A stretch of 64,000 nucleotides of DNA, taken from the NCBI GenBank assembly GCA_022822005.1, contig JAJECO010000079.1, positions 1 through 64,000 on the forward strand, given 5' to 3'. The notes below the pieces were generated by a model. It saw only the letters and a program-made list of their open reading frames with translations. It made no database searches and was not told the DNA's origin. This document shows, piece by piece, positions 1 to 64,000 of this stretch (the first letter of the stretch is position 1; each line of letters begins with the position of its first letter). This stretch comes from Candidatus Poribacteria bacterium. Its GTDB lineage: Bacteria > Poribacteria > WGA-4E > PCPOR2b. Position numbers and translations under genes: made by a program.

Positions 1-4
1 GCTC

Positions 5-148
5 GGCTTGGATAGGCATATCCAAGCCCTCCTTATACGTATGCAGTGGATTTGTCAATCCACTGCGAGCGGTGATGGTCTCTATTCAGTGTCCATTCTT
101 CCGTTCCAAGACATTTTTCATAAATAGCAACTTGCGTTATAATAGCAC
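5..148. repeat. Tandem palindromes and repeat family E, copy 1
   Basis: Two perfect hairpins lie side by side: arms GGCTTGGATA and TATCCAAGCC around GGCA (5-28), and arms GCAGTGGATT and AATCCACTGC around TGTC (43-66). From about 42 to 148 the sequence is repeated, diverged, at about 37165-37272, including the shared tail CAACTTGCGTTAT. TATAAT at 138-143 could serve as a -10 box for the gene at 258, but I see no good -35 box. No coding sequence is visible in bases 1-257. Confidence 0.7.
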
Positions 149-257
149 TATTCACTTCGATCGCAGAGAATCATATAACTCCACGATTCAAAACCTATGA
201 TGAAAGAGGATCGGCAGACCAAACCTGTGGTACTGTTACTTTAAGGAGCAGTGTATT

Positions 258-1010
258 ATGACCTCCAACGAATCGAACAATATCGACCCATTTGAAATAC
301 GCAAACTGTACAAATATCTCCGTGTTGCCGATGTCTGCGATGGGATGGACGGGGTTGGACATTTTGACACTGGACTGATGTCCCCTGAAGTTCGCCCACT
401 CTGGCACGGCATGAGATTTTGGGGCGTTGCCTTCACCCTCCGCTGTATCCCTGCCAACCGTCCAATGTGGAAACTGGATACTACCGAAGAGGTTGTCAGA
501 GCACACGGAGTATGGTTTAACGAAGTTGGGAACGTCAGCTACCGCGATGAGATCCAGTCCGGACATGTCATCGTAACAGGGACAGGCGGGGCGCGGGAGG
601 TCGGCTTTTGGGGATCTGCTAACAGCTTAAACATGATCGCGTCCGGCGCGGTTGGAATTATCACGGATGGGCACTGCCGTGATACAGATGAGCTAATTCT
701 GCAACAGACGCCGATATGCTCTCGTGCACGCGGACGCACAATTATTCCCGGACGTATTGAGGCGGTGGAAACTCAAACCCCTATCGGCTGCGGCGGCGTG
801 CAGGTACGTCCCGGCGATATTGTGGGTTGCGACGGTGACGGCGTGGTTGTTGTGCCAATTGAACTTGCTGAACAGGTTGCGGTACATGCGCGTGCGGTGC
901 TGCTGGCAGACATGCGTGCACGAGCGGAACTCTATGAACGCTTGGACATGACGCCGGATGAAACGGTTGACCATGAAACCGTAGCGGCTTATTATCGCCA
1001 ATTTGAATAA
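258..1010 (+). CDS. RraA family protein (aldolase/decarboxylase-like)
   Basis: The 250-residue product resembles the RraA / 4-hydroxy-4-methyl-2-oxoglutarate aldolase family (formerly annotated as demethylmenaquinone methyltransferase). Family signatures are visible: a substrate and metal-site segment GIITDGHCRD at about residues 133-142, and the C-terminal PGDIVGCDGDGVVVVP at 185-200. The ATG is preceded by AAGGAG at good spacing. Real RraA inhibits RNase E, while most environmental homologues are thought to be metal-dependent aldolases or oxaloacetate decarboxylases, so the substrate cannot be named. It stands alone, 88 bp before an oxidoreductase on the same strand that may act on a related metabolite (inference). 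Cytosolic: no signal peptide. Confidence 0.85.
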   Translation: MTSNESNNIDPFEIRKLYKYLRVADVCDGMDGVGHFDTGLMSPEVRPLWHGMRFWGVAFTLRCIPANRPMWKLDTTEEVVRAHGVWFNEVGNVSYRDEIQSGHVIVTGTGGAREVGFWGSANSLNMIASGAVGIITDGHCRDTDELILQQTPICSRARGRTIIPGRIEAVETQTPIGCGGVQVRPGDIVGCDGDGVVVVPIELAEQVAVHARAVLLADMRARAELYERLDMTPDETVDHETVAAYYRQFE

Positions 1011-1098
1011 TTGGGTGTCGAGTTGATTTAAGCCAGTAATTAGGTATTCCCACTTTAATCTAAGTTTCGACCTCTAGATCATTAATGAGGAAAAATCC

Positions 1099-2271
1099 AT
1101 GAAGATAACGTATCGCGCAGGCGCCATTGGTAGGACGGGCAAGGGTGATTATGGCCATGGCCTCGATGTAGCGTTTCAGATCCCTCCCAATACCATTGAA
1201 GGGCTCTCGGACGTGCAGTTCATTTCCATCGCAGATTCGGACCCGGAGGGGCTTCAGGCGGCTGGAGAACGAATGGGGGTAGAAACGCGTTACTTGGACT
1301 ACCGCGAAATGCTGGAAAAGGAAAATTTAGATTTGGTGAGCGTTGGTCCCCGCTGGATAGACTGTCATGCGGAGATGGTCATCGCTTGTGCCAACGCCGG
1401 CGTGAAAGGGATTTTGTGCGAGAAGCCGTTCGCTCGAACCCTCGCGGAAGCCGACGCCATGATGGAAGCTTGTAATCGTAACGGGGTGAAGGTAGCGGTT
1501 GCACATCGACGGGCGTGTGCTTACGAACAACACGCCAAAAGACTGGTCGATGAAGGCGCGATTGGAGAGGTTCAGGTGCTGCGCGGTCACGGCAAAGCGG
1601 ATCACCGGTCCGGCGCAATGGACTTGATGGTGCTGGGGACGCATATGCTGGATAGCATAAGGTACTTTGCCGGTGCCGATGTTGCATGGGCGCACGGGCA
1701 CGTGACACAAGATGGTAAAGAGGTCACGCTCGCAGACATACGAGAGGGAGACGAGGCGGTCGGGTTGCTCGCTGGCAACGGTTTGGCAGCGTATTACGTC
1801 TTTGAGAACGGGATTACCGCCCACTATGAATCGTATCGAGGAAAGCCCTCCGGCAACCACACGAGCAGTCGATGGTTCGGATTTGAGGTTCACGGCACCG
1901 AGGGAATTATTTCGCTGCGCAACTCCCCCAGCGGGGAGATGTATCTCTACCCTCACGGGTTGTGGATTCCGGGGGAAGCGGAATGGGAACACATCCTTTT
2001 GGATGAGTGGGAGAAACACCCCGACGGCACACCCCGATCAGGTCAAGAGCAGATGCATCTCAGTAACCAGATGATCGTGAAAGAACTTATCCAAGCGATT
2101 GAGGAAGATCGTGATGTGGTTGCGGTTTCCAGCGGGGCTGATGCACACGCGGCGTTGGAGATGATTATGGCGGTCCATGAGTCACAACGTTTGAAAACAC
2201 GGGTATCTTTTCCGTTAAAGAATCGGGAAAATCCTTATGAAGTTTGGCGTAGCGGGACAGGAGCTTTATAG
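1099..2271 (+). CDS. Gfo/Idh/MocA family oxidoreductase
   Basis: A 390-residue NAD(P)-dependent dehydrogenase of the Gfo/Idh/MocA family, which oxidises or reduces sugars, inositols and related polyols. The N-terminal Rossmann half includes the hallmark CEKP at residues 107-110, where the Lys is the usual catalytic residue, followed by a downstream alpha/beta domain containing HYESYRGK and GFEVHGTEGIISLR. GAGG precedes the ATG. It lies 88 bp downstream of the RraA-like gene and could share its transcript. After the stop comes a 640-bp repeat-filled gap. The substrate is unknown, and family assignment is confident. Confidence 0.88.
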   Translation: MKITYRAGAIGRTGKGDYGHGLDVAFQIPPNTIEGLSDVQFISIADSDPEGLQAAGERMGVETRYLDYREMLEKENLDLVSVGPRWIDCHAEMVIACANAGVKGILCEKPFARTLAEADAMMEACNRNGVKVAVAHRRACAYEQHAKRLVDEGAIGEVQVLRGHGKADHRSGAMDLMVLGTHMLDSIRYFAGADVAWAHGHVTQDGKEVTLADIREGDEAVGLLAGNGLAAYYVFENGITAHYESYRGKPSGNHTSSRWFGFEVHGTEGIISLRNSPSGEMYLYPHGLWIPGEAEWEHILLDEWEKHPDGTPRSGQEQMHLSNQMIVKELIQAIEEDRDVVAVSSGADAHAALEMIMAVHESQRLKTRVSFPLKNRENPYEVWRSGTGAL

Positions 2272-2316
2272 CAATATCAACCGTCTGCTTGGATGGTACT
2301 ATAGTAAAGTTTAGAA

Positions 2317-2456
2317 TTATGGTAGATTTTAGAATTACTTATGCACCTTCCATGCACAGCCAACCCCCTAAATCCCCCTTGTCAGGGGGACTTTAGCAAC
2401 TTCTCGAAGGTTGGAGTTATTGGTAAGTGTCTACTTATTTCTCTAATTCACCATAA
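2317..2456. mobile_element. MITE-like element, family A, full length (140 bp)
   Basis: The left end TTATGGTAGATTTTAGAA matches the reverse complement of the right end (TTATGGTGAATTAGAGAA) imperfectly, giving terminal inverted repeats of about 20 bp. The interior is a G/C palindrome, CCCCCTTGTCAGGGGGA, at about 2374-2390. Similar elements occur at 30026-30164 and 45353-45491, with truncated ones at 39627 and 46584. It has no ORF, so it must be non-autonomous if mobile. A TA within the first and last bases would fit a TA target duplication (inference). A related end-like sequence TATAGTAAAGTTTAGAA directly precedes it at about 2300. Confidence 0.7.
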
Positions 2457-2816
2457 TTGGACACTTTGTACCGGGGATGGGAAAATTCGGGCTATCACCC
2501 CGGTAGGTGCGGTTTCTAACCGCACCGCATCCCGACGAGTCCCCGATTACATCCCCGATGAATCGGGACAGGCGGGACAGGCTGTCAAACATGAAAACTA
2601 TTGGCTCTTCGGTGCCTTTAGCCCCAGCGGGGCGACATGTTTATAGCACACGCATAAACAAATACCCAAAAGCCCCGGTTGCCTTGAATCCCGATTTATC
2701 GGGGAGGGGCGACATGTGCAGCCCAAGGGTAGACCCAATGAGTTACCCTAATGAATCACAATGAACGTTTCAACAATGTGGGGAAGACCCTCTCACTAAC
2801 TAGCACCAAAGGTTAA
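2457..2816. repeat. Palindrome-rich intergenic region
   Basis: No gene is supported here; the short open frames are low-quality. It holds several dispersed palindromes: GGTGCGGTT with AACCGCACC at 2506-2526 (also at 11173, 16261 and 54951), TCCCCGATGAATCGGGA at 2552-2568, TCCCGATTTATCGGGG at 2689-2704, and two copies of a GGGGCGACATGT motif at about 2627 and 2706. These look like REP-type sequences accumulated between genes. Confidence 0.6.
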
Positions 2817-2847
2817 TATGTATATTTATTTGTATTGTTCACCATAA
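2817..2847. mobile_element. Solo end of a family A element
   Basis: TTTGTATTGTTCACCATAA is the reverse complement of the left end of the full element at 45353-45491 (TTATGGTGAACAATACAAA). No partner end is nearby on the left, so this is a relic or one-sided fragment. It lies 64 bp before the start of the next gene and could contribute to its upstream region. Confidence 0.6.
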
Positions 2848-2910
2848 TAGAACTCAGCAAATGATGAAATTTTGCTTGTTAGAATCATAATACTTTTTTG
2901 GAGGTACATT

Positions 2911-4506
2911 ATGCTGATTGGATATGTCAGCGACGAACGTTATGTAGCAATTCCTGATGTGTTATTAGAATTTGTAAATGAATCAGGCTCGTATGAAGCC
3001 CGTTCACGGGCGACGGGCGGGATCTACGCGGACCTGTCACCAGGACCTTACAAGGTGACGCTGTATAAATCCGGTTTCGGCGCGAAGAGCGTGAACATGA
3101 CAGTCCGGGAAGATGAACCCTATCAATTTCGTTTGCTTTCGGACTGTTTGCTGGGGTACGCCTGGCCAAAGTGGGTCCGGTCGGGTGAAAAATCCGAGTT
3201 CCGTGTACACGCGGTTGAGGCGTATCAACTATCGTTGTGGCGGTATGGGTTCGAAAAGCAATTTATCCGAGACCTCGGCTGGCATGATGAGCATGGTCCT
3301 CGTGCGACGATGCAGATCTCACCGGACGGAGATTTCACCCAAACTGGCATAGAGTGGAACAAGTTCGGATATACGAACCCCCATCATCTCCAGTTCGTTG
3401 AAGCACCGGCTCGAAGTGGACTTTACTACTTTCATGCTAAAACAGAATCAGGTGCCTTCTTTTCTTTTCCGTGGATTGTCGCGCCGGCGAAACCGCAGGC
3501 ACCGATCGCCGTATTGGCTTCCAACATCAACTGGAACGCTTATAATAACTTCGGTGGTCGGAGTAACTATATCCATCCCGACAAGTTCCCACCGACCCCC
3601 ACCATCAACGCCCGACTCGATCTCAAGCGATACACCAACCGCGATCACCAGCACTTCGACGCGGACGAATACGCTCCGTTGTCCTTTGATCGTCCTGAAT
3701 TGATTAATGTTGTCGATGAAGACACGGAGATTACGGATCCAGTCGAGGGGCGTTCTGCCTGTCATGTCGCCCCTGCCGAATGGCGGCTCTTCGGTTGGCT
3801 CGAACGTGAAGGGTTTGATTACGATCTTTACTCCGAGACACAGCTTCACGAAGGGGTTCTGAACCTGGAAGACTACAAAGTTCTGATGATCAGCACCCAT
3901 CCCGAATATTGGTCTGCGGATATGTACTTTCGGCTCAAAGCGTGGGTATTCGAGGGCGGTGGCAAGTTGATGTATCTCGGAGGCAACGGTTTGAACTGTG
4001 AGGTCGAGTTTCTCAACGAATACACAATGGTGGTTCACAACGAAAACTGCGGTAGCGGTAGTTTCACCACGCTGCAGAAGGTTGGATACGAAAGCAGATT
4101 ACACCTACGCCATGAGTCCGAAGCCAATCTCTTGGGTGTGGTCTGTAGTGATACCGGCATTATGACCGGGGCACCCTATCGGGTGATTGATGATTCCCAT
4201 TGGATTTTTGAAGGGACGGGCTTGAAGAACGGGGATGTGTTCGGGGAAAAGAGCCTACATATGCGCTGTCCCGGCGGCGCTTCGGGTCACGAAACCGATA
4301 AGATGTCCCCAAGCTCTCCGAAGAACACTCAACTACTTGCCAAGGGACTCAACCCTGACGACGGCGGCGCCGAAATTGTCTACCACGAACCCGATGGCGG
4401 GGGTGCCGTGTTCTCCGTCGGTTCTATTACGTATCCCTGTTCTGTGATAGTGGATGACACAATTTCAAGAATTACCACCAATGTGCTGAACCGGTTTCTG
4501 GAATAA
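2911..4506 (+). CDS. N,N-dimethylformamidase beta subunit-like protein
   Basis: I chose the ATG at 2911 because GGAGG sits just upstream; the open frame extends 13 codons further without a ribosome binding site. The 531-residue product starts with a small beta-sandwich or carboxypeptidase-regulatory-like segment (about residues 1-75). Most of the rest resembles the large-subunit domain of N,N-dimethylformamidase, including NINWNAYNNFGGRSNY and the class I amidotransferase-like stretch VLMISTHPEYWS with FEGGGKLMYLGGNG. Homologues often act on amides or are simply uncharacterised, so the substrate is uncertain. There is no signal peptide. It is followed after 58 bp by a PhyH-type oxygenase on the same strand, so a catabolic pair is plausible. 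Confidence 0.75.
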   Translation: MLIGYVSDERYVAIPDVLLEFVNESGSYEARSRATGGIYADLSPGPYKVTLYKSGFGAKSVNMTVREDEPYQFRLLSDCLLGYAWPKWVRSGEKSEFRVHAVEAYQLSLWRYGFEKQFIRDLGWHDEHGPRATMQISPDGDFTQTGIEWNKFGYTNPHHLQFVEAPARSGLYYFHAKTESGAFFSFPWIVAPAKPQAPIAVLASNINWNAYNNFGGRSNYIHPDKFPPTPTINARLDLKRYTNRDHQHFDADEYAPLSFDRPELINVVDEDTEITDPVEGRSACHVAPAEWRLFGWLEREGFDYDLYSETQLHEGVLNLEDYKVLMISTHPEYWSADMYFRLKAWVFEGGGKLMYLGGNGLNCEVEFLNEYTMVVHNENCGSGSFTTLQKVGYESRLHLRHESEANLLGVVCSDTGIMTGAPYRVIDDSHWIFEGTGLKNGDVFGEKSLHMRCPGGASGHETDKMSPSSPKNTQLLAKGLNPDDGGAEIVYHEPDGGGAVFSVGSITYPCSVIVDDTISRITTNVLNRFLE

Positions 4507-4564
4507 GAAACCATGGAGATATCCTCGCAAATAGGAGGATTACAATTTTCCGGAGGAGACACAG

Positions 4565-5326
4565 ATGCACATCAGCCAAGACGCTTATAATCATTACTGG
4601 GAAAAGGGTTGGGTCGCTATTGAAGAGGTCTACAGTCCCGACGAAGTTGAAGATATTGCCCAAATTGCTATCGAAGTCAGCGACCGTGAGATGGAGACCC
4701 CAGAAACCACGGATCAGGGAATCGGTTACGCTGTCGATCGAGCGGAAGATGGTACGATTGCACCGCGAAAAATCAATGCACCTTTCCTCAAAGAACCTGA
4801 CTTCCAATCCTTTGTCCTTGACCCTCGTCTCTCGCGCATTATTAAAGATCTCATCGGCGTAGAGCCGGTGTTGGTTACCGATCAGATTTTTATGAAGCCG
4901 CCGCATTTCGGCAGCGCGAAACCGTACCATCAAGACAACTACTACTTCAAATGTGATCCGGCTGACCACGTAATCACCGCTTGGATTGCGATGGACGACG
5001 TAGATCAATCTAACGGCTGCCTTCGCTATATCGAAGGTTCACACAAGGGACCGGTGTTGCCACACGAAACCCCGGACCCGGATGAGCCATATAACCTTGT
5101 GCCGCCACCGGAACTGATCAATCTATCGCAAGAGGCGCTGGCAGAGGTCAAGAAGGGTGGTGTCGTTTTTCACCACTGCAAGACGCTGCACACCTCCCAT
5201 CGTAACGAATCCGATCGCTGGCGCCGGGGTTATGCCACACATTGGGCGAGCGCGCAAACGACGTGTGAGATTGATACAATCAAGAACGGTTATTTTCAGC
5301 GGGATGATTTCCCGGAAACAAAGTAA
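4565..5326 (+). CDS. Phytanoyl-CoA dioxygenase (PhyH) family protein
   Basis: A 253-residue Fe(II)/2-oxoglutarate-dependent oxygenase. The iron facial triad appears as H122-x-D124 in KPYHQDNYYF, with the distal His at 209 or 212 in KTLHTSHRN. A downstream Arg (219-221, DRWRRGY) is the likely 2-oxoglutarate anchor. CGGAGGAG precedes the ATG. Family members hydroxylate small molecules using O2 and 2-oxoglutarate, and the substrate here is unknown. It probably shares a transcript with the dimethylformamidase-like gene 58 bp upstream. It is one of three oxygenases of this general fold in the window (see 26533 and 45556). Confidence 0.88.
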   Translation: MHISQDAYNHYWEKGWVAIEEVYSPDEVEDIAQIAIEVSDREMETPETTDQGIGYAVDRAEDGTIAPRKINAPFLKEPDFQSFVLDPRLSRIIKDLIGVEPVLVTDQIFMKPPHFGSAKPYHQDNYYFKCDPADHVITAWIAMDDVDQSNGCLRYIEGSHKGPVLPHETPDPDEPYNLVPPPELINLSQEALAEVKKGGVVFHHCKTLHTSHRNESDRWRRGYATHWASAQTTCEIDTIKNGYFQRDDFPETK

Positions 5327-5371
5327 GCCTTAATCTCTAATATCAATCAACACGAGAAAGGAATGGTAATT

Positions 5372-5590
5372 ATGACCCAACTTCTCGAAAAAGCACTCAT
5401 CGCGGTTTATAAATTGCCGCCTGAAAAGCAGGATGCGATTGCGGCTGTGATTCTTGAAGAACTTGAAGATGAACAGCAATGGGATGAAGCTTTTGCTGCA
5501 TCCCAGGATAAACTCGCCCAACTCGCTCAAAAAGTCCGTACTGATATTAAAGCAGGTCATGTCACAAAAATGGGGTTTGATGAACTGTGA
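5372..5590 (+). CDS. Antitoxin of a type II toxin-antitoxin pair
   Basis: A 72-residue acidic helical protein (TQLLEKALIAVYKLPPEKQD, then VILEELEDEQQWDEAFAASQDKLAQLA, ending MGFDEL) that matches the pattern of small antitoxins paired with RelE/ParE-type toxins. I prefer the ATG at 5372 over 5363 because AAAGGA is spaced correctly only for the former. Immediately downstream, overlapping its stop codon, is a damaged toxin gene (5587-5814). The antitoxin may therefore be a leftover, or may still neutralise related toxins elsewhere (inference). Confidence 0.75.
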   Translation: MTQLLEKALIAVYKLPPEKQDAIAAVILEELEDEQQWDEAFAASQDKLAQLAQKVRTDIKAGHVTKMGFDEL

Positions 5591-5814
5591 ACTCGTATTT
5601 GGTGGCGGCAAAACCACAACCATCCGAGTTTGCAATTCAAGCGGGTACATCCTATCGAACCAATTTTCTCAATACGAGTGAGAATCGGTTGGCGTGCTTT
5701 GGGTTTACGGGAGGGTGAGTCAGTCTATTGGTTTTGGATCGGCTCTCGCGCTGACGGTTACGGCATACGGCGTATGCCTACTACCTTATTGACCGATTGC
5801 TCAATGAACTTTGA
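5587..5814 (+). pseudogene. Decayed RelE/ParE-like toxin gene
   Basis: GTG at 5587 overlaps the antitoxin stop and begins V-N-S, like intact toxins of this type, but the frame is then lost. A second frame carries HPSLQFKRVHPIEPIFSIRV, then RIGWRALGLREGESVYWFWI, the conserved core of these toxins. A third frame from 5779 supplies a plausible C-terminus, YYLIDRLLNEL, with a stop at 5812. Between core and tail lies about 23 bp (5756-5778) containing a perfect hairpin, arms GGCATAC and GTATGCC around GGC. So the gene appears to have lost about 25 N-terminal codons and gained a palindromic insertion. Confidence 0.72.
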
Positions 5815-5907
5815 GAGACTAACAAGTCGTTGCAGCCCGAGGCGGGGTGTTACAGTATTTTCCTTGACATTTTAAGCCGAATGGCTGAATTCTACAGGAA
5901 TAGCACC

Positions 5908-6843
5908 ATGAACTATCGGCGTCTGGGGCGGACCAACCTGCAAGTATCGGAGATTTCACTGGGCACCGTGGAGTTAGGCATGGATTACGGTATCCCAGCG
6001 CATGGAGCACATCGACGACCGTCTGGGGCAGATGCAGCTCGTCTACTCAACCGCGCGCTCGACTTGGGTGTCAATTTAGTTGATACAGCACGGGCTTATG
6101 GGGAGAGCGAAGTCATCGTCGGGCAGGCGCTGAAATCGCGTCGGGACGAATACATCCTTGCGACCAAGATTGGCTCTTCAAGTTGGGAAGGGTATACCAG
6201 AGCAAAATTGCGAGAGCGCGTGGAGGCGTCGATTACCGAATCGCTGCGAGCGTTACAGACAGACACCATTGATCTTCTCTACATCCACAATGCCACCCCT
6301 GAACTCATCCAACAAGGAGAGATTGTAGAGATTATGGAGCGAGCGCGACAAGCGGGGCACGCTCGCTTCATTGGCACGACTACCTATGGTGAAGCCGCAC
6401 CATTAGCCGTGTTAGAAGACGGTCACTTCGACTGCATACAGGTTGCCTACAACCTATTAGACCGACAGTTTGAAGAACGGGTGTTGCCGTTGGCTACGGA
6501 CAAAGATATAGGGGTTGTTATCCGGTCTGTCCTTCTGAAAGGGGCATTGACCTATCGCTATGAACATCTTCCCGAAGAACTCCGCGAATTGCGGGAGGCG
6601 GTTGATGAAGTAAATTCACTATGTAGTGTACAAAGTAGCGATCTGCCGGAATTGGCATACCGTTTTGTGCTGCGCCATCCTGTTGTTTCCACAGCGTTGG
6701 TGGGCACTGCCCGAATTCATGAGCTGCAGGAGATCGTTTCATTTGCAGGGGGCGCTGCGCTTCCGGCGGAGTTGCTAAACGATATTCGAGAGATTGTTGT
6801 GAGTCCGGACCAACTCAATCCCGGCACTTGGCCATTTCGGTAA
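5908..6843 (+). CDS. Aldo/keto reductase family protein
   Basis: From the ATG at 5908 (AGGA about 9 bases upstream) the product is 311 residues, MNYRRLGRTNLQVSEI being a typical N-terminus. The open frame extends upstream only through non-family sequence. The tetrad of aldo/keto reductases is visible: Asp and Tyr in NLVDTARAYGESE, Lys in ATKIG and His in LLYIHNAT. These TIM-barrel enzymes reduce carbonyls with NADPH; the physiological substrate cannot be told. It follows the toxin remnant and stands alone, and downstream is a repeat-bearing gap of 275 bp. Confidence 0.88.
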   Translation: MNYRRLGRTNLQVSEISLGTVELGMDYGIPAHGAHRRPSGADAARLLNRALDLGVNLVDTARAYGESEVIVGQALKSRRDEYILATKIGSSSWEGYTRAKLRERVEASITESLRALQTDTIDLLYIHNATPELIQQGEIVEIMERARQAGHARFIGTTTYGEAAPLAVLEDGHFDCIQVAYNLLDRQFEERVLPLATDKDIGVVIRSVLLKGALTYRYEHLPEELRELREAVDEVNSLCSVQSSDLPELAYRFVLRHPVVSTALVGTARIHELQEIVSFAGGAALPAELLNDIREIVVSPDQLNPGTWPFR

Positions 6844-6878
6844 CAGGACGGCACACGGAGAGTAGATTTTTGATTTTT

Positions 6879-6943
6879 AACCCCCTAAATCCCCTAACCC
6901 CCCTAGCCCCCCTTATCAGGGGGGAAACTTGTCAGGGGGACTT
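6879..6943. repeat. Core of family A palindrome, compound copy
   Basis: The motif AACCCCCTAAATCCCC is followed by a duplicated palindromic run, CCCCCCTTATCAGGGGGG then TTGTCAGGGGGACTT. This is the interior of the family A element without recognisable ends. The rest of the 6844-7118 gap holds nothing else convincing, apart from GTTTCACGTTTTACGTTTCA at about 7080, a motif related to copies at 27381 and 43033. Confidence 0.55.
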
Positions 6944-7118
6944 ATGAACGTGCTGTGTAAGTCCTAGATAAATAACCTTTGGTGTGAGTTGATAAGTCTG
7001 AAAGCCATCCGTCAATCACACAAATTACCGCTAATTTTTTATTTTTCGCGGGGATTGGCGCAGATTCGTGGATGAATCGCGTTTCACGTTTTACGTTTCA
7101 CGTATAGAGAGGTGAAGC

Positions 7119-7946
7119 ATGTATAACTCAGTCAAGGTCGCAGCAATTTCGATTAAACCGAAGAAGTGGGATAAAGCGGCAAACGCTGACAAGATGGAGG
7201 CATTTTTTGTTGAAGCCGCCAAGGAACAGCCACAGTTGATTTTGACGACAGAAGGGGTGCTTGAGGGCTATGTCGTCATGGAGGTCATCGAGGATCGGGA
7301 GACGGCGGAGCGGTTAATAGACATCGCAGAACCGATTGATGGTCCTTACATTCAGCGTTTTCAACAACTTGCCAAAAAGTTAGGGATTTCTCTCTGCTTC
7401 GGTTTCGCTGAACGGATCGCCGACGAAGCTTACAACTGTGCGGTGTTTATCGATTACAACGGCGAAATTTGTGGGAAGTATCACAAGACGCAGCTCGCTG
7501 AAGGTACGCATTCCTCTTGGAATTTTAACCGTATCGGCAAGACGTTACGCGCTTTTGATACACCAGTTGGTCGCGCTGGCGCTGTCATCTGCAATGACCG
7601 ATGGAATCCAATGATAGCACGCACACTGGTGCTCGATGGAGCACGCCTGATCCTCATCCCGTCCTATGGATCGAAGAGCAAGGGCCAAAACGAGGCGGTG
7701 CTTGCACGAGCGCGAGAAAACGGGGTGCCAATTGTCGAGGCAAATGTGGGTATGAACCTCATCATCAGTAAGGGCGAAATTGTCGCTTATAAGTGGGGCA
7801 ACGACCAAATTTCAACGGCAGTCATTGATATCCCTGAACCTCCATCGCAAAAGGTAGCGCGTCGTGCGGAGCAAGCATATCTGCAATTGCAGGAACCAGA
7901 GATGGACAAGCGATATCAGAAAACGATGGAGCGGCTATCCGAATGA
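7119..7946 (+). CDS. Carbon-nitrogen hydrolase (nitrilase superfamily)
   Basis: A 275-residue amidase-type enzyme. The Glu-Lys-Cys catalytic triad is in place: E45 in LTTEGVLEG, K123 in GKYHKTQLAEGT and C158 in GAVICNDRW. GAGGTG precedes the ATG. These enzymes hydrolyse amides, nitriles or carbamoyl compounds in the cytosol, and the exact substrate is open (amide, omega-amide or N-carbamoyl amine). The gene stands alone between repeat-bearing gaps. Confidence 0.88.
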   Translation: MYNSVKVAAISIKPKKWDKAANADKMEAFFVEAAKEQPQLILTTEGVLEGYVVMEVIEDRETAERLIDIAEPIDGPYIQRFQQLAKKLGISLCFGFAERIADEAYNCAVFIDYNGEICGKYHKTQLAEGTHSSWNFNRIGKTLRAFDTPVGRAGAVICNDRWNPMIARTLVLDGARLILIPSYGSKSKGQNEAVLARARENGVPIVEANVGMNLIISKGEIVAYKWGNDQISTAVIDIPEPPSQKVARRAEQAYLQLQEPEMDKRYQKTMERLSE

Positions 7947-8020
7947 GCCTACGGAACCGCTAAAAAGGTTGGCGCCTATACTTCTCGGTAGTTTTGTGAA
8001 AAACCGAGTTAATTTTGTGT

Positions 8021-8083
8021 TTGAATTAAAAATGGAGGTATGCTATACTAGCAAATTAGCAAAAGAACCTCGACACTGTCGAG
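8021..8083 (+). promoter_or_regulatory. Sigma-70-type promoter and 5' leader hairpin
   Basis: TTGAAT (8021-8026), a 17-base spacer and TATACT (8044-8049) form a good promoter pointing at the lipoprotein gene at 8223. The implied leader is about 165 nt and includes a perfect 7-bp hairpin, CTCGACA and TGTCGAG around a single C (8069-8083). Confidence 0.6.
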
Positions 8084-8222
8084 TTGTATAATAGTGAGTA
8101 CCTAGACGTAATTTGGATAGATTTCTGGGTGCCGAGGCAGAAGGGCGAATATCGAAATAGTTATGTTTAATTAATAAAACAGCCATCATGATTGATGGAC
8201 GAATGAGGAGGCAAGATTTACC

Positions 8223-8999
8223 ATGAAAAAATTAAATGTGAGCGCATTGATAAGCAGTGCCGGGCTGCTTGTCTTAACCCTACTGGTTGCTGGCTGTATG
8301 GCAACGACATCGCTAAAAAATCTTCCGGCCGTTCAACCGGCTGAGACCTTGCCAGAAAATATTGTCGTTGAGGAGGCTACAGATACGTTTAAGATTAGGC
8401 CTCCCACGGGAAAAACCCTCTCAATAACCAAGGATAACATCACGGTTCAGATTGTCTATTGGCGCCGTGCAGACCTTGATCGCAAGTATAATCGTGGAAA
8501 TGCTTATTCCCCATTCTATGAAACTGAAGCGCTGCACCAAGGCGACAAAACGGATGTCTTTTATGTTAAAGTCACAAACAATGCCGCCACCCCCGTAGTC
8601 TATCGGATCCAAGGTACTCGACAAGTCCCGTGTGAGATGATCGATCAAGGGGAGAACCGCTATGGGTCATTAGATTATGGCGCTCTAAAAGAACGCTTGA
8701 CTTATATGTCCCGCGCATCGGGAATATATGTTACAAATGGGCTCAAAAAGGCGAGAGAGATTTTGATAGAAACACAACTTCTCGACACAGAAAAGGGGAT
8801 TCAGCCCGGTGAGAGTATCGAGGGATTTCTCCCATTCTATCAGATGAAGCACAACGCCGAAACCTTAACGGTTATTATTCCACTTGAGTTAAAACCGCCG
8901 GAAGGCACCGCAACTCGTTACAAAAGAATCATCTACGAATTTCCCTTCATGCACAATAAAGGGATCCGGCTTGCACAACCGGCACCGCATCGATACTAA
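8223..8999 (+). CDS. Lipoprotein of unknown function
   Basis: A 258-residue protein with a lipoprotein signal peptide: positive start MKK, a hydrophobic stretch, and lipobox LVAGC ending at about Cys25. GAGGAGG precedes the ATG. The mature part is soluble and mostly beta-rich in appearance. I do not recognise the family. A regular promoter lies about 175 bp upstream, and a strong hairpin follows the stop, so it is a single-gene transcript attached to a membrane. Confidence 0.75.
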   Translation: MKKLNVSALISSAGLLVLTLLVAGCMATTSLKNLPAVQPAETLPENIVVEEATDTFKIRPPTGKTLSITKDNITVQIVYWRRADLDRKYNRGNAYSPFYETEALHQGDKTDVFYVKVTNNAATPVVYRIQGTRQVPCEMIDQGENRYGSLDYGALKERLTYMSRASGIYVTNGLKKAREILIETQLLDTEKGIQPGESIEGFLPFYQMKHNAETLTVIIPLELKPPEGTATRYKRIIYEFPFMHNKGIRLAQPAPHRY

Positions 9000-9002
9000 C
9001 GG

Positions 9003-9067
9003 TGGCTGACTAAGCGACAGGTGATGAGTGATACAAAAGGGATTGCTCATCACTTGTCAGCCTTTAT
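9003..9067. terminator. Bidirectional terminator between convergent genes
   Basis: A large hairpin pairs GGCTGAC...CAGGTGATGAG with CTCATCACTTG...TCAGCC and is followed by TTTATT. It sits between the lipoprotein gene ending at 8999 and the helicase gene ending at 9106 on the other strand. Confidence 0.6.
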
Positions 9068-9105
9068 TGTGCAACGCTTTATTGTGCAACGGACTCGCCG
9101 TCTCA

Positions 9106-11082
9106 TCAGCTCTTTATAATTTTGGAGGGTGGCAGCGAGTTCAAAAACTGTTTGCCGTAAAACTTGGTCCTAATGCGCGAATCGAGGGCAACGAAAATTC
9201 CTGTGTCCGTTTTTGTGCGAATTAGACGCCCGAACCCTTGCTTGAACCGAATAATTGCTTCCGGCAAACTAAACTCCATAAACGGATTTCCGCCTCGCTC
9301 TTCGATCTGCTTGACCCTCGCCTCTATTACCGGATGTGTAGGAACCTCAAAAGGTAGTTTGGTAATAATCACACTACTGAGCGACTCACCCCGTACATCA
9401 ACTCCCTCCCAAAAACTGGAAGTCCCAAACAGGACAGAATCGATGTCTTCCCGAAACGCTGCCAGCATTGCGCTGCGCGAAAGTCCCTCTCCTTGCTTGA
9501 GCACCTCAATCCCAAGTTGCTCAAGATCGGGTAGGATGTTCTCGTAGACCTCGTCCATCATCCGGTAGCTTGTAAATAGGACAAAGGCTTTGCCATGTGT
9601 CAACTTGAGGTAATTCAGGATTTGCGCAGTAGCAGCTTGTGTGAAGGTGCGATCTCGTGGGTCCGGCATCCGTGAAGGGATATGAATCTCCACCTGCTCC
9701 TGATAGTTGAAGGGCGATCCGACCAACAATTCACGAGAGTGGGAAAGACCAACCCGATTCCGAAAGTAGTCGAAATTCTGATTGGTCGCGAGCGTGGCAC
9801 TGGTCATGACGATGCTATCCAGTTTATCAAACAGGTGGGCGTTTAATTCTTCACTCACGTTGATTGGGGTTGCATGCAACACGACTCGATCGAATCGGCC
9901 TCGCGTTGAGGTGTTGATCCAGTAGACGTAATCCGGCAGTGTGTGGCTAACCATCACATCTAAGTCGTTACGCAGTTCACGGCAGCGGCGCAGATGGGCA
10001 TCAATCTCTTGCTGATCATCCTCAGTTGTAGCGGCATCTTTCATCGACTTCAACCGGCTTTGGAGTTCACGTAACGGGTCCTCCAATACATTGTGTACGA
10101 AATCGGCTTGATCAACGGTATGTGTGACGCCATGTCCTCGATCTCTTACCCCTTGCCGCTCCAACCAACTCATAAATAAACCAAACTGTTGGTTTGCCTC
10201 TTCTCGTGCGTCCTCGACAAGTCGAACCGAACCTGTTGATTGGAATCGGATAAAGAGTCCTGCCTTCCCCTGCGGATTGCATAGAGAATCTAAGAACCTC
10301 TTGACCCGTGTATTGCTGAACTCAACGCTTGTGTGTTCCGTTGCGGTTGCTTCAAGGTGATGTGCTTCATCCAGGATTAAGTATCTATATTCTGGCAATA
10401 TGGCTGCGTAAGGATTGGCTTTACGCAGCGCCCAATCCGCGAAAAGCAGGTGATGATTAACAATAATCAGGTCGGCTTCATCCACCTGTGCACGCGCTTT
10501 GAAGTAGAAACAGGTATCGTAGGTCGGACATCGCTGGCGCAGGCAGTTATCCGTATCCGAAGCGACCTTATTCCAAATCTCAAACATCGGTTGCGGTTCA
10601 AGGTCCGCCTTGCTTCCGTCTTCAGTGACGTCGACCCACTCCACAACGCGAGCCAGATCTTCCACCTCTGCCTTTGTATCAAACAACCCTCGCTCATAAG
10701 TCATCAGGCTCTCCAACCGACGACGCGAAAGATAGTTTCCACGTCCTTTGGCGAGTGCCGCGGTGAAAGGTTGCGGAAGCACCTGTTGGAGAAACGGTAT
10801 ATCCTTGTAAATCAGCTGTTCTTGCAGGTTGATGGTATTGGTCGAGATCACTACTGGCTCATGAGTATCAAGCGCAAGATCGATTGCGGGCAGAAGGTAG
10901 GCAAAAGTTTTACCGACACCTGTGCCTGCTTCAACGATGAGGTGTTCGTTGTCCGAGAGCGCGTTAGCGACGGATTCCGCCATTTCGAGTTGTTGCGGTC
11001 GAAATTCATAGTCTGTTAGCTGCTTCGCAATTAATCCATCAGGACCAAGGACTTCCTGCAAGTTTGATAGCGTTTTTTTCAT
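9106..11082 (-). CDS. ATP-dependent DNA helicase, DinG/XPD family
   Basis: The ATG at 11082 is chosen because AGGGAAG sits just upstream; the open frame runs 29 codons further into repeat DNA. The 658-residue product has Walker A GTGVGKT (about 53-59) and an FeS-type cysteine cluster NCLRQRCPTYDTC. It also has the DEAH box in LILDEAHHLE and motif VI in GFGRLIRTKTDTG. DinG/XPD enzymes are 5'-3' FeS helicases that unwind damaged DNA, R-loops or G-quadruplexes. No fused exonuclease domain is visible. It converges on the lipoprotein gene, with a family B element right upstream. Confidence 0.88.
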   Translation of the reverse strand: MKKTLSNLQEVLGPDGLIAKQLTDYEFRPQQLEMAESVANALSDNEHLIVEAGTGVGKTFAYLLPAIDLALDTHEPVVISTNTINLQEQLIYKDIPFLQQVLPQPFTAALAKGRGNYLSRRRLESLMTYERGLFDTKAEVEDLARVVEWVDVTEDGSKADLEPQPMFEIWNKVASDTDNCLRQRCPTYDTCFYFKARAQVDEADLIIVNHHLLFADWALRKANPYAAILPEYRYLILDEAHHLEATATEHTSVEFSNTRVKRFLDSLCNPQGKAGLFIRFQSTGSVRLVEDAREEANQQFGLFMSWLERQGVRDRGHGVTHTVDQADFVHNVLEDPLRELQSRLKSMKDAATTEDDQQEIDAHLRRCRELRNDLDVMVSHTLPDYVYWINTSTRGRFDRVVLHATPINVSEELNAHLFDKLDSIVMTSATLATNQNFDYFRNRVGLSHSRELLVGSPFNYQEQVEIHIPSRMPDPRDRTFTQAATAQILNYLKLTHGKAFVLFTSYRMMDEVYENILPDLEQLGIEVLKQGEGLSRSAMLAAFREDIDSVLFGTSSFWEGVDVRGESLSSVIITKLPFEVPTHPVIEARVKQIEERGGNPFMEFSLPEAIIRFKQGFGRLIRTKTDTGIFVALDSRIRTKFYGKQFLNSLPPSKIIKS

Positions 11083-11134
11083 TGTCACTTCCCTATAGTC
11101 CGACACCCAAATAACTGAGGCACTCAGGAATGAT

Positions 11135-11427
11135 TTATAGTGGAGCTTGGAATTAATGAGACACGCCAAACCGGTGCGGTTGGAAACCGCACCTACCAGG
11201 GGTGAAAGTGTTTATTTCTTTAGGACTTACGCAGTTGAATGCTCAAAGCCTCATAATTTGGTGATTTATTACCGAATAACACGACTCGTGATGCCCGATG
11301 AATTGCACAGCTACAGTAAATCCGTAGGTTTGTAGTAGTCCCGATAAATCGGGGCGTCCGGACGCGCAATGAATTGCGCTACCACAAACTGAAGTGCGTA
11401 ACTCCTATTATTTAGAATCCACTATAA
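11135..11427. mobile_element. MITE-like element, family B, full length (293 bp)
   Basis: Left end TTATAGTGGAGCTTGGAATT and right end, read inward on the other strand, TTATAGTGGATTCTAAATAA form terminal inverted repeats. The interior contains the GGTGCGGTT...AACCGCACC palindrome (11173-11193) and TCCCGATAAATCGGGG (11339-11354), but no credible ORF. The ends resemble those of family A, and related ends occur at 16197 and 32572. It fills almost the whole 384-bp gap between the helicase and protease genes. Confidence 0.65.
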
Positions 11428-11466
11428 TATCTGTGATTCAATAACTTGATTCGTCAATTCGATGCT

Positions 11467-12864
11467 TCACTCCTGATTAATTTTAAGCGTGACTGTTTCT
11501 GTCCCCTGCTCGGTATAAACATTCTTGATTTCAAAAGAGATCTCCGATTTCCGGAGTGCGTTTTTCAGCGCTTTATCGTAGTCTTCCATGTTTTTGATTC
11601 GCTGGTCATTGACTGCCACGATTAATGTGCCGATTGGGATCCTTGCGTTTAGGGCAGGACCATCAGGACGAACCCCTTCGATAATGACGCCCTCATCCTC
11701 AAGGCTCAAGTAGGTGTAACGCTCAAAGTCTTGGTCACCCAATTCGCGGACAATGACACCCACCTTCGTCCAAGATTCCGAATCTGACTCCATTGCCAAT
11801 CCTGTGTAACGCCGCGGCATCCTACCAATCGTTACGGAGAGTTTTTTGCGCGCCCCACGGCGAACGACTGTAAATGCTACCTCCTCACCAACCATCGACT
11901 CAGCAATAAGGAAACTGAACTTACGGATTTCTCGTGTTTCTTGTCCATTGTATGCGACAATGATATCTCCTACTTCCATGCCCCCTTGTCTGGCGGGTGA
12001 TGGGTTAGCAAAGCCAGTTACCCGGATACCTTGATCATGTTGTCTCATTAAAATTCCCAGCCAGCCGCGTATCACCTGTCCATTCGCAATAAGCTGGTCG
12101 CTAACTTTCCTCACAAGGTTGATGGGAATAGCAAAACCGGCACCGGCTTTGACCGCCTCTGCTGTCGGGACATCGTCCGCACGGCGAATCGCGGAATTGA
12201 TACCGATAACTTCGCCGCGGATGTTAAGTAAGGGACCACCACTGTTTCCTCGGTTGATCCACGCATCGGTCTGAATAAAATCTTGATAGTGAACCATAAG
12301 CCGTGACGGTAATGAACGTCCTTTTCCGCTGACAATCCCGGTAGTCACCGTATAGTTAAGTTGGAATGGATTGCCGATTGCAATTGCAAATTGTCCAACT
12401 TTAACCTTATCTGAATTAGCAAAAGGAAGTACGGGAAGGGGTTCTGGTGTATCAATTTTCAACACGGCAACATCTGTGTTTGGATCAACCCCAATTAATT
12501 GAGCATCCTTGAACTCCCTGCTATCAAATAGTCGGACGGTAATCTGTTTTGCACCGTCCACAACATGGTTATTGGTTAAGACATAACCATCTTTGCGAAA
12601 AATAAACCCCGTTCCCTCTTGTCGGTCAGCATTTCGAGAGAGGATACCTTGCCTTTCCACGTTCAATGCTGTGATACCAACAACGGCAGGATTACTCTTT
12701 TCGGCGATACTAACAAAAGCATTTTCAATCGATTCTAACAGTTGGACACCGGATGGGGTACTCTGGGCTGGATCGACGGGAGGGAGTTGAGCTTGGCTGC
12801 AGGCGAAGAGCAGAAGAAACGGAGCAATAGCGACAACCAGACTGAAGAAACAACGGTATTTCAC
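11467..12864 (-). CDS. HtrA/Deg-type serine protease, lipoprotein with two PDZ domains
   Basis: Starts at GTG (12864) with AAAGGAAAA upstream. The 465-residue product has a lipoprotein signal (lipobox LLFAC, Cys22) and a trypsin-like domain with H100 in TNNHVVDG, D131 in NTDVAVLKID and S208 in GNSGGPLLN. Two PDZ-like regions follow at about 265-350 and 375-455. HtrA proteases degrade or refold misfolded envelope proteins. Lipid anchoring instead of a free periplasmic form or a transmembrane anchor is less common. A strong promoter lies at 12928-12957. Confidence 0.9.
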   Translation of the reverse strand: MKYRCFFSLVVAIAPFLLLFACSQAQLPPVDPAQSTPSGVQLLESIENAFVSIAEKSNPAVVGITALNVERQGILSRNADRQEGTGFIFRKDGYVLTNNHVVDGAKQITVRLFDSREFKDAQLIGVDPNTDVAVLKIDTPEPLPVLPFANSDKVKVGQFAIAIGNPFQLNYTVTTGIVSGKGRSLPSRLMVHYQDFIQTDAWINRGNSGGPLLNIRGEVIGINSAIRRADDVPTAEAVKAGAGFAIPINLVRKVSDQLIANGQVIRGWLGILMRQHDQGIRVTGFANPSPARQGGMEVGDIIVAYNGQETREIRKFSFLIAESMVGEEVAFTVVRRGARKKLSVTIGRMPRRYTGLAMESDSESWTKVGVIVRELGDQDFERYTYLSLEDEGVIIEGVRPDGPALNARIPIGTLIVAVNDQRIKNMEDYDKALKNALRKSEISFEIKNVYTEQGTETVTLKINQE

Positions 12865-12927
12865 GATATTTTCCTTTGTAGAGTCGTATTTGCGGGCGGA
12901 TAATGGTGGAAAATATAAACTTATGTT

Positions 12928-12957
12928 ATTATACCGATGCCTGTTTTACTGTGTCAA
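12928..12957 (-). promoter_or_regulatory. Promoter of the HtrA-type gene
   Basis: Read on the minus strand, TTGACA (12957-12952), an 18-base spacer and TATAAT (12933-12928) make a near-consensus housekeeping promoter, implying a leader of about 55-60 nt. Confidence 0.75.
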
Positions 12958-13008
12958 GTATCAAGTCGTTACGGCTGAGTTGGGAATTTTACAATCTGGA
13001 GGGTTAGT

Positions 13009-13776
13009 ATGACAATTTCACATCTTTTTTCATTGGAAGGGCGGGTGGCACTGGTCACCGGGGCGAGTCGTGGGATCGGTAAGGGCATTGCAGTTGGTCT
13101 CGCCAGTGCTGGGGCGAATCTCGCACTTGTTGCAAGATCCGAATCGACACTCATTGAGGCGCAGCGGGAGATACAGGCGATAGGGGTTCAAGCGGAGATT
13201 TTTCCTTGCGATCTGAACGAAACAGAGAACATTCCGGATCTAGTCGCAGCGGTGGACGCGTCGTATGGACAGATCGATATTTTGGTCAATAACGCAGGCA
13301 CAACGCACCGCGACGATGCCGTTGATTTTCCGGAGGACCGATGGGATGATGTGGTGCGGGTCAATTTGAAGTCGGTGTGGTTGCTCTCCCAACAGGTTGG
13401 ACGGGCTATGGTCGAGCGCGGCAGCGGAAAGATTGTTAACATCGCATCGCTCTTGAGTTTTTCTGGCGGTATCCGGGCATCAGCATACGCTGCAAGTAAA
13501 GGCGGCGTAGCACAACTGACGAAAGCACTTGCTAATGAGTGGGCTTCAAAAGGCGTTAACGTGAACGCAATTGCGCCGGGGTATATCAAGACCGATATGG
13601 CAAGTGCACTTCTGAACGATCCGGTGCGAGTCGCAGAACTGATGAATCGAATCCCTGTCGGTCAATTTGGTACGCCCGATGACATAGCGGGCGCGGCAGT
13701 CTTTCTGGCATCTGAGGCGGCCTCATACGTTCACGGGCATATTCTGACTGTCGATGGCGGTTGGATGGCACGGTGA
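13009..13776 (+). CDS. SDR family oxidoreductase
   Basis: A 255-residue classical short-chain dehydrogenase. Signatures are the cofactor motif TGASRGIGKG (about 18-27), NNAGTTH, and the catalytic Ser...Tyr-x-x-x-Lys in SAYAASKGG. The C-terminal DGGWMAR tail is typical of gluconate 5-dehydrogenase and 3-oxoacyl-ACP reductase-like members. TGGAGGG precedes the ATG. No fatty acid synthesis genes are nearby, so a sugar or polyol substrate is likelier than FabG function (inference). It converges on the LRR gene across a 232-bp gap that holds a small hairpin, CGGTATC and GATACCG, at 13873-13890. Confidence 0.87.
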   Translation: MTISHLFSLEGRVALVTGASRGIGKGIAVGLASAGANLALVARSESTLIEAQREIQAIGVQAEIFPCDLNETENIPDLVAAVDASYGQIDILVNNAGTTHRDDAVDFPEDRWDDVVRVNLKSVWLLSQQVGRAMVERGSGKIVNIASLLSFSGGIRASAYAASKGGVAQLTKALANEWASKGVNVNAIAPGYIKTDMASALLNDPVRVAELMNRIPVGQFGTPDDIAGAAVFLASEAASYVHGHILTVDGGWMAR

Positions 13777-14008
13777 GGAATAACAGGTAATGTGTCTCCG
13801 TTTCGAGAGTGTTCCACATGTGTAAGAAAAACTATCTGGATACCTGTTGAACGCGTAGGGGTTGGGTCATATCGGTATCCGACGATACCGTGTCTTGGTT
13901 TACGGATATGCCCTGCATAAATGTCAGAGTGGGTTTCGGTTGCGGGTGTGGCGGGCTTTATCTCTGGTCATTCGCTGTGGGATTGTGTGTCAGATAAGCA
14001 GAGGTGGC

Positions 14009-15148
14009 TCACCAAACGACAGTCACGCCGCGTGCTTCAAGAGCCGGAATGTGTTGATTGCGTGAAATGTCGCTCAAGTTATTCCCTTGGAGTTCTATCT
14101 TATCGCCTGCCCCGATCCCCACGTTATCTAGCAACGACTGAATATCTACAATCTTGTTATTTCTCAGATTGAGTGTCCTTAGCCGAACCAATCCCACAAG
14201 CGGGCTGAGATCGGCTATGTCGTTGATAGCCAGATTGAGTGTCCCTAGCCGAACCAATCCCACAAGCGGGCTGAGATCGACAATGTCGTTGCCAGAGAGA
14301 TACAGGATCTGCAGGTTGATCAAACCGGCAAGCGGACTGAGATCGGCTATGTCGTTGCCAGCCAGATTGAGTGTCCTTAGCTGAACCAATCCCACAAGCG
14401 GGCTGAGATCGGCTATGTCGTTGATAGAGAGATCCAGGTACTGTAGGTTGACCAATCCGGCAAGCAGGCTGAGGTCAACAATGTCGTTGCTAGCCAGATC
14501 CAGGTACTGTAGGTTGACCAATCCGGCAAGCGGACTGAGGTCAACAATGTCGTTGCCAGAGAGATACAGGTACTGTAGGTTAACCAAACCGGCAAGCGGA
14601 CTGAGGTCGGCTATGTCGTTGCTAGCCAGATACAGGCGCTGTAGGTTGACCAAACCGGCAAGCGGACTGAGGTCGGCAATCGGGGTGTCAGAAGTATCTA
14701 ACATCCTCAGATTGGTTAATCCCGCGATCGGTGAGAGGTCGGTGATGTTGCTTCCCCGCAGCTTTAACGACTCTAACTTGGTCAATCCCGCCAACGCCAC
14801 GAGCTGCTCGTCGGTTAGATACGTGTCCACTATTTCTAACTCCACCAAGTTGATACACGCTACCAATAACTCGAGTTCATACTGTTCGATAACTGGGTAG
14901 TACGCCGACCCCCTCGTCACCCGTAGATGAGTCACCGTTGCCAATTCAGCCTTTGTGGCGTTAATGGGGTTTTTCCCCAGTGTCTTCCACAATGGCCCTA
15001 CAACTGTCCCAAGATGACCCTCACCCACCTCCTCATTATCCAGTGAATCCACTGGGTCGGGACTCGGTGGCTCCGCCGTGTCCTGACCACAGGCGACAAT
15101 CCACACCGCTGCCAGGCAGCCGAGGAGTGTGATTCTGACGGTTTTCAT
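14009..15148 (-). CDS. Leucine-rich repeat lipoprotein (internalin-like)
   Basis: A 379-residue protein with a lipoprotein signal ending at Cys20 (WIVAC) and an acidic, Pro-rich linker. From about residue 110 there are roughly ten 22-residue leucine-rich repeats of the form DLSPLAGLVNLQYLYLSGND, closed by a capping segment with LEARGVTVVW. Such arrays form a curved surface for protein binding outside the cell or at the outer membrane. AAGGTG precedes the ATG. At DNA level the repeats are nearly identical (see 14165-14690), so copy number is likely to vary. Confidence 0.88.
   Translation of the reverse strand: MKTVRITLLGCLAAVWIVACGQDTAEPPSPDPVDSLDNEEVGEGHLGTVVGPLWKTLGKNPINATKAELATVTHLRVTRGSAYYPVIEQYELELLVACINLVELEIVDTYLTDEQLVALAGLTKLESLKLRGSNITDLSPIAGLTNLRMLDTSDTPIADLSPLAGLVNLQRLYLASNDIADLSPLAGLVNLQYLYLSGNDIVDLSPLAGLVNLQYLDLASNDIVDLSLLAGLVNLQYLDLSINDIADLSPLVGLVQLRTLNLAGNDIADLSPLAGLINLQILYLSGNDIVDLSPLVGLVRLGTLNLAINDIADLSPLVGLVRLRTLNLRNNKIVDIQSLLDNVGIGAGDKIELQGNNLSDISRNQHIPALEARGVTVVW
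14165..14690 (-). repeat. 66-bp tandem DNA repeats within the LRR gene
   Basis: Successive 66-bp units share long identical stretches (for example GCGGGCTGAGATCGGCTATG and CAGATCCAGGTACTGTAGG). That is far more similarity than protein selection alone requires and points to recent unequal exchange or gene conversion. Confidence 0.75.
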
Positions 15149-15456
15149 TGGACACCTTCCTTATCGTACTAGATTCGAGAAGTTTTATCACAGAACGGGC
15201 TGCAAGCACGCTATATGCTGCATTTCGTCAATCGAATGGATTGGGGAATTTTGCCCCAGCCATGGTGGGTGGGTGGTTTGGCGGAAGAATTACCTTTACA
15301 TACAGTTCTATGTCGAGTTGACAATTCAGCACTGCACTCAGTCCCAAAATCATTGATTCGACTGCAACCACTTTGAAAACCGTTGCCGAAATGTTAAAGG
15401 TATTCATCCATTTTATTTGGAAACTCTCTGTACCTCAACAGCATACATTGTGCACT
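15149..15456. other. Intergenic region, no feature recognised
   Basis: About 308 bp upstream of the LRR gene and downstream of the next minus-strand gene. I see no credible ORF, tRNA, family repeat or terminator. A minus-strand promoter for the LRR gene should lie here, but no convincing box pair stands out. Confidence 0.4.
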
Positions 15457-15984
15457 CTAAAATCCAACATTGACCAACCGCACCATGTAATCCGTTTGGG
15501 GACGATGATTGGGGAGTTGTGAACTTTGTATACTCATCGTTGGCAGGTGGAGTGTGAACTTATCATTAGCCAATGAAATGCTGGGCGGTTGCTTCCGTTT
15601 TGACCGCTGATAGCCGATGGTGGCACCGATAGAACTCAATATTGACCATTTTAAGGTTGCCTTGAAAGAGCCCCCTCCGCTACCAAATATCTCCCCAACT
15701 GCATAAACACCACCAGCGCATCCAAATATTCCGCCCGCCATTCCGCCGAACATGAACAAGGGATCCGCGCCTTCTGGTTCGTCTAGCATCATAAAACAGG
15801 GAAGTGTGAGGGCTATACCAATCAGAGCACCTATACCTGTTCCGATAAACCCACCAGTCACTTGCCCTGCGATGACGAATGCGCCATCCCTTTGGCTTGA
15901 ATCGGTCTCAGCAGCTATCCCTTGTTTGATAAAAACCAAAAAGAAACAGATGAGCAGCAAAATTCCCATCTTTTGACGACCCAT
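15457..15984 (-). CDS. Glycine-rich (glycine-zipper-like) membrane-associated protein
   Basis: I start at the ATG at 15984 because GGGAGGAAG precedes it; the open frame begins 5 codons earlier. The 175-residue product has a signal peptide or N-terminal membrane segment (MGILLLICFFLVFI). Two Gly-rich hydrophobic stretches follow, GGFIGTGIGALIGIALT and GGMAGGIFGCAGGVYAVG, and resemble glycine-zipper segments. The C-terminal third looks beta-rich and ends VRLVNVGF, as outer-membrane strands often do. Function unknown; an envelope location is likely. Confidence 0.65.
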   Translation of the reverse strand: MGRQKMGILLLICFFLVFIKQGIAAETDSSQRDGAFVIAGQVTGGFIGTGIGALIGIALTLPCFMMLDEPEGADPLFMFGGMAGGIFGCAGGVYAVGEIFGSGGGSFKATLKWSILSSIGATIGYQRSKRKQPPSISLANDKFTLHLPTMSIQSSQLPNHRPQTDYMVRLVNVGF

Positions 15985-16196
15985 CAGTCTTCCTCCCATT
16001 CCCGCATCTTGCGACTCCTCGCTCGATGTGGATTAGATTACCGGGGGGGTAGCGATTCTTTGTTGTCTTAGGCGCCCCCCGTGAAGATTGCCCGTTTTAG
16101 CCCGTGCCTCTTCTTCATATCGGTTTCTATCATACCCATATCTTATGTGTTGCTCTGGATACAGAAAAAATTCTATAAAGTTCTGTTCGGTCAAAA

Positions 16197-16345
16197 TTAT
16201 AGTGGATCTTAGAATTAATGAGACACTCCAAACCGAACCGCATTGTCCCCAGGCCCGGTAGGTGCGGTTTTTAACCGCACCGCATCTCCCGATTCTCGGG
16301 ATTCTCGATGCAATCGGAACCGACGAGTCCCCGATTACAACGGTC
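16197..16345. mobile_element. Family B element, left end and interior only
   Basis: TTATAGTGGATCTTAGAATT begins at 16197 and matches the family B end. The following sequence carries the shared GGTGCGGTT...AACCGCACC palindrome (16261-16281) and CCGACGAGTCCCCGATTAC, also seen at about 2532. No matching right end is visible. This accounts for much of the 16000-16366 gap, and the rest shows no feature. Confidence 0.5.
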
Positions 16346-16366
16346 ATGTTCACACCTCAATTCTGA

Positions 16367-16610
16367 TTAGTCGTATCCGAGCGTGACAATCCACATAGCT
16401 TGCTGCTGGGGATTGAGGATTATATACTCATCGAAGAACGAGAAAACGTGCGACCATTCATGAAAGAGCTCAGGTCTTTTGTGGTGGTAATCATCGTACA
16501 AAAACTCTGTCTCAAACTTCTCCGTAGCGGAGGCTACCCACTCATCCCCTAGAGACCTTTTCCAGTATAGATACTCCGTGTGCTTGTCTTGGAAAGTCGT
16601 GTCAGTTGAC
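16367..16610 (-). pseudogene. Possible remnant ORF lacking a start codon
   Basis: A minus-strand frame is open for about 80 codons up to a TAA at 16367-16369, encoding segments such as TFQDKHTEYLYWKRSL, FLYDDYHHKRPELFHEWS and QQQAMWIVTLGYD. It has no ATG or GTG start near its beginning and runs into the 3' end of the preceding gene. The composition looks protein-like, so it may be the tail of a truncated gene. I do not recognise the family. Confidence 0.35.
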
Positions 16611-16616
16611 AGAGGG

Positions 16617-17456
16617 TCACTCTTGACAGAGTTCAGCGATCATCGTGGCGTTCTCACCGACCTGGTCCCCGAACTTCTGGTACATGCCGATAAGGAGGGC
16701 GTCGTTAGGTTTGATGTTTTTCAACGCGAACGCAAACTCTTCGCGGATTTGTTCCTTCGATCCAACCGCGCGACCGGCGGCGAGCACCTTGAAGACAATA
16801 CACGGTCTGTCTGTTTGCAGGATCTGTTCACACATCTTGGGACGATGTTCGCGCAGATAGACCTCCCCCAAGGGTGGGTAACCAAACCTCTCCTCAAATT
16901 CCTCTCTCCCACCACGCAGGTTGTAGAGGGCTGCCATATAGTAATCAATGTCCCAATCCTCGTCCTCTGCGATACTGATGAGTTTGGGGTCGTGGGCGGA
17001 TAAGCCGACCAAGACACCGGTATCTCGAATGCGTTTGAGGATGTCTTTGAGCAGATCGAGTTTGTTTTCGCGGAGACAGCGATCGCCGATTCCGCCGCCA
17101 TGGGGTGCCATACCGATTGGGTTATGTCGTGCGACTTCTGCGATATGGTGAGGTTCATCGTACCACTGGGATGTACTGAGGCATAGCCACTGGATTGTGC
17201 CACCTTCCTCCCGGTAACGGCGTAGATCAGAGAGGGAACGTTCCGTGATTGTGTTCTGCCAAGCGTTGATCCCAACAGCTTCGGCGCGTCTCAGTGTCTC
17301 CATCACGGAATCCGGTGCGTGTGCCTCCTGTTGGTGTTGAGCCAGAAGTTGGTTGAAATGCGAATAGCCGTAGATTGGGTTATCACCGATGATGAGTCGG
17401 CTCACCTGATACGGACCGAGTGAGATGGTTGGCAAGGTGGGAGCGGTTGCATTCAT
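16617..17456 (-). CDS. Aldo/keto reductase-like TIM-barrel protein
   Basis: A 279-residue cytosolic protein starting at an ATG with AAGGAGG upstream. The start LGPYQVSRLIIGDNPIYGYSHFN and segments such as RRAEAVGINAWQ, GMAPHGGG and GVLVGLSAHDPKLI resemble a distant branch of the aldo/keto reductase or radical-free TIM-barrel superfamily common in environmental genomes. The usual Asp-Tyr-Lys-His tetrad is not obvious, so catalytic reductase activity is doubtful. Function unknown. Confidence 0.6.
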   Translation of the reverse strand: MNATAPTLPTISLGPYQVSRLIIGDNPIYGYSHFNQLLAQHQQEAHAPDSVMETLRRAEAVGINAWQNTITERSLSDLRRYREEGGTIQWLCLSTSQWYDEPHHIAEVARHNPIGMAPHGGGIGDRCLRENKLDLLKDILKRIRDTGVLVGLSAHDPKLISIAEDEDWDIDYYMAALYNLRGGREEFEERFGYPPLGEVYLREHRPKMCEQILQTDRPCIVFKVLAAGRAVGSKEQIREEFAFALKNIKPNDALLIGMYQKFGDQVGENATMIAELCQE

Positions 17457-17544
17457 ATTTAATGCCTCCTTCGGATTTTGAGTGTTTGCATTATAGATAA
17501 TCGGATACGCCTTGTCAACGGCTTTCCGATGCTCAGGGTTTTGT

Positions 17545-17574
17545 TTGACTTCCCAAACTCCGCTGTGATAGAAT
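17545..17574 (+). promoter_or_regulatory. Putative promoter of the lipoprotein gene at 17706
   Basis: TTGACT (17545-17550), an 18-base spacer and TAGAAT (17569-17574) point at the gene starting 130 bp downstream. Confidence 0.5.
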
Positions 17575-17705
17575 GACGTAGGTTGCTAGCGTCCAAGCGA
17601 AATTCGAGACCAGCATACAAATATTGCATATCCTCGTCCAACACGGTGGAAAAATATTATGTGTTAGTCATTTAAGCGGATAATCACCCTAAAGGAGGGG
17701 GAATA

Positions 17706-18398
17706 ATGGGCAGGACTAATGGGTATATCCTGATATTGTTGCTATTTTTGGCACTATTGGCGGTTGGCTGTGGTGGCACGCGTCAGGGAGGCTTCATCAA
17801 ACTTGACGGTGGTGTCGGGGCAGTTGCTGCCAGCGAACAATGGGAGGTTATTAAATACAAGGCGTGGAGTCCGAGTCCCATAAGACAGGTTCTGAATTTG
17901 GGAACCTTGCCCCCAGAGACTCGCAAGGTGATTGGGCGTACCTCCTATAGTGAGACTGTCGTTGAGAGAGGTCCAGCAGTCAACTTCAAAGTTGGCTACG
18001 GAATCTCCGAAAAATTTCTCGTTTCGTATTCGTTAAAAGGTTTGTATTCGTTTAAAAGACGAAAACTCACTTCGGGCATGATGGGGATCACATATTTCGT
18101 AAAAAAGACTGTACCCTCCTTGTTTTTCGATATCGTTTTGCCTATGTCCGAGTATGACTTTTCTGAGATTTCTGACTCCGTTCTAGGTCCGGGTGCTAGT
18201 GTCGGTGTTGGGTATGAGTTTCGGAAACACTGGGCTGTACAAATGGATTTCGGTTTCGGTGTTCATAATGCCGACCGTATTTCCTGGGACCAGGGGCCCG
18301 TTTCCACCGATGATTATATCGGGACCAGTACTATCGACGTTGCTACGGAAGCGAATAGCCTTTCTCTTAGATTCATGATCAGCGGACTCTTGTACTGA
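17706..18398 (+). CDS. Lipoprotein with outer-membrane-barrel-like sequence
   Basis: A 230-residue product with AAAGGAGGGG before the ATG. The N-terminus is a signal peptide with lipobox AVGC (about Cys22). The remainder alternates hydrophobic and polar residues (VNFKVGYGISEKFLVSYSLK, VGVGYEFRKHWAVQMDFGFG, LSLRFMISGLLY), as in small beta-barrel outer-membrane proteins, and ends with an aromatic residue. A Cys lipobox combined with a barrel is unusual, so the Cys may simply be near a standard cleavage site. Function unknown. Confidence 0.62.
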   Translation: MGRTNGYILILLLFLALLAVGCGGTRQGGFIKLDGGVGAVAASEQWEVIKYKAWSPSPIRQVLNLGTLPPETRKVIGRTSYSETVVERGPAVNFKVGYGISEKFLVSYSLKGLYSFKRRKLTSGMMGITYFVKKTVPSLFFDIVLPMSEYDFSEISDSVLGPGASVGVGYEFRKHWAVQMDFGFGVHNADRISWDQGPVSTDDYIGTSTIDVATEANSLSLRFMISGLLY

Positions 18399-18563
18399 AG
18401 CCCTATCCGGAATTCGACCGTATTGACTATGCTTAATCCTAGTAACACGTAGAGCATATGCAGCAGCACAGACGGGCGCAGCCGCTGCAAAATTTGAATT
18501 TCATTTCCGGCCGGGGTCAGAGAAGGTTGCGTTAGACGTCTCCTTACAGTCAGGAATACAGCA

Positions 18564-19913
18564 ATGGGTCAAATTAGCATCGTTTTAATCGCAGGGGTGA
18601 TTTTCCTATTCTTCTATGAGCCCTCGCAGGGAGTCGGGGAGTTTAATCAGCTACTCACCTTAATCGTTACGGCTGTAATAACCATTTGCCCACCGCTGCT
18701 TGCTTATTTTTTCGGCCGCTATGGGACACGCACATTGCCAACGGATCAAGACGCCCGGCTGCATCGATTATACCGTATCAAACGGTCTGCGATTATCTTT
18801 GAATGCCTCCTCTTGATCGGCTATATCTGCGATGTCTACCTGTTAAATCTGCCGCTATTGATCGGCAAAACGTTGGCGTGGTTTCCTTTAATTAATACAA
18901 AGCACCTTGTGGGGATCGTCCCGTTGGTTACTGGGCTGATGCTCATCCGTCTCGCGGTTTATGAAGTTGAGCAGCGAGTCACATCGAGTAACTGGAAAAG
19001 GGAAGAGTACCTCAGCGTCCATCTGAAATTTCTGTTATTGCCGCTACTGCCGCTATTTGCTTACCTGTCCCTGCTTGATCTGATTGCCCACATCCCGTTC
19101 CTTGCCAATCACACCTATTTGCCTATCGCACTTATGATGTCGCTGATTTTTTTAGCGTATATCTATGCCCCCCTGTTATTGGGTCTCATTTGGCGAACGA
19201 CTCCGCTGACGGATGTTAATCTCAGGACCAAGCTCCACCGATTGGCTGCCCAAGACAACATTAAATACAAGGACATTGTTATCTGGCAGACGGAATCGGT
19301 GGCTAATGCGGCTGTGGCTGGAATCGCCCCATGGTCCCGGCAGATTTTCCTGACGGATGCTTTGCTGCAACACTTTTCCGACGATGAGATTGAAGCTGTT
19401 GTCGCACATGAGTTTGGTCATATTCGTTACAAGCACATTTTAACCTATCTCATGTTTATGATTGTCTATTTTCTCAGCTATGCTATCTATTACACCTACA
19501 TTGGGGGACCGCTTGAATCGCTTCCGTCAACATCTTCCCTATTGCCGGCAATCGGTTTGGTTTTCTTCATATCCCTCTACTTTGTTATCATTTTCCGCGC
19601 TCTGTCGAGACGTTTTGAGCATCAGGCAGATCTGTACGCCGCCACATTGACAGGTAAACCGGACGCACTCCAACTTGCGTTAGCCCGACTTGCATATCTC
19701 AACTGCACACCTCGGTCTATCCAACGTCTGTTCGAGCTATTTCAGACGCATCCTTCGGTTGACCGACGGATCAAATTTATCGAGCGGTTCAAGGGCGGCG
19801 ATCCGTCTGCTTCACGCTACCAAAACTACCTGCTTGAGGTCAAGCTGCTGTTGATTTTGTTACCAATGCTCGCTTGTATCCTCTTTTTTAGCACTCCATC
19901 CCAGTTAGGATGA
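18564..19913 (+). CDS. M48 family zinc metalloprotease, integral membrane
   Basis: A 449-residue protein with several hydrophobic segments before and after the zinc motif H282-E-F-G-H286, and a later FEHQADLYA that should provide the third ligand Glu. This matches the M48 family (HtpX/Ste24-type), which cleaves membrane or misfolded proteins. AGGA precedes the ATG. A GlnD gene follows after 89 bp, separated by a hairpin. The substrate is unknown, and a quality-control role is the usual one for the family. Confidence 0.88.
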   Translation: MGQISIVLIAGVIFLFFYEPSQGVGEFNQLLTLIVTAVITICPPLLAYFFGRYGTRTLPTDQDARLHRLYRIKRSAIIFECLLLIGYICDVYLLNLPLLIGKTLAWFPLINTKHLVGIVPLVTGLMLIRLAVYEVEQRVTSSNWKREEYLSVHLKFLLLPLLPLFAYLSLLDLIAHIPFLANHTYLPIALMMSLIFLAYIYAPLLLGLIWRTTPLTDVNLRTKLHRLAAQDNIKYKDIVIWQTESVANAAVAGIAPWSRQIFLTDALLQHFSDDEIEAVVAHEFGHIRYKHILTYLMFMIVYFLSYAIYYTYIGGPLESLPSTSSLLPAIGLVFFISLYFVIIFRALSRRFEHQADLYAATLTGKPDALQLALARLAYLNCTPRSIQRLFELFQTHPSVDRRIKFIERFKGGDPSASRYQNYLLEVKLLLILLPMLACILFFSTPSQLG

Positions 19914-19925
19914 CAACTGACTGAG

Positions 19926-19953
19926 CCCTTCACATATCTCGATGTGTGAAGGG
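19926..19953 (+). terminator. Hairpin between the M48 gene and glnD
   Basis: Perfect 9-bp arms CCCTTCACA and TGTGAAGGG with a 10-base loop. There is no T-run after it, so termination is uncertain; it could instead stabilise or partition a joint transcript. Confidence 0.35.
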
Positions 19954-20002
19954 TTCGACATCTCAGATCGTTGAATTTCGGTGCTTCACCGGAGAAAAAC
20001 AA

Positions 20003-22648
20003 ATGCAACAGAACCGTACACTTGTAGAGGAACTTAAGGACTTTTGTACCAAAGAACGTGAGCGCATTTATTCCCGCCACCGTTTTGGGATTGGAGGCAG
20101 GGAGGTTGTCGCAGAATATACCCGTCTCGCAGATAACGTGATTCAGCGCATTTATCAATCCGCGGTCAAATCGGACAGTGGTCGTTCTGGATTGTCTGAC
20201 GATGCCTCGATAGCCATCCTCGCATTGGGCGGTTACGGTCGGGAAGCACTGAATCCCTATTCAGACATCGACATCATGTTGGTCTATAACCCTTCGGAGC
20301 TGAACGTGAGTCAGGTAGAACCGCTCGCCAACCAACTGATTACGACACTGTGGGACATCGGCTTTGAGGTGGGTCATAGCTGCCGATCACTCAAAGAGTG
20401 TGTTCGTGCAACCTACGATGATATTTTCTCGAAAACCTCAATGCTGGAAGCGCGGTACATTGTCGGTGCAAGACGGGTTTACCGTCAATTTCAGCGATTG
20501 ACCTCCAAACATTTTTTCAAGAAGCAGGTAGGCAAGTTCATTGCAAAAACGATCGAGGAATGGAGTGCCCGTCACGAATCTTACGGCGCAACGATTTACT
20601 TACAGGAACCCAACATCAAGGAGAGCGCCGGTGGGCTGCGAGACTTTCATACAGGCATCTGGGTTGCAGCGGTTCGCTTTGGGGTTAAGGACCTTGAAGA
20701 ACTCCAAAGACGAGGGATTATCCCCCGGGCAGTTGAGCAATCGTGTGAGGCGTCGCTCGATTTTCTGTGGAAGTTGCGTAATGAACTCCACTATGTGAAC
20801 CATAGAAGAAACGATCAGTTAGTCTTAGATGTACAAGAAACCATCGCTAAAAATCTCGGGTATAAGGATAATGGACATTCGCTCGCAGAAACAGCGATGA
20901 TGCGGGATTATTATCTACACGCAGAGCACCTCTATGAGTTTGCAAAACTGATCATAGATCGGGTGAAGCACCAGGGATCTCCGATAAATCACTTGTTTGA
21001 GCGCTGGCAAACCAAAGCACTGCCCGATGGATTTACAGTTGTGCGGGCCGAGATTGGTTTTCAGGAAGGTCAATTCGACTTCAGGAACGACCCCACACGG
21101 CTGATGAAGGTCTTTGCGCACCGCCAACTATTGGGAAATCGAATCAGTGCGGATGTGCGGCATCAGATTGTCGCTAACCTTCATCTCATTGATGAAAAAT
21201 TTCGACGTTCCCCCGAAGTTACTGAATGCTTCCTGTCCATTCTGCGTTCTCCGCAGTCGGTTGCGGAAGTGTTGCGCCGGATGCATCGTTGGCAGGTGCT
21301 GGACCGCTATCTACCTGAATTTGGCAAAATCCGATCATTGGTGCGGTCAGATCGACCGCATCAATACACCGTTGATGAGCACACCCTATACGCGATTGAA
21401 AATCTCGAAGAAGCGACGTTAGCACAGTTGGAGGATGGGCAAGTTTTTCTCGATATTCTCAAAGAGATAGAGAAACCGGAATTGCTGCGGTTAGCAATCT
21501 TATTACACGATGTCGGAAAAGGGGTTGATGGACCGGGAGGACATGACGAGCGCGGGTTTGAAATGGCACAAGCCGCTTTAGACCGCATGGGTTTGGACAC
21601 CCTGGATAAAGAGGTAGTGTTATTTCTCATTTTGAGACACTTGGACATGATCCACACCGCGCAGCGACGGGACCTCGATGACCCGCAAGTTATTGAACGA
21701 TTTGCGGAATTGGTTCAGGATGAGCAGCATCTGAAGATGCTGTATCTCTTGACTTTTGCGGACATGCGAGCCGTAAGCACAGAGATTTGGAACCAATGGA
21801 ATGCGATCCTGCTTTGGCAGCTTTACACACGGACACTTGAGTTCATGCAAGGTAGGATGGAACTCTTAAAACCTGAAGAACTGCAAGTACGGGTGACTCA
21901 ACTCATCGGCGAAGCAATTGGAGAGGCTGCAATTGCTCGACATTTTGAGACAATGCCCGACCAAGAACTGGTTTCGCAGACACCCGATCTCATCGGCAAA
22001 CAGATTCAACTCGTTCAGAAGTTAGGGGATCAGCCTATCGCAGTTTCTCAATTTGCGGAGAATCAGAGTTATACTCAAATCGGTATCTGCACACGTAATG
22101 CACGAGGTATTTTTCGGCAGATTACAGGAGTATTGACGATCGAGAATATTAATATACTAAGGGCTATGATCAACACGCGTGGCGATGGTATTGTGATCGA
22201 TGTTTTGAATGTGACAGATGGACAGACGGGTAAGGGCTCAATTTTAGATAGGTTTCACCAGATTGGTGAAACACTAACCGCTGTCTGGAATGGGGACGTT
22301 GATGTGGAAACTGTCTTGCAGGAGCAGCGCGAATCGGGACCACCCTCTCGCCGCCAACGGCGGAACATCCAACCGAGGATCCGAATTGACAATGAGGGGT
22401 CAGATCGCGCAACGATTATTGACATCCGCGCTCAAGATCAGGTGGGTCTACTTTTCACAATCTCCGATGCCTTCTATAAACTGGGCTTGGATATCCATCT
22501 TGCCAAGATTACGACCGAGGCATTTATAGCAGAGGACTCATTTTATGTGACGGATACCAATGGGGCAAAGATTACAGATTCGACACGGTTGGGAAAGATT
22601 CAGGAGGCGTTAGCGCAGCTGGAAATTTTTAGCGCGTCGGTTGGTTGA
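20003..22648 (+). CDS. glnD: [Protein-PII] uridylyltransferase/uridylyl-removing enzyme
   Basis: The ATG at 20003 has GGAG upstream; the open frame starts 19 codons earlier without one. The 881-residue product has the full GlnD order. First comes a nucleotidyltransferase domain with GGYGREALNPYSDIDI (about 76-91), then the PII-uridylyltransferase region. An HD domain follows with LLHDVGKG at about residue 500, then two C-terminal ACT regions (TQIGICTRNARGIFRQITGV and IIDIRAQDQVGLLFTISDAF). GlnD senses glutamine and adds or removes UMP on PII, controlling nitrogen metabolism. No glnB, amtB or glnA lies in the window. Confidence 0.95.
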   Translation: MQQNRTLVEELKDFCTKERERIYSRHRFGIGGREVVAEYTRLADNVIQRIYQSAVKSDSGRSGLSDDASIAILALGGYGREALNPYSDIDIMLVYNPSELNVSQVEPLANQLITTLWDIGFEVGHSCRSLKECVRATYDDIFSKTSMLEARYIVGARRVYRQFQRLTSKHFFKKQVGKFIAKTIEEWSARHESYGATIYLQEPNIKESAGGLRDFHTGIWVAAVRFGVKDLEELQRRGIIPRAVEQSCEASLDFLWKLRNELHYVNHRRNDQLVLDVQETIAKNLGYKDNGHSLAETAMMRDYYLHAEHLYEFAKLIIDRVKHQGSPINHLFERWQTKALPDGFTVVRAEIGFQEGQFDFRNDPTRLMKVFAHRQLLGNRISADVRHQIVANLHLIDEKFRRSPEVTECFLSILRSPQSVAEVLRRMHRWQVLDRYLPEFGKIRSLVRSDRPHQYTVDEHTLYAIENLEEATLAQLEDGQVFLDILKEIEKPELLRLAILLHDVGKGVDGPGGHDERGFEMAQAALDRMGLDTLDKEVVLFLILRHLDMIHTAQRRDLDDPQVIERFAELVQDEQHLKMLYLLTFADMRAVSTEIWNQWNAILLWQLYTRTLEFMQGRMELLKPEELQVRVTQLIGEAIGEAAIARHFETMPDQELVSQTPDLIGKQIQLVQKLGDQPIAVSQFAENQSYTQIGICTRNARGIFRQITGVLTIENINILRAMINTRGDGIVIDVLNVTDGQTGKGSILDRFHQIGETLTAVWNGDVDVETVLQEQRESGPPSRRQRRNIQPRIRIDNEGSDRATIIDIRAQDQVGLLFTISDAFYKLGLDIHLAKITTEAFIAEDSFYVTDTNGAKITDSTRLGKIQEALAQLEIFSASVG

Positions 22649-22752
22649 ATCTCGGATCACCCTGACCGAACCTTCAGGGCGGATTCGCCACAGTGCCATA
22701 AGCTTACACGTTCTATAGGGGTTCAAGCGATTACAGGCACTGTTGTGGAATG

Positions 22753-22786
22753 GCAACCCCCTAAATCCCCCTTGTCAGGGGGACTT
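22753..22786. repeat. Core of family A palindrome without ends
   Basis: AACCCCCTAAATCCCCCTTG followed by TCAGGGGGACTT is the interior of the family A element. It sits against the 3' end of the minus-strand hydrolase gene (stop at 22789). A weak hairpin, CCCTGA and TCAGGG, at 22660-22679 follows the glnD stop. Confidence 0.5.
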
Positions 22787-22788
22787 GT

Positions 22789-23835
22789 TCAGGCGGTTAC
22801 AGTCGCTGTTGTGAAATGCTCACGAACAAAGGGCCAAGCGCCGTCTTTATAGTAGCGGTGTCCCCCGTCGCCGATATGGAGTTGGCAATTTTCCGGTACG
22901 CCAGCGACTGTGTAGACTTGCTGCAGACGTTCAAAGGCAGATTTGACGTGCTCAATCGGAAAGATGGGATCGTCTTTCCCAGCGATCGCGGAGAAAGGGC
23001 GCGGGGCAATTAGTCCGGCGACATCGTACATCTCACCCAACCGCATGATACCCGGCACATAATTGCAGTCGCAGTGATGGATGGAACCGATGCTTCCTTC
23101 GAAAGTGCAGAAATAGCTGCTTGGGACAGCGACAGAGATGCGAGGCTCGCAGGCAGCAGCAAACAGGGATACGGTGCCGCCGCCAGAATTTCCGGTAATC
23201 GCGATCTGCTGTGCCGCCACGTTTAGATGCGTTAGTGCCCAATCGATCAGACGGGATATGTCCCAAACACGCTCTCCGATGGGCGTACGCCCTACCAATA
23301 GACCGTGCATCAACGCAATTCGGCAGGAAGATGTTTTGTCATTTTCCTTGTCCGTCTCGGTGCGCGTCTCACCAAAAGCGCGGACGGTTGGTGCAATCGC
23401 CAGATACCCCTCTTCCACCGCTTGACGGGCGATGTCTCGCTCTCCTTCCAGCATAGATTTCTCTTCATCTTCGCTGTGCGCAATCCCGACGTAGATGTGC
23501 GGATGATTGTGACCGTGCGGTGTGAGCACCAGAGGCAAGGGGCCGTTCTGTGTTTTGGGACGCAGTAGATAGAAAGGCAATGGCACGGTTGGCTCAACCC
23601 ACAGATGCCACCGTTCTCGAATATGTGTCCCCATATCTTCGGATTGAGACATCTCTGCACTCGGTTGATACCCCTGTAGATCTGACTCCATCTTGTCCAA
23701 GCCGAGCGCCTGACGCAGACGGGTCTGAAAAGCTTCGCGCCAAGCAAGCCACTCTTCCTGTGACGAGCCTCGAAACGCAAATTCCCTCGGTACAGATGCA
23801 TATAGCTGCTCGAAATGCTGCACGGCATCGTACAT
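22789..23835 (-). CDS. Alpha/beta hydrolase (esterase, acetyl-xylan-esterase-like)
   Basis: The ATG at 23835 follows GGAAGGAA; the open frame begins 14 codons earlier. The 348-residue product carries the nucleophile elbow GNSGGG, an Asp in AGKDDPIFP and a His in GDGGHRYYKD, completing the Ser-Asp-His triad of alpha/beta hydrolases. LPLVLTPHGHNHPHIY is the typical oxyanion-region strand. It resembles large environmental esterase families that deacylate sugars. No signal peptide is visible. It lies 62 bp downstream of an alkaline phosphatase gene on the same strand. Confidence 0.82.
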   Translation of the reverse strand: MYDAVQHFEQLYASVPREFAFRGSSQEEWLAWREAFQTRLRQALGLDKMESDLQGYQPSAEMSQSEDMGTHIRERWHLWVEPTVPLPFYLLRPKTQNGPLPLVLTPHGHNHPHIYVGIAHSEDEEKSMLEGERDIARQAVEEGYLAIAPTVRAFGETRTETDKENDKTSSCRIALMHGLLVGRTPIGERVWDISRLIDWALTHLNVAAQQIAITGNSGGGTVSLFAAACEPRISVAVPSSYFCTFEGSIGSIHHCDCNYVPGIMRLGEMYDVAGLIAPRPFSAIAGKDDPIFPIEHVKSAFERLQQVYTVAGVPENCQLHIGDGGHRYYKDGAWPFVREHFTTATVTA

Positions 23836-23897
23836 AGAATTCCTTCCTTCGTAAGGCGTGAAACTGGTAACCCTCACGTTTCAACCCTGATGGTGCT

Positions 23898-24923
23898 CTA
23901 TTTTTCCGGGGATTGATTGTGCATCACAAGATTAAAGAAATCGGTGTTATCCATTACATCAGAGATGCACGCTGCGTTGGCGCCCCAGCCGTATACAGGG
24001 ATATTCGTGGTTGTATGACCGCCGGTGGACCAAGAGACAGTTGGGAAAATACCCCTACCGTTGTTTTCAAGGACTTGCAGCCCGCCGGTTTCATGATCGG
24101 CGGTGACGATAATGAGGGTGTCAGTCCGTTCTTTCGCCCAGTCAAATGCAACTCGCACCGTTTTAGAGAATTCAAGTGTCTCGTAGACATTACGCTCAAT
24201 GTCGTTAGAGTGTCCAGCATGATCGATTCTGCCCCCTTCAATCATCAGAAAGAAGCCGGTCGTATTTTTTGCTAATATGTTCAGCGCGGTTGCCACCATC
24301 TCAGATAGATGCGGGAGATCGCCAAGTCCATCGAACTCATAAGGCAGATTTGTATCGCCAAACTGACCTGAAACTCGATCAATGTTTTCGGTGTCCAAGG
24401 ATAGGAGCCCGTCCCGATCTGTAATAACAGTGTAGCCGGCTGCTTCCGCTTCTATCTCGGTTAGACCGTTGCCACCACCACCGAGCAGCACATTCGGACG
24501 GGTCTGATTCAGGTAATCTTGGCCAATCTCTGCCAAATTACCGCGTTTAGGTTCGTGGGCACCGAAGGCAGCGGGAGTAGCGTGGGTGAGGAAAGTAGTA
24601 GAGATTAAGCCCGTGCTCTTACCCTGGTCTTTGAAACACTCTAAGAGTGTATATAGTTCGTGGCCATCCCCCGGCAAAGCGGTGCTGATGACGCCGTTGT
24701 TGACCTTGGAACCGGTTGCCATTGCGGTTGCAGCTGCTGCTGAGTCAGTTATAGGGGCATCGGCTGAATGCGTCGTCACCTCGCCTTGATAGGGGAACGC
24801 CTCAAATGAGAGCGTTCCAGTTTTGCCGTGAGCATATAAGCTGGCTGCTTTGACTTTTTCAAACCCCATCCCATCGCCGATGCAGAAGATAACATTTGTC
24901 GGCGAATTCACTGTTTTATCCAT
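23898..24923 (-). CDS. Alkaline phosphatase family protein without signal peptide
   Basis: The start is the ATG at 24923 (AAAGGAAG just upstream). The 341-residue product has all the metal and catalytic landmarks of PhoA-type phosphatases: IGDGMG (Asp17), TDSAAAATAMATG with nucleophile Ser61, HATPAAF, MIEGGRIDHAGHSND, TADHETGG and TGGHTTT. These enzymes hydrolyse phosphomonoesters with two Zn and one Mg and are normally exported. Here the protein begins almost directly with the core and has no signal sequence, so it is cytosolic or exported another way. It is shorter than E. coli PhoA. Confidence 0.88.
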   Translation of the reverse strand: MDKTVNSPTNVIFCIGDGMGFEKVKAASLYAHGKTGTLSFEAFPYQGEVTTHSADAPITDSAAAATAMATGSKVNNGVISTALPGDGHELYTLLECFKDQGKSTGLISTTFLTHATPAAFGAHEPKRGNLAEIGQDYLNQTRPNVLLGGGGNGLTEIEAEAAGYTVITDRDGLLSLDTENIDRVSGQFGDTNLPYEFDGLGDLPHLSEMVATALNILAKNTTGFFLMIEGGRIDHAGHSNDIERNVYETLEFSKTVRVAFDWAKERTDTLIIVTADHETGGLQVLENNGRGIFPTVSWSTGGHTTTNIPVYGWGANAACISDVMDNTDFFNLVMHNQSPEK

Positions 24924-25015
24924 CAATCTTCCTTTCAGGTCATTTATAGATTGCGTCGTTCAGACGCGAACGATTCCCATGCTGCTCCGTTCTTTCCTCT
25001 GCTTTGTCCACACGC

Positions 25016-26293
25016 TTACCTAACCAACTGGTCTGGGTTATCCATCACCTTTTCAATGGCTTCGACGTATAGCTTCATCAGATCGAGGTCGTTCGGTGGA
25101 TTCACGTCGAAAAGGTAGAAATGGGAATCGATGAAAGCGGTAGCGTTGGGATAGTCCTCTGTGCGATATTCCACCGGCTGGGCATGGCCACAGGTCCAGG
25201 GACACCCTTTTCCGTAGCCAATTTGGGCTTGAAAGATTTCTTGTGCCGGCACGGGTCTTCTTTGCCACTGTCCAACATGTAATCCTTCCGCGGTCAGCGC
25301 TTCCTGAACCTTCTCGCGGAAAACCCTCGGTGAGACGGAAAGCCCCAATTCGTCTGGTTTGACGCCGATCACATAGTTATAGAAAACAGACTCACACTGC
25401 GGTGGAACGTGCGGCGTTTCGATGCCTTTAATTTTGGAGAGGTGTTCCGTAAGGAAGTTGCAGTTTCGGATGCGTAGGGCGTTGTTCGCATCCAGTCTTT
25501 TTAGTTGGCTGCGGATAAATGCTTGACCGAACACATCGCCACGGTACATCCACCCCAGTCCAAAAGCATTATACTCCTGCTCTTGTCGCTCTCTGCCCGG
25601 CACAACTAATTCACCGAAGTACTGAAGTAGTGCTGCTTGTTTGTGATAATCTTCATCGTCGGTGACGAATAGACCGCCCTCGCTGCCTGTGGTCAGCGTT
25701 TTCGACATCTGGGTGCTAAACCCGGCGACATCTCCAATCGAACCGCACGGCATCCCCTTATACTTTGCGCCGTGCGCCTGTGCGGCATCTTCGATAACCT
25801 TGAGCCCGTATTGTTGAGCAATCGCGAGGACTCCCTCCATATCCGCTGGCATCCCGTGGATGTGGACAGCAATAATTGCTTTTGTCCGTTCCGAGAGTTT
25901 GGCTTCAATCTGCGCGGGATCAATGCAGAACGTCTTGGGATCAATGTCCACAAAGATTGGGATTGCGTTGTGGTGGAGGACACCGGCTGCCGTTGCCCAG
26001 AACGTAAAGGCTGGAACGATGACCTCGTCGCCCGGCTCGATCCCCAACGCGGCGATGCACATGTGGAGCGCGGCAGTACCACTGTTGGTTGGGATGCAGT
26101 ACTTTCGCCCCACGTATGCTGCCCATTCTTGGGACAATGCTTCGGACTGAATCTTACGCTGTTCGTTGATGCTGTCGTTGGACAGCACCTCCATCACTGC
26201 CTGCCGATCTGCATCGGTAATGTGGGGCCAGGGTTTAATCGTCCCTTCTGGGACTGTTGGTTGTCCACCGTGGATTGCGAGTTGTTCTGGCAT
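25016..26293 (-). CDS. DegT/DnrJ/EryC1/StrS aminotransferase family protein
   Basis: A 425-residue PLP enzyme. Visible are the substrate segment SGTAALH (71-77), VIVPAFTFWAT (91-101), the cofactor Asp in EDAAQAHG (168-175) and the Schiff-base Lys198 in FSTQMSKTL. The family transaminates keto-sugars during amino-sugar synthesis, or acts as dehydratase variants lacking the Lys; the Lys is present here. There are no sugar-nucleotide genes nearby, so the role may be catabolic or regulatory (inference). GGAAAGGG precedes the ATG. Confidence 0.88.
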   Translation of the reverse strand: MPEQLAIHGGQPTVPEGTIKPWPHITDADRQAVMEVLSNDSINEQRKIQSEALSQEWAAYVGRKYCIPTNSGTAALHMCIAALGIEPGDEVIVPAFTFWATAAGVLHHNAIPIFVDIDPKTFCIDPAQIEAKLSERTKAIIAVHIHGMPADMEGVLAIAQQYGLKVIEDAAQAHGAKYKGMPCGSIGDVAGFSTQMSKTLTTGSEGGLFVTDDEDYHKQAALLQYFGELVVPGRERQEQEYNAFGLGWMYRGDVFGQAFIRSQLKRLDANNALRIRNCNFLTEHLSKIKGIETPHVPPQCESVFYNYVIGVKPDELGLSVSPRVFREKVQEALTAEGLHVGQWQRRPVPAQEIFQAQIGYGKGCPWTCGHAQPVEYRTEDYPNATAFIDSHFYLFDVNPPNDLDLMKLYVEAIEKVMDNPDQLVR

Positions 26294-26355
26294 GGGTTAC
26301 CCTTTCCATCGATTTGTTACGCTATGGACCTGTCGCCTCGCTGAAGTTACGGAGC

Positions 26356-26500
26356 ATAACATAATACGTAATACGCGTTGCATGAGAAGAAGCGGAACGG
26401 AGATATCCGTTGGCTACGAACTACACTCGCTGGCCCGAATTGCATAGGCTTTAAGACCGAGTTGGGTTTCACAGCTCCCGTTCAACCAACCTACATGCTA
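26356..26500. repeat. Dispersed intergenic repeats (families D and H)
   Basis: GTAATACGCGTTGC and AGAAGAAGCGGAACGG recur, diverged, at 31068-31110. GAGTTGGGTTTCAC...GTTCAACCAACCTAC is a short version of the sequence at 39741-39974 and 44276-44382. No gene is seen between 26294 and 26532. Confidence 0.5.
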
Positions 26501-26532
26501 TCCGCAGGTTAGGAAACCCCGGGGCGATGAAA

Positions 26533-27288
26533 TTACGCTTCTACGACATCGCGCATCCCTTCCCACTCGAGCCAGATATCGGTCATCGCTTCTGGCCGGT
26601 AGTCGGGGTGATCGACATGACGTAATCGGAAAAAGATTGCATACCGTGTGTGCGGTGAAACATTTGGCGCTGCGGTATGTGCGATCTGGTAGTGCGCCAG
26701 AATGACATCGCCGGGCTCCCCGATGATTTGATGTGGTTCCGGCAATTCGACGGGCGGCATTCCCTCAAGCAGCGATTCGGGTCCGTATTCCTGAAAATAC
26801 TTCTCGTAGACGTGATGTGTCGCGGGCCACACTGTAAAATTGCCAGAGTAAGGCTGCGGCACATGGCTGAGGTAGACGCCCACCAGCATCGTGAAGTTTC
26901 GGATCACGCCCTTGGGGACCCCGTTGTGCGGCGAGTGCATTCCATCGAGATGGCCGCCCGGTTGTGGTGGCGGGTCCTGCATACTCGGAAACCGGAGTGC
27001 AATTTGTCCGCCCTTTGCGGGAGTAATTTTCCCTGTCCCAATCGCTGATTCCGCCAACTCCCACGCGGGTGTTCGGTTGAGCAGGTCCGTGATGACGGAT
27101 TCCCCTTGTAGCTGTGGACAGTACGATCGAGATCGAAAAGTTACCATATCGTCAGCGTTCATCCCTTCGCCGACACCGCTATTGATCGCCCGGAGGGCGG
27201 CGTCCACCATCACTTGTGGTACAACACCGGGAACTTTGACAAACCCATTTTTGAAGATTTTCTGTTTTTGTGCGTAGGTAAGCTCCAT
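26533..27288 (-). CDS. Phytanoyl-CoA dioxygenase (PhyH) family protein
   Basis: A 251-residue Fe(II)/2-oxoglutarate oxygenase. The iron site is H113-x-D115 in GGHLDGMHS, with the distal His204 in HYQIAHTAAPN and Arg215 in SPHTRYAIFFR for 2-oxoglutarate. ATG is preceded by AAGGAG at a slightly long spacing. It is only distantly similar to the PhyH protein at 4565. Substrate unknown. It lies alone, divergent from the tRNA operon. Confidence 0.87.
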   Translation of the reverse strand: MELTYAQKQKIFKNGFVKVPGVVPQVMVDAALRAINSGVGEGMNADDMVTFRSRSYCPQLQGESVITDLLNRTPAWELAESAIGTGKITPAKGGQIALRFPSMQDPPPQPGGHLDGMHSPHNGVPKGVIRNFTMLVGVYLSHVPQPYSGNFTVWPATHHVYEKYFQEYGPESLLEGMPPVELPEPHQIIGEPGDVILAHYQIAHTAAPNVSPHTRYAIFFRLRHVDHPDYRPEAMTDIWLEWEGMRDVVEA

Positions 27289-27380
27289 AAGTTGCTGTTA
27301 CTCCTTCTCATTGGAAAAATTGGATGAATCCTTAGACAAAAAGTATGCCACGCTGGTATAGGAAAGTCAACTGTAAAAAA

Positions 27381-27442
27381 CATGAAACGTGATGCGTGAA
27401 ACGTGAAAAATTATTGGTTCATTAGTTCATTGGTTCATTGGT
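27381..27442. repeat. Short direct repeats
   Basis: GAAACGTGATGCGTGAAACG (also at 43035) is followed by tandem TTGGTTCATTAGTTCATTGG units (also at 45250-45287). These are non-coding, low-complexity intergenic repeats. The remaining part of 27289-27522 has no other feature. Confidence 0.5.
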
Positions 27443-27522
27443 GCGGCCGGGCTTGGAGGTCGGGATTCGGAGATCCCTCCTACAAGAGAACTGAATGCCC
27501 TTCGTAAATTCGGAAAAAAACC

Positions 27523-27551
27523 TTGACAAATCGGCGGGAATCTATTACAAT
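27523..27551 (+). promoter_or_regulatory. Promoter of the tRNA operon
   Basis: TTGACA (27523-27528), exactly 17 bases, then TACAAT (27546-27551): a near-consensus sigma-70-type promoter about 42 bp before the first tRNA. Confidence 0.85.
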
Positions 27552-27593
27552 AGTGTCAACTGAATTCGCTGGAATTCAATGCCTCCTTGCCGC

Positions 27594-27681
27594 GGGCGAG
27601 TGGTGGAATGGCAGACACAATGGACTTAAAATCCATCGCCCGTAAATGGGTGTGAGGGTTCAAATCCCTCCTCGCCCACCA
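27594..27681 (+). tRNA. tRNA-Leu (anticodon TAA)
   Basis: An 88-nt class II tRNA: acceptor GGGCGAG pairs with CTCGCCC, the anticodon arm ATGGA-CTTAAAA-TCCAT gives TAA, a long variable arm is present, and GGTTCAAATCC forms the T arm. The 3' CCA is encoded. Confidence 0.95.
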
Positions 27682-27700
27682 TTTCCTTCCTAAATCTTGG

Positions 27701-27777
<77 letters not shown>

Positions 27778-27848
27778 CTTGGTTCTATTGGAGGCAGGAA
27801 AGCCTACGGGAAATGTGCTTTTTCAAGTGCGTTTCCCTTTTTTCTTAT

Positions 27849-27920
27849 GCCGGTGTAGCTCAGTGGTAGAGCACACGACTCATAATCGTGCTGTCTGGAG
27901 TTCAACTCTCCACACCGGCA
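27849..27920 (+). tRNA. tRNA with anticodon CAT (elongator Met, or Ile2)
   Basis: A 72-nt tRNA: acceptor GCCGGTG with CACCGGC, anticodon arm CACGA-CTCATAA-TCGTG. A CAT anticodon means elongator Met, or Ile2 if C34 is modified to lysidine. Acceptor positions 4-5 are G-G, not the C-C pairs known as TilS determinants in E. coli, which favours Met; the anticodon stem resembles Ile2. Unlike its two neighbours it has no encoded CCA. tilS begins 128 bp downstream. Confidence 0.88.
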
Positions 27921-27937
27921 CTCACAAGTCATCATTT

Positions 27938-27959
27938 AGCCGCCTTGCGCGGCTTTTTT
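27938..27959 (+). terminator. Intrinsic terminator of the tRNA operon
   Basis: AGCCGC, a short loop, GCGGCT and six Ts: a compact rho-independent terminator 17 bp after the third tRNA. Confidence 0.85.
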
Positions 27960-28048
27960 ATTTCTGATTTTGTGGGATCCGTCCGCAATCCGAAACCCGT
28001 TCACCTCGCAAAACGTCCAAGCTTGCAAGATTAAACCGAGATTCTGTC

Positions 28049-29482
28049 ATGGCTGCTGGTTTTGTGCAATGCACCTACCACTTTATCACTCAACATCAGA
28101 TGATTCAACCGAAGGAAACAGTGCTTGTCGGTGTTTCTGGCGGTGTTGATTCGCTTGCCTTGCTTTACGCTCTGCACACGCTACGCAATCAACTTAATTG
28201 TCACCTCCATATTGCCCATTTGGATCACGGTTTTCGCGAGGATTCGGCGGATGATGCAGCGTATGTTGCTGAGCAGGCAGATCGGTTGGACCTCCCGATT
28301 TCAAGGGATAGGATTGACGTGCCGCAGCTGATACGGGACCAGAAACTCTCCGCAGAAATGGCAGCACGACGTGCACGATATCAGTTTTATGAACAGATCT
28401 CTGAGCGGATTGGGGCGACGAAGATTGCGTTGGGGCATCACCGTGGCGATCAGTCAGAAACGGTCTTGATGAACCTGCTGCGTGGTGCGGGCGCATCGGG
28501 CTTAAAAGGGATGCTTCCGGTGCGGGCTGGGAAGTTCATTCGCCCCTTACTCGCTTTTTCAAGAAAAGAGATTGAGGACTATGTGGCGCAGCTTGGATTA
28601 CGCCCCCGTTGTGACACCACAAATTCTCAACTTGACTACCTCCGTAATCGGGTTCGGTTAGAACTTATTCCCAGTTTAGAACGTGGTTACAACTCCAATG
28701 TCCAGAACGCCTTGAATCAGACAGCCGAACTACTACAGGCGGAATCAGACTATCTGGAGGCTGTCGCTTATGATGCGTTTCAAGTGTGCCGGACAGCATC
28801 GTGTCGGTCGGATACCGTTATTCTGGATCGCTGTTTATTTCGAGAGTATCATTTGGCGTTGCGTCGGCGAATCCTGCGCCTGGCTGTTGCAGCGGTTTTT
28901 GGAGAGGTCAGGGATTTGTACTTCAATCATTTTGAATCGATGCTGATCCTGATCGATAGAGAGGTCCCGAACAGTGTTTTGGATCTGCCTAACGGCGGGG
29001 TGTTTCGCCGAGCATACAACCGCGTTTTCATCCAGAAGTCGATAGACAGTTACCCCTCATTTGAATATGAGGTCGCGGTGCCGGGGCAGACCTCGCTTCC
29101 ACCATTGGATGCGGAGATGATTGCTACCGTTGTGGAACGACCCATGGATTGCACAGCGGCGGATAAGTTTCCCGACGGTAAATTTGAAGCTGTATTTGAT
29201 TTAGATCGGCTTCAACTTCCGCTGAAGCTTCGACAGCGACGGGACGGTGACCGGTTTCAGCCGTTTGGAATGCAAGGCAGAAAAAAACTGAAAGATCTGT
29301 TAATTGATGCTAAAATACCTCGGCAGGAGCGGGGACGGGTCCCGGTGCTGATGAGCCGGGATGAGATTATTTGGGTCATCGGCTACCGAACGAGTGAGCC
29401 GTTCAAAGTTCGGACTGAGACGAAGCGTCGGCTATATCTAAGTTATTCATCTTCTACCAAAATTGATCAAAATGGAAATTGA
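28049..29482 (+). CDS. tilS: tRNA(Ile)-lysidine synthase
   Basis: A 477-residue N-type ATP pyrophosphatase with the PP-loop SGGVDS at 30-35, the HLDHGFR motif and RxxRYQFYEQ region of TilS, ALGHHRGDQSETVLMNLLRG, and TilS-like C-terminal domains (LRQRRDGDRFQPFGM). TilS converts C34 of tRNA-Ile(CAU) to lysidine so that it reads AUA. It overlaps hpt by 20 bases, the classic tilS-hpt pair, and follows the tRNA operon containing a CAU tRNA. Confidence 0.93.
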   Translation: MAAGFVQCTYHFITQHQMIQPKETVLVGVSGGVDSLALLYALHTLRNQLNCHLHIAHLDHGFREDSADDAAYVAEQADRLDLPISRDRIDVPQLIRDQKLSAEMAARRARYQFYEQISERIGATKIALGHHRGDQSETVLMNLLRGAGASGLKGMLPVRAGKFIRPLLAFSRKEIEDYVAQLGLRPRCDTTNSQLDYLRNRVRLELIPSLERGYNSNVQNALNQTAELLQAESDYLEAVAYDAFQVCRTASCRSDTVILDRCLFREYHLALRRRILRLAVAAVFGEVRDLYFNHFESMLILIDREVPNSVLDLPNGGVFRRAYNRVFIQKSIDSYPSFEYEVAVPGQTSLPPLDAEMIATVVERPMDCTAADKFPDGKFEAVFDLDRLQLPLKLRQRRDGDRFQPFGMQGRKKLKDLLIDAKIPRQERGRVPVLMSRDEIIWVIGYRTSEPFKVRTETKRRLYLSYSSSTKIDQNGN

Positions 29483-29990
29483 ATCCACTCTAATATCCGA
29501 AGCAGAAATTCAAAAGCGGGTTTGGGAGTTGGGGCAACAGATCTCCGAAGATTACTCCAATCGCGAGCCGGTGCTGGTCTGCGTTCTTAAAGGCGCAGCC
29601 GTATTCTTTGCGGACCTGTTCCGCACGGTCTCGATTCCTGTGCGTTGTGAGTTCATCCAACTTTCAAGTTACGACGATAGAACCGAGTCGTCTGGGCATG
29701 TTCGGACAGTTCAGGGATTGAACGGAAACCTTCACAACGCGGACGTGGTTGTTGTCGAAGATATTGTTGACACAGGACAGACCCTGAGTTTTCTCATGAA
29801 GGAGTTCCAAGCGTTGGAACCTGCAAGCGTGAAGGTGTGCAGCCTCTTAAACAAACCAACACGAAGAATAGTGTCCGCAACGATTGACTATGTTGGTTTT
29901 GAGATCCCAGATACCTTTGTCGTTGGATATGGCTTGGACTATGCGCAGAAGTACCGAAACTTGCGTGAGATTTATCACATCAAAGCGTGA
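29463..29990 (+). CDS. hpt: Hypoxanthine phosphoribosyltransferase
   Basis: Up to 175 residues, or 172 if the ATG at 29472 is used. The PRPP-binding motif VVVVEDIVDTGQT lies at about 95-107, with LKGAAVFFADL near 42-52 and the substrate-side VGYGLDYAQKYRNL near the end. The enzyme salvages hypoxanthine and guanine with PRPP to form IMP and GMP. Its start lies within tilS, so translation is coupled. The order tilS-hpt is conserved in many bacteria, where ftsH often follows; here ftsH is absent and a family A element follows 35 bp later. Confidence 0.93.
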   Translation: MIKMEIESTLISEAEIQKRVWELGQQISEDYSNREPVLVCVLKGAAVFFADLFRTVSIPVRCEFIQLSSYDDRTESSGHVRTVQGLNGNLHNADVVVVEDIVDTGQTLSFLMKEFQALEPASVKVCSLLNKPTRRIVSATIDYVGFEIPDTFVVGYGLDYAQKYRNLREIYHIKA

Positions 29991-30025
29991 ACGGACAATC
30001 CCCTTGATTTCCTGTGTAAGATAAT

Positions 30026-30164
30026 TTATGGTGAATTATAGAAATAAGTAAACATTACCCATAACTCCGACCTCCGAGAGGTTTCCAAAGTCCCCCTGAC
30101 AAGGGGGATTTAGGGGGTTGGCTGTGCAGTGGGAATGTCTAAGTAATTGTAAAATCTACCATAA
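30026..30164. mobile_element. MITE-like element, family A, full length (139 bp)
   Basis: Ends TTATGGTGAATTATAGAA and, on the other strand, TTATGGTAGATTTTACAATT frame the palindromic core TCCCCCTGACAAGGGGGA. It is in the opposite orientation to the copy at 2317 and is almost the same length. The nearby sequence to 30264 shows nothing further. Confidence 0.7.
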
Positions 30165-30264
30165 TCAACCGCAGAGACACAGAGAACGCAGAGGAAAGGA
30201 TTTTTTTCTTTCGTCTTTGTCTCGGCATCTCGACATCATTTCTCGTGTTTACTATGCTACCCAT

Positions 30265-31008
30265 TTAGATTTCTCTCAATAGCCACCGGACTGCGTTCTG
30301 CTGAATCTTCACGTATGCCGGATTCCATAGCGCAGCAACGGTATGGCCTGGCGAGAGATAGCAGATCCGTCCCTTACCGTAGTCATAAGCCCACCCCGCC
30401 TCGCAAGTTGTGCCGAGTTCGTTGAACCCCAACCCATCCTCGTTGATGCTCCGCATGAAAACGTGCGCTGGATCGCCGTCGTAGGTCATGTAGTGCTGCT
30501 CGTCGGTAACAATAAAGTCGCTGGCACCCTGCGTGATGGGATGGTCTGGGTCGGTGAGTGTAACCTTGAACGGTCGAACGGGTGGGTGTCCTTCGGTTGC
30601 TGCACCTAAGACAGCGCGAAAGGTCGCATTGCCTCTGGCGATATAGGTCGAATTGTGGTAAAACAGGGCAACCCCACCGCCTTCGACGAAATTTTTGACC
30701 GCCTGCGCCTGTGGCTCGGTGATCCAATCGACAGCGGTTGCCTCGACCTCTGGCACTGGTGGTTCGCTTATATTTGGCGGCAGCGATCCGCCTGCACCGT
30801 AGCCTTGGGGCCAGATCATGCCGTCTCGAAAGGTGATTAGCATCTTGTAGCCGCGTAGCGTTTCTGCATTGAGCAGCTTGACATCGTCGGTGAAGTCGAT
30901 GGTTAGTCCAAGGTCACCCACCAAGGTTTTGCCCAGCGCGGTACGAATGTAGTCTGAATTGTGGTAGCGATCGCCGATCACGGCAAACGCTGTGCTCTTT
31001 TCTGGCAT
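30265..31008 (-). CDS. ThuA-like domain protein
   Basis: A 247-residue protein related to the ThuA / class I glutamine amidotransferase-like fold. Features are FAVIGDRYHNSDYIRTAL, GYKMLITFRDGMIW, NFVEGGGVALFYHNS, DPDHPITQGASDFIVTDEQHYM and a closing GKGRICYLSPGHT. ThuA proteins occur with trehalose or sugar utilisation genes, and their catalytic activity is often unproven. The ATG has GGAG about 12 bases upstream. No sugar transporter lies beside it. Confidence 0.8.
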   Translation of the reverse strand: MPEKSTAFAVIGDRYHNSDYIRTALGKTLVGDLGLTIDFTDDVKLLNAETLRGYKMLITFRDGMIWPQGYGAGGSLPPNISEPPVPEVEATAVDWITEPQAQAVKNFVEGGGVALFYHNSTYIARGNATFRAVLGAATEGHPPVRPFKVTLTDPDHPITQGASDFIVTDEQHYMTYDGDPAHVFMRSINEDGLGFNELGTTCEAGWAYDYGKGRICYLSPGHTVAALWNPAYVKIQQNAVRWLLREI

Positions 31009-31141
31009 GTGAAAGTAATCTCCTATGTGAAAGGATTAGCAATGTTGTGTACCCGTTAATGAAAAGCAGTGCGTGAAACGTAATGCCTAAGAAGAAGCGG
31101 AACGGAATGGGAACCTCCGTTACCTACGAATTATGTTTGGT

Positions 31142-32542
31142 CTATTGAATTGGCTCGATCATCTCAGTGGTCGCTGATTCGCGGTCTGCATCAATGCGCA
31201 CAAGGGACTTCCGTATCATCAGATAGGCGACAATTCCAATAACCCCATGCCCAACGGCAATACCGACAAAGGTTCCTTTTAATCCGTAGATTATTGATCC
31301 CAGATACGCCAACGGTAGGACGAAAACGAAGAGATGTAGTATGATGACCAAAGATGCGTGCAAAGGTTTTCCTAAGGCGTTAAACATCGAATTGGCCAAC
31401 GCAGAGATGCCGTACATCCCATAACTGATAGGCACAATGTGTAAAAAGAGAATGATGGCAGCAATTACTGCCTTGTCATCGTTAAAAATTGGTGCGATGA
31501 CACCGGATAGGAGGTAGAGGAGAACAAATGCGAGTCCTCCCCAGACCAGCAAGACTTTGACACCAAACCGTAGCGTTTCCCGAATTCGGTCATAATTGCC
31601 CGCACCGAAATTCTGACCGACAAAGGGTACCACCGCCAGAGAGAGCGACCTGATTCCAATTAGCAATACTGCGCCTAATAGCCCTCCGACTCCAAAAGCT
31701 GCGACAGCTTCCTCTCCAAATTTGGAAATTATCCGGACAATAATTGCCGTTGACAGCGGTTCCATCACATTTGCCCCCGCTGCGGGAACACCGACGTAAA
31801 GAATCCCTTTCCACGAATTAAAGGTGCGTTTTGGATCGAACAGTGGCAACCGAATCAGTCGCTCACGTTTCCCCAAAATCCACAATGAGGCAGCGAATGC
31901 TATCACCCAAGAACTTACCGTTGCCAACGCTGCGCCTTGCAGCTCCAGTCGCGGAAACGGACCGATGCCAAAAATTAGAAATGGATCCAGAACGATATTG
32001 ATTATACCGGCGATGCTCATAATTATCGCGGGCGTTTTGGTATCGCCCGTAGCGCGCAGCACAGCGACGGCGACCATTGGAATGATGAGAAACCCCACAC
32101 CCAGACACCAAGGGATCATATAGTCCGAGATGAGCGCGAGCATCTCCTCTTCCGCACCCATCAGCGAGAAGATAGGCTTCAACTGTGTAAGCCCGACAAG
32201 GGAGAGGACGGTGACGATGAGAATGGCTAATCCCAATCCATCGGTCGCGAGTCGCTGCACTTTCGGTTGATTACCCTCCCCAATCGCTCTGGCGATGGTG
32301 GATGAGACGCCAACGCTTAACCCTCTGATGAGGTTCATCACGATAAAGTTGATGGGGAAGATAAACCCCATTGCCGCCAACGGTTCGGCGCCCAATCGTC
32401 CGATATACAATGTATCAACGATGGCAAACAGTAGAATTGCCATAAGCCCGAACCCCGTCGGTATCGATAGTGAAATGAGTGTTTTTCCGACCGGACCTTG
32501 AAGCAGTTTTGCTTGATTTTTATCTGATTTTTGATCCTTCAC
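31142..32542 (-). CDS. MATE family efflux transporter
   Basis: A 466-residue integral membrane protein with about 12 hydrophobic segments in two similar halves. Typical MATE stretches are present: PTGFGLMAILLFAIVDTLYIGRLG near the N-terminus (residues ~30-53), GDTKTPAIIMSIAGIINIVLDP, and GQNFGAGNYDRIRE in the second half. MATE proteins export drugs or metabolites in exchange for Na+ or H+. The start is GTG at 32542, with AAGGGC upstream. The 30-bp spacer to the restriction gene carries a solo repeat end. Confidence 0.9.
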   Translation of the reverse strand: MKDQKSDKNQAKLLQGPVGKTLISLSIPTGFGLMAILLFAIVDTLYIGRLGAEPLAAMGFIFPINFIVMNLIRGLSVGVSSTIARAIGEGNQPKVQRLATDGLGLAILIVTVLSLVGLTQLKPIFSLMGAEEEMLALISDYMIPWCLGVGFLIIPMVAVAVLRATGDTKTPAIIMSIAGIINIVLDPFLIFGIGPFPRLELQGAALATVSSWVIAFAASLWILGKRERLIRLPLFDPKRTFNSWKGILYVGVPAAGANVMEPLSTAIIVRIISKFGEEAVAAFGVGGLLGAVLLIGIRSLSLAVVPFVGQNFGAGNYDRIRETLRFGVKVLLVWGGLAFVLLYLLSGVIAPIFNDDKAVIAAIILFLHIVPISYGMYGISALANSMFNALGKPLHASLVIILHLFVFVLPLAYLGSIIYGLKGTFVGIAVGHGVIGIVAYLMIRKSLVRIDADRESATTEMIEPIQ

Positions 32543-32571
32543 TTTGCCCTTTTCGTTTCGGTCAATTTCAA

Positions 32572-32592
32572 TTATAGTCGATCTTAGAATTA
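32572..32592. mobile_element. Solo end of a family B element
   Basis: TTATAGTCGATCTTAGAATT (from 32572) matches the family B end at 16197 with one difference. It abuts the restriction-modification gene so closely that its last bases form that gene's TAA stop (32590-32592 on the minus strand). No partner end was found. Confidence 0.6.
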
Positions 32593-35500
32593 AACGTTGC
32601 CCTCCACAATGGCGATTTCTTCGTCGGTCAAGCCGTAGAGCTGATAGACCACCTGATCAATAAGTGCATCGGTAGCCTGAATGCGGGAGTGTAGGGGGTT
32701 GAGTTTGTCGAGGCTATTTGTAAACTCACGCTCTAACGATTCTTGAAAATCTCGACTTGATGGATCGACGTCAATGCTGCGGCGGTTGCTCCTGAGAATT
32801 CCAAGGAGTTCTTCAAACGACAGATCGAAGTAACCTTGGATCTTGGTCTTGTTTTTGAGCATATCAACTTTGACCCCGATTTCCCGTTCCAGCCAGTGTA
32901 GGAAGCCCCGAATCTCTTCCCCTTTTGTTTTGTTCATCTCAACCATCCGCTCTGCGAGGAGGGCGAGCAGATCGTGGACAACGTCGGAACGCTCTGGATC
33001 GGCGGTGAGGTGGTGCTTCACGAAGCCAAGAACGCAGTCAGTGCTTCCTCTGTTGAGGCAGCGTTGGTAGAGGGTTTTGGCTTTTTCGAGTTGGCGGTCC
33101 CGTTCGTCGGCAGGGGTAGTGAAGTTGATGCGGCGGATGGGGAGTTCCTCCATGTATTGAGAAAAGAATCGGAGTCGTCCACGTTGATCCGCTTCTCCAA
33201 GTACCGCACAGATGTGTTTGAGATAGTAGAAAGTTATACGGGAATTTAAGAGGGCAAGTAGATACAAATCAGAAGTTGAGATAAAGTAGGTTGTGTTTGT
33301 TGAAAACAGTCCCGATTGGTCAAAGCAGAATCGGCAGTTCATGCCGATGTCGGGATAAACAATTTTTGGTTGTTCAAAGTCTTCGTAGTAAGCTATCGTG
33401 TCTTGAATCTCAAACCACTTGTAATTCCCTTTTTTACGTCCCTCCCATGTCTTTTTTTCGTCCCAACCCTCTGGACGTGGCATGAGTCGATCTTTGTAAA
33501 AGTTAAGATGCCTTTTAATTGCCGGATAAAGGTTGATATCAATACCTCGTCGTGCAAAAATCAGATACCGCTCGCGAAATTGGATCTCATATTTGCGGAT
33601 ATCATCCCCGGCGACACACGGCTTGATAATTTCCGTTGATTGAGGGTCTTCGGCAATCAAGCGATTGCGTGTTTCGGCGTCAATAATAAACGCCGGATTG
33701 AATCCTGTGATGAGCCCTCGGCGCATCTTGCCTTCACAGTATCTAATGAGAATTCTACTATTTGTTCTGATTTTGTTCAAAATCCTGATTTCATCGGCAG
33801 TGGCTAATGTCCAATTTTCACCTAACGCCTCCTGATTAAGCTGCTCACCGATGCGGTCAATTTCTGCTTCCAACGAATCAAAACCGAGTGTCTGCATTTG
33901 GGTGAATCGGAACGCTTGTGTGTCGACAGATTCGCGCTGGGTTAGGAGGATTGTGGTCATTGCGGTGGCATCCTTGAAAACAGGTAGCTCACCAAAATCG
34001 ACAATTTCATTCAATGTAGTGTTAGCTGAAAGATAAACACGCAAGCCTCTTCCATAATTCGCCCGCATGAATTTATTCGACACGATCATGCCGAATCGTC
34101 CACGCTTTCGCACTAACTCATGCGCTTGTTCAACAAAGTAAACGTAAAGGTCAGCGATACCACTATAGGTCTGATATGTTTTAAGAAACGGCTTTATCTC
34201 GCTCAATGCCTCTTGTCTGATGTACGGCGGATTCCCTATCACCGCATCAAATCCCGGATTGTCCTTCTCCCGTCCGTATTGGTCACGGAAGATTTCGGGG
34301 AACTCAATTTCCCAATGGAAAAACTTCTTCTCCACCGCTATCCCCTGGGCTCGACGATAGAAGGGCAGGCTTTCAAGGGTATTGGTGTCTCTGGAGTGGA
34401 GGACATTCAGGGCTTGATGATAGTCAGATTGGGACACATCGTTTCCGAAGTAAACGCTTGTCCAGAGGTTCGCCACACCTTTGTGAAAACGGAGCATCTG
34501 TTGAGCGATGTCTAATTGGTGTTCTTTCGCGTGGATCTGGTCGGCGGTCCGGCTCTCGGTCTCCTCAATTAGCAGGTAGTGTCCGATAGCGGTGGCAACC
34601 CTGTCAGCGAAGGGGAACTCCATCGGAATCTCCGCCTGGGTTTCGCTTGCGTTGCGGCGACCTCTTCGCAATTCTGGCAGGTTTGAGAGGTTCTCAATTT
34701 TTGCGCCGATTAGCGAATTGCCGCAGCGGATGTGATGGTCGAGGAACGAGAGGGGTTCGCCCTTCGCCACCGTGTGGAGCCAGAGGGAGAGCTTTGCCAA
34801 CTCCACCGCCATCGGGTTGAGGTCAACGCCGTAAACGCAGGATTCGACAACGCGCCGCCGCCAATATGCGAGTTCTGTCTCTTCGTCCGTCCTTTCGGCT
34901 ATGTGCGGCGCGTCCGGGTGTGTGATCAGTGCTTCGGCGAGGTAATCGACAACGCCGACAAGGAAGTGACCGCTCCCTGTTGCGGGATCGAGGATTTTGA
35001 GCGATAGAATTTCCTCAACGGTTTTGCCCTCACAGAGCGGCGCGAGCGTGTTTTCGACGATATAGCGGACGATGTAATCGGGGGTGTAGTAACTGCCTGT
35101 CGCTTTCCGATCACCCTTATCGGTCAGTAGATAGACATCGCCCTCTGTATAGGCGACCTCCTGATTGGGGGAGGATTGCGGCGCGACCGTCTCGCTGCCC
35201 TTCTTTGAGACAATGACCAGATCTTGGTCGGCAATCTGGGGTTGGTATTCGAGCAAGCCTTCGTAGACATCTCCGAGATGGCGCACATCAAGGTCGCGGT
35301 AGGTGATCCGTTCACCCTCTTTTGTCCGTGTCAAGAGTTCGATAACCCCTGCCAGTGCCTTGTTGCCAAGTTCGTTGTCCTCAAGAAATGGGTGGGACGC
35401 TGGATTAAAGAGTCCACCGTTGTATTGGGGGATAAGGTCGTCCCAACCGTCGTTGATAAGCCCAAAGAGTCCACGCAGTCGCGCCCAATAGTCACTAATC

Positions 35501-36495
35501 GTCGGGATGATTAGATCGTCCCGATCCACCGTTTCGTGGATTGTCTCCGCGAGTGCTGCGAGGCTGTAACTTGCAGCATAGTTAGGATTTTCGACAGGTA
35601 GCAGCCCACGACTTTCGGCGTATAGGATAAAAAGAATACGGTACAGCAGGATCAGGCAGTTGGTCTGAATTTCATCGAGTGGCGCGTTAGCCCTATCGAA
35701 ACGGTTGCGGGGGAAATTGAGGAAACCGTCGATGAGCAGGCGTAGGGCATCGTAGATACGGTTCTTCAGGTCATCGGAAACGGCGACGGTGTATTGCTGG
35801 CTCTCGGTCAGCACGAGATCGAGGAAAGGGGACTCGCCTATAGCCGGGAGGAAAGCATCGCGACGAAAGAGACAGTAGAAATAGCGAAAGGCGTCTATGT
35901 CTCCGTTTTCGGATAGAAGTGCGGTGAGATCCACCTCATAGAAATTATCGAGTCGATAACTGGTCCGGCGGTGGTAAAGCCGCCACTGCCTACCGTTGGT
36001 CAGGATGCCCCATTCTTTATCCGCTCCTCGCAGATAGAAGTCGATCTGGTAGTTCGGATTATGATTGGTAAACGGGTCGCTTCCTCCCTGAATCTTCCTA
36101 TCCAGATTGCGAGACCACGCTTTGGCATCGCCGATGGCGAGAGCAGTATTGAAAAATTGATTTGTGTTGATATGAGGCTGCGCCGCATCGTGGGCATCGC
36201 TCGATGCGAAGAAGGCATAATCGGGAACCTTGGCTCCCTGCGATGTATGGAGTGTGGGCTGCACCTCGAAGGTATGCCCCAACTGTTCCAGTAGAGGCTG
36301 GATGAACTCGTGTTCAGTTTGTGCTTCGTTCAGGTATTCTGCGTTGGGTGCGACGGCGTCAAAGCGGGATTTGATCGCAACGTAGTCCGATTCAATGTTG
36401 GGCGTGTCCGTCCACTGCGATTGTTCGACGATAAGGGAATCGAGGTAGTAGTTTGAGAAGAGCGATCGGTTTTTGACAGCATCGGGTAGGTTCAT
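32590..36495 (-). CDS. Type IIG (Eco57I-like) restriction-modification protein
   Basis: A 1301-residue single-chain enzyme. The N-terminus has a nuclease-like segment ending in IGDAKAW (about 121-127) after a PDYAFF motif. Methyltransferase motif I, LDPATGSGHF, is at about 502-511 and the catalytic GNPPYI at about 755, identifying an N6-adenine methyltransferase. The C-terminal third should hold the target-recognition domain (for example the SDLYLLALLNSRITFYYLKH region). Such enzymes both methylate and cut, with no separate subunits, and none are seen nearby. The last bases of the gene lie in a solo repeat end, so its native C-terminus may have been changed. No good ribosome binding site precedes the ATG. 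Confidence 0.87.
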   Translation of the reverse strand: MNLPDAVKNRSLFSNYYLDSLIVEQSQWTDTPNIESDYVAIKSRFDAVAPNAEYLNEAQTEHEFIQPLLEQLGHTFEVQPTLHTSQGAKVPDYAFFASSDAHDAAQPHINTNQFFNTALAIGDAKAWSRNLDRKIQGGSDPFTNHNPNYQIDFYLRGADKEWGILTNGRQWRLYHRRTSYRLDNFYEVDLTALLSENGDIDAFRYFYCLFRRDAFLPAIGESPFLDLVLTESQQYTVAVSDDLKNRIYDALRLLIDGFLNFPRNRFDRANAPLDEIQTNCLILLYRILFILYAESRGLLPVENPNYAASYSLAALAETIHETVDRDDLIIPTISDYWARLRGLFGLINDGWDDLIPQYNGGLFNPASHPFLEDNELGNKALAGVIELLTRTKEGERITYRDLDVRHLGDVYEGLLEYQPQIADQDLVIVSKKGSETVAPQSSPNQEVAYTEGDVYLLTDKGDRKATGSYYTPDYIVRYIVENTLAPLCEGKTVEEILSLKILDPATGSGHFLVGVVDYLAEALITHPDAPHIAERTDEETELAYWRRRVVESCVYGVDLNPMAVELAKLSLWLHTVAKGEPLSFLDHHIRCGNSLIGAKIENLSNLPELRRGRRNASETQAEIPMEFPFADRVATAIGHYLLIEETESRTADQIHAKEHQLDIAQQMLRFHKGVANLWTSVYFGNDVSQSDYHQALNVLHSRDTNTLESLPFYRRAQGIAVEKKFFHWEIEFPEIFRDQYGREKDNPGFDAVIGNPPYIRQEALSEIKPFLKTYQTYSGIADLYVYFVEQAHELVRKRGRFGMIVSNKFMRANYGRGLRVYLSANTTLNEIVDFGELPVFKDATAMTTILLTQRESVDTQAFRFTQMQTLGFDSLEAEIDRIGEQLNQEALGENWTLATADEIRILNKIRTNSRILIRYCEGKMRRGLITGFNPAFIIDAETRNRLIAEDPQSTEIIKPCVAGDDIRKYEIQFRERYLIFARRGIDINLYPAIKRHLNFYKDRLMPRPEGWDEKKTWEGRKKGNYKWFEIQDTIAYYEDFEQPKIVYPDIGMNCRFCFDQSGLFSTNTTYFISTSDLYLLALLNSRITFYYLKHICAVLGEADQRGRLRFFSQYMEELPIRRINFTTPADERDRQLEKAKTLYQRCLNRGSTDCVLGFVKHHLTADPERSDVVHDLLALLAERMVEMNKTKGEEIRGFLHWLEREIGVKVDMLKNKTKIQGYFDLSFEELLGILRSNRRSIDVDPSSRDFQESLEREFTNSLDKLNPLHSRIQATDALIDQVVYQLYGLTDEEIAIVEGNV

Positions 36496-36960
36496 AGATA
36501 AGGAATAGTACGTAATACGTAATGCGTGAGAAAACTCATTAGCGGTGGATTTGACAATGCACTGCGATCGATAATTGATTCAATTTAGCTTTGATTCGCT
36601 CGGTTTGCAGTGGTTTTTATAACTGGGAACTTAGGTTAATTAATGGTAAATATGGGCTGTCATCGGCATCAATTCTACGCCATTTATTGATTTCTAACAC
36701 CCTATAGGGTAACATATGTTAAGTATAATGCCAAAAATTATGTTAATTTTTTCTCCGTCTGATGCGTCCAAACCCAGACAGGGAGCGGGTTTGACGGACA
36801 CGGCAAATTTTGCAAATCACCCCGACAAATCGGATGGAAAACGTCGAAATTTTTTCAAAAGTGTTAGATTTTGTTAGATTTTGCCAGGTCATTGTGGATA
36901 ACTTTTCGCCTCCGATTCACCAGATCTCCACGGTCATTTTCTTACGCATTACGTAAGTTG
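36496..36960. other. Upstream region of the restriction gene, with palindromes
   Basis: No ORF is credible. Two perfect 12-bp palindromes sharing one base occur at 36699-36710 (ACCCTATAGGGT) and 36710-36721 (TAACATATGTTA), followed by TATAAT at 36725-36730 on the plus strand. A 10-bp hairpin with one bulge lies at 36765-36796 (CGTCCAAACCC with GGGTTTGACG). A diverged piece of repeat E is at 36542-36565. The TGTGGATAA at 36893 matches a DnaA box but stands alone. Confidence 0.4.
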
Positions 36961-37155
36961 TTAGGGCGTGTTGACATTTGTAAACCTATCTGCAATCGTA
37001 GGAGCGAGGGGACCTCGCCTATCGAACAATGTGGGTTGGAAAACCCAAACCGTACAGGTTGAATCAATGGGAGATTGTAGGTCGAGATTCATATCTCGAC
37101 GCTGAAACGTCAATTTTGGTCCGTTCCGAGACCAGGAAAAATCGACCTACAGATT
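36961..37155. mobile_element. Family G element, partial copy
   Basis: Starts TTAGGGCGTGTTGACATTTG and continues through TCTGCAATCGTAGG, a GCGAGG-type hairpin and GTAGGTCGAGATTCATATC. This is the reverse complement order of the full element at 39979-40248. The opposite terminal repeat is missing; repeat E begins instead. Confidence 0.5.
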
Positions 37156-37164
37156 TGCGCGTGT

Positions 37165-37365
37165 GCAGTGGATTTGTCAATCCACTGCGACCAGTGAGGA
37201 ACTCGATTTCGTTTTCATGCTTCCGCTTTGCGACATTTCACATCAATAGCAACTTGCGTTATTATAACGCAAGGTCGCGACTCGGAGGGTACGCCCCCTA
37301 CCGTCCGTTTTTTGTAGGAGGGAATTCCAATTCCCGATTATTGCACTTGCGTTATTATAACACAG
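37165..37365. repeat. Repeat family E, copy 2, with a 19-bp palindrome
   Basis: The GCAGTGGATT / AATCCACTGC hairpin (37165-37188) and following sequence repeat 42-148. It ends in a perfect palindrome TTGCGTTATTATAACGCAA (37254-37272), and a degenerate copy of that lies at 37347-37365. No gene is supported between 37155 and 37818. Confidence 0.6.
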
Positions 37366-37516
37366 GTTGCGGTATGGAGTACGTCTATTACTAATTATAT
37401 CAGGGGTGTGGTGGTGAATAAAACAAACTTCCACGCACAAACCAACCACCCTTTCCTAAATGATAGTTGCCCCCTTACGACCAAATCACCTGTCAGGTTT
37501 TTCTACCCTGCGCTTC

Positions 37517-37546
37517 TTGCCATAAGGCGTAGTTGTTTGGTATACT
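37517..37546 (+). promoter_or_regulatory. Putative promoter upstream of the TPR-ltaE pair
   Basis: TTGCCA (37517-37522), an 18-base spacer and TATACT (37541-37546). If used it would give a leader of about 265 nt before the ATG at 37819. Confidence 0.45.
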
Positions 37547-37698
37547 ATCAGGACCTACGCACTTCAGATTGTAGTTGCCCGTATCGGGACAGGCGGAACG
37601 GGAGATGCCTCTCCCACGATAGGATAGAAACTCTTGGAACGGAGGCATTGACTGTTCAACTACGTCAGCCCTAACTATAATCAATTGTCGGCTCACCT

Positions 37699-37797
37699 AT
37701 CAAGGAATTTTCTTGATCCTGTTTTTTTGTTAACTACGCTCGGATCAAGACAAAAAATCACAATGCAGATATCCATCCTTTTCAGGGATGGACCAAC
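37699..37797 (+). promoter_or_regulatory. Leader with mutually exclusive hairpins
   Basis: ATCAAG (37699-37704) can pair with CTTGAT (37712-37717), which is followed by CCTG and seven Ts, like a terminator. The same CTTGATCC (37712-37719) can pair instead with GGATCAAG (37742-37749). A third hairpin, TCCATCC and GGATGGA type arms (37772-37792), precedes the ribosome binding site. This could be an attenuator, but no known riboswitch class is recognised. Confidence 0.35.
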
Positions 37798-37818
37798 TCT
37801 ATCTAAAGGAGATTTTAT

Positions 37819-38406
37819 ATGGCAAGGAAGCGAGAAGTGGAAGAAGCGCTAGATGATATAGAAGAAGTGGAAGAAACAGTAGGAGAAGCGGCAGAGGAGG
37901 AAAGTGCTTCCTCAGACGATGAGACAACAGATGATGAAGCGACAGACGATGAGATAGCACCAGACATTATAGAAATTATAGAAGAGGTGGAAGAGGATCA
38001 TACTTCTTTATTGGCATCTCTTGGGGCAGATTTGGAATTCCTACATGGCGATAACATGAGCTTTTATCAGGCTAACAAGGCATACTATGAAGATCGAAAC
38101 TATGAAGAAGCTGTCATCGAATTTCAAGCCTCAATTGAATATGAAAAAAAATCAGAGCCATCGGGTCCTCCAAATGCCAAGGAAGCAAAGGATCCGGAAA
38201 ATCCATCCGATCCAGAACCGCCGAATGACATCCTTTGCAAATCGCTTTATTGGATGGGGGAGGCTTATTTCAAATTGGACCAAATAGATCAAGCTGTTGA
38301 AACGTTTGGGCAGTTATCAGATCATTATAGCCTACACTATCTTGCAACAGCAGCCGAACGGCGAATCGCTGTGCTGCAGCTCGATAAAGAAAGTGAGTCC
38401 GCATAA
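37819..38406 (+). CDS. Acidic TPR-like protein
   Basis: A 195-residue cytosolic protein with AAAGGAG before the ATG. Residues 1-60 are very acidic and low-complexity (runs of Glu, Asp and Thr). The rest has two TPR-like helix pairs: MSFYQANKAYYEDRNYEEAVIEF at about 77-99, and SLYWMGEAYFKLDQIDQAVETF near 140, separated by a Pro-rich linker. TPRs usually mediate protein binding; the partner is unknown. Its stop overlaps the ltaE start by one base, so the two are translationally coupled. Confidence 0.75.
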   Translation: MARKREVEEALDDIEEVEETVGEAAEEESASSDDETTDDEATDDEIAPDIIEIIEEVEEDHTSLLASLGADLEFLHGDNMSFYQANKAYYEDRNYEEAVIEFQASIEYEKKSEPSGPPNAKEAKDPENPSDPEPPNDILCKSLYWMGEAYFKLDQIDQAVETFGQLSDHYSLHYLATAAERRIAVLQLDKESESA

Positions 38407-39455
38407 TGGATAAAATTATTGACCTACGAAGTGACACTGTGACGAAGCCGACCGATAGGATGCGTGAAGCGATGATGAACGCAGAGGTAGGCGACGATTG
38501 CTACGGGGAAGACCCAACTATTCATCGTTTGGAAGCGTTGGCAGCGGAAAAGATTGGTAAACCGGCAGCGATGTACGTACCGACGGGGACGATGGGGAAT
38601 ACCGCTGCTATCATGACCCATACCCGTGCTGGCGATTACGCAATTATGGATGCCGAGTGTCATATTTATTACTATGAGCACGGAAACCTGTCCTCATTAG
38701 CCGGGATTATGCCGATTGTGATGAATAGTGCGGATGGTGTTCCGGATCTCGATGAAGTAGAGGCATATCTGCAGCGGGATCCAGCCAAATTCCCGAAAAC
38801 CAGCTTAATCTGTCTGGAAAACACACACAATCGTCGCGGCGGACGCGCTATTCCGTTAGATAGGATGAGTGCGGTTCACGAATTGGCGCAGCGGTATGGG
38901 GTCCCGGTTCACTTGGACGGTGCACGCGTCTTTAATGCCGCCTATGCGTTGGGTGTTGAGGCGCGTGAGGTTGTAAGCCATGTCGATTCGGTTATGTTCT
39001 GCCTCTCGAAGGGCTTGTGTGCGCCAGTAGGATCCATGCTTGCTGGTGAGGAAGACTTTATCCAAGAGGCACGACGCGCTCGGAAACGGCTCGGTGGTGC
39101 GATGCGACAGTCGGGGGTGCTTGCTGCAGCTGGTATTGTCGCGCTGACGGAGATGCCGGATCGACTCGGTGAAGACCACGCCAACGCGAAACTCCTTGCA
39201 AAAGCGTTGTCTCAATTTGATGAATTAGCACTGCATCCGGAAGATGTGCATACTAACATGGTTTTCGTCGACACAAAACCGTTGGGAATCTCGGCAGCGG
39301 ACTTTGCAGACCGTGCCTCACAACACAATATCAAGGTTTCTGTTTATGGTCCGATGACCGTCCGAATGGTAGCGAACCACGATGCGAGCCGTGAGGATGT
39401 GTTGTACGCAGCGGAAACATTGGTGGATTTGGTTAAATCCCTTGGTTCATGTTAA
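38406..39455 (+). CDS. ltaE: Low-specificity L-threonine aldolase
   Basis: A 349-residue fold-type I PLP enzyme. It opens with IDLRSDTVTKPTDRMREAM, a signature of the family, has HLDGARVFNAA for the cofactor Asp, and CLSKGLCAPVGSML with the Schiff-base Lys. It cleaves threonine or allo-threonine to glycine and acetaldehyde. Its ATG overlaps the previous gene's stop, and no Shine-Dalgarno sequence of its own is obvious. The pairing with an acidic TPR protein is not one I recognise. Confidence 0.92.
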   Translation: MDKIIDLRSDTVTKPTDRMREAMMNAEVGDDCYGEDPTIHRLEALAAEKIGKPAAMYVPTGTMGNTAAIMTHTRAGDYAIMDAECHIYYYEHGNLSSLAGIMPIVMNSADGVPDLDEVEAYLQRDPAKFPKTSLICLENTHNRRGGRAIPLDRMSAVHELAQRYGVPVHLDGARVFNAAYALGVEAREVVSHVDSVMFCLSKGLCAPVGSMLAGEEDFIQEARRARKRLGGAMRQSGVLAAAGIVALTEMPDRLGEDHANAKLLAKALSQFDELALHPEDVHTNMVFVDTKPLGISAADFADRASQHNIKVSVYGPMTVRMVANHDASREDVLYAAETLVDLVKSLGSC

Positions 39456-39477
39456 GAAATCGTGCAACAAAAACTTT

Positions 39478-39537
39478 GTAGGGGTCGGGTCACTCGACCC
39501 GCACTAGCAAGTAAGAGCGGGGAAACCCCGCCCCTAC
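39478..39537. repeat. Compound palindrome (three-way-junction type)
   Basis: Outer arms GTAGGGG and CCCCTAC enclose two inner hairpins: CGGGTC-ACTC-GACCCG and GCGGGG-AAA-CCCCGC. Related forms with the same outer GTAGGGG flank appear within 40048-40210. Confidence 0.6.
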
Positions 39538-39626
39538 GATTTATCTTCGTGCTTTGCACTTTCTTTTTTATGAGCCAATCCCTTTAGAGTGCTAAGAAGC
39601 AACGACAAGAAAACAGGAGAATTGTT

Positions 39627-39740
39627 TTATGGTGAATTAGAGAGATAAGCAGACATTTACCAATAACTCTGAACGTCACGGAGTTTCCAAAGTCCCCCTG
39701 ATAAGGGGGATTTAGGGGGTTGGCCGTGCATTGAGAGTAT
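39627..39740. mobile_element. Family A element, right end replaced
   Basis: The left end TTATGGTGAATTAGAGA and core TCCCCCTGATAAGGGGGA are intact. After TGCATTGAGAGTAT the sequence switches to repeat D (CGTAGGTTGGGTTGAACGG), so the right terminal repeat is missing. Confidence 0.55.
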
Positions 39741-39974
39741 CGTAGGTTGGGTTGAACGGGTCAAACCGAATCCCTATCAAGGACGGTAGATGCTCTGTTT
39801 TTCAACAACACTGCTTTGTAGATAGAGAGAGTGAAACCCAACGCCTCTATTCGCTGCCGATAAAATGTTGGGTTTCACTCCACTTGTAAATTTTCAACCG
39901 GAATCGTCCCTTTAACCCCATTTGTCATGGGTGGCATTTTCATCGGTTCCGTTCAACCCAACCTACGGACTAAA
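39741..39974. repeat. Repeat family D, long copy
   Basis: Begins CGTAGGTTGGGTTGAACGG and ends CCGTTCAACCCAACCTACG, an inverted pair about 230 bp apart. Shorter copies lie at 44276-44382 and about 26455-26500. It has no ORF. Confidence 0.6.
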
Positions 39975-39978
39975 CTAG

Positions 39979-40248
39979 CTAGGCTCTGTTGACATTTCAT
40001 TGTAATCAGACAGTCAAGACGGTGCACAGATGCCTGATTCCTCGTAGGGGTTGGGTTTCCCAACCCTTTTTTCACACGTCAGAGACGATTGCGGACTGCT
40101 GTAGGTCGATTTTCCAAAATCGACGTTACAGCGTCGAGATATGAATCTCGACCTACAATCTACAATCCATTCAACCTGTATGTTCAATGGGCGAGGGAAC
40201 CTCGCCCCTACGATTGTAGATAGTTTTACAAATGTCAACACGCCCTAG
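39979..40248. mobile_element. MITE-like element, family G, flanked by CTAG
   Basis: Terminal inverted repeats GGCTCTGTTGACATTT and, from the other side, GGCGTGTTGACATTTG are bounded on both sides by CTAG (39979-39982 and 40245-40248), as a 4-bp target duplication would be. The interior contains hairpins TTGGGTTTCCCAA, TCGATTTTCCAAAATCGA and GGGCGAGGGAACCTCGCCC. A YTAR-type target fits the IS5 group (inference). It ends 44 bp before the AT-rich gene. Confidence 0.6.
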
Positions 40249-40292
40249 ATAGATACTGTAAAATCCTTACAATAGGTAAAGGAGAAATGATA

Positions 40293-41099
40293 ATGTCAAA
40301 AAGAAGAAAACGTAAAAAGAGAAGTAAACCAATGAACCCCGAAAAATATGCACTATACACGCTAAATATAAAACATAGAATACATCACATCCTAACTATG
40401 GATAGTAGAAATGCTGATATAGCAGAAATAAAAGATACAGGAATACATATAGCCTGGGATATAGAACTAGAAGAAAAGGCATTCCAAATCCGAAAAATCA
40501 CAGAACTTATAGCCTCAGCAACAATAGAAATAGCAGGAATTACCAAAGGCATAAACATGGAAAAACCTATTAGAATATTTGATAAAAAAACACAAAAAAA
40601 AATGTTTAAGGAAACAGGGCAAAAAGACTATCCCTATCCCAAGCCATATAAAAACAGACTCTCAGAGTATACAAAGGAAGATTACCGTACACTAACACCC
40701 GAAGGGGAAAAACTAGTGGTAAAACTACATTCTATAGAACAGTATCCTAGTCCCGAAGACATTATAGCGATATACGATAACTCATCAGATATAGTACACT
40801 CAAATCCTAGAAACATAAGCTACAAATCAAGCATGAAACATAAGAACAAAATTATAGATTGGACACAACAAATTATGAAACTACTAGATAACCATACCAT
40901 AGAAATTCCAAGAGAAAATAAATCTTATTTATGCCAGCTTCACTTTGATAAAATAGAAGAAAACATAAATACAATGAACATAATACCTACCTCAATTACA
41001 CATACTAGTAAAGGTGATGACATCCGCCTCTTATTTACGTTACCGTCACACATCCCGCAATTTTCTATTCCAAAACTCTATACAGGACATCCCTCATAA
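40293..41099 (+). CDS. AT-rich orphan gene, function unknown
   Basis: The ATG at 40293 has AAAGGAG 8 bases upstream; the ATG at 40287 would be too close. The 268-residue product begins with a very basic stretch (KRRKRKKRSKP), is rich in Lys, Ile and Asn, and has no signal peptide or membrane segment. The codon use is unlike the neighbours: ATA, AAA and AAT dominate. I recognise no domain. The segment EDIIAIYDNSSDIVHSNPRN is the most conserved-looking part. Repeats lie directly upstream and transketolase downstream. Probably acquired horizontally. Confidence 0.6.
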   Translation: MSKRRKRKKRSKPMNPEKYALYTLNIKHRIHHILTMDSRNADIAEIKDTGIHIAWDIELEEKAFQIRKITELIASATIEIAGITKGINMEKPIRIFDKKTQKKMFKETGQKDYPYPKPYKNRLSEYTKEDYRTLTPEGEKLVVKLHSIEQYPSPEDIIAIYDNSSDIVHSNPRNISYKSSMKHKNKIIDWTQQIMKLLDNHTIEIPRENKSYLCQLHFDKIEENINTMNIIPTSITHTSKGDDIRLLFTLPSHIPQFSIPKLYTGHPS

Positions 41100-41192
41100 A
41101 ATCATAAGCCTAAGAAGCAAATAAGTGTTTAACCAATCCCAAAACTACTCATTGCGAAACATAAAAACAGTGAGAAAGGAATTACGAACACA

Positions 41193-43037
41193 ATGGGAAC
41201 TTCCATAGATGTCCTGAAACAGAAAGCCAACAATCTACGCATCCACTCAATCGTATCGACATCTGAAGCTGGATCCGGGCATCCAACAACGTGCCTGTCC
41301 GCTGCGGATATTGTCTCCGCGCTGTTTTTTCGTGCGATGCGATACGATCCCACAGATGCACACAACCCAAGAAATGATCGCTTCATCCTATCCAAGGGGC
41401 ACGCTGCCCCGTTACTTTACGCGGCATGGGCAGAAGTGGGGATAATCCCCGCCGAGGATCAACTCACCCTCCGTCGAATTGATAGCGACCTTGAGGGACA
41501 TCCTACGCCCCGTTTGGAATGGGTCGATGTCGCCACAGGATCGTTGGGACAGGGATTGTCAATCGGTGTTGGAATGGCACTTAACGGCAAGTATCTGGAG
41601 CAGTCAGATTACCACGTTTACGTCTTGATGGGTGACGGTGAAACTGCGGAAGGCAGCGTTTGGGAGGCGGTTGCGTTTGCGGCACACCGCAATCTCAGCA
41701 ACCTGATCGGCATCGTCGATGTGAACGGTATGGGGCAGAGTGAACCAACGATGTATGGGTTTGATATTGACTCCTACTGCCGTCGCTTTGAGGCGTTCGG
41801 TTGGCAGGCGATCGGGATTGACGGACACAATTTTGACGAGATCCTATCCGCGCTGGATACAGCAAAGGCGACAGAAGATCGTCCCACGATGATTGTGGCG
41901 AAAACTTTCAAGGGCAGGGGTGTATCTTTCCTCGAAGACAAGGGAGGTTGGCACGGCAAAGCAATCTCAGAAGGTGAGCAGCTGGATGCGGCTCTGAAGG
42001 AATTGGGGTCTTTGCGTACGAATGGCAGTTTTGAGATTGATGCAGTGCCCGCGGTCACTGCCGCTGAACCTCACATAAAGGAGATGGCTGCCCCCAAATA
42101 TGAACTCGGCGAAGAGGCGGCAACTCGTAGCGGCTACGGTTCTGGGCTTGCCAAATTGGGGGATGCGAACCCGTTGGTGGTGGCAGTGGATGGCGATGTC
42201 AAAAATTCCACCTACGCTGAGAAGTTTATGCAGACGCATAGCGATCGCTATTTTGAGATGTACATCGCCGAGCAGAACCTCGTTGGGGCAGGGATTGGAC
42301 TGGCAAAGTGCGGTAGAATTCCGTTTGTTTCTACCTTTGCGGCGTTTTTCACTCGCGCTTGTGATCACATCCGCATGTCCGCAATTTCTCAGACGAACAT
42401 TAAGTATGTGGGCTCACATTGTGGCGTTTCCGTCGGTGAAGACGGACCCTCCCAGATGGGACTGGAAGATCTCGCTATGTTTCGCGCGCTCCCCGGATCG
42501 GTTGTCCTGTACCCAAGCGACGCTGTTGCAACGGAACGGTTGGTCGCACAAGCTGCGGCGCACCGAGGTATCGTCTATATCCGCACTTCGCGTCCGCCGA
42601 CACCAACACTCTACACAGCTGCCGAAGAATTCTCGATCGGTGGAAGCAAAGTGCTCCGATCCAGTGATAGCGATCAGGTGACGGTAATCGCAGCCGGGGT
42701 TACACTTCACGAAACATTGAAGGCGTATGACGCTTTGGAGGCGGATGGTATCTCGATTCGTGTTATCGATCTCTACTCGGTTAAGCCGATTGACGCAAAG
42801 ACAGTTCTTGAGGCAGCAGCCGCCACCAATAATACGTTAGTGACGGTTGAGGAGCACTATCCAGAAGGTGGACTCAACGACGCGGTAGTGGATGTGGTTG
42901 CCCCTAAAGGGGTCACGGTCCACAAACTCGCGGTCAACGGGCTGCCGAGATCTGGCAAGGCGGATGAACTCTTGGAGGCGCACGGCATCAGTGCTGGTGC
43001 GATCATCCGAAAAGTGAGGGAGATTCTCAGAGTGTGA
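41193..43037 (+). CDS. tkt: Transketolase
   Basis: A 614-residue, full-length transketolase in one chain. The N-terminal thiamine diphosphate domain has GSGHPTTCLSAADIV (about 28-42) and GDGETAEGSVWEA (from about 147), and the pyrimidine-binding half has FEMYIAEQNLVGAGIGLAKCG. It moves two-carbon ketol units in the pentose phosphate pathway. The length is slightly shorter than E. coli TktA. GAAAGGA precedes the ATG. It lies between two AT-rich, foreign-looking genes, yet its own composition matches the rest of the window. Confidence 0.92.
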   Translation: MGTSIDVLKQKANNLRIHSIVSTSEAGSGHPTTCLSAADIVSALFFRAMRYDPTDAHNPRNDRFILSKGHAAPLLYAAWAEVGIIPAEDQLTLRRIDSDLEGHPTPRLEWVDVATGSLGQGLSIGVGMALNGKYLEQSDYHVYVLMGDGETAEGSVWEAVAFAAHRNLSNLIGIVDVNGMGQSEPTMYGFDIDSYCRRFEAFGWQAIGIDGHNFDEILSALDTAKATEDRPTMIVAKTFKGRGVSFLEDKGGWHGKAISEGEQLDAALKELGSLRTNGSFEIDAVPAVTAAEPHIKEMAAPKYELGEEAATRSGYGSGLAKLGDANPLVVAVDGDVKNSTYAEKFMQTHSDRYFEMYIAEQNLVGAGIGLAKCGRIPFVSTFAAFFTRACDHIRMSAISQTNIKYVGSHCGVSVGEDGPSQMGLEDLAMFRALPGSVVLYPSDAVATERLVAQAAAHRGIVYIRTSRPPTPTLYTAAEEFSIGGSKVLRSSDSDQVTVIAAGVTLHETLKAYDALEADGISIRVIDLYSVKPIDAKTVLEAAAATNNTLVTVEEHYPEGGLNDAVVDVVAPKGVTVHKLAVNGLPRSGKADELLEAHGISAGAIIRKVREILRV

Positions 43038-43100
43038 AACGTGATGCGTGAAACGTGAAAATCAGAAACCTGTGGAGATTAGGGGGTGTTGACATTTTGG
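43033..43100. repeat. GTGAAACG repeats and solo end of family G
   Basis: GTGAAACGTGATGCGTGAAA overlaps the transketolase stop and recurs at 27379. TTAGGGGGTGTTGACATTTT (43079-43098) matches a family G end without its partner. Confidence 0.5.
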
Positions 43101-43236
43101 TGCTGCTAATTTAGCAAACACTGTAAGTGTCGGGATTAGTTTGCGGGGTGAGATCACAATCTAAATGAAGATTAATTTACGCACATAGTAGATCCCCACT
43201 ATTAGAGACGTTCGACCGAGAAGGAGAATAAACAGA

Positions 43237-44098
43237 ATGAGTAAACCTCGTCGCAATCATATCGTATCTCAATTTTACTATAGAAACTTCACATCTACTC
43301 CCCATAAACCTTAAGAATCAGCAAAGAGTTTATACCTTAGACCATAATGGCATTATTGAAAATGCTGAAAACAGTGGTAGGAAAATAAAATCTATATGCC
43401 ATGAGATAGGGTATAATACTGAAGCAATGGAAGAGATTTTTAGAGTAGCAGAAAAGCTTGCGGCTGATTCTATACCTAAAATAATACGTGGTAACTTTCG
43501 TAACATAGATTTACAAAACGTTCGGGGTTATATTGGATATTTAATCGCTAATCAGCCATGCATCAGACAATCATTTTTCGATAGCATAATAAAGATCACA
43601 AATGCTTTAGATGTCAAAGACGGCATTTATGGAACAGGAGAGCTTTACACGCTGATGCTTACCACATTGATAGGCAATGAATTAATAAATTGGGAATCTT
43701 ACATCTATCGTATTCAAGAGGTGAAACACAACAAATACAAAGATTTATTTGTTACAAGCGATAACCCTGTTCATACAAACAGAATTGATGCTATTGAAGT
43801 AGGTCGAATGCCAATGTATGGGGATGTTGATAACGCAAGAATGGAGGATGGCAAAAAAATCGTCAAATACTATTGGGATATACCAACTCTTTCCATTAAA
43901 GAAGATACATACTATTTTCTTCCTTTGAACCCTGTAACTGGATTTTTTGTGTATAGATCGCCTGACAGATTCATTCCAGATGATCATGTAGTTCAAAAAG
44001 CAAACTTAAATCAATTTAGAAGGGCAACTAAATTAACAATTGGGCATGATTATCAATTGTTAAAAAATACATACAAATCTCATGTAATCAATAAGTGA
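43237..44098 (+). pseudogene. DUF4238-like gene with a frameshift
   Basis: An ATG at 43237 with GAAGGAGAA upstream starts MSKPRRNHIVSQFYYRNFTS, the usual N-terminus of DUF4238 proteins, but reaches TAA at 43312. A shift by one base at the CCCC run (about 43300-43303) joins it to an open frame that continues LKNQQRVYTLDHNG to TGA at 44098, with SDNPVHTNRI and FLPLNPVTGFFVYR later. The joined protein would be about 286 residues, a normal size. DUF4238 function is unknown. It could be a real inactivating indel, a sequencing error in the C-run or, less likely, programmed slippage. It is AT-rich like the orphan at 40293. Confidence 0.7.
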
Positions 44099-44275
44099 GT
44101 TAATTTATTAATTTGGTAATGTGTGGTGTTGATTGTCTGAATCAGGATTTACAGGATTCAAGGGTTTACCAGATTAGAGACACTTGTTGATAGAGAATTG
44201 TCCGTCGTAGAATTACCGTTTTTTTTACTTCATACAGATTGTGCTCCAAAAGACGACTTCGCAATGAAAAACGGA

Positions 44276-44382
44276 GTTGGGTTGCACTCTATCTGTCGAT
44301 ACGCAGGCGTTGTTGAATGACCGAGCCTTTATTGTACTTGATAGGGCTCCAGGTTTAACCGTTCAACCCAACCTACGTGCTA
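44276..44382. repeat. Repeat family D, short copy
   Basis: GAGTTGGGTTGCACTC near the left and CCGTTCAACCCAACCTACG at the right match the ends of the repeat at 39741-39974. Nothing else is supported in 44099-44385. Confidence 0.5.
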
Positions 44383-44385
44383 GCA

Positions 44386-45231
44386 TTACCTTGTTCGATC
44401 AATCTCCGCGTCAGCAAAGGCACGCGATAGCGTTTCATAAGAGAGGGTCGCTGCTGCAAGCGGATCATAGTTTTCACGGGCTTGCACCATGAAACTAACC
44501 TCCGCAGTGATGAATCCGTCGTAGCCGTACTGCTGCATCAGTTTCAGGTAGTCCACGTAATCGAAGGGGCCCTCACCGGGAATGAGGAACTCAAAGTCGG
44601 GCGCGAGCCCGCGCTGATCCTTAACATGTGTATGGGCAGAATGCGGTGCGAGGGCAGCGACGCTCTCCTCAGTAGGTATGCCGATGATATCAAAGTGGCT
44701 AATGTCGAAATTGACCTTGAGGTAAGGAGAACCGACGAGATCGAGGAGTTCAAGGACTTTATCAGGCGTATCGATCAGCCCGCCGATGTGGGGCTCCATT
44801 GCAACGGTTACACCGAGTGTTTGGGTATATTCGACGAGTTCACCGACTCGGTCAGCGAGGAACTGTTTTTGGGCGTCCCATTCTTCCGGTTGACCGCCTG
44901 ATGTTGTGTTGATTGCCGGTGGACTATCTCCCTGCGCGAGTTCAACTCCAAGCTCGGATGCACCTTTCAACCGCCCCATATTTTGTGCATGTGCTTCGGG
45001 GTCTGTCTCCATCAGACTTGAATGCGCGGCGAGTGCCGGTAACGTCAAGTTGTGCTGTTTCAGCAATCCCGCAATCCGCTTACGCTCGGCGGCGTCAAGC
45101 GTGCTTAATTCGGTGATGAAACGGGGTCCAACCGCCAGCTCCATCCCATCAAATCCGAGCTGTGCAATATGGGGAATTGCTACATCAATGGGGACGGTCG
45201 GCATTCCCCAGGTACTATAACCGAGATTCAT
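44386..45231 (-). CDS. Sugar phosphate isomerase/epimerase family protein
   Basis: A 281-residue TIM barrel of the xylose-isomerase-like (AP endonuclease 2) superfamily. It begins MNLGYSTWGMPTVPIDVAIP, and metal-site-like segments are VTVAMEPHIGGLID, LKVNFDISHFD, HTHVKDQRG and GFITAEVSFM. Members isomerise or epimerise sugars and inositol derivatives, using a divalent metal. AAGGAA precedes the ATG. It stands alone; the substrate is unknown. Confidence 0.87.
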   Translation of the reverse strand: MNLGYSTWGMPTVPIDVAIPHIAQLGFDGMELAVGPRFITELSTLDAAERKRIAGLLKQHNLTLPALAAHSSLMETDPEAHAQNMGRLKGASELGVELAQGDSPPAINTTSGGQPEEWDAQKQFLADRVGELVEYTQTLGVTVAMEPHIGGLIDTPDKVLELLDLVGSPYLKVNFDISHFDIIGIPTEESVAALAPHSAHTHVKDQRGLAPDFEFLIPGEGPFDYVDYLKLMQQYGYDGFITAEVSFMVQARENYDPLAAATLSYETLSRAFADAEIDRTR

Positions 45232-45352
45232 GTAAATATTCCTTCTTTTGTTGGTTCATTGGTTTATTAGTTCATTGGTTCATTGAAGAGCTATTATAAG
45301 GCAGTTGGTGTTTACATACAAGACAAAAAGAAGTAAGCTTTTCTCCTTCATA

Positions 45353-45491
45353 TTATGGTGAACAATACAAATATGTAGACGTTCACCAATAGCGTCACTT
45401 ATCGAAGCCTCATCAAGTCCCCCTGACAAGGGGGATTTAGGGGGTTGGTTGTATATCGAAAGTGTATAAGTAATTATAGAATTCACCATAA
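45353..45491. mobile_element. MITE-like element, family A, full length (139 bp)
   Basis: Left end TTATGGTGAACAATACAAAT and, on the other strand, right end TTATGGTGAATTCTATAATT enclose the core TCCCCCTGACAAGGGGGA. It occupies most of the gap upstream of the gene at 45556. TTCATTGG tandem units lie just before it (45250-45287). Confidence 0.7.
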
Positions 45492-45555
45492 AAGATAGGA
45501 GACCTTGCCACGAATATTGGATAAGGATAAATTGGCTGTAAAACGGAGGATTTAT

Positions 45556-46392
45556 ATGGCTGCGGAAAATTGGGGACCGGTTGGACCGGATTTAAAGACG
45601 ATTCGGGCAGAATATGCCGATCCGCTTTATGCGTTATCTCAGGCAGAGATGCCCGCCATTATGCTTCGAGGTGCTTACGACGCGGATCAATGTACCCCAC
45701 TGATCCAACGGTTCTATAACATGGGACTGGCGCGCAACCCCGAAGACAGCGCGTATGGCGGAGACGCACGGGTAAGAACTGACATCGGTACGAGTTTAGG
45801 GATTCGGGGATCAGACCAAGAGCGTTTCTTCCAACATTCGGACGCCACCCATCACCTGTTCAAATTCCTATTTGAAGGGTTCGATAATCCAGTAGACCTC
45901 ATCTACGATTCATTGTCCGCCCTTTCACCGGACAAAAAGGTCACAACCGCATACGAGCCGGATGGTAGCCGTTACGGGCCTGCGATTTTTCGCATCCATT
46001 ACCACACCCAACTCTACCATCCGCACATTGACAGTGTGCGGCTGCGGGAGGCACGGACCGATTACGCCGTATACCGTTTCGATCATCAGTTTGCAGGTGT
46101 ATTGTGTCTGCAAAACGCAGATGAATTCGACGCAGGTACGCAGGCGATTCTGCACCGATGTTTATGGACGGAAGATGTCCAGCCATACATCACTGAGAAC
46201 ACCTTTCACGAGTACGCAGCTGAAAACGGCATAGAGAATTGTCGGGTCGAACTTGAGCCGGGCGACCTGTACTTCTTTAACACGCGCTGTATCCACGAAG
46301 TTCCCCCGGTGCAGGGGAACAATCCTCGTATCGTTCTGGCGGTATTCATCGGTTATTCTGCGGGCGATGATGAGATTTTTGTGTGGTCGTAG
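45556..46392 (+). CDS. Putative 2OG-Fe(II) oxygenase-like protein
   Basis: I start at the ATG at 45556, which has CGGAGGA upstream; the open frame runs 17 codons further into repeat DNA. The 278-residue product has a likely iron motif H-x-D in LYHPHIDSVR and a distal His in RCIHEVPPVQGNNPR, followed by Arg, a pattern of 2-oxoglutarate-dependent oxygenases. DLYFFNTRCIHEV is typical of the double-stranded beta-helix closing strands. The substrate is unknown. It is convergent with tRNA-Leu. Confidence 0.72.
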   Translation: MAAENWGPVGPDLKTIRAEYADPLYALSQAEMPAIMLRGAYDADQCTPLIQRFYNMGLARNPEDSAYGGDARVRTDIGTSLGIRGSDQERFFQHSDATHHLFKFLFEGFDNPVDLIYDSLSALSPDKKVTTAYEPDGSRYGPAIFRIHYHTQLYHPHIDSVRLREARTDYAVYRFDHQFAGVLCLQNADEFDAGTQAILHRCLWTEDVQPYITENTFHEYAAENGIENCRVELEPGDLYFFNTRCIHEVPPVQGNNPRIVLAVFIGYSAGDDEIFVWS

Positions 46393-46395
46393 GCA

Positions 46396-46432
46396 CAAAA
46401 AAAGCCATACAGCCTCAAAGGGGCTATATGGC
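46396..46432 (-). terminator. Terminator of tRNA-Leu(CAA), shared with the convergent gene
   Basis: Arms GCCATA-AGCC and GGCT-TATGGC form a hairpin (46404-46432). On the minus strand it is followed by a run of seven Ts (46403-46397), making an intrinsic terminator 8 bases after the tRNA; it may also stop the plus-strand gene ending at 46392. Confidence 0.75.
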
Positions 46433-46439
46433 GGATTAA

Positions 46440-46523
46440 TGCCGGAGGTCGGACTCGAACCGACACGAGCCAAGGCTCACTGGATTTTGAGTCCAGCGCG
46501 TCTACCGATTTCACCACTCCGGC
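46440..46523 (-). tRNA. tRNA-Leu (anticodon CAA)
   Basis: An 84-nt class II tRNA on the minus strand. Acceptor GCCGGAG pairs with CTCCGGC, the anticodon arm CTGGA-CTCAAAA-TCCAG gives CAA, and a long variable arm and the T loop GGTTCGAGTCC are present. No CCA is encoded. Confidence 0.95.
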
Positions 46524-46583
46524 AAAAGCGTCCCTAATTTTAGCATATCCCCCTTGAAAGAATCAAGGGCAAAATCTGGCGAC

Positions 46584-46700
46584 TATGGTAGATTATAGAA
46601 CTATTTAGGCATCTCCTATGCACAGCCAATCCTGGTCTCGATTTATCGAACCCCCTAAATCCCCATATCAGGGGGACTTTGGAAACTTCGATAAGCCAAG
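46584..46700. mobile_element. Family A element, right end lost
   Basis: CTATGGTAGATTATAGAAC and CACAGCCAAT...ACCCCCTAAATCCCC, CAGGGGGACTTTGGAAAC follow the family A order. An extra CTCGATTTATCGA palindrome sits before the core, and after about 46700 the sequence becomes GTACGTAATGCGTAATACGC instead of the expected end. Confidence 0.5.
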
Positions 46701-46768
46701 CGGTGTGGTACGTAATGCGTAATACGCAAAGAAAAGCAATTTCTTTTTACGGATTTACTTCTATGGCG

Positions 46769-47305
46769 TTAGGTTAGCTTGCGGATAGCATCCCCAGCCT
46801 GAATCCTCCCGGCTTGAATTGTCCGTATAAATAAGCCACGAAGTCGTTGAGATTTATAGGTTTCGCCGTTGACGAGTTCAAGGGCGTCTTTGCCGTACCG
46901 GCGCTGGAACTTTTGACAGCCGGTATGTGGGACATCTGTTACCTCAAAGGTGGCGGTGCCGATTTGTAATTGCGTACCGGTAGGGAGATTTTCCTCGCTC
47001 AGATCCAGATCAACGAGTAGGTTATCCCCAGCAAGGGGCATCCGTGTATCATCACCAGCGACTATCTTTAGGAATCGGGAATTCATCACCGAAATTTGGG
47101 CGCCCGGGTTAGGACTATTTGGTCGTGCCCAGCGATCTCCTTCGAGACCGCCATCAGGGCTAACTTCAGCTTCTTGGGGAGTTGCCCGTTGTTCATCAGG
47201 CAAACGAAGAACAATATGTTCAAGAACACCGTGGTCTTGAGGACTCTGTTCGGCTTGATTCATCTGGGCTTCAATTTGAGCAGCTGATAAATGCTGGATT
47301 GCCAT
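46769..47305 (-). CDS. MOSC domain-containing protein
   Basis: A 178-residue protein of the MOSC (molybdenum cofactor sulfurase C-terminal) type. It carries DGGLEGDRWARP, a variant of the usual GDRH region, plus SVMNSRFLKIVAGDD, GDNLLVDLDLSEENLPTG and a Cys in VPHTGCQKFQRRYGKDA, the expected sulfur-handling Cys. MOSC proteins carry persulfide or bind Mo cofactor. ACGGAGGAA precedes the ATG. It stands alone. Confidence 0.85.
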   Translation of the reverse strand: MAIQHLSAAQIEAQMNQAEQSPQDHGVLEHIVLRLPDEQRATPQEAEVSPDGGLEGDRWARPNSPNPGAQISVMNSRFLKIVAGDDTRMPLAGDNLLVDLDLSEENLPTGTQLQIGTATFEVTDVPHTGCQKFQRRYGKDALELVNGETYKSQRLRGLFIRTIQAGRIQAGDAIRKLT

Positions 47306-47476
47306 CTATTCCTCCGTTAGTGTGGTGATGTGGATTTTTGAGTGCCGGAACTCTCTACACCTACCGCAAAATGTACCGTCTAATTGTAGTATAGAACGGA
47401 AGAAATTAAAAGGAAAAAGATTTCCTGATCGCATACGGGTATGTGTCCCTTACATATTTCCTGCTACCCTTTTGGG

Positions 47477-47505
47477 TTGACGGTCAATTAGGGATTGGGT
47501 AGAAT
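47477..47505 (+). promoter_or_regulatory. Promoter of the envelope operon
   Basis: TTGACG (47477-47482), 17 bases and TAGAAT (47500-47505) lie directly before the TPR lipoprotein gene. The predicted transcript start near 47512 leaves room for a ribosome binding site only for the TTG start at 47531, not for the GTG at 47519. Confidence 0.6.
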
Positions 47506-47530
47506 TTACCTTTGAAAGGTGGGATTCAGT

Positions 47531-47950
47531 TTGTCAGTTCGTGTATTTTTACTTCTGTTGATTTTTCCTTTTGTAATAGTTGCGTGTGGAAGTTCACACA
47601 ATCAGCCGACAATCGAGCAGTATAATCGATTCGCGATTAAATCCGCAGAGTTGCAGTTGTGGAACGAAACGATTTTTCGTTGCCAACACATTTTGAAGAT
47701 TGAGCCGCAAAATGCAAAAGCGCTCAACAATTTGGCTGTCGCTTACGAAGCGATAGGCAAGATCGACGAAGCGATCGAAGCGTATGAACGCGCGACAGAA
47801 TTGGAACCTGAGAACAAGTTCTATCGCTTCAATTACAGGAAGTGCCGAATGCAGGTCCAGCGTAACCGCGTCAAGTCGCCACCCTCGGAAGAGGCGGACA
47901 CACCAGATCAACCCCAATCAGATCAGGATTCAGAGCAATCTGACTCCTAA
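47531..47950 (+). CDS. TPR lipoprotein
   Basis: The open frame begins at GTG 47519, but I prefer TTG at 47531 because AAAGGTGG is spaced 8 bases before it. The product is then 139 residues. It has a lipoprotein signal (FPFVIVACGSS), then TPR-like helix pairs (LWNETIFRCQHILKIEPQNAKALNNL and AYEAIGKIDEAIEAYERATELEPENK) and an acidic, Gln/Asp-rich tail. It is first in an operon with a second lipoprotein, the protease-propeller-barrel fusion and UPF0182, so it may help assemble that outer-membrane protein (inference). Confidence 0.75.
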   Translation: MSVRVFLLLLIFPFVIVACGSSHNQPTIEQYNRFAIKSAELQLWNETIFRCQHILKIEPQNAKALNNLAVAYEAIGKIDEAIEAYERATELEPENKFYRFNYRKCRMQVQRNRVKSPPSEEADTPDQPQSDQDSEQSDS

Positions 47951-47959
47951 AACAAACCA

Positions 47960-48718
47960 ATGAACCGCAATCAACCGATCAATACCTCAACCCGAATCCA
48001 GAAAATCCCATTCGTCATCACGCTGCTGGTATGCTCAGTAATGTGCTGGGGGTGCGCGTCCGCAGTCACACGGGTCCCGATCAAGATTCAGGTTGAATCC
48101 ACAATTGATGTTACCAAGTACTCAGGTTTTGCTGTGTTACCGTTTGTCGAAGTAAAGGATTCAGGGAGGCAGCGGATAGCATCTTCCGACGAAACAGGGG
48201 AGGACATTGCCTCCTTGATGCGAATTGGATTGGGCAGGAACCAAAACTTGGATGTTGTCAGCACACAGGATACGCTGCGGTTATTTAGTAATGAAACGCT
48301 CGATGAAGATCTGTTAGTAGATGTGTCGGAGTTGGTACGTATTGGTCAGTATTTTGAGACCGATGCAGTTATTGTGGGCAGCTACAACTTCTTTGCACGG
48401 AGCCAGCCGAGACGCTACTATGGGGAGCATTATTCGAGAAGACTTCAGAGGTATGTTACTGACTATCAGGATTACCTTGAAAAGACCTACGTCCTTTCAC
48501 TGAGAATTGTCATTGCCAGTGTGGAGACGGAGGAAATTATACAGGATGACACGTATGAACGGCGTGCGTTTCAGTCGCATAGTGTCAGTTCATTTCTGAT
48601 GTCAGAAGTCACGCCGCATCAGGGCGTGCTAAAGAGTTTAGCGCGACAAGCAATCTCGGAGTTCACGCGACAAGTTTCACCGCATTACGAACAAGAGGAA
48701 AGGTATTTGGTTAGATGA
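47960..48718 (+). CDS. Lipoprotein, possibly CsgG/GNA1162-like
   Basis: A 252-residue lipoprotein with lipobox CWGC (about Cys32). The core GFAVLPFVEV...LMRIGLGRNQNLDVVSTQDT...ELVRIGQYFETDAVIVGSYNF has the layout of CsgG-like periplasmic lipoproteins, which bind or export other proteins at the outer membrane. That assignment is by resemblance only. It starts 9 bp after the previous stop without its own ribosome binding site and overlaps the next gene by 4 bases (ATGA), so translation is coupled. Confidence 0.65.
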   Translation: MNRNQPINTSTRIQKIPFVITLLVCSVMCWGCASAVTRVPIKIQVESTIDVTKYSGFAVLPFVEVKDSGRQRIASSDETGEDIASLMRIGLGRNQNLDVVSTQDTLRLFSNETLDEDLLVDVSELVRIGQYFETDAVIVGSYNFFARSQPRRYYGEHYSRRLQRYVTDYQDYLEKTYVLSLRIVIASVETEEIIQDDTYERRAFQSHSVSSFLMSEVTPHQGVLKSLARQAISEFTRQVSPHYEQEERYLVR

Positions 48719-51606
48719 TGCAGACTATACACCCCCCCTCAAACCGATTGGCACCCCGACTTCGTTCTGAGAGTTTTCGACCTATTCTTCTGTCCCTTTT
48801 TGCACTGCTCCTTTTTCTCTTAGTTAGTAGTGGCTGGTCGCAAGGTTTTGGTAAGAATAAGGTCACAGACCAAGATTTTGATTGGTTGATTCACCGAACC
48901 GAGCATTTTGACATCCACTATTACTCGGGTGAAGAGCAGTTAGTAGCCATCATGGCGGACATTGTTGAAGAGGCTTACGAAAAGCACAGCGAGGATTTTG
49001 AGCACGAACTTAAGGATCGGACACCGCTCATTTTATATCAATCGCACAAAGATTTTCAGGAGACCAATATTACGTTGGCAGAGCTGCATGAAGGCGTTGG
49101 TGGTTTTGCTGAACTGCTGAAGCGGCGCATGGTTATTCCTTTCACAGGTTCAATGTCTGCATTTCGTGAGGTTATCTTTCACGAGTTGGTTCATATCTTT
49201 CAGTATGACATTATCTATCAGAAACCTGCGGGGCGTTTTTATAGTGGTGAGTTTCTGTATAGCCCCCCAATCTGGTTTATAGAGGGGACAGCAGACTATT
49301 TCGCTAACGATAATAATGCCGTTGGAGAGATGGTACTCAGGGATGCAAGTCTCGCCAATTATGTGGTTCCGCTGACGCGGCTTCAGGATTTTCGAGTGCT
49401 CGGATCACAGGTGTTTTTAGGCTATAAGATAGGCCAATCCGCCATCGCCTATTTTGTTGAGACCTATGGGAGGGATAAGGTCGGACAGGTGATGCACGAA
49501 CTGACGCATAGCCGCACCAAAGACCTCAACGAAGCTTTCAAAAATGTGATCGGCATTGGTCTTGAGCAGTTTGATAAAGAGTGGCGTTTGACCGTACAGA
49601 AAAAGTATTGGCCCATGATTGAGCACAAGGATATGCCAGACTCGATTGCCAAGAACCTAACAGAGAAATCGCGCTATTCGCATAATGTGAAACCGATTTG
49701 GTCTCCCAGTGGTGACCTCATCGCTTATATTACAGGTAATGATGGATTCAGCGAAATTGTCCTTGTATCTGCTCGGGATGGCCGCCGCTTAGAACGTATT
49801 AGCAAAGATTTTTTTGGGAGCGAATATGAGGAGATTCGTAGTGACGGCAGTGGACTGACTTGGTCCCCAGATGGCGACCGCATCGCCTTCATCGCTAAGC
49901 ATCGCGAGTCAGAATATTTGCTTGAGGTGAACGTTGTCAGTAAGCAGCTGGAACGCCGCATCAAACTCAATTTTGACGCGGCCGGTTCGCCGAGTTACGA
50001 CGGTAGTGGTGAACGGATTGTATTTTCCGCACTCAGCAGGGGACAGACAGATCTGTTTATTCTCAACCTTGCGACAGAAGAACTGACACGCCTGACGAAC
50101 GACTCTTTCGATGATAGTCACCCCTCATGGCATCCAACGAAGGAAGAGATTGCCTATGCTTCGGAACGGGGTGGTAAGTATAGGTTGATTATCATAGATG
50201 TCGACACTCGGAAATCACGGCAGTTGCCCCAGGGCGAATATAATGCGGTTGGTCCTCGCTGGACACCCGATGGTGAGCAACTGCTTTTTTGTTCAGACCT
50301 TGGTGGTGTCTATGATCTGTGCAGTATGACACCGGCTGGTACAGACCTGATGCGTTTAACCAATATTATTACCGGCTGTTTTAACCCAAGTTTTTCACCA
50401 GATCGTAAGCATATCCTGTTCGGCGCTTACCAATCCGGGAAGCAGGATGTTTACGTTATGGCGGCAGAAAAGGCACGTAACGAAAAGATTGAGATACCGC
50501 CTTCTGATGAATCTACCGAAGTTATCGCGACTGCGGAACGGAAACAGCGGCGAATTGGGCATCGGAAGTACGGCACGAAAATCGGCTTAGACGCTATCTT
50601 TACCAACTTCAGTCTCGGCGCCGATGGTTTACTGCGTAACTCGACAGAGCTTGTTGCAAGCGATATGATGGGAAATCATCGCCTCGGATTGAGTGTTCAG
50701 AACCAAACGGGATTCCTCGCTCCGGACTTCATTGCTCAGTACGGTTCTCTCGCACGTCGCGCGGATTTTGGTGCCTCTCTCTTTAACTTTCATGAGTATC
50801 ACCTACTGGGTACAACTCGGAATCGTCGCCGCATTTCGCAACGCTTAACGGGAATTGCTGGTTCTGTTATGTATCCGTTCAATCGGTATCGTCGGGTGGA
50901 GTTACAAATGCTGATGTATTCCACGCCCTACGCTTTCAGATTCGATACGACACACGAAGATAATCGTGGGCTCCTGATGCTTGGAACGCTTTCTTTCGTT
51001 AGCGATACAACACGATGGCAGGTGTTCGGTCCCTATAGCGGCACCCGCTATAATCTCACCTTTGAAAAGTCATACCGTGCGACGGGCAGTGATCTTGAGT
51101 TGACCAATCTGGTTTTTGACCTACGCCGCTACTTTAAGTTGGGCAGACGTTCGACCTTTGCAACTCGCTTGCTGCTCGGTGGGAGTTTCGCAAGAGACAA
51201 GTCGTTGTTCTATCTCGGTGGGATCGACACCCTGCGCGGCTACAGTTATGAAGAACTAATTGGAACACGGATGGGGTTGCTAAACGTCGAACTTCGGATT
51301 CCGTTTATTGACGAGCTCCGTTTCGGTTGGCCCTTTTCATGGGCGATTGGCGGGATTCGCGGGATTGTCTTCGCCGACTTCGGAACGGTTTGGTCGGAGG
51401 AGGAATTCAATGCCGACAACCGCTACTATCTGCTCCGGCGTGAAGGCAATCGGCTTCGTCTTGACGATGCTAAAGGTTCAATTGGTCTTGGGCTTCGATT
51501 GCAGCTTGGATTTTTCTCTCTCGACTTTGACGTGGCGCGACGTACAGATCTTGCTAGTATCGATCCAGATACGACATTCCACTTTGGCTTAGGTCAGGCG
51601 TTTTAG
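48715..51606 (+). CDS. Metalloprotease-like / beta-propeller / Omp85-type barrel fusion
   Basis: A 963-residue envelope protein. After an N-terminal signal segment (ILLSLFALLLFLLVSSGWSQ) comes a peptidase-MA-like domain with zinc motif H155-E-L-V-H159 and WFIEGTADYFAND. Next are TolB/WD40-like repeats (about 320-600: PIWSPSGDLIAYI, LTWSPDGDRIAFI, PSFSPDRKHILFG). The C-terminal part, from about 630, resembles the surface-antigen barrel of Omp85 proteins: FYLGGIDTLRGYSYEE is the usual RGY motif region, ending FHFGLGQAF. Together this suggests an outer-membrane barrel carrying a periplasmic or external protease and binding platform. It overlaps the lipoprotein gene by 4 bases. Confidence 0.78.
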   Translation: MMQTIHPPSNRLAPRLRSESFRPILLSLFALLLFLLVSSGWSQGFGKNKVTDQDFDWLIHRTEHFDIHYYSGEEQLVAIMADIVEEAYEKHSEDFEHELKDRTPLILYQSHKDFQETNITLAELHEGVGGFAELLKRRMVIPFTGSMSAFREVIFHELVHIFQYDIIYQKPAGRFYSGEFLYSPPIWFIEGTADYFANDNNAVGEMVLRDASLANYVVPLTRLQDFRVLGSQVFLGYKIGQSAIAYFVETYGRDKVGQVMHELTHSRTKDLNEAFKNVIGIGLEQFDKEWRLTVQKKYWPMIEHKDMPDSIAKNLTEKSRYSHNVKPIWSPSGDLIAYITGNDGFSEIVLVSARDGRRLERISKDFFGSEYEEIRSDGSGLTWSPDGDRIAFIAKHRESEYLLEVNVVSKQLERRIKLNFDAAGSPSYDGSGERIVFSALSRGQTDLFILNLATEELTRLTNDSFDDSHPSWHPTKEEIAYASERGGKYRLIIIDVDTRKSRQLPQGEYNAVGPRWTPDGEQLLFCSDLGGVYDLCSMTPAGTDLMRLTNIITGCFNPSFSPDRKHILFGAYQSGKQDVYVMAAEKARNEKIEIPPSDESTEVIATAERKQRRIGHRKYGTKIGLDAIFTNFSLGADGLLRNSTELVASDMMGNHRLGLSVQNQTGFLAPDFIAQYGSLARRADFGASLFNFHEYHLLGTTRNRRRISQRLTGIAGSVMYPFNRYRRVELQMLMYSTPYAFRFDTTHEDNRGLLMLGTLSFVSDTTRWQVFGPYSGTRYNLTFEKSYRATGSDLELTNLVFDLRRYFKLGRRSTFATRLLLGGSFARDKSLFYLGGIDTLRGYSYEELIGTRMGLLNVELRIPFIDELRFGWPFSWAIGGIRGIVFADFGTVWSEEEFNADNRYYLLRREGNRLRLDDAKGSIGLGLRLQLGFFSLDFDVARRTDLASIDPDTTFHFGLGQAF

Positions 51607-51674
51607 ATTAGAACTTTACTGATTCGTTACAATATGCTAGTCACCCTAGCTTACTCTTAATTAAGGAAGGATGT

Positions 51675-54600
51675 ATGCAACCAAACTTGACTCGACTGAT
51701 TATTACCCTCGTTGTTTTGGCAGTAATTATTGGCGGGGGCGCCATCTTCGTGAAAATCTATCCTGACCTACTCTGGTTTGATATGATTGGCTATCTCGCG
51801 ATTTACAAAAAGGTGCTACTGACAAAAATAGGTTTGGGGGTTGTCGTTAGTGGCTTTTTTCTTGGTGTGACCCTCATTAACCTCTATCTTTTGTATCGTT
51901 TTACCCCACCTCGGCTGAGTCCGACACTCGTCGAATCTATCCCGCTTGAAGGCATGCCTGATTTTAATCTGCGGAAAGCCGTCTACGTTGTGCTAACACT
52001 CCTTGCGATAGGAGGGAGTATTGTGGGTGGTTATGCCTCGACAGACTACTGGGAGCAATTTCTCCGCTATTCAAATGCCAGTGATCTTTCGTTTCAATCT
52101 GCAACGTCGCTTAGTGCACCAGCAGATAGTGATGCGACAGAGATCCTTATTTCTGAGTTGGAGTACAGTGCGAAAGGATTTAGGGTAGGGGATGAGGTTA
52201 CCGTTGAAGAGGGGGATAGCAGTCATGCAGCACAGATCCGTACGATAAGTCCGGGGGCGGATGGGAATGTCAGAATTGGATTAAACCAAGGACTTAGCTT
52301 CGATGCCACCGGAGATGCTGTTTTGGTAGGAGGTGCCCGGGATCCAATTTTCAATAAGAATGTCAGTTACTATGTTTTTCGGATGCCTTTGGAACGCCTG
52401 ATCTGCGGCTACCTCTTTGGCCTATTCATGCTGGTCACCCTTTTTACGGGGGTGCTCTACTTTTTTCACGGGTTGCTCATTAACGAAAACAACCGTTTTG
52501 CACCGCCGCAGCGGGTTAAGACGCATCTGTTCATTCTGATTGGGTTGACGCTGCTGTTCCGTGCATGGAATTACCAGTTTGTGATGTATGACCTGCTCTA
52601 CACGACCAATGACGTCGTGCGGGGTGGTGGTGGCTACGCAGCGATACAGGCGCGGCTGCCGGTGTTATGGATACTGCTTGCGATCACTGTTATCTGCGCG
52701 TTGATTTTCTTCATTAGCATCTTTTTACGGCGCATCTCCTTCGCTGTTGGGGGTATCATTGTGCTTCTGCTTGTTGCCTTTATGGGACAAGCCTACCCTC
52801 GCATTGTTCAAAATCTGAAAGTTGAACCGAGCAAGCAGGAACTTGAGAGAACATATATAAATTACAACATCAGAGCAACACTACACGCGTATGATCTGGA
52901 GGATAGTACCGTGACTGAGACGGAGTACCCTTTGACGGGGGAATTGTCTTATGACAACATCACGGGACCAGAAAACGCGGCGGTGATTAATAGCATCCGG
53001 CTTTGGGATTGGCGCCCGTTGCGGCGGACTTTTAGGCAGCTGCAGGAGCTACGCTCACAATACGATTTTGCTGACGTAGATATTGACCGTTACCTGATGG
53101 AAAATGGCGAACCCCGACAGGTGATGCTTGCTGGACGTGAACTGAATATTAACGATCTGCCGCGTGAGGTGAGTCGGGATTGGTTTAAGCGCACCTACGT
53201 CTACACGCACGGGTATGGCGCGGTGCTAAGTCCTGTGGACGAAATTCTGGACGGGAAACCGAAGATGTACATTCGGGATATGGATCCAATTAATTACGAA
53301 CCTGAATGGACATATCGGTTTGACGAGAACCCCGGTCCCCGAATTTACTACGGCGAACGCACCAACCATTATGTCATTGTCCATCCAGACCGTTTGGAAA
53401 GCCTTGAATTCGATTATCCGGAGACATTTGGGCAAGATTTCGCGAAATACTCGTATCAAGGTGAGGGCGGTGTCAGTCTGTCTTCGTTCTTACGGAAATT
53501 TGCGTATATGCTGAAATTTAATAACGCGCTCAATTTCATCCTGCCCGGCGAAATACAATCAACAAGCCGTGTCCTTTATAACCGAAACATAAAGGAACGA
53601 GTCAGTCAAATCGCCCCATTCCTGAAATATGATGTTGATCCTTACCTTGTCCTCCATAATGGTCGCTTGATTTGGATGATCGATGCGTATACAACGACCG
53701 CACGTTATCCTTACTCCGCACCAATGCAAGACGCCATCCGTAGAACCATTGCAGCGCAGGGTGGCAGACGTGCTGCTGGACGTATCATGGGAGGCGAGCG
53801 ACCGTGGGGGAATTACATCCGTAACGCTGCTAAAGTCACAATCGATGCCTACGACGGTAGCGTGAATTTTTACCTGATGGAGCAGGAGCAGGATCCAATT
53901 GCGGAGTGTTACCGCCGTATCTTCCCGGATCTATTCAAACCGTTCGATGCGATGCCCGAAGACCTGAAGGCGCATATCCGATATCCGACCACTATGTTTC
54001 TCATTCAAGCGCAGGCGTATCAGGACTATCACATGAAAGATCCGATTACCTTCTATGCGAGTGAAGATCAGTGGCAGATTGGCGAGGAGCTTTACGATAA
54101 CACCGAGCGTCCCCGTCCCCCACAGGCACCGCAACCGCCAAGCCCATTTGCACGGACCCAACAACTGCCGGATACAGTTACGAATGTGCAGGAAGTTGCG
54201 CCTTACTACGTGGTTGTAAAAATACCGGGAGAGGAGCGCGCGGAATTTGTCCTGATGCTTCCCTTTACACCGAAAAACAAGCCGAACCTGACCGCTTGGA
54301 TTGCTGCGCGATGCGATTTGCCACAGTACGGACAACTGCTGGTCTATCGTTTCCCGAAGGGAAAACTCGCTCCCGGACCGATGCAGGTGGAAAACTTCAT
54401 CACGCAAGAGCCTGGCATTTCCCAGCAGATTAGTTTGTGGAATACGCAAGGTTCGCGCGTTCTGCGTGGGAATTTGCTCATCATCCCGATGAATGAGGCA
54501 ATTCTTTATGTTGAGCCGATTTACATCCAAGCAGAAAACGAAGAGTCTGCGATTCCTGAATTGCGGCGCGTTGTCGTTGGCTATAAGGAAAATGTCGCAT

Positions 54601-54863
54601 GGGGTGCCAGCCTTGATGAGGCATTGATTAACATGTTTGGCAAGCGGTTGGAGGTCGCATTGGCACAAGACAGCCCTGCTGCTGAAGCCACCGAAGCGGT
54701 GAGCGCAGCCGAGTCGCTATCTATTTCGACATTGGCAATACAGGCGCGAAAGCAATTTGAGGCGGCACAAGCGGCGCAACGCGCAGGGAATTGGGCGGAA
54801 TATGGACGTTATCTTAATCTGCTTGAAGCGACCTTGAAGCAGCTTGAGGCGGATGCCAGATAA
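51675..54863 (+). CDS. UPF0182 family membrane protein
   Basis: A 1062-residue protein matching UPF0182 (COG1615). It has about seven hydrophobic segments in the first 370 residues (LTRLIITLVVLAVIIGGGAI, YVVLTLLAIGGSIVGGYAST and others). A large soluble domain follows, with YTHGYGAVLSPV, GPRIYYGERTNHYVIVHP, RNIKERVSQIAPFLKYDVDP, WMIDAYTTTARYPYS and a closing acidic/Ala-rich coiled tail (EAAQAAQRAGNWAEYGRYLN). The function of the family is unknown. AAGGAAGG precedes the ATG; the 68-bp gap suggests co-transcription with the upstream fusion gene. An inserted segment in the loop after the fourth helix is typical. Confidence 0.88.
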   Translation: MQPNLTRLIITLVVLAVIIGGGAIFVKIYPDLLWFDMIGYLAIYKKVLLTKIGLGVVVSGFFLGVTLINLYLLYRFTPPRLSPTLVESIPLEGMPDFNLRKAVYVVLTLLAIGGSIVGGYASTDYWEQFLRYSNASDLSFQSATSLSAPADSDATEILISELEYSAKGFRVGDEVTVEEGDSSHAAQIRTISPGADGNVRIGLNQGLSFDATGDAVLVGGARDPIFNKNVSYYVFRMPLERLICGYLFGLFMLVTLFTGVLYFFHGLLINENNRFAPPQRVKTHLFILIGLTLLFRAWNYQFVMYDLLYTTNDVVRGGGGYAAIQARLPVLWILLAITVICALIFFISIFLRRISFAVGGIIVLLLVAFMGQAYPRIVQNLKVEPSKQELERTYINYNIRATLHAYDLEDSTVTETEYPLTGELSYDNITGPENAAVINSIRLWDWRPLRRTFRQLQELRSQYDFADVDIDRYLMENGEPRQVMLAGRELNINDLPREVSRDWFKRTYVYTHGYGAVLSPVDEILDGKPKMYIRDMDPINYEPEWTYRFDENPGPRIYYGERTNHYVIVHPDRLESLEFDYPETFGQDFAKYSYQGEGGVSLSSFLRKFAYMLKFNNALNFILPGEIQSTSRVLYNRNIKERVSQIAPFLKYDVDPYLVLHNGRLIWMIDAYTTTARYPYSAPMQDAIRRTIAAQGGRRAAGRIMGGERPWGNYIRNAAKVTIDAYDGSVNFYLMEQEQDPIAECYRRIFPDLFKPFDAMPEDLKAHIRYPTTMFLIQAQAYQDYHMKDPITFYASEDQWQIGEELYDNTERPRPPQAPQPPSPFARTQQLPDTVTNVQEVAPYYVVVKIPGEERAEFVLMLPFTPKNKPNLTAWIAARCDLPQYGQLLVYRFPKGKLAPGPMQVENFITQEPGISQQISLWNTQGSRVLRGNLLIIPMNEAILYVEPIYIQAENEESAIPELRRVVVGYKENVAWGASLDEALINMFGKRLEVALAQDSPAAEATEAVSAAESLSISTLAIQARKQFEAAQAAQRAGNWAEYGRYLNLLEATLKQLEADAR

Positions 54864-54920
54864 GCATGAAACCGTGAAGTAAATCCTAAAAATAAATAGA
54901 TGCTTTCGCACCTCGTGTAT

Positions 54921-54971
54921 GGTAGGCGCTGTTTTCAACTGCGCCTATCCGGTGCGGTTTCTAACCGCACC
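54921..54971. repeat. Two adjacent palindromes
   Basis: GGTAGGCGC pairs with GCGCCTATCC (54921-54950) and GGTGCGGTT with AACCGCACC (54951-54971). The second is the dispersed palindrome also present at 2506, 11173 and 16261. They may act as the 3' end of the UPF0182 transcript. Confidence 0.55.
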
Positions 54972-55016
54972 TACCGGGTCTGGGGGCAATAATGAACCAA
55001 AAAGGAGGTGAATTAA

Positions 55017-55262
55017 ATGGGGCTTGATTGGAAACCACGGCATCGGGATATGCTTATTGGTGGCTATTGGTGGTTGGCGCGAGTTACAGATAAGGCACGC
55101 GCTAAACTGAACGGTACTATCGGTGAGTACATCTACCCGTGACCGCAGGACAAAAGGTTCCTGGAGGAACACAAGTTAGATGCCGACGAGTTTGTTGAGA
55201 TGGTGAAAAGTAACCCATCAGACGACGATATGATCGCCGCGATGCAAAAACTGAATCGGTAG
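55017..55262 (+). CDS. DUF5069-like protein with in-frame TGA (candidate selenoprotein)
   Basis: AAAGGAGGTG precedes an ATG at 55017. The frame reads MGLDWKPRHRDMLIGGYWWL, ARVTDKARAKLNGTIGEYIYP, then TGA (55140-55142, codon 42), then PQDKRFLEEHKLDADEFVEM to TAG at 55260, 81 residues in all. The pattern (WLAR-DKARAKL-G-GEY, then Cys-Pro-x-Asp) is that of DUF5069, where, as I recall the family, a Cys follows Tyr-(Asn/Pro). The TGA falls at that Cys. Forty codons stay open after it, and a 5-bp hairpin starts 3 bases behind it. Either UGA encodes selenocysteine or a Cys codon has mutated to stop. Function of the family unknown. Confidence 0.6.
55143..55167 (+). promoter_or_regulatory. SECIS-like hairpin behind the in-frame TGA
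   Basis: CAGGA (55146-55150) pairs with TCCTG (55159-55163), enclosing the 8-base loop CAAAAGGT, which contains GG. Two further C-G pairs (55143-55144 with 55166-55167) may extend it past an internal loop. Position and loop G's fit a bacterial SECIS element broadly; this is a visual judgement. Confidence 0.4.
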
Positions 55263-55282
55263 GGAACGCAGATCTGCGTTCC
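55263..55282. repeat. Perfect 20-bp palindrome
   Basis: GGAACGCAGATCTGCGTTCC follows the DUF5069-like stop codon without a gap. There is no T-run after it. It may be a REP-type sequence or a transcript end. The remaining bases up to 55414 show only TATAAA (about 55392) as a weak -10 box. Confidence 0.6.
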
Positions 55283-55414
55283 GTACAGGAGCGATGAACA
55301 GGGGAGTGGGCAGCGATCTCCTCCGATACACCGGGATTTCGCTGCGCTCAACCTGCTCCAATTCCCAAAAGATACATATCAGAACCGACAATATAAAACG
55401 GAGAATGAACCGTA

Positions 55415-57919
55415 ATGAAAAAGACAACCTTGTTTACTTTCATCCTATCGTTAGTCTCTGCATTATTTCTATCAAACAGCTTCGCACAGGAGAACCCGCA
55501 GTGGCAGCTGCCGGATGGTGCTACCGCACGTTTCGGCAAAGGGTGGATAGCTGGACTTGAATATTCGCCCGATGGAACCCGAATAGCGGTCGGCAGTTCT
55601 ATCGGTATTTGGCTGTACGATGCGGCAACCCTTCAAGAGATTGATTTGCTCACCGAGCACACGGAAACAGTCTCAGCCATCGCATATTCTCCGGATGGGA
55701 GCATCCTTGCCAGTGGGAGTTGGGATGATACTATTCGTCTATGGGATACCGCAACGGGTGAGAGCATCAACACCCTTACTGGGCATGAGGAAGGTATATT
55801 GAGCATTGCCTTTAGTCCGGATGGAAAAAACCTTGTCAGCGGGAGCTACGATGACACCGTGCGCTTATGGGATGTTGACACCGGTGAGAACACTCAAACG
55901 CTTACCAAACATGACGATTGGGTCTCCAGTGTTGCCTTCAATCAGGATGGGGACATGATTGCTAGTGGGAGTTGGGATCAAACCGTTCGTGTGTGGGATG
56001 TGGAGACGGGCGATAATCTCCATACCTTTATCGGACATACCTCTCTCGTCGAGACGGTTACTTTCGGTTGGGGAAGCACACTCGCCAGTGGAGATTTTGA
56101 CTCGATGATCCATCTGTGGAATGTTAAAACAGGCGAGAAAATCAGAACGCTCACCGAGCATACTTCGACTATCTACGAGGTCGTCTTTTCTCCAGATGGG
56201 GGCATATTGGCAAGCGCAAGTGAGGACGATACTGTTCGTCTGTGGAATGCTGCTACGGGTGAGACCGTTAAAACCTTTACCGAACATACAGCTGATGCCT
56301 ATAGGGTTGCGTTTAGCCCGGATGGCAATACTCTCGCAAGTGGGAGTGGGGATGCGACCGTCCGTCTGTGGGATGTTGATACCGGCGAAAACATCGGAAG
56401 CCTTACCGGGCATGAGAGTAGCGTTTTGAGTGTCGCTTTCGGCCCGGGGAACCGCACACTCGTTGGTCGGAGTTGGGATCAAACAATTCGCGTCTGGAAT
56501 ACCGAAACGGGAGAGCGGCAGCACTTCCTTGTGGGACATACGGACGATGTGGATATCGTTGTTTTCAGTCCGGATGGCCGCACAATCGCCAGCGGCAGTC
56601 AGGACAACACTGTTCGCCTGTGGGACGCTGAGACTGGAAAACATTTGAAAACTCTCGTCGGGCATTGGGCTTATATCATAACCATTGCTTTCAGTCCCGA
56701 TGGCACACTCCTCGCTAGCGGCAGTGAGGACGATACTGTTCGTTTGTGGGATGCCGAGACCGGGGAGCGTCTGGCACGCCTTCGGGGACATTTTGCTGGT
56801 GTCGAGACACTCGCTTTCAATCACGATGGCACAATGTTCGCAAGTGGGAGTCGAGATGCGGTCATTACTATATGGGATGTTGCCACCAGGGATTGGCTGC
56901 ATTTTCTCTTTGGTCATCGTGGACATGTTCTCACCGTTGCTTTCAATCCGGATAGTACAATCCTTGCAAGTGGCGGGTGGGACAATACCATTCGCTTGTG
57001 GGATGTCGCCACCGGTGAGGAGATGACGCTTATTCAGGCGAGCGAGTATGGGGTCGAAAGTGCTATTGAGAGCGTTGCTTTCAGTCCCGATGGAAAGACT
57101 CTCGCAGCCGGAGGATGGGGTAATGCGGTTGGCTTCTGGGATGTTACAACAGGTGAGCATATCATAACTTTTACCGGGCATACCTCTCGGGTTGAAAGCG
57201 TTGCCTTTAACTCCTATGGCACAGTCCTAGCAAGTGGAAGTCGGGATGGCACGGTGTTGTTATGGGATATTCCACTGCCTCCAGTCTTCGGGGATGTCAA
57301 CGGGAATAGAATCGTGAATATCTTGGATTTAGCACTGGTTGGATTGCATTTGGGACAGACTGGGGAAAATGCGGCCGATGTCAATGAGGATGGCATTGTG
57401 GACATTACTGACCTGCTTCAGGTCGCCGGCGCGATTGGAAACACTGCTGCCGCACCCGCCGGACGTTCTTTAGCACGAGCGCACCTCACCCCCGACGATG
57501 TTGAGGGGTGGATCGCCCAAGCACAGGGATTAGATCTGACGGAGGTCCGCTCGAAAAGAGGAATTCTTTTCCTTGAACAACTCCTCGTAGCGTTGGCACC
57601 AGAAGAAACAGTACTCTTGCCGAATTATCCCAATCCGTTCAATCCAGAGACGTGGATTCCCTATCAACTTGCCAATGACGCCGATGTAACACTGACGGTT
57701 TACGACACAAAAGGCATACCGGTGCGCCAATTCGAACTGGGGCATCAGTCCGCAGGCTTCTACACCACTCGGACGAAAGCCGCTTATTGGGACGGACGTA
57801 ATGAAAACGGCGAATCGGTTGCAAGCGGGGTCTATTTCTATCAACTCCAAGTGTCTTCATCCCGATCTATCGGGGCAGGAGATTATACTGACTTACGGCG
57901 GATGGTAATTCTCAAATAA
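55415..57919 (+). CDS. Secreted WD40-repeat protein with dockerin and NPFNPETWIPYQL tail
   Basis: An 834-residue exported protein with a signal peptide (FILSLVSALFLSNSFAQE). Fourteen WD40 units (for example SPDGSILASGSWDDTIRLWD) fill residues 35-620, enough for two 7-bladed propellers. A dockerin-type pair of Ca-binding loops follows (DVNGNRIVNILDLALVGLHL and DVNEDGIVDITDLLQVAGAI, from about 626). The C-terminal 100 residues are a beta-sandwich-like tail with NYPNPFNPETWIPYQL, resembling FlgD-Ig or secretion-tail domains. WD40 propellers bind proteins, and here they would lie outside the cytosol. A tandem paralogue is at 58050. A 24-base insertion near the 3' end is unique to this copy. Confidence 0.85.
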   Translation: MKKTTLFTFILSLVSALFLSNSFAQENPQWQLPDGATARFGKGWIAGLEYSPDGTRIAVGSSIGIWLYDAATLQEIDLLTEHTETVSAIAYSPDGSILASGSWDDTIRLWDTATGESINTLTGHEEGILSIAFSPDGKNLVSGSYDDTVRLWDVDTGENTQTLTKHDDWVSSVAFNQDGDMIASGSWDQTVRVWDVETGDNLHTFIGHTSLVETVTFGWGSTLASGDFDSMIHLWNVKTGEKIRTLTEHTSTIYEVVFSPDGGILASASEDDTVRLWNAATGETVKTFTEHTADAYRVAFSPDGNTLASGSGDATVRLWDVDTGENIGSLTGHESSVLSVAFGPGNRTLVGRSWDQTIRVWNTETGERQHFLVGHTDDVDIVVFSPDGRTIASGSQDNTVRLWDAETGKHLKTLVGHWAYIITIAFSPDGTLLASGSEDDTVRLWDAETGERLARLRGHFAGVETLAFNHDGTMFASGSRDAVITIWDVATRDWLHFLFGHRGHVLTVAFNPDSTILASGGWDNTIRLWDVATGEEMTLIQASEYGVESAIESVAFSPDGKTLAAGGWGNAVGFWDVTTGEHIITFTGHTSRVESVAFNSYGTVLASGSRDGTVLLWDIPLPPVFGDVNGNRIVNILDLALVGLHLGQTGENAADVNEDGIVDITDLLQVAGAIGNTAAAPAGRSLARAHLTPDDVEGWIAQAQGLDLTEVRSKRGILFLEQLLVALAPEETVLLPNYPNPFNPETWIPYQLANDADVTLTVYDTKGIPVRQFELGHQSAGFYTTRTKAAYWDGRNENGESVASGVYFYQLQVSSSRSIGAGDYTDLRRMVILK
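57852..57875. repeat. In-frame palindromic mini-insertion in the WD40 gene
   Basis: Relative to the paralogue at 58050, this gene has about 24 extra bases carrying TCCCGATCTATCGGGG (57860-57875), adding roughly VSSSRSIG between QLQ and AGDY. The same palindrome type, TCCCGAT-NN-ATCGGGG, occurs between genes at 2689 and 11339. Confidence 0.6.
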
Positions 57920-58049
57920 GAGCACTAATTGGCGCGAGAATCCGGGGTTGGTTAGAGAACTCGGATTCTGGATCTAAGCCACCTTTCGCTCATTTGCCCT
58001 GTATTTGGTAATCTGTAAAACTGATAATCAAAAAGGAGAATTAATCTCA

Positions 58050-60584
58050 ATGAAAAGGACAGTGTTTTTTAGCCTTATTTTATTATTACTTTCTACTCTA
58101 TTTTTATCAGATAGCTTCGCCCAAAATAATCCGCAGTGGCAGTTACCCGAAGATTCGATTGCGCGATACGGTAAAGGGTGGATAGCTGGGCTTCAGTATT
58201 CGCCCAACGGCGATCGACTCGCAGTTGCTACCGCCATCGGTATTTGGCTCTACGATACGGAAACCCTTCAAGAGGTTGACCTGCTTACCGGGCAAACGGC
58301 AATATATGAAAATGCGACGTATTCGCCATCTTCTATGGCGTATTCGCCGGATGGGAGTATACTTGCCAGTGGGGGTTGGGACAGAGCTATCCGTCTGTGG
58401 GATACCGCTACAGGCGAGGACATCAAAATCCTTACCGGGCATAGGAGTGGTGTTCGGAGTCTCGCTTTTAGCCCGGACGGAAAGATTCTCGCGAGTGGAA
58501 GTTACGACGATACTGTTCGCCTGTGGGATGTTGACACAGGTGAAACCATCCACACCCTTGCCGAACATACGGATCGGGTCAACAACGTTGCTTTTAGCCC
58601 AAATGGGGATATAGTCGCTAGTGGAGGTTGGGATCAAACCGTTCGTTTGTGGGATGTGGCTACGGGTCAACTCCTCAGAACTATCGCCGGGCATACGTCT
58701 CTTGTCCGGGCGCTTGCTTTTAGCCCGGATGGAGATATGGTTGCCAGTGGAGACTACGACGCAAGGATCCGTTTGTGGGATGTTGACACCGGCGACGAAA
58801 TCAGAACACTCATCGGTCATACTTCTATTATTTACGATCTCACTTTTTCGGATGAGGGTATCCTAGCGAGTGCAAGTGAGGATGACACTGTTCGCCTGTG
58901 GGATGTTGAGGCCGGTGTTACCATTCACGCTCTGACCGAGCATACGGCTGATGTCATTCAGGTTGCATTTAGCCCGGATGGACGCACACTCGCAAGTGGG
59001 GCATGGGATGCGACCTTTCGCCTATGGGACGTTGATACAGGTGAGCACATTGAAGCTGTTACTGGGTTCGCGGACCTTGTTTTGAATGTTGCGTTCAGTC
59101 CGGAGGGACGCGTACTTGTCGGTCGGAGTTGGGACAGCACCATCCGTCTGTGGAACACCGAAACCGGAGAGCGCGAGCACTTCCTCTTCGGTCATACGGA
59201 CGATGTGGACGTAGTTGCTTTTAGCCCGGAGGGACGTACACTTGCCAGTGGCAGCAATGACGATACGGTCCGTTTGTGGGACGTTGACACCGGCGCCCAC
59301 CTGAAAACCCTCGTGGGGCATAGATCTTATATTATAAGCGTTGCTTTCAGTCCCGATGGTAGCGTGGTAGCGAGCGGAAGCGAGGACGATGATGTCCGCT
59401 TGTGGGATGTCGCTACCGGGAAGCGTTTGAGAACCCTCCGAGGACATAGGACCGGCGTCGAGAGCCTCGCTTTTACTTCTGATGGAAAGATCCTTGCAAG
59501 TGGGAGTCGAGATAGTACTGTTCGTCTGTGGGATGTCGACACCGGAGAAACGCTACACGTGCTTGGAGGACATTACCTTCATGTCCTGACCGTTGCTTTC
59601 AGTCCCGATGACAAGATCCTCGCGAGTGCCGGGATAGATACTGTCATTCGTCTGTGGGATGTCGATACCGGTGAGATCGTGCTAGAAATTGATAGGGAGG
59701 TTCATGGTGTGGAAAGCGTTGCTTTCAGTCCCGATGGAAAAATTCTTGCAGTTGGGGCGTGGGATGATACGATGAGTTTGTGGGATGCTACCACCGGTGA
59801 GTTATTGAAAACCCTCATCGGTCATACGAATAGTGTTGAGAGCGTTGATTTCAGTTCTGATGGTACCATGCTCGCCAGTGGGAGTTGGGACGGCACGGTG
59901 CTTCTGTGGGATGTTGCACTACCACCGCCTCCCGAGGAGCCACCACCGCCTCCTGTCGTCGAAGAACCCCTGCCGGTTGAGGACGTAAACGGGAATGGAG
60001 TGGTCAACATCTTGGATTTAGCACTGGTTGGATTACGCTTGGGACAAACAGGGGAAAATAGTGCTGACGTTAATGGGGATGGCGTTGTGGACATTGCGGA
60101 TTTGATTCAGGTCGCTGGGGCTATCGGAAACGCTACCGCGGCACCTGCCGCTCATTCTTTGGCACTGACTAACCTCACCCCCGACGATGTCGAGGGGTGG
60201 ATCGCCCAAGCACAAGGATTGGATCTGACGGGCATAAACACACAAAGAGGAATTCTCTTCCTTGAACAACTTCTTGTAGCATTAGTTCCCAAAGAGACAG
60301 TACTTTTGCCGAACTATCCCAACCCGTTCAACCCGGAGACGTGGATTCCGTACCAACTCGCTCAAGATGCGGATGTGACCCTTACGGTTTATGATATGAA
60401 AGGTACGGCGGTGCGCCACTTCGACTTGGGGTATCAGTCCGCAGGGTACTACACGGGTCGGACGAAAGCCGTTTACTGGGACGGACGTAATGAAATCGGT
60501 GAATCGGTCGCAAGCGGAATTTATTTTTATCAACTCGACGCAGGCGATTATACTGACCTACGACGCATGGTAATTGTCAAATAA
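58050..60584 (+). CDS. Secreted WD40-repeat protein with dockerin and tail (tandem paralogue)
   Basis: The ATG at 58050 starts the signal peptide MKRTVFFSLILLLLSTLFLS; AAAAGGAG lies upstream, and the open frame extends 15 codons earlier. The 844-residue product repeats the layout of the gene at 55415: fourteen WD40 units, a Pro/Glu linker (about 628-645) that the other copy lacks, dockerin loops (DVNGNGVVNILDLALVGLRL and DVNGDGVVDIADLIQVAGAI), then NYPNPFNPETWIPYQL and a closing DLRRMVIVK. It arose by tandem duplication. A hairpin, AGAATCCG and CGGATTCT (57937-57969), sits between the two genes. Confidence 0.85.
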   Translation: MKRTVFFSLILLLLSTLFLSDSFAQNNPQWQLPEDSIARYGKGWIAGLQYSPNGDRLAVATAIGIWLYDTETLQEVDLLTGQTAIYENATYSPSSMAYSPDGSILASGGWDRAIRLWDTATGEDIKILTGHRSGVRSLAFSPDGKILASGSYDDTVRLWDVDTGETIHTLAEHTDRVNNVAFSPNGDIVASGGWDQTVRLWDVATGQLLRTIAGHTSLVRALAFSPDGDMVASGDYDARIRLWDVDTGDEIRTLIGHTSIIYDLTFSDEGILASASEDDTVRLWDVEAGVTIHALTEHTADVIQVAFSPDGRTLASGAWDATFRLWDVDTGEHIEAVTGFADLVLNVAFSPEGRVLVGRSWDSTIRLWNTETGEREHFLFGHTDDVDVVAFSPEGRTLASGSNDDTVRLWDVDTGAHLKTLVGHRSYIISVAFSPDGSVVASGSEDDDVRLWDVATGKRLRTLRGHRTGVESLAFTSDGKILASGSRDSTVRLWDVDTGETLHVLGGHYLHVLTVAFSPDDKILASAGIDTVIRLWDVDTGEIVLEIDREVHGVESVAFSPDGKILAVGAWDDTMSLWDATTGELLKTLIGHTNSVESVDFSSDGTMLASGSWDGTVLLWDVALPPPPEEPPPPPVVEEPLPVEDVNGNGVVNILDLALVGLRLGQTGENSADVNGDGVVDIADLIQVAGAIGNATAAPAAHSLALTNLTPDDVEGWIAQAQGLDLTGINTQRGILFLEQLLVALVPKETVLLPNYPNPFNPETWIPYQLAQDADVTLTVYDMKGTAVRHFDLGYQSAGYYTGRTKAVYWDGRNEIGESVASGIYFYQLDAGDYTDLRRMVIVK

Positions 60585-60623
60585 GCGGGCGAAAGAGAAC
60601 CCGAGTTTTTCTAACCTAAACGG

Positions 60624-60652
60624 TTGAATAATCAACAAAATGGGATTAAAAT
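60624..60652 (+). promoter_or_regulatory. Putative promoter of the gene at 60695
   Basis: TTGAAT (60624-60629), 17 bases and TAAAAT (60647-60652), about 40 bp before the ATG. A short CGGG...CCCG hairpin with TTTTT (60587-60611) precedes it and may end the WD40 transcript. Confidence 0.5.
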
Positions 60653-60694
60653 ATCTTTCACCTAAAATTGTACAACCCATTAACGGAGGTTTTT

Positions 60695-63409
60695 ATGATC
60701 AGTCAGATTAAACCCAGTTTTTTGTTTTATATGCTTACGTTGTCTCTATGCCTCAATCCCTTTTTCTTAAATAACACCGATGCACAAACCGATAATGACT
60801 CAACTCCTGCCGCCCCTGAATTCACCTACACTTATGAGAGTATTGATGTTCCCGGTGTAGATTTTTTAGCGTTGACGGCGAGTAGCGACTTTGAGGATTA
60901 CGCCGGCTACACCCGGAGCCCCGATGGTGAAAAAACAGTCGGATTTACACTCATTGACGGTGTTTTTACGACTTATGATTTCCCCGGTTCACAGAACACT
61001 TATTTCTATGCGTTCGGCAATAATGGGTTAGCCGCCGGGCACTACGAGGATAGTGATGGCCTGTACCACGGTGTTATCTTAGAAAATGGCGAACTGCGGC
61101 AATATGATTTTCCGGGCGCGGTCCAAACGGAGATATATGGGTTCAGTGATTCGACGGAGGTGCTGACGGGCAGTTTTATAGATGATTCCGGCGTTCGTCG
61201 TGGATTTTCAGGGGACATAATCGTTGAAGTGCCTGATGCAACAGCAACATACGCCGATTTTGTGAACGCGAGTGGCGCTATCACAGGAAGTTACATAAGT
61301 GCTGATGGTCTATATTATCCATACGTGCGCACCCCGAATGGAACATTTGTATTTCACGACTATCTGGACTCTTCAACTCTGGAGTACTTTTTTGTGCACG
61401 GTATCACTGATACAAGGATTATCATTGCGCGAGCTAAAGCGATAGGTGATATTCCGCGCTCCTATGTCGGCACATCCCAGCAAGGACTATCTGAATTACA
61501 ATTTCCGGGCAGTGTTAGCACAGAGGGTTGGAATATCAATCAAGATGGGTCTGCCGTCGGGTATTACGACTCAGGGGATGGACGTAGACACGGATTTATA
61601 GCCAGACCGACTGAGGAAACTGCTGAAAAATTTAGAGATATAGCTTATCCCCCACCGCCTGAGTTCAATTTCACCTATGAGAGTATTGATATACCCGGTG
61701 TAGATTTTTTAGCGTTGACAGCGAGTAGCGACTTTGAGGATTACGCCGGCTACGCCCGGACCCCCGACGGTGAAAAAGAGGTTGCCTTTACGCTCATCGA
61801 TGGTGTCTTTACGACCTACGATTTCCCGGGTTCACAGAACACCTATTTTTATGCGTTCGGCAATGATGGGACAGCTGCAGGGCACTACCAAGATAGCGAT
61901 GGGCTGTACCACGGTGTCATCTTAGAAAATGGCGAACTGCGGCAATATGATTTTCCGGGTGCCGTCCAAACGGAGATATATGGGTTCAGTGATTCGACGG
62001 GTGTGCTGACGGGTAATTTTATAGATGATTCCGGCGTTCGTCGTGGATTTTCAGGGGACATAATCGTTGAAGTGCCTGATGCAATAGCAACATACGCCGA
62101 TTTTGTGAACTCACAAGGTCTTATCGTAGGCAGCTACATAGATGCTGACGGTTTATTTCACGCATACGCGCTCTCCTCCTCTGGTAGATTTATACTTCTT
62201 GACTATCTTGAACCATCAACTCTGGAATACTTTTTTCTGCACGGCATTAGCGAGGGCGAGGGAAGGAGTGTATTTATAAGTGCCCGATCAAAATTTGTGG
62301 ATGACATTCCACGCTCCTATGTCGGCTCATATCTGTACGGGCTACATGAATTGTGGTTTCCGGGTAGCGTTAGCACGGAGGGCTGGAACATCAATAAGGA
62401 TGGCTCTGTCGTCGGGCACTATGACTCGGCGGATGGGCGGAGGCATGGGTTTATCGCGAAACTCGGCACTAAGGCGGAGAGCGACTATTTTGGCAACGCC
62501 TACCATGTCACACTGGCTAAAGGTCTGAACATGATTTCTGTGCCATTGGCACCACCGACACCGCTGAACGCTAAGACACTTGCCGGTCTGACAGCGGCGA
62601 CAACTGTCATCGCATTCGATGAGACCAATCAACAATTCGTTGGTTGGACACCAAGCGCACCGGACGACGGGTTTCCAATCGAAGGTGGGAAAGGCTATAT
62701 TGTCAATGTCCCACAGGCTCGCCAATTTGCCTACGTCGGTTCCCAATGGACAAACCAAACGGAGAACGCTGCAGCGGCACCTCCTATATCCGTGGATACA
62801 TTCCAAGAACAGGAAACGTGGGCGTTCGTTGTAAGCGGGCACTTGGAAGGGCAAGCTGCATTTGACGGCTACCAAGTCACAGTTCGTAACCTCAGAACAG
62901 ATGGCGTGATAACTGCCTCAGTGCAAGGCGATTACTTCGCTGCGGCAACAGCTGACTTGGCGCGACGGAGCGTAGTCCAAGCTGGAGACGTAATTGAAGT
63001 ACGGGTTACCGGTCCGAGTGGAAACGTTGAATCAGACGCCTTCACTTCTATAGTAACACCTGAGGATTTGGCAAACGCGGTTCTGTCTATCAAGCTTGAT
63101 CGCATTGGCCAACCGAAGTTGACGCAGTTGTTGCAGAACTTCCCGAACCCGTTCAATCCCGAAACTTGGATTCCATACCAGCTTGAAAAAGCGGCTGATG
63201 TCACGCTCCATATTTATGATACCTCGGGTGGCATTGTCCGAACGCTGGATCTCGGTTTCAAGCAACAAGGGTTCTATATGACGCGTTCTACAGCAGCGTA
63301 TTGGGATGGACGTAACAATATCGGTGAGCAGGTTGCCTCTGGGGTTTACTTCTACAGTTTGAATACCCCTGACTTTTCGGGGACACGGAAGATGCTCATA
63401 TTAAAGTGA
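60695..63409 (+). CDS. Secreted protein with duplicated extracellular repeat domain and NPFNPETWIPYQL tail
   Basis: The ATG at 60695 has GGAGG upstream; the open frame starts 9 codons earlier. The 904-residue product has a signal peptide (FLFYMLTLSLCLNPFFLNNTDAQ), then two tandem copies of a 281-residue domain. Each copy opens FTYESID-PGVDFLALTASSD and contains repeated motifs such as TYDFPGSQNTYFYAFGN and EIYGFSDST, like the 40-50-residue extracellular repeats of the HAF family. Next come a Gly/Ser-binding-like region with LAKGLNMISVPLAPP, and a tail with NFPNPFNPETWIPYQL and FSGTRKMLILK. Likely surface or secreted; function unknown. Confidence 0.78.
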   Translation: MISQIKPSFLFYMLTLSLCLNPFFLNNTDAQTDNDSTPAAPEFTYTYESIDVPGVDFLALTASSDFEDYAGYTRSPDGEKTVGFTLIDGVFTTYDFPGSQNTYFYAFGNNGLAAGHYEDSDGLYHGVILENGELRQYDFPGAVQTEIYGFSDSTEVLTGSFIDDSGVRRGFSGDIIVEVPDATATYADFVNASGAITGSYISADGLYYPYVRTPNGTFVFHDYLDSSTLEYFFVHGITDTRIIIARAKAIGDIPRSYVGTSQQGLSELQFPGSVSTEGWNINQDGSAVGYYDSGDGRRHGFIARPTEETAEKFRDIAYPPPPEFNFTYESIDIPGVDFLALTASSDFEDYAGYARTPDGEKEVAFTLIDGVFTTYDFPGSQNTYFYAFGNDGTAAGHYQDSDGLYHGVILENGELRQYDFPGAVQTEIYGFSDSTGVLTGNFIDDSGVRRGFSGDIIVEVPDAIATYADFVNSQGLIVGSYIDADGLFHAYALSSSGRFILLDYLEPSTLEYFFLHGISEGEGRSVFISARSKFVDDIPRSYVGSYLYGLHELWFPGSVSTEGWNINKDGSVVGHYDSADGRRHGFIAKLGTKAESDYFGNAYHVTLAKGLNMISVPLAPPTPLNAKTLAGLTAATTVIAFDETNQQFVGWTPSAPDDGFPIEGGKGYIVNVPQARQFAYVGSQWTNQTENAAAAPPISVDTFQEQETWAFVVSGHLEGQAAFDGYQVTVRNLRTDGVITASVQGDYFAAATADLARRSVVQAGDVIEVRVTGPSGNVESDAFTSIVTPEDLANAVLSIKLDRIGQPKLTQLLQNFPNPFNPETWIPYQLEKAADVTLHIYDTSGGIVRTLDLGFKQQGFYMTRSTAAYWDGRNNIGEQVASGVYFYSLNTPDFSGTRKMLILK

Positions 63410-63432
63410 GGGCAATCCGTATAGAACCGACA

Positions 63433-63469
63433 AGTGTCACAGTTGTGCCATCGGTATAATTGTGACACT
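63433..63469 (+). promoter_or_regulatory. Inverted repeat around a -10 box, upstream of pheA
   Basis: AGTGTCACA (63433-63441) and TGTGACACT (63461-63469) are perfect 9-bp inverted repeats 19 bases apart, and TATAAT (63455-63460) lies against the right arm. This is a candidate operator or a stem that hides the promoter. No good -35 box is visible. Confidence 0.4.
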
Positions 63470-63501
63470 CCGTTAAGCCCTAAAAAAGCGATTGAAACAT
63501 T

Positions 63502-64000
63502 ATGAGACTGGAAGATTACCGCAACCTGCTGGATCAGATTGATGATCAGATTTTAGCCCTCTTACAGCAACGGGCAACTATTGTCAAACGTGTTGGTGAA
63601 CTCAAATCGAGCACCGGTGTTGAACAGATTTATGCGCCACATCGAGAGCGGGAAATTCTCTCACGGTTGGAAACCCAAAACCGTGGGCAATTCCCCTCCG
63701 ACGCGCTACACAAGATTTATACCGAGATCATCTCCGCCTGCCGTGCGCTCGAAAGACCGTTATCCATCGCCTTCCTCGGTCCCGCTGGTAGTTTTGGTCA
63801 TACGGCGGGTTCACACTTCTTTGGTACGTCAGTGGAGTTTATCACGGTGACACCCCAACCCGACATTTTTACAGCGGTCGAATCCGGTCGAGCAGATTAC
63901 GGTGTTGTCGCAATTGAAAATTCCACACATGGCACGGTCCGTGATGTTTTGGAGATGTTCCAGTACACAAGCCTTCAAATTTGCGGGGAGTGCTTCTTGC
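63502..64000 (+). CDS. pheA: Chorismate mutase / prephenate dehydratase (partial, cut by window edge)
   Basis: Starts at the ATG at 63502 and is open to the window end (166 codons). The first 85 residues are an AroQ-type chorismate mutase (MRLEDYRNLLDQIDDQILAL, then LLQQRATIVKRVGELK). From about residue 91 the prephenate dehydratase domain begins: SIAFLGPAGSFGHTAG, then IENSTHGTVRDVLEMF. The bifunctional P-protein makes phenylpyruvate for phenylalanine synthesis. The C-terminal ACT domain would lie beyond the window. Confidence 0.93.
   Translation, partial: MRLEDYRNLLDQIDDQILALLQQRATIVKRVGELKSSTGVEQIYAPHREREILSRLETQNRGQFPSDALHKIYTEIISACRALERPLSIAFLGPAGSFGHTAGSHFFGTSVEFITVTPQPDIFTAVESGRADYGVVAIENSTHGTVRDVLEMFQYTSLQICGECFL

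What the first reader, a model, noticed from the sequence alone, without database searches (positions are those of the whole stretch)
55017..55262. Candidate new selenoprotein: in-frame TGA at a conserved Cys of a DUF5069-like protein
Seen: a strong ribosome binding site, 41 sense codons, TGA, then 39 more sense codons to TAG, with protein-like sequence on both sides. A CAGGA/TCCTG hairpin with GG in its loop begins within 3-4 bases after the TGA. From memory of the family, the TGA replaces a Cys in the Tyr-x-Cys-Pro-x-Asp motif. I do not recall DUF5069 among listed bacterial selenoprotein families. The rival explanation is a recent Cys-to-stop mutation.
Basis: partly seen in the sequence, partly recalled or inferred. 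Interest (0 to 1): 0.82.

Follow-up and report, generated by a model that had tools for sequence, protein, structure and literature searches.

The report
Poribacterial DUF5069 protein containing selenocysteine
A tiny bacterial protein of unknown function reads a 'stop' codon as the selenium amino acid selenocysteine; this is conserved across 72 genomes of one phylum and recurs in a second, so it is a real, apparently unlisted family of selenium proteins.

Summary
The finding holds. The ORF at 55017-55262 of this Poribacteria genome is a DUF5069 protein (Pfam E=6e-17) with an in-frame TGA at the family's conserved Cys. All 54 poribacterial loci from GTDB contigs, and 72 of the 78 phylum genomes that carry the gene, have TGA there; the other six (one sister family) have TGC/TGT. 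Codons after the TGA are under purifying selection (median dN/dS 0.10; upstream 0.04). The genome encodes tRNA-Sec(UCA), SelB, SelA and a SelD that itself carries Sec. TGA also serves as an ordinary stop codon.

The real SECIS is GUUCC-UGGA-GGAAC, 55157-55170, 19 nt after the UGA. Its codons 48-51 show no synonymous variation in 64 sequences, and one relative carries a compensatory G-C to A-U change. The best SECIS-like stem is 5-7 bp in 65/65 TGA genes and at most 3 bp in nine Cys genes.

Four Chloroflexota genomes also have TGA at this codon, probably a second Cys/Sec exchange. DUF5069 is absent from a May 2026 catalogue of 119 prokaryotic selenoprotein families and from NCBIfam, and no searched paper names it. 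It is a new selenoprotein family, probably a single-Sec redox enzyme; the reaction is unknown.

The parts
55001..55011 (+). Shine-Dalgarno AAAGGAGGTGA, 8 nt between GGAGG and the ATG
   Evidence: sequence; a purine-rich SD-like motif precedes the start codon in all 65 distinct TGA orthologues by a simple motif search
55017..55262 (+). DUF5069-Sec selenoprotein gene, 81 residues with U42, stop TAG
   Evidence: PF16798 E=6.4e-17, 62.4 bits against a cut-off of 27; 54/54 poribacterial contig loci colinear; dN/dS 0.041 upstream and 0.100 downstream of the TGA
55140..55142 (+). Sec-encoding TGA (codon 42), aligned with the conserved Cys of the Y-x-Y-P-C-P-x-D motif
   Evidence: TGA in 72 Poribacteria genomes, Cys in 6; Cys in most Chloroflexota short homologues and in PDB 3omd
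55157..55170 (+). SECIS core: stem GTTCC (55157-55161) with GGAAC (55166-55170), loop TGGA (55162-55165); 19 nt lie between the TGA and the loop
   Evidence: predicted from the alignment by RNAalifold; no synonymous variation at codons 48-51 and third position of codon 47 always G; compensatory changes at three pairs
   Evidence: 23/49 break the third pair, 5/49 each of the first two, no compensatory change
51675..54863 (+). conserved upstream neighbour, UPF0182 membrane protein (not part of the selenoprotein)
   Evidence: PF03699 E=3e-238; its family is upstream of the gene in 53 of the 58 loci examined

Best explanation
The gene encodes an 81-residue DUF5069 selenoprotein. During translation, SelB with GTP and Sec-tRNA-Sec binds the GUUCC-UGGA-GGAAC hairpin, whose loop lies 19 nt downstream of UGA42, and delivers selenocysteine there instead of letting termination occur. 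Sec-tRNA-Sec is made by SelA with selenophosphate from the genome's own SelD, itself a selenoprotein. These steps are inferred from homology and from conserved sequence; none was measured. The folded protein presents Sec42 just before a helix, in a motif with invariant Arg, Asp, Lys and Tyr residues. No Cys occurs in any of 65 distinct Sec orthologues, so it most likely acts as a single-selenol catalyst (peroxide or disulfide reduction, or another selenolate-nucleophile reaction) whose selenenyl intermediate is resolved by an outside thiol. That last step is inference only.
For: Position: TGA at codon 42 in 54/54 poribacterial contig loci and 72 phylum genomes; TGC/TGT in six sister-family genomes. 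Selection: median dN/dS 0.04 before and 0.10 after the TGA with synonymous sites near saturation. SECIS: codons 48-51 (TTC CTG GAG GAA) identical in 64/64 while nearly all other degenerate conserved codons vary; permutation P of such a run 0.0016; RNAalifold finds exactly this stem; compensatory changes G-C to A-U, U-A to A-U, A-U to G-C; stem 5-7 bp in 65/65 TGA genes and at most 3 bp in 9 Cys genes, against 1.2% by synonymous resampling. It fits the published bSECIS rules on loop size, loop G, upper stem and spacing (PMC13188914). Machinery: tRNA-Sec with TCA anticodon, SelB and SelA side by side, plus Sec-SelD with a similar hairpin. TGA ends 15 of 35 long ORFs, so no global reassignment. 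Second phylum: TGA at the same codon in four Chloroflexota genomes. Fold: model pLDDT 84 matches 3omd, TM 0.85.
Against: No direct evidence of selenium incorporation or of the protein. The bare hairpin is weak in this genome (-5.6 kcal/mol), short of the -7.5 kcal/mol limit quoted for bSECIS searches, and 31 of 200 shuffles fold as well. Two Poribacteria with the TGA gene lack a detectable tRNA-Sec: G016, 80% complete, and G037, whose SelB match stops at profile position 357. Chloroflexota G541 also lacks one. The chemical function is inferred.
Confidence: 0.95

Rival explanations
1. A recent Cys (TGC/TGT) to stop mutation, leaving a 41-residue fragment and a decaying tail.
For: A single-base change from TGC or TGT gives TGA.
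Against: TGA is fixed in 72 genomes spanning several families, and downstream codons remain under purifying selection.
Confidence: 0.01
2. A sequencing or assembly error in this one genome.
For: The genome is a draft assembly of 97 contigs.
Against: The same TGA occurs in independent assemblies, including chromosome-level ones such as OY282444.1, OX638316.1 and OX639973.1.
Confidence: 0.002
3. TGA is reassigned genome-wide (for example to Cys or Trp) or is read through by a near-cognate tRNA without selenium.
For: The TGA replaces a Cys codon.
Against: TGA ends 15 of 35 long ORFs in the window; a conserved SECIS and full Sec machinery exist; Cys orthologues lack the hairpin.
Confidence: 0.02
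4. Programmed termination: the main product is the 41-residue N-terminal peptide, and the conserved hairpin regulates termination or translation in answer to selenium supply.
For: Strong Shine-Dalgarno and constrained first half; Sec insertion in bacteria is inefficient and depends on selenium supply (general knowledge).
Against: The C-terminal half is constrained as protein and completes the same fold as in Cys homologues and 3omd.
Confidence: 0.02

Closest known systems
DUF5069 (PF16798), structure 3omd from Leptospirillum rubarum
   Same: Fold and motif: model TM 0.85 over 73 columns, 46% identity; 3omd reads GEYTYNCPLD against GEYIYPUPQD here.
   Different: Most known members have Cys here. 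The poribacterial form has Sec, is 81 residues against 145 in 3omd, and matches only profile positions 4-75 of 133.
Catalogued prokaryotic selenoprotein families (119 in PMC13188914)
   Same: UGA at a conserved Cys, downstream bSECIS, SelA/SelB/SelC/SelD; most have a single Sec.
   Different: No entry for DUF5069/PF16798. Most characterised ones have a thioredoxin-like fold with a redox motif; here there is no Cys besides the Sec and the PDB fold search finds no credible match other than 3omd.
Sec-containing SelD of the same genome (G000:C66)
   Same: In-frame TGA followed by a hairpin with its loop 17 nt away (AGUU, G then U) against 19 nt here (UGGA, G then G).
   Different: SelD is a long-known selenoprotein family; DUF5069 is not.

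Membership tests
Bacterial selenoprotein | In-frame UGA aligned with a conserved Cys in homologues | tested here: met
Bacterial selenoprotein | UGA-containing homologues in other organisms, with purifying selection downstream | tested here: met
   72 Poribacteria and four Chloroflexota genomes; downstream dN/dS 0.10 in Poribacteria
Bacterial selenoprotein | SelA, SelB, tRNA-Sec, SelD in the genome | tested here: met
   SelA 602 bits, SelB 369 bits, SelD 370 bits, tRNA-Sec 76 bits with TCA anticodon
Bacterial selenoprotein | Selenium physically present at residue 42 | not testable with these tools
   needs 75Se labelling or mass spectrometry
[quoted passage not shown]
   loop UGGA, stem 5 bp here (7 bp in many relatives), 19 nt
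bSECIS element (rules quoted in PMC13188914) | MFE at or below -7.5 kcal/mol | tested here: inconclusive
   isolated hairpin -5.6 in the window, -6.4 in L006, -7.7 in L141; a longer window fold (-15) uses other pairs
bSECIS element (rules quoted in PMC13188914) | Conservation and compensation beyond protein coding | tested here: met
   codons 48-51 invariant in 64/64; three pairs with changes on both sides
DUF5069 (PF16798) | Profile match above the curated cut-off | tested here: met
   62.4 bits against 27, positions 4-75 of 133
DUF5069 (PF16798) | Fold of the solved member 3omd | tested here: met
   predicted model TMq 0.85, rmsd 1.0 over 73 columns
Thioredoxin-like selenoproteins | Thioredoxin-like fold with CxxU/UxxC | tested here: not met
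   mainly helical model, no thioredoxin-fold hit; no Cys in 65/65 Sec forms

The most novel reading that the evidence does not exclude
DUF5069-Sec is a new enzyme type: a single-selenol catalyst on a helical non-thioredoxin fold, reached separately in Poribacteria and Chloroflexota by Cys/Sec exchange, and one of the reasons these lineages keep the costly selenocysteine system.
Probability: 0.4. Interest if true: 0.75.

Novelty: new member of a known kind. Interest (0 to 1): 0.62.

Why it matters
It adds a family of unknown function to the list of proteins whose key residue is selenocysteine. Sec at a conserved Cys is a strong hint that this Cys is catalytic, which makes an unannotated domain with a 2010 orphan structure (3omd) directly testable. 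[quoted passage not shown] the passage read there names no selenoprotein to account for it. In practice the gene is easily annotated as a 41-residue fragment or missed in poribacterial genomes.

Tried and rejected
Whole-genome TGA reassignment: rejected. Gene-neighbourhood function: UPF0182 upstream and chorismate mutase/prephenate dehydratase (pheA) and queG downstream are widely conserved, but in the window's genus a WD40 gene takes the downstream place, and in Chloroflexota the neighbours are a DUF2344 gene and an unassigned ORF of about 343 aa; no functional link was drawn. NCBIfam gave nothing; the PDB fold search gave only 3omd. Rfam at gathering thresholds reports only tRNAs in the window. 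The SECIS of the Chloroflexota forms (GCTC-GGT-GAGC, loop 21 nt after UGA, identical but for one G-U in three sequences) is suggestive only, because several Cys homologues can form stems of similar length there. Literature searches for DUF5069 and PF16798 returned no paper.

Full report
What is in the sequence. The ORF is as described: SD AAAGGAGGTGA, ATG 55017, TGA 55140-55142, TAG 55260-55262. With the TGA read as a residue, the protein matches DUF5069 (PF16798) at 62.4 bits, E = 6.4e-17.

Relatives. A scan of 84,980 GTDB species genomes with the protein gave 54 poribacterial loci (67-98% identical) and three Chloroflexota loci. All 54 poribacterial loci have TGA at codon 42; the three Chloroflexota loci have TGC or TGT. 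In a whole-genome search of 85 genomes of the phylum, 72 have the gene with one in-frame TGA and six have it without a stop. This set overlaps the first one in part. Those six, all of one sister family, carry TGC (5) or TGT (1) at exactly this codon. The remaining genomes have only remote paralogues or none.

Selection. Between TGA-bearing genes, median dN/dS (NG86) is 0.041 for codons 1-41 and 0.100 for codons 43-80. Within the genus, differences after the TGA are mostly synonymous between close pairs; for the most distant one about half are non-synonymous. The downstream half is therefore very probably translated and functional.

Machinery. The genome has tRNA-Sec (76 bits; ARAGORN anticodon TCA), SelB and SelA side by side on one contig, and SelD. 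SelD itself has an in-frame TGA, so it is a Sec-SelD. TGA is also used as an ordinary stop: 15 of 35 long ORFs in the window end with it.

SECIS. RNAalifold on those 49 sequences picks another stem, GUUCC with GGAAC around loop UGGA, at 55157-55170. Codons 48-51 (TTC CTG GAG GAA) are identical in all 64 ungapped TGA genes, and codon 47 always ends in G; of 43 conserved degenerate codons only codon 4 is otherwise invariant. L145, with a 3-nt insertion before the stem, keeps it through a G-C to A-U change; L141/L142 and other relatives show further two-sided changes at the outer pairs. Synonymous resampling of the window's codons gives a stem of 5 bp or more with a G-loop at a permitted distance in 1.2% of cases; the 65 TGA genes all have 5-7 bp, nine Cys genes have at most 3. 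Loop size, loop G and 19-nt spacing fit the published bSECIS model (PMC13188914), and SelD's hairpin in the same genome has the same layout. The isolated hairpin energy is modest (-5.6 kcal/mol).

Second phylum. Scanning 301 Chloroflexota genomes with the DUF5069 profile, then one class, found TGA at the same codon in G384, G487 and G541, and in G548 where the contig ends just after it. G384 and G487 have tRNA-Sec, G541 does not show one; G548 was not tested. In a tree with the Sec/Cys column masked, poribacterial and Chloroflexota short forms separate with strong support, and Sec forms occur on both sides. This means at least two Cys/Sec changes, or one old Sec with several losses; the short alignment (83 columns) does not settle which.

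Protein. The AlphaFold2 model (pLDDT 84) has Sec42 immediately before helix 43-51 and matches PDB 3omd, a DUF5069 protein of unknown function, with TM 0.85; nothing else matches credibly. Invariant residues across Sec and Cys forms include R22, D25, K26, Y38, Y40, residue 42 and D45. None of 65 distinct poribacterial Sec forms contains any Cys, so no internal partner thiol exists. I infer a one-selenol redox or nucleophilic catalyst that needs an outside thiol; this was not tested.

Novelty. The catalogue of 119 prokaryotic selenoprotein families/subfamilies of May 2026 has no DUF5069/PF16798 (PMC13188914). The nine new families of deep-Sep do not include it by name (PMC12013277). NCBIfam 20.0 has no model that hits it. 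No paper in the searched open library mentions DUF5069 or PF16798. Subscription papers, preprints, supplementary tables and individual GenBank annotations were not searched.

Noticed in passing
L088:1468-2529 (G000:C66): The genome's SelD is itself a selenoprotein (CGU motif, in-frame TGA) with a CAGUCC-AGUU-GGACUG hairpin, its loop 17 nt after the UGA.
   Followed up: partly
L058 (G000:C1:134159-134983): Two-domain DUF5069 protein of 289 aa in the same genome without the motif Cys (GEYLYGDDSGLD, GEYRYGEDSGQD); longer versions of about 430 aa occur in relatives.
   Followed up: partly
window 55415-63409: Large WD40-repeat genes follow the DUF5069 gene; the first two carry a dockerin-like DVNG.G.V(D/N)I segment and a C-terminal PNYPNPFNPETWIPYQL sorting-type motif. 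In this genus they stand where pheA and queG follow the DUF5069 gene in other Poribacteria.
   Followed up: no
L240-L242: Chloroflexota Sec-DUF5069 genes lie beside an unassigned ORF of about 343 aa (no Pfam match in the two tested); in L240 a DUF2344 gene precedes it.
   Followed up: partly
G016, G037, G541: Genomes with the TGA-bearing gene but no detectable tRNA-Sec, probably assembly gaps.
   Followed up: no
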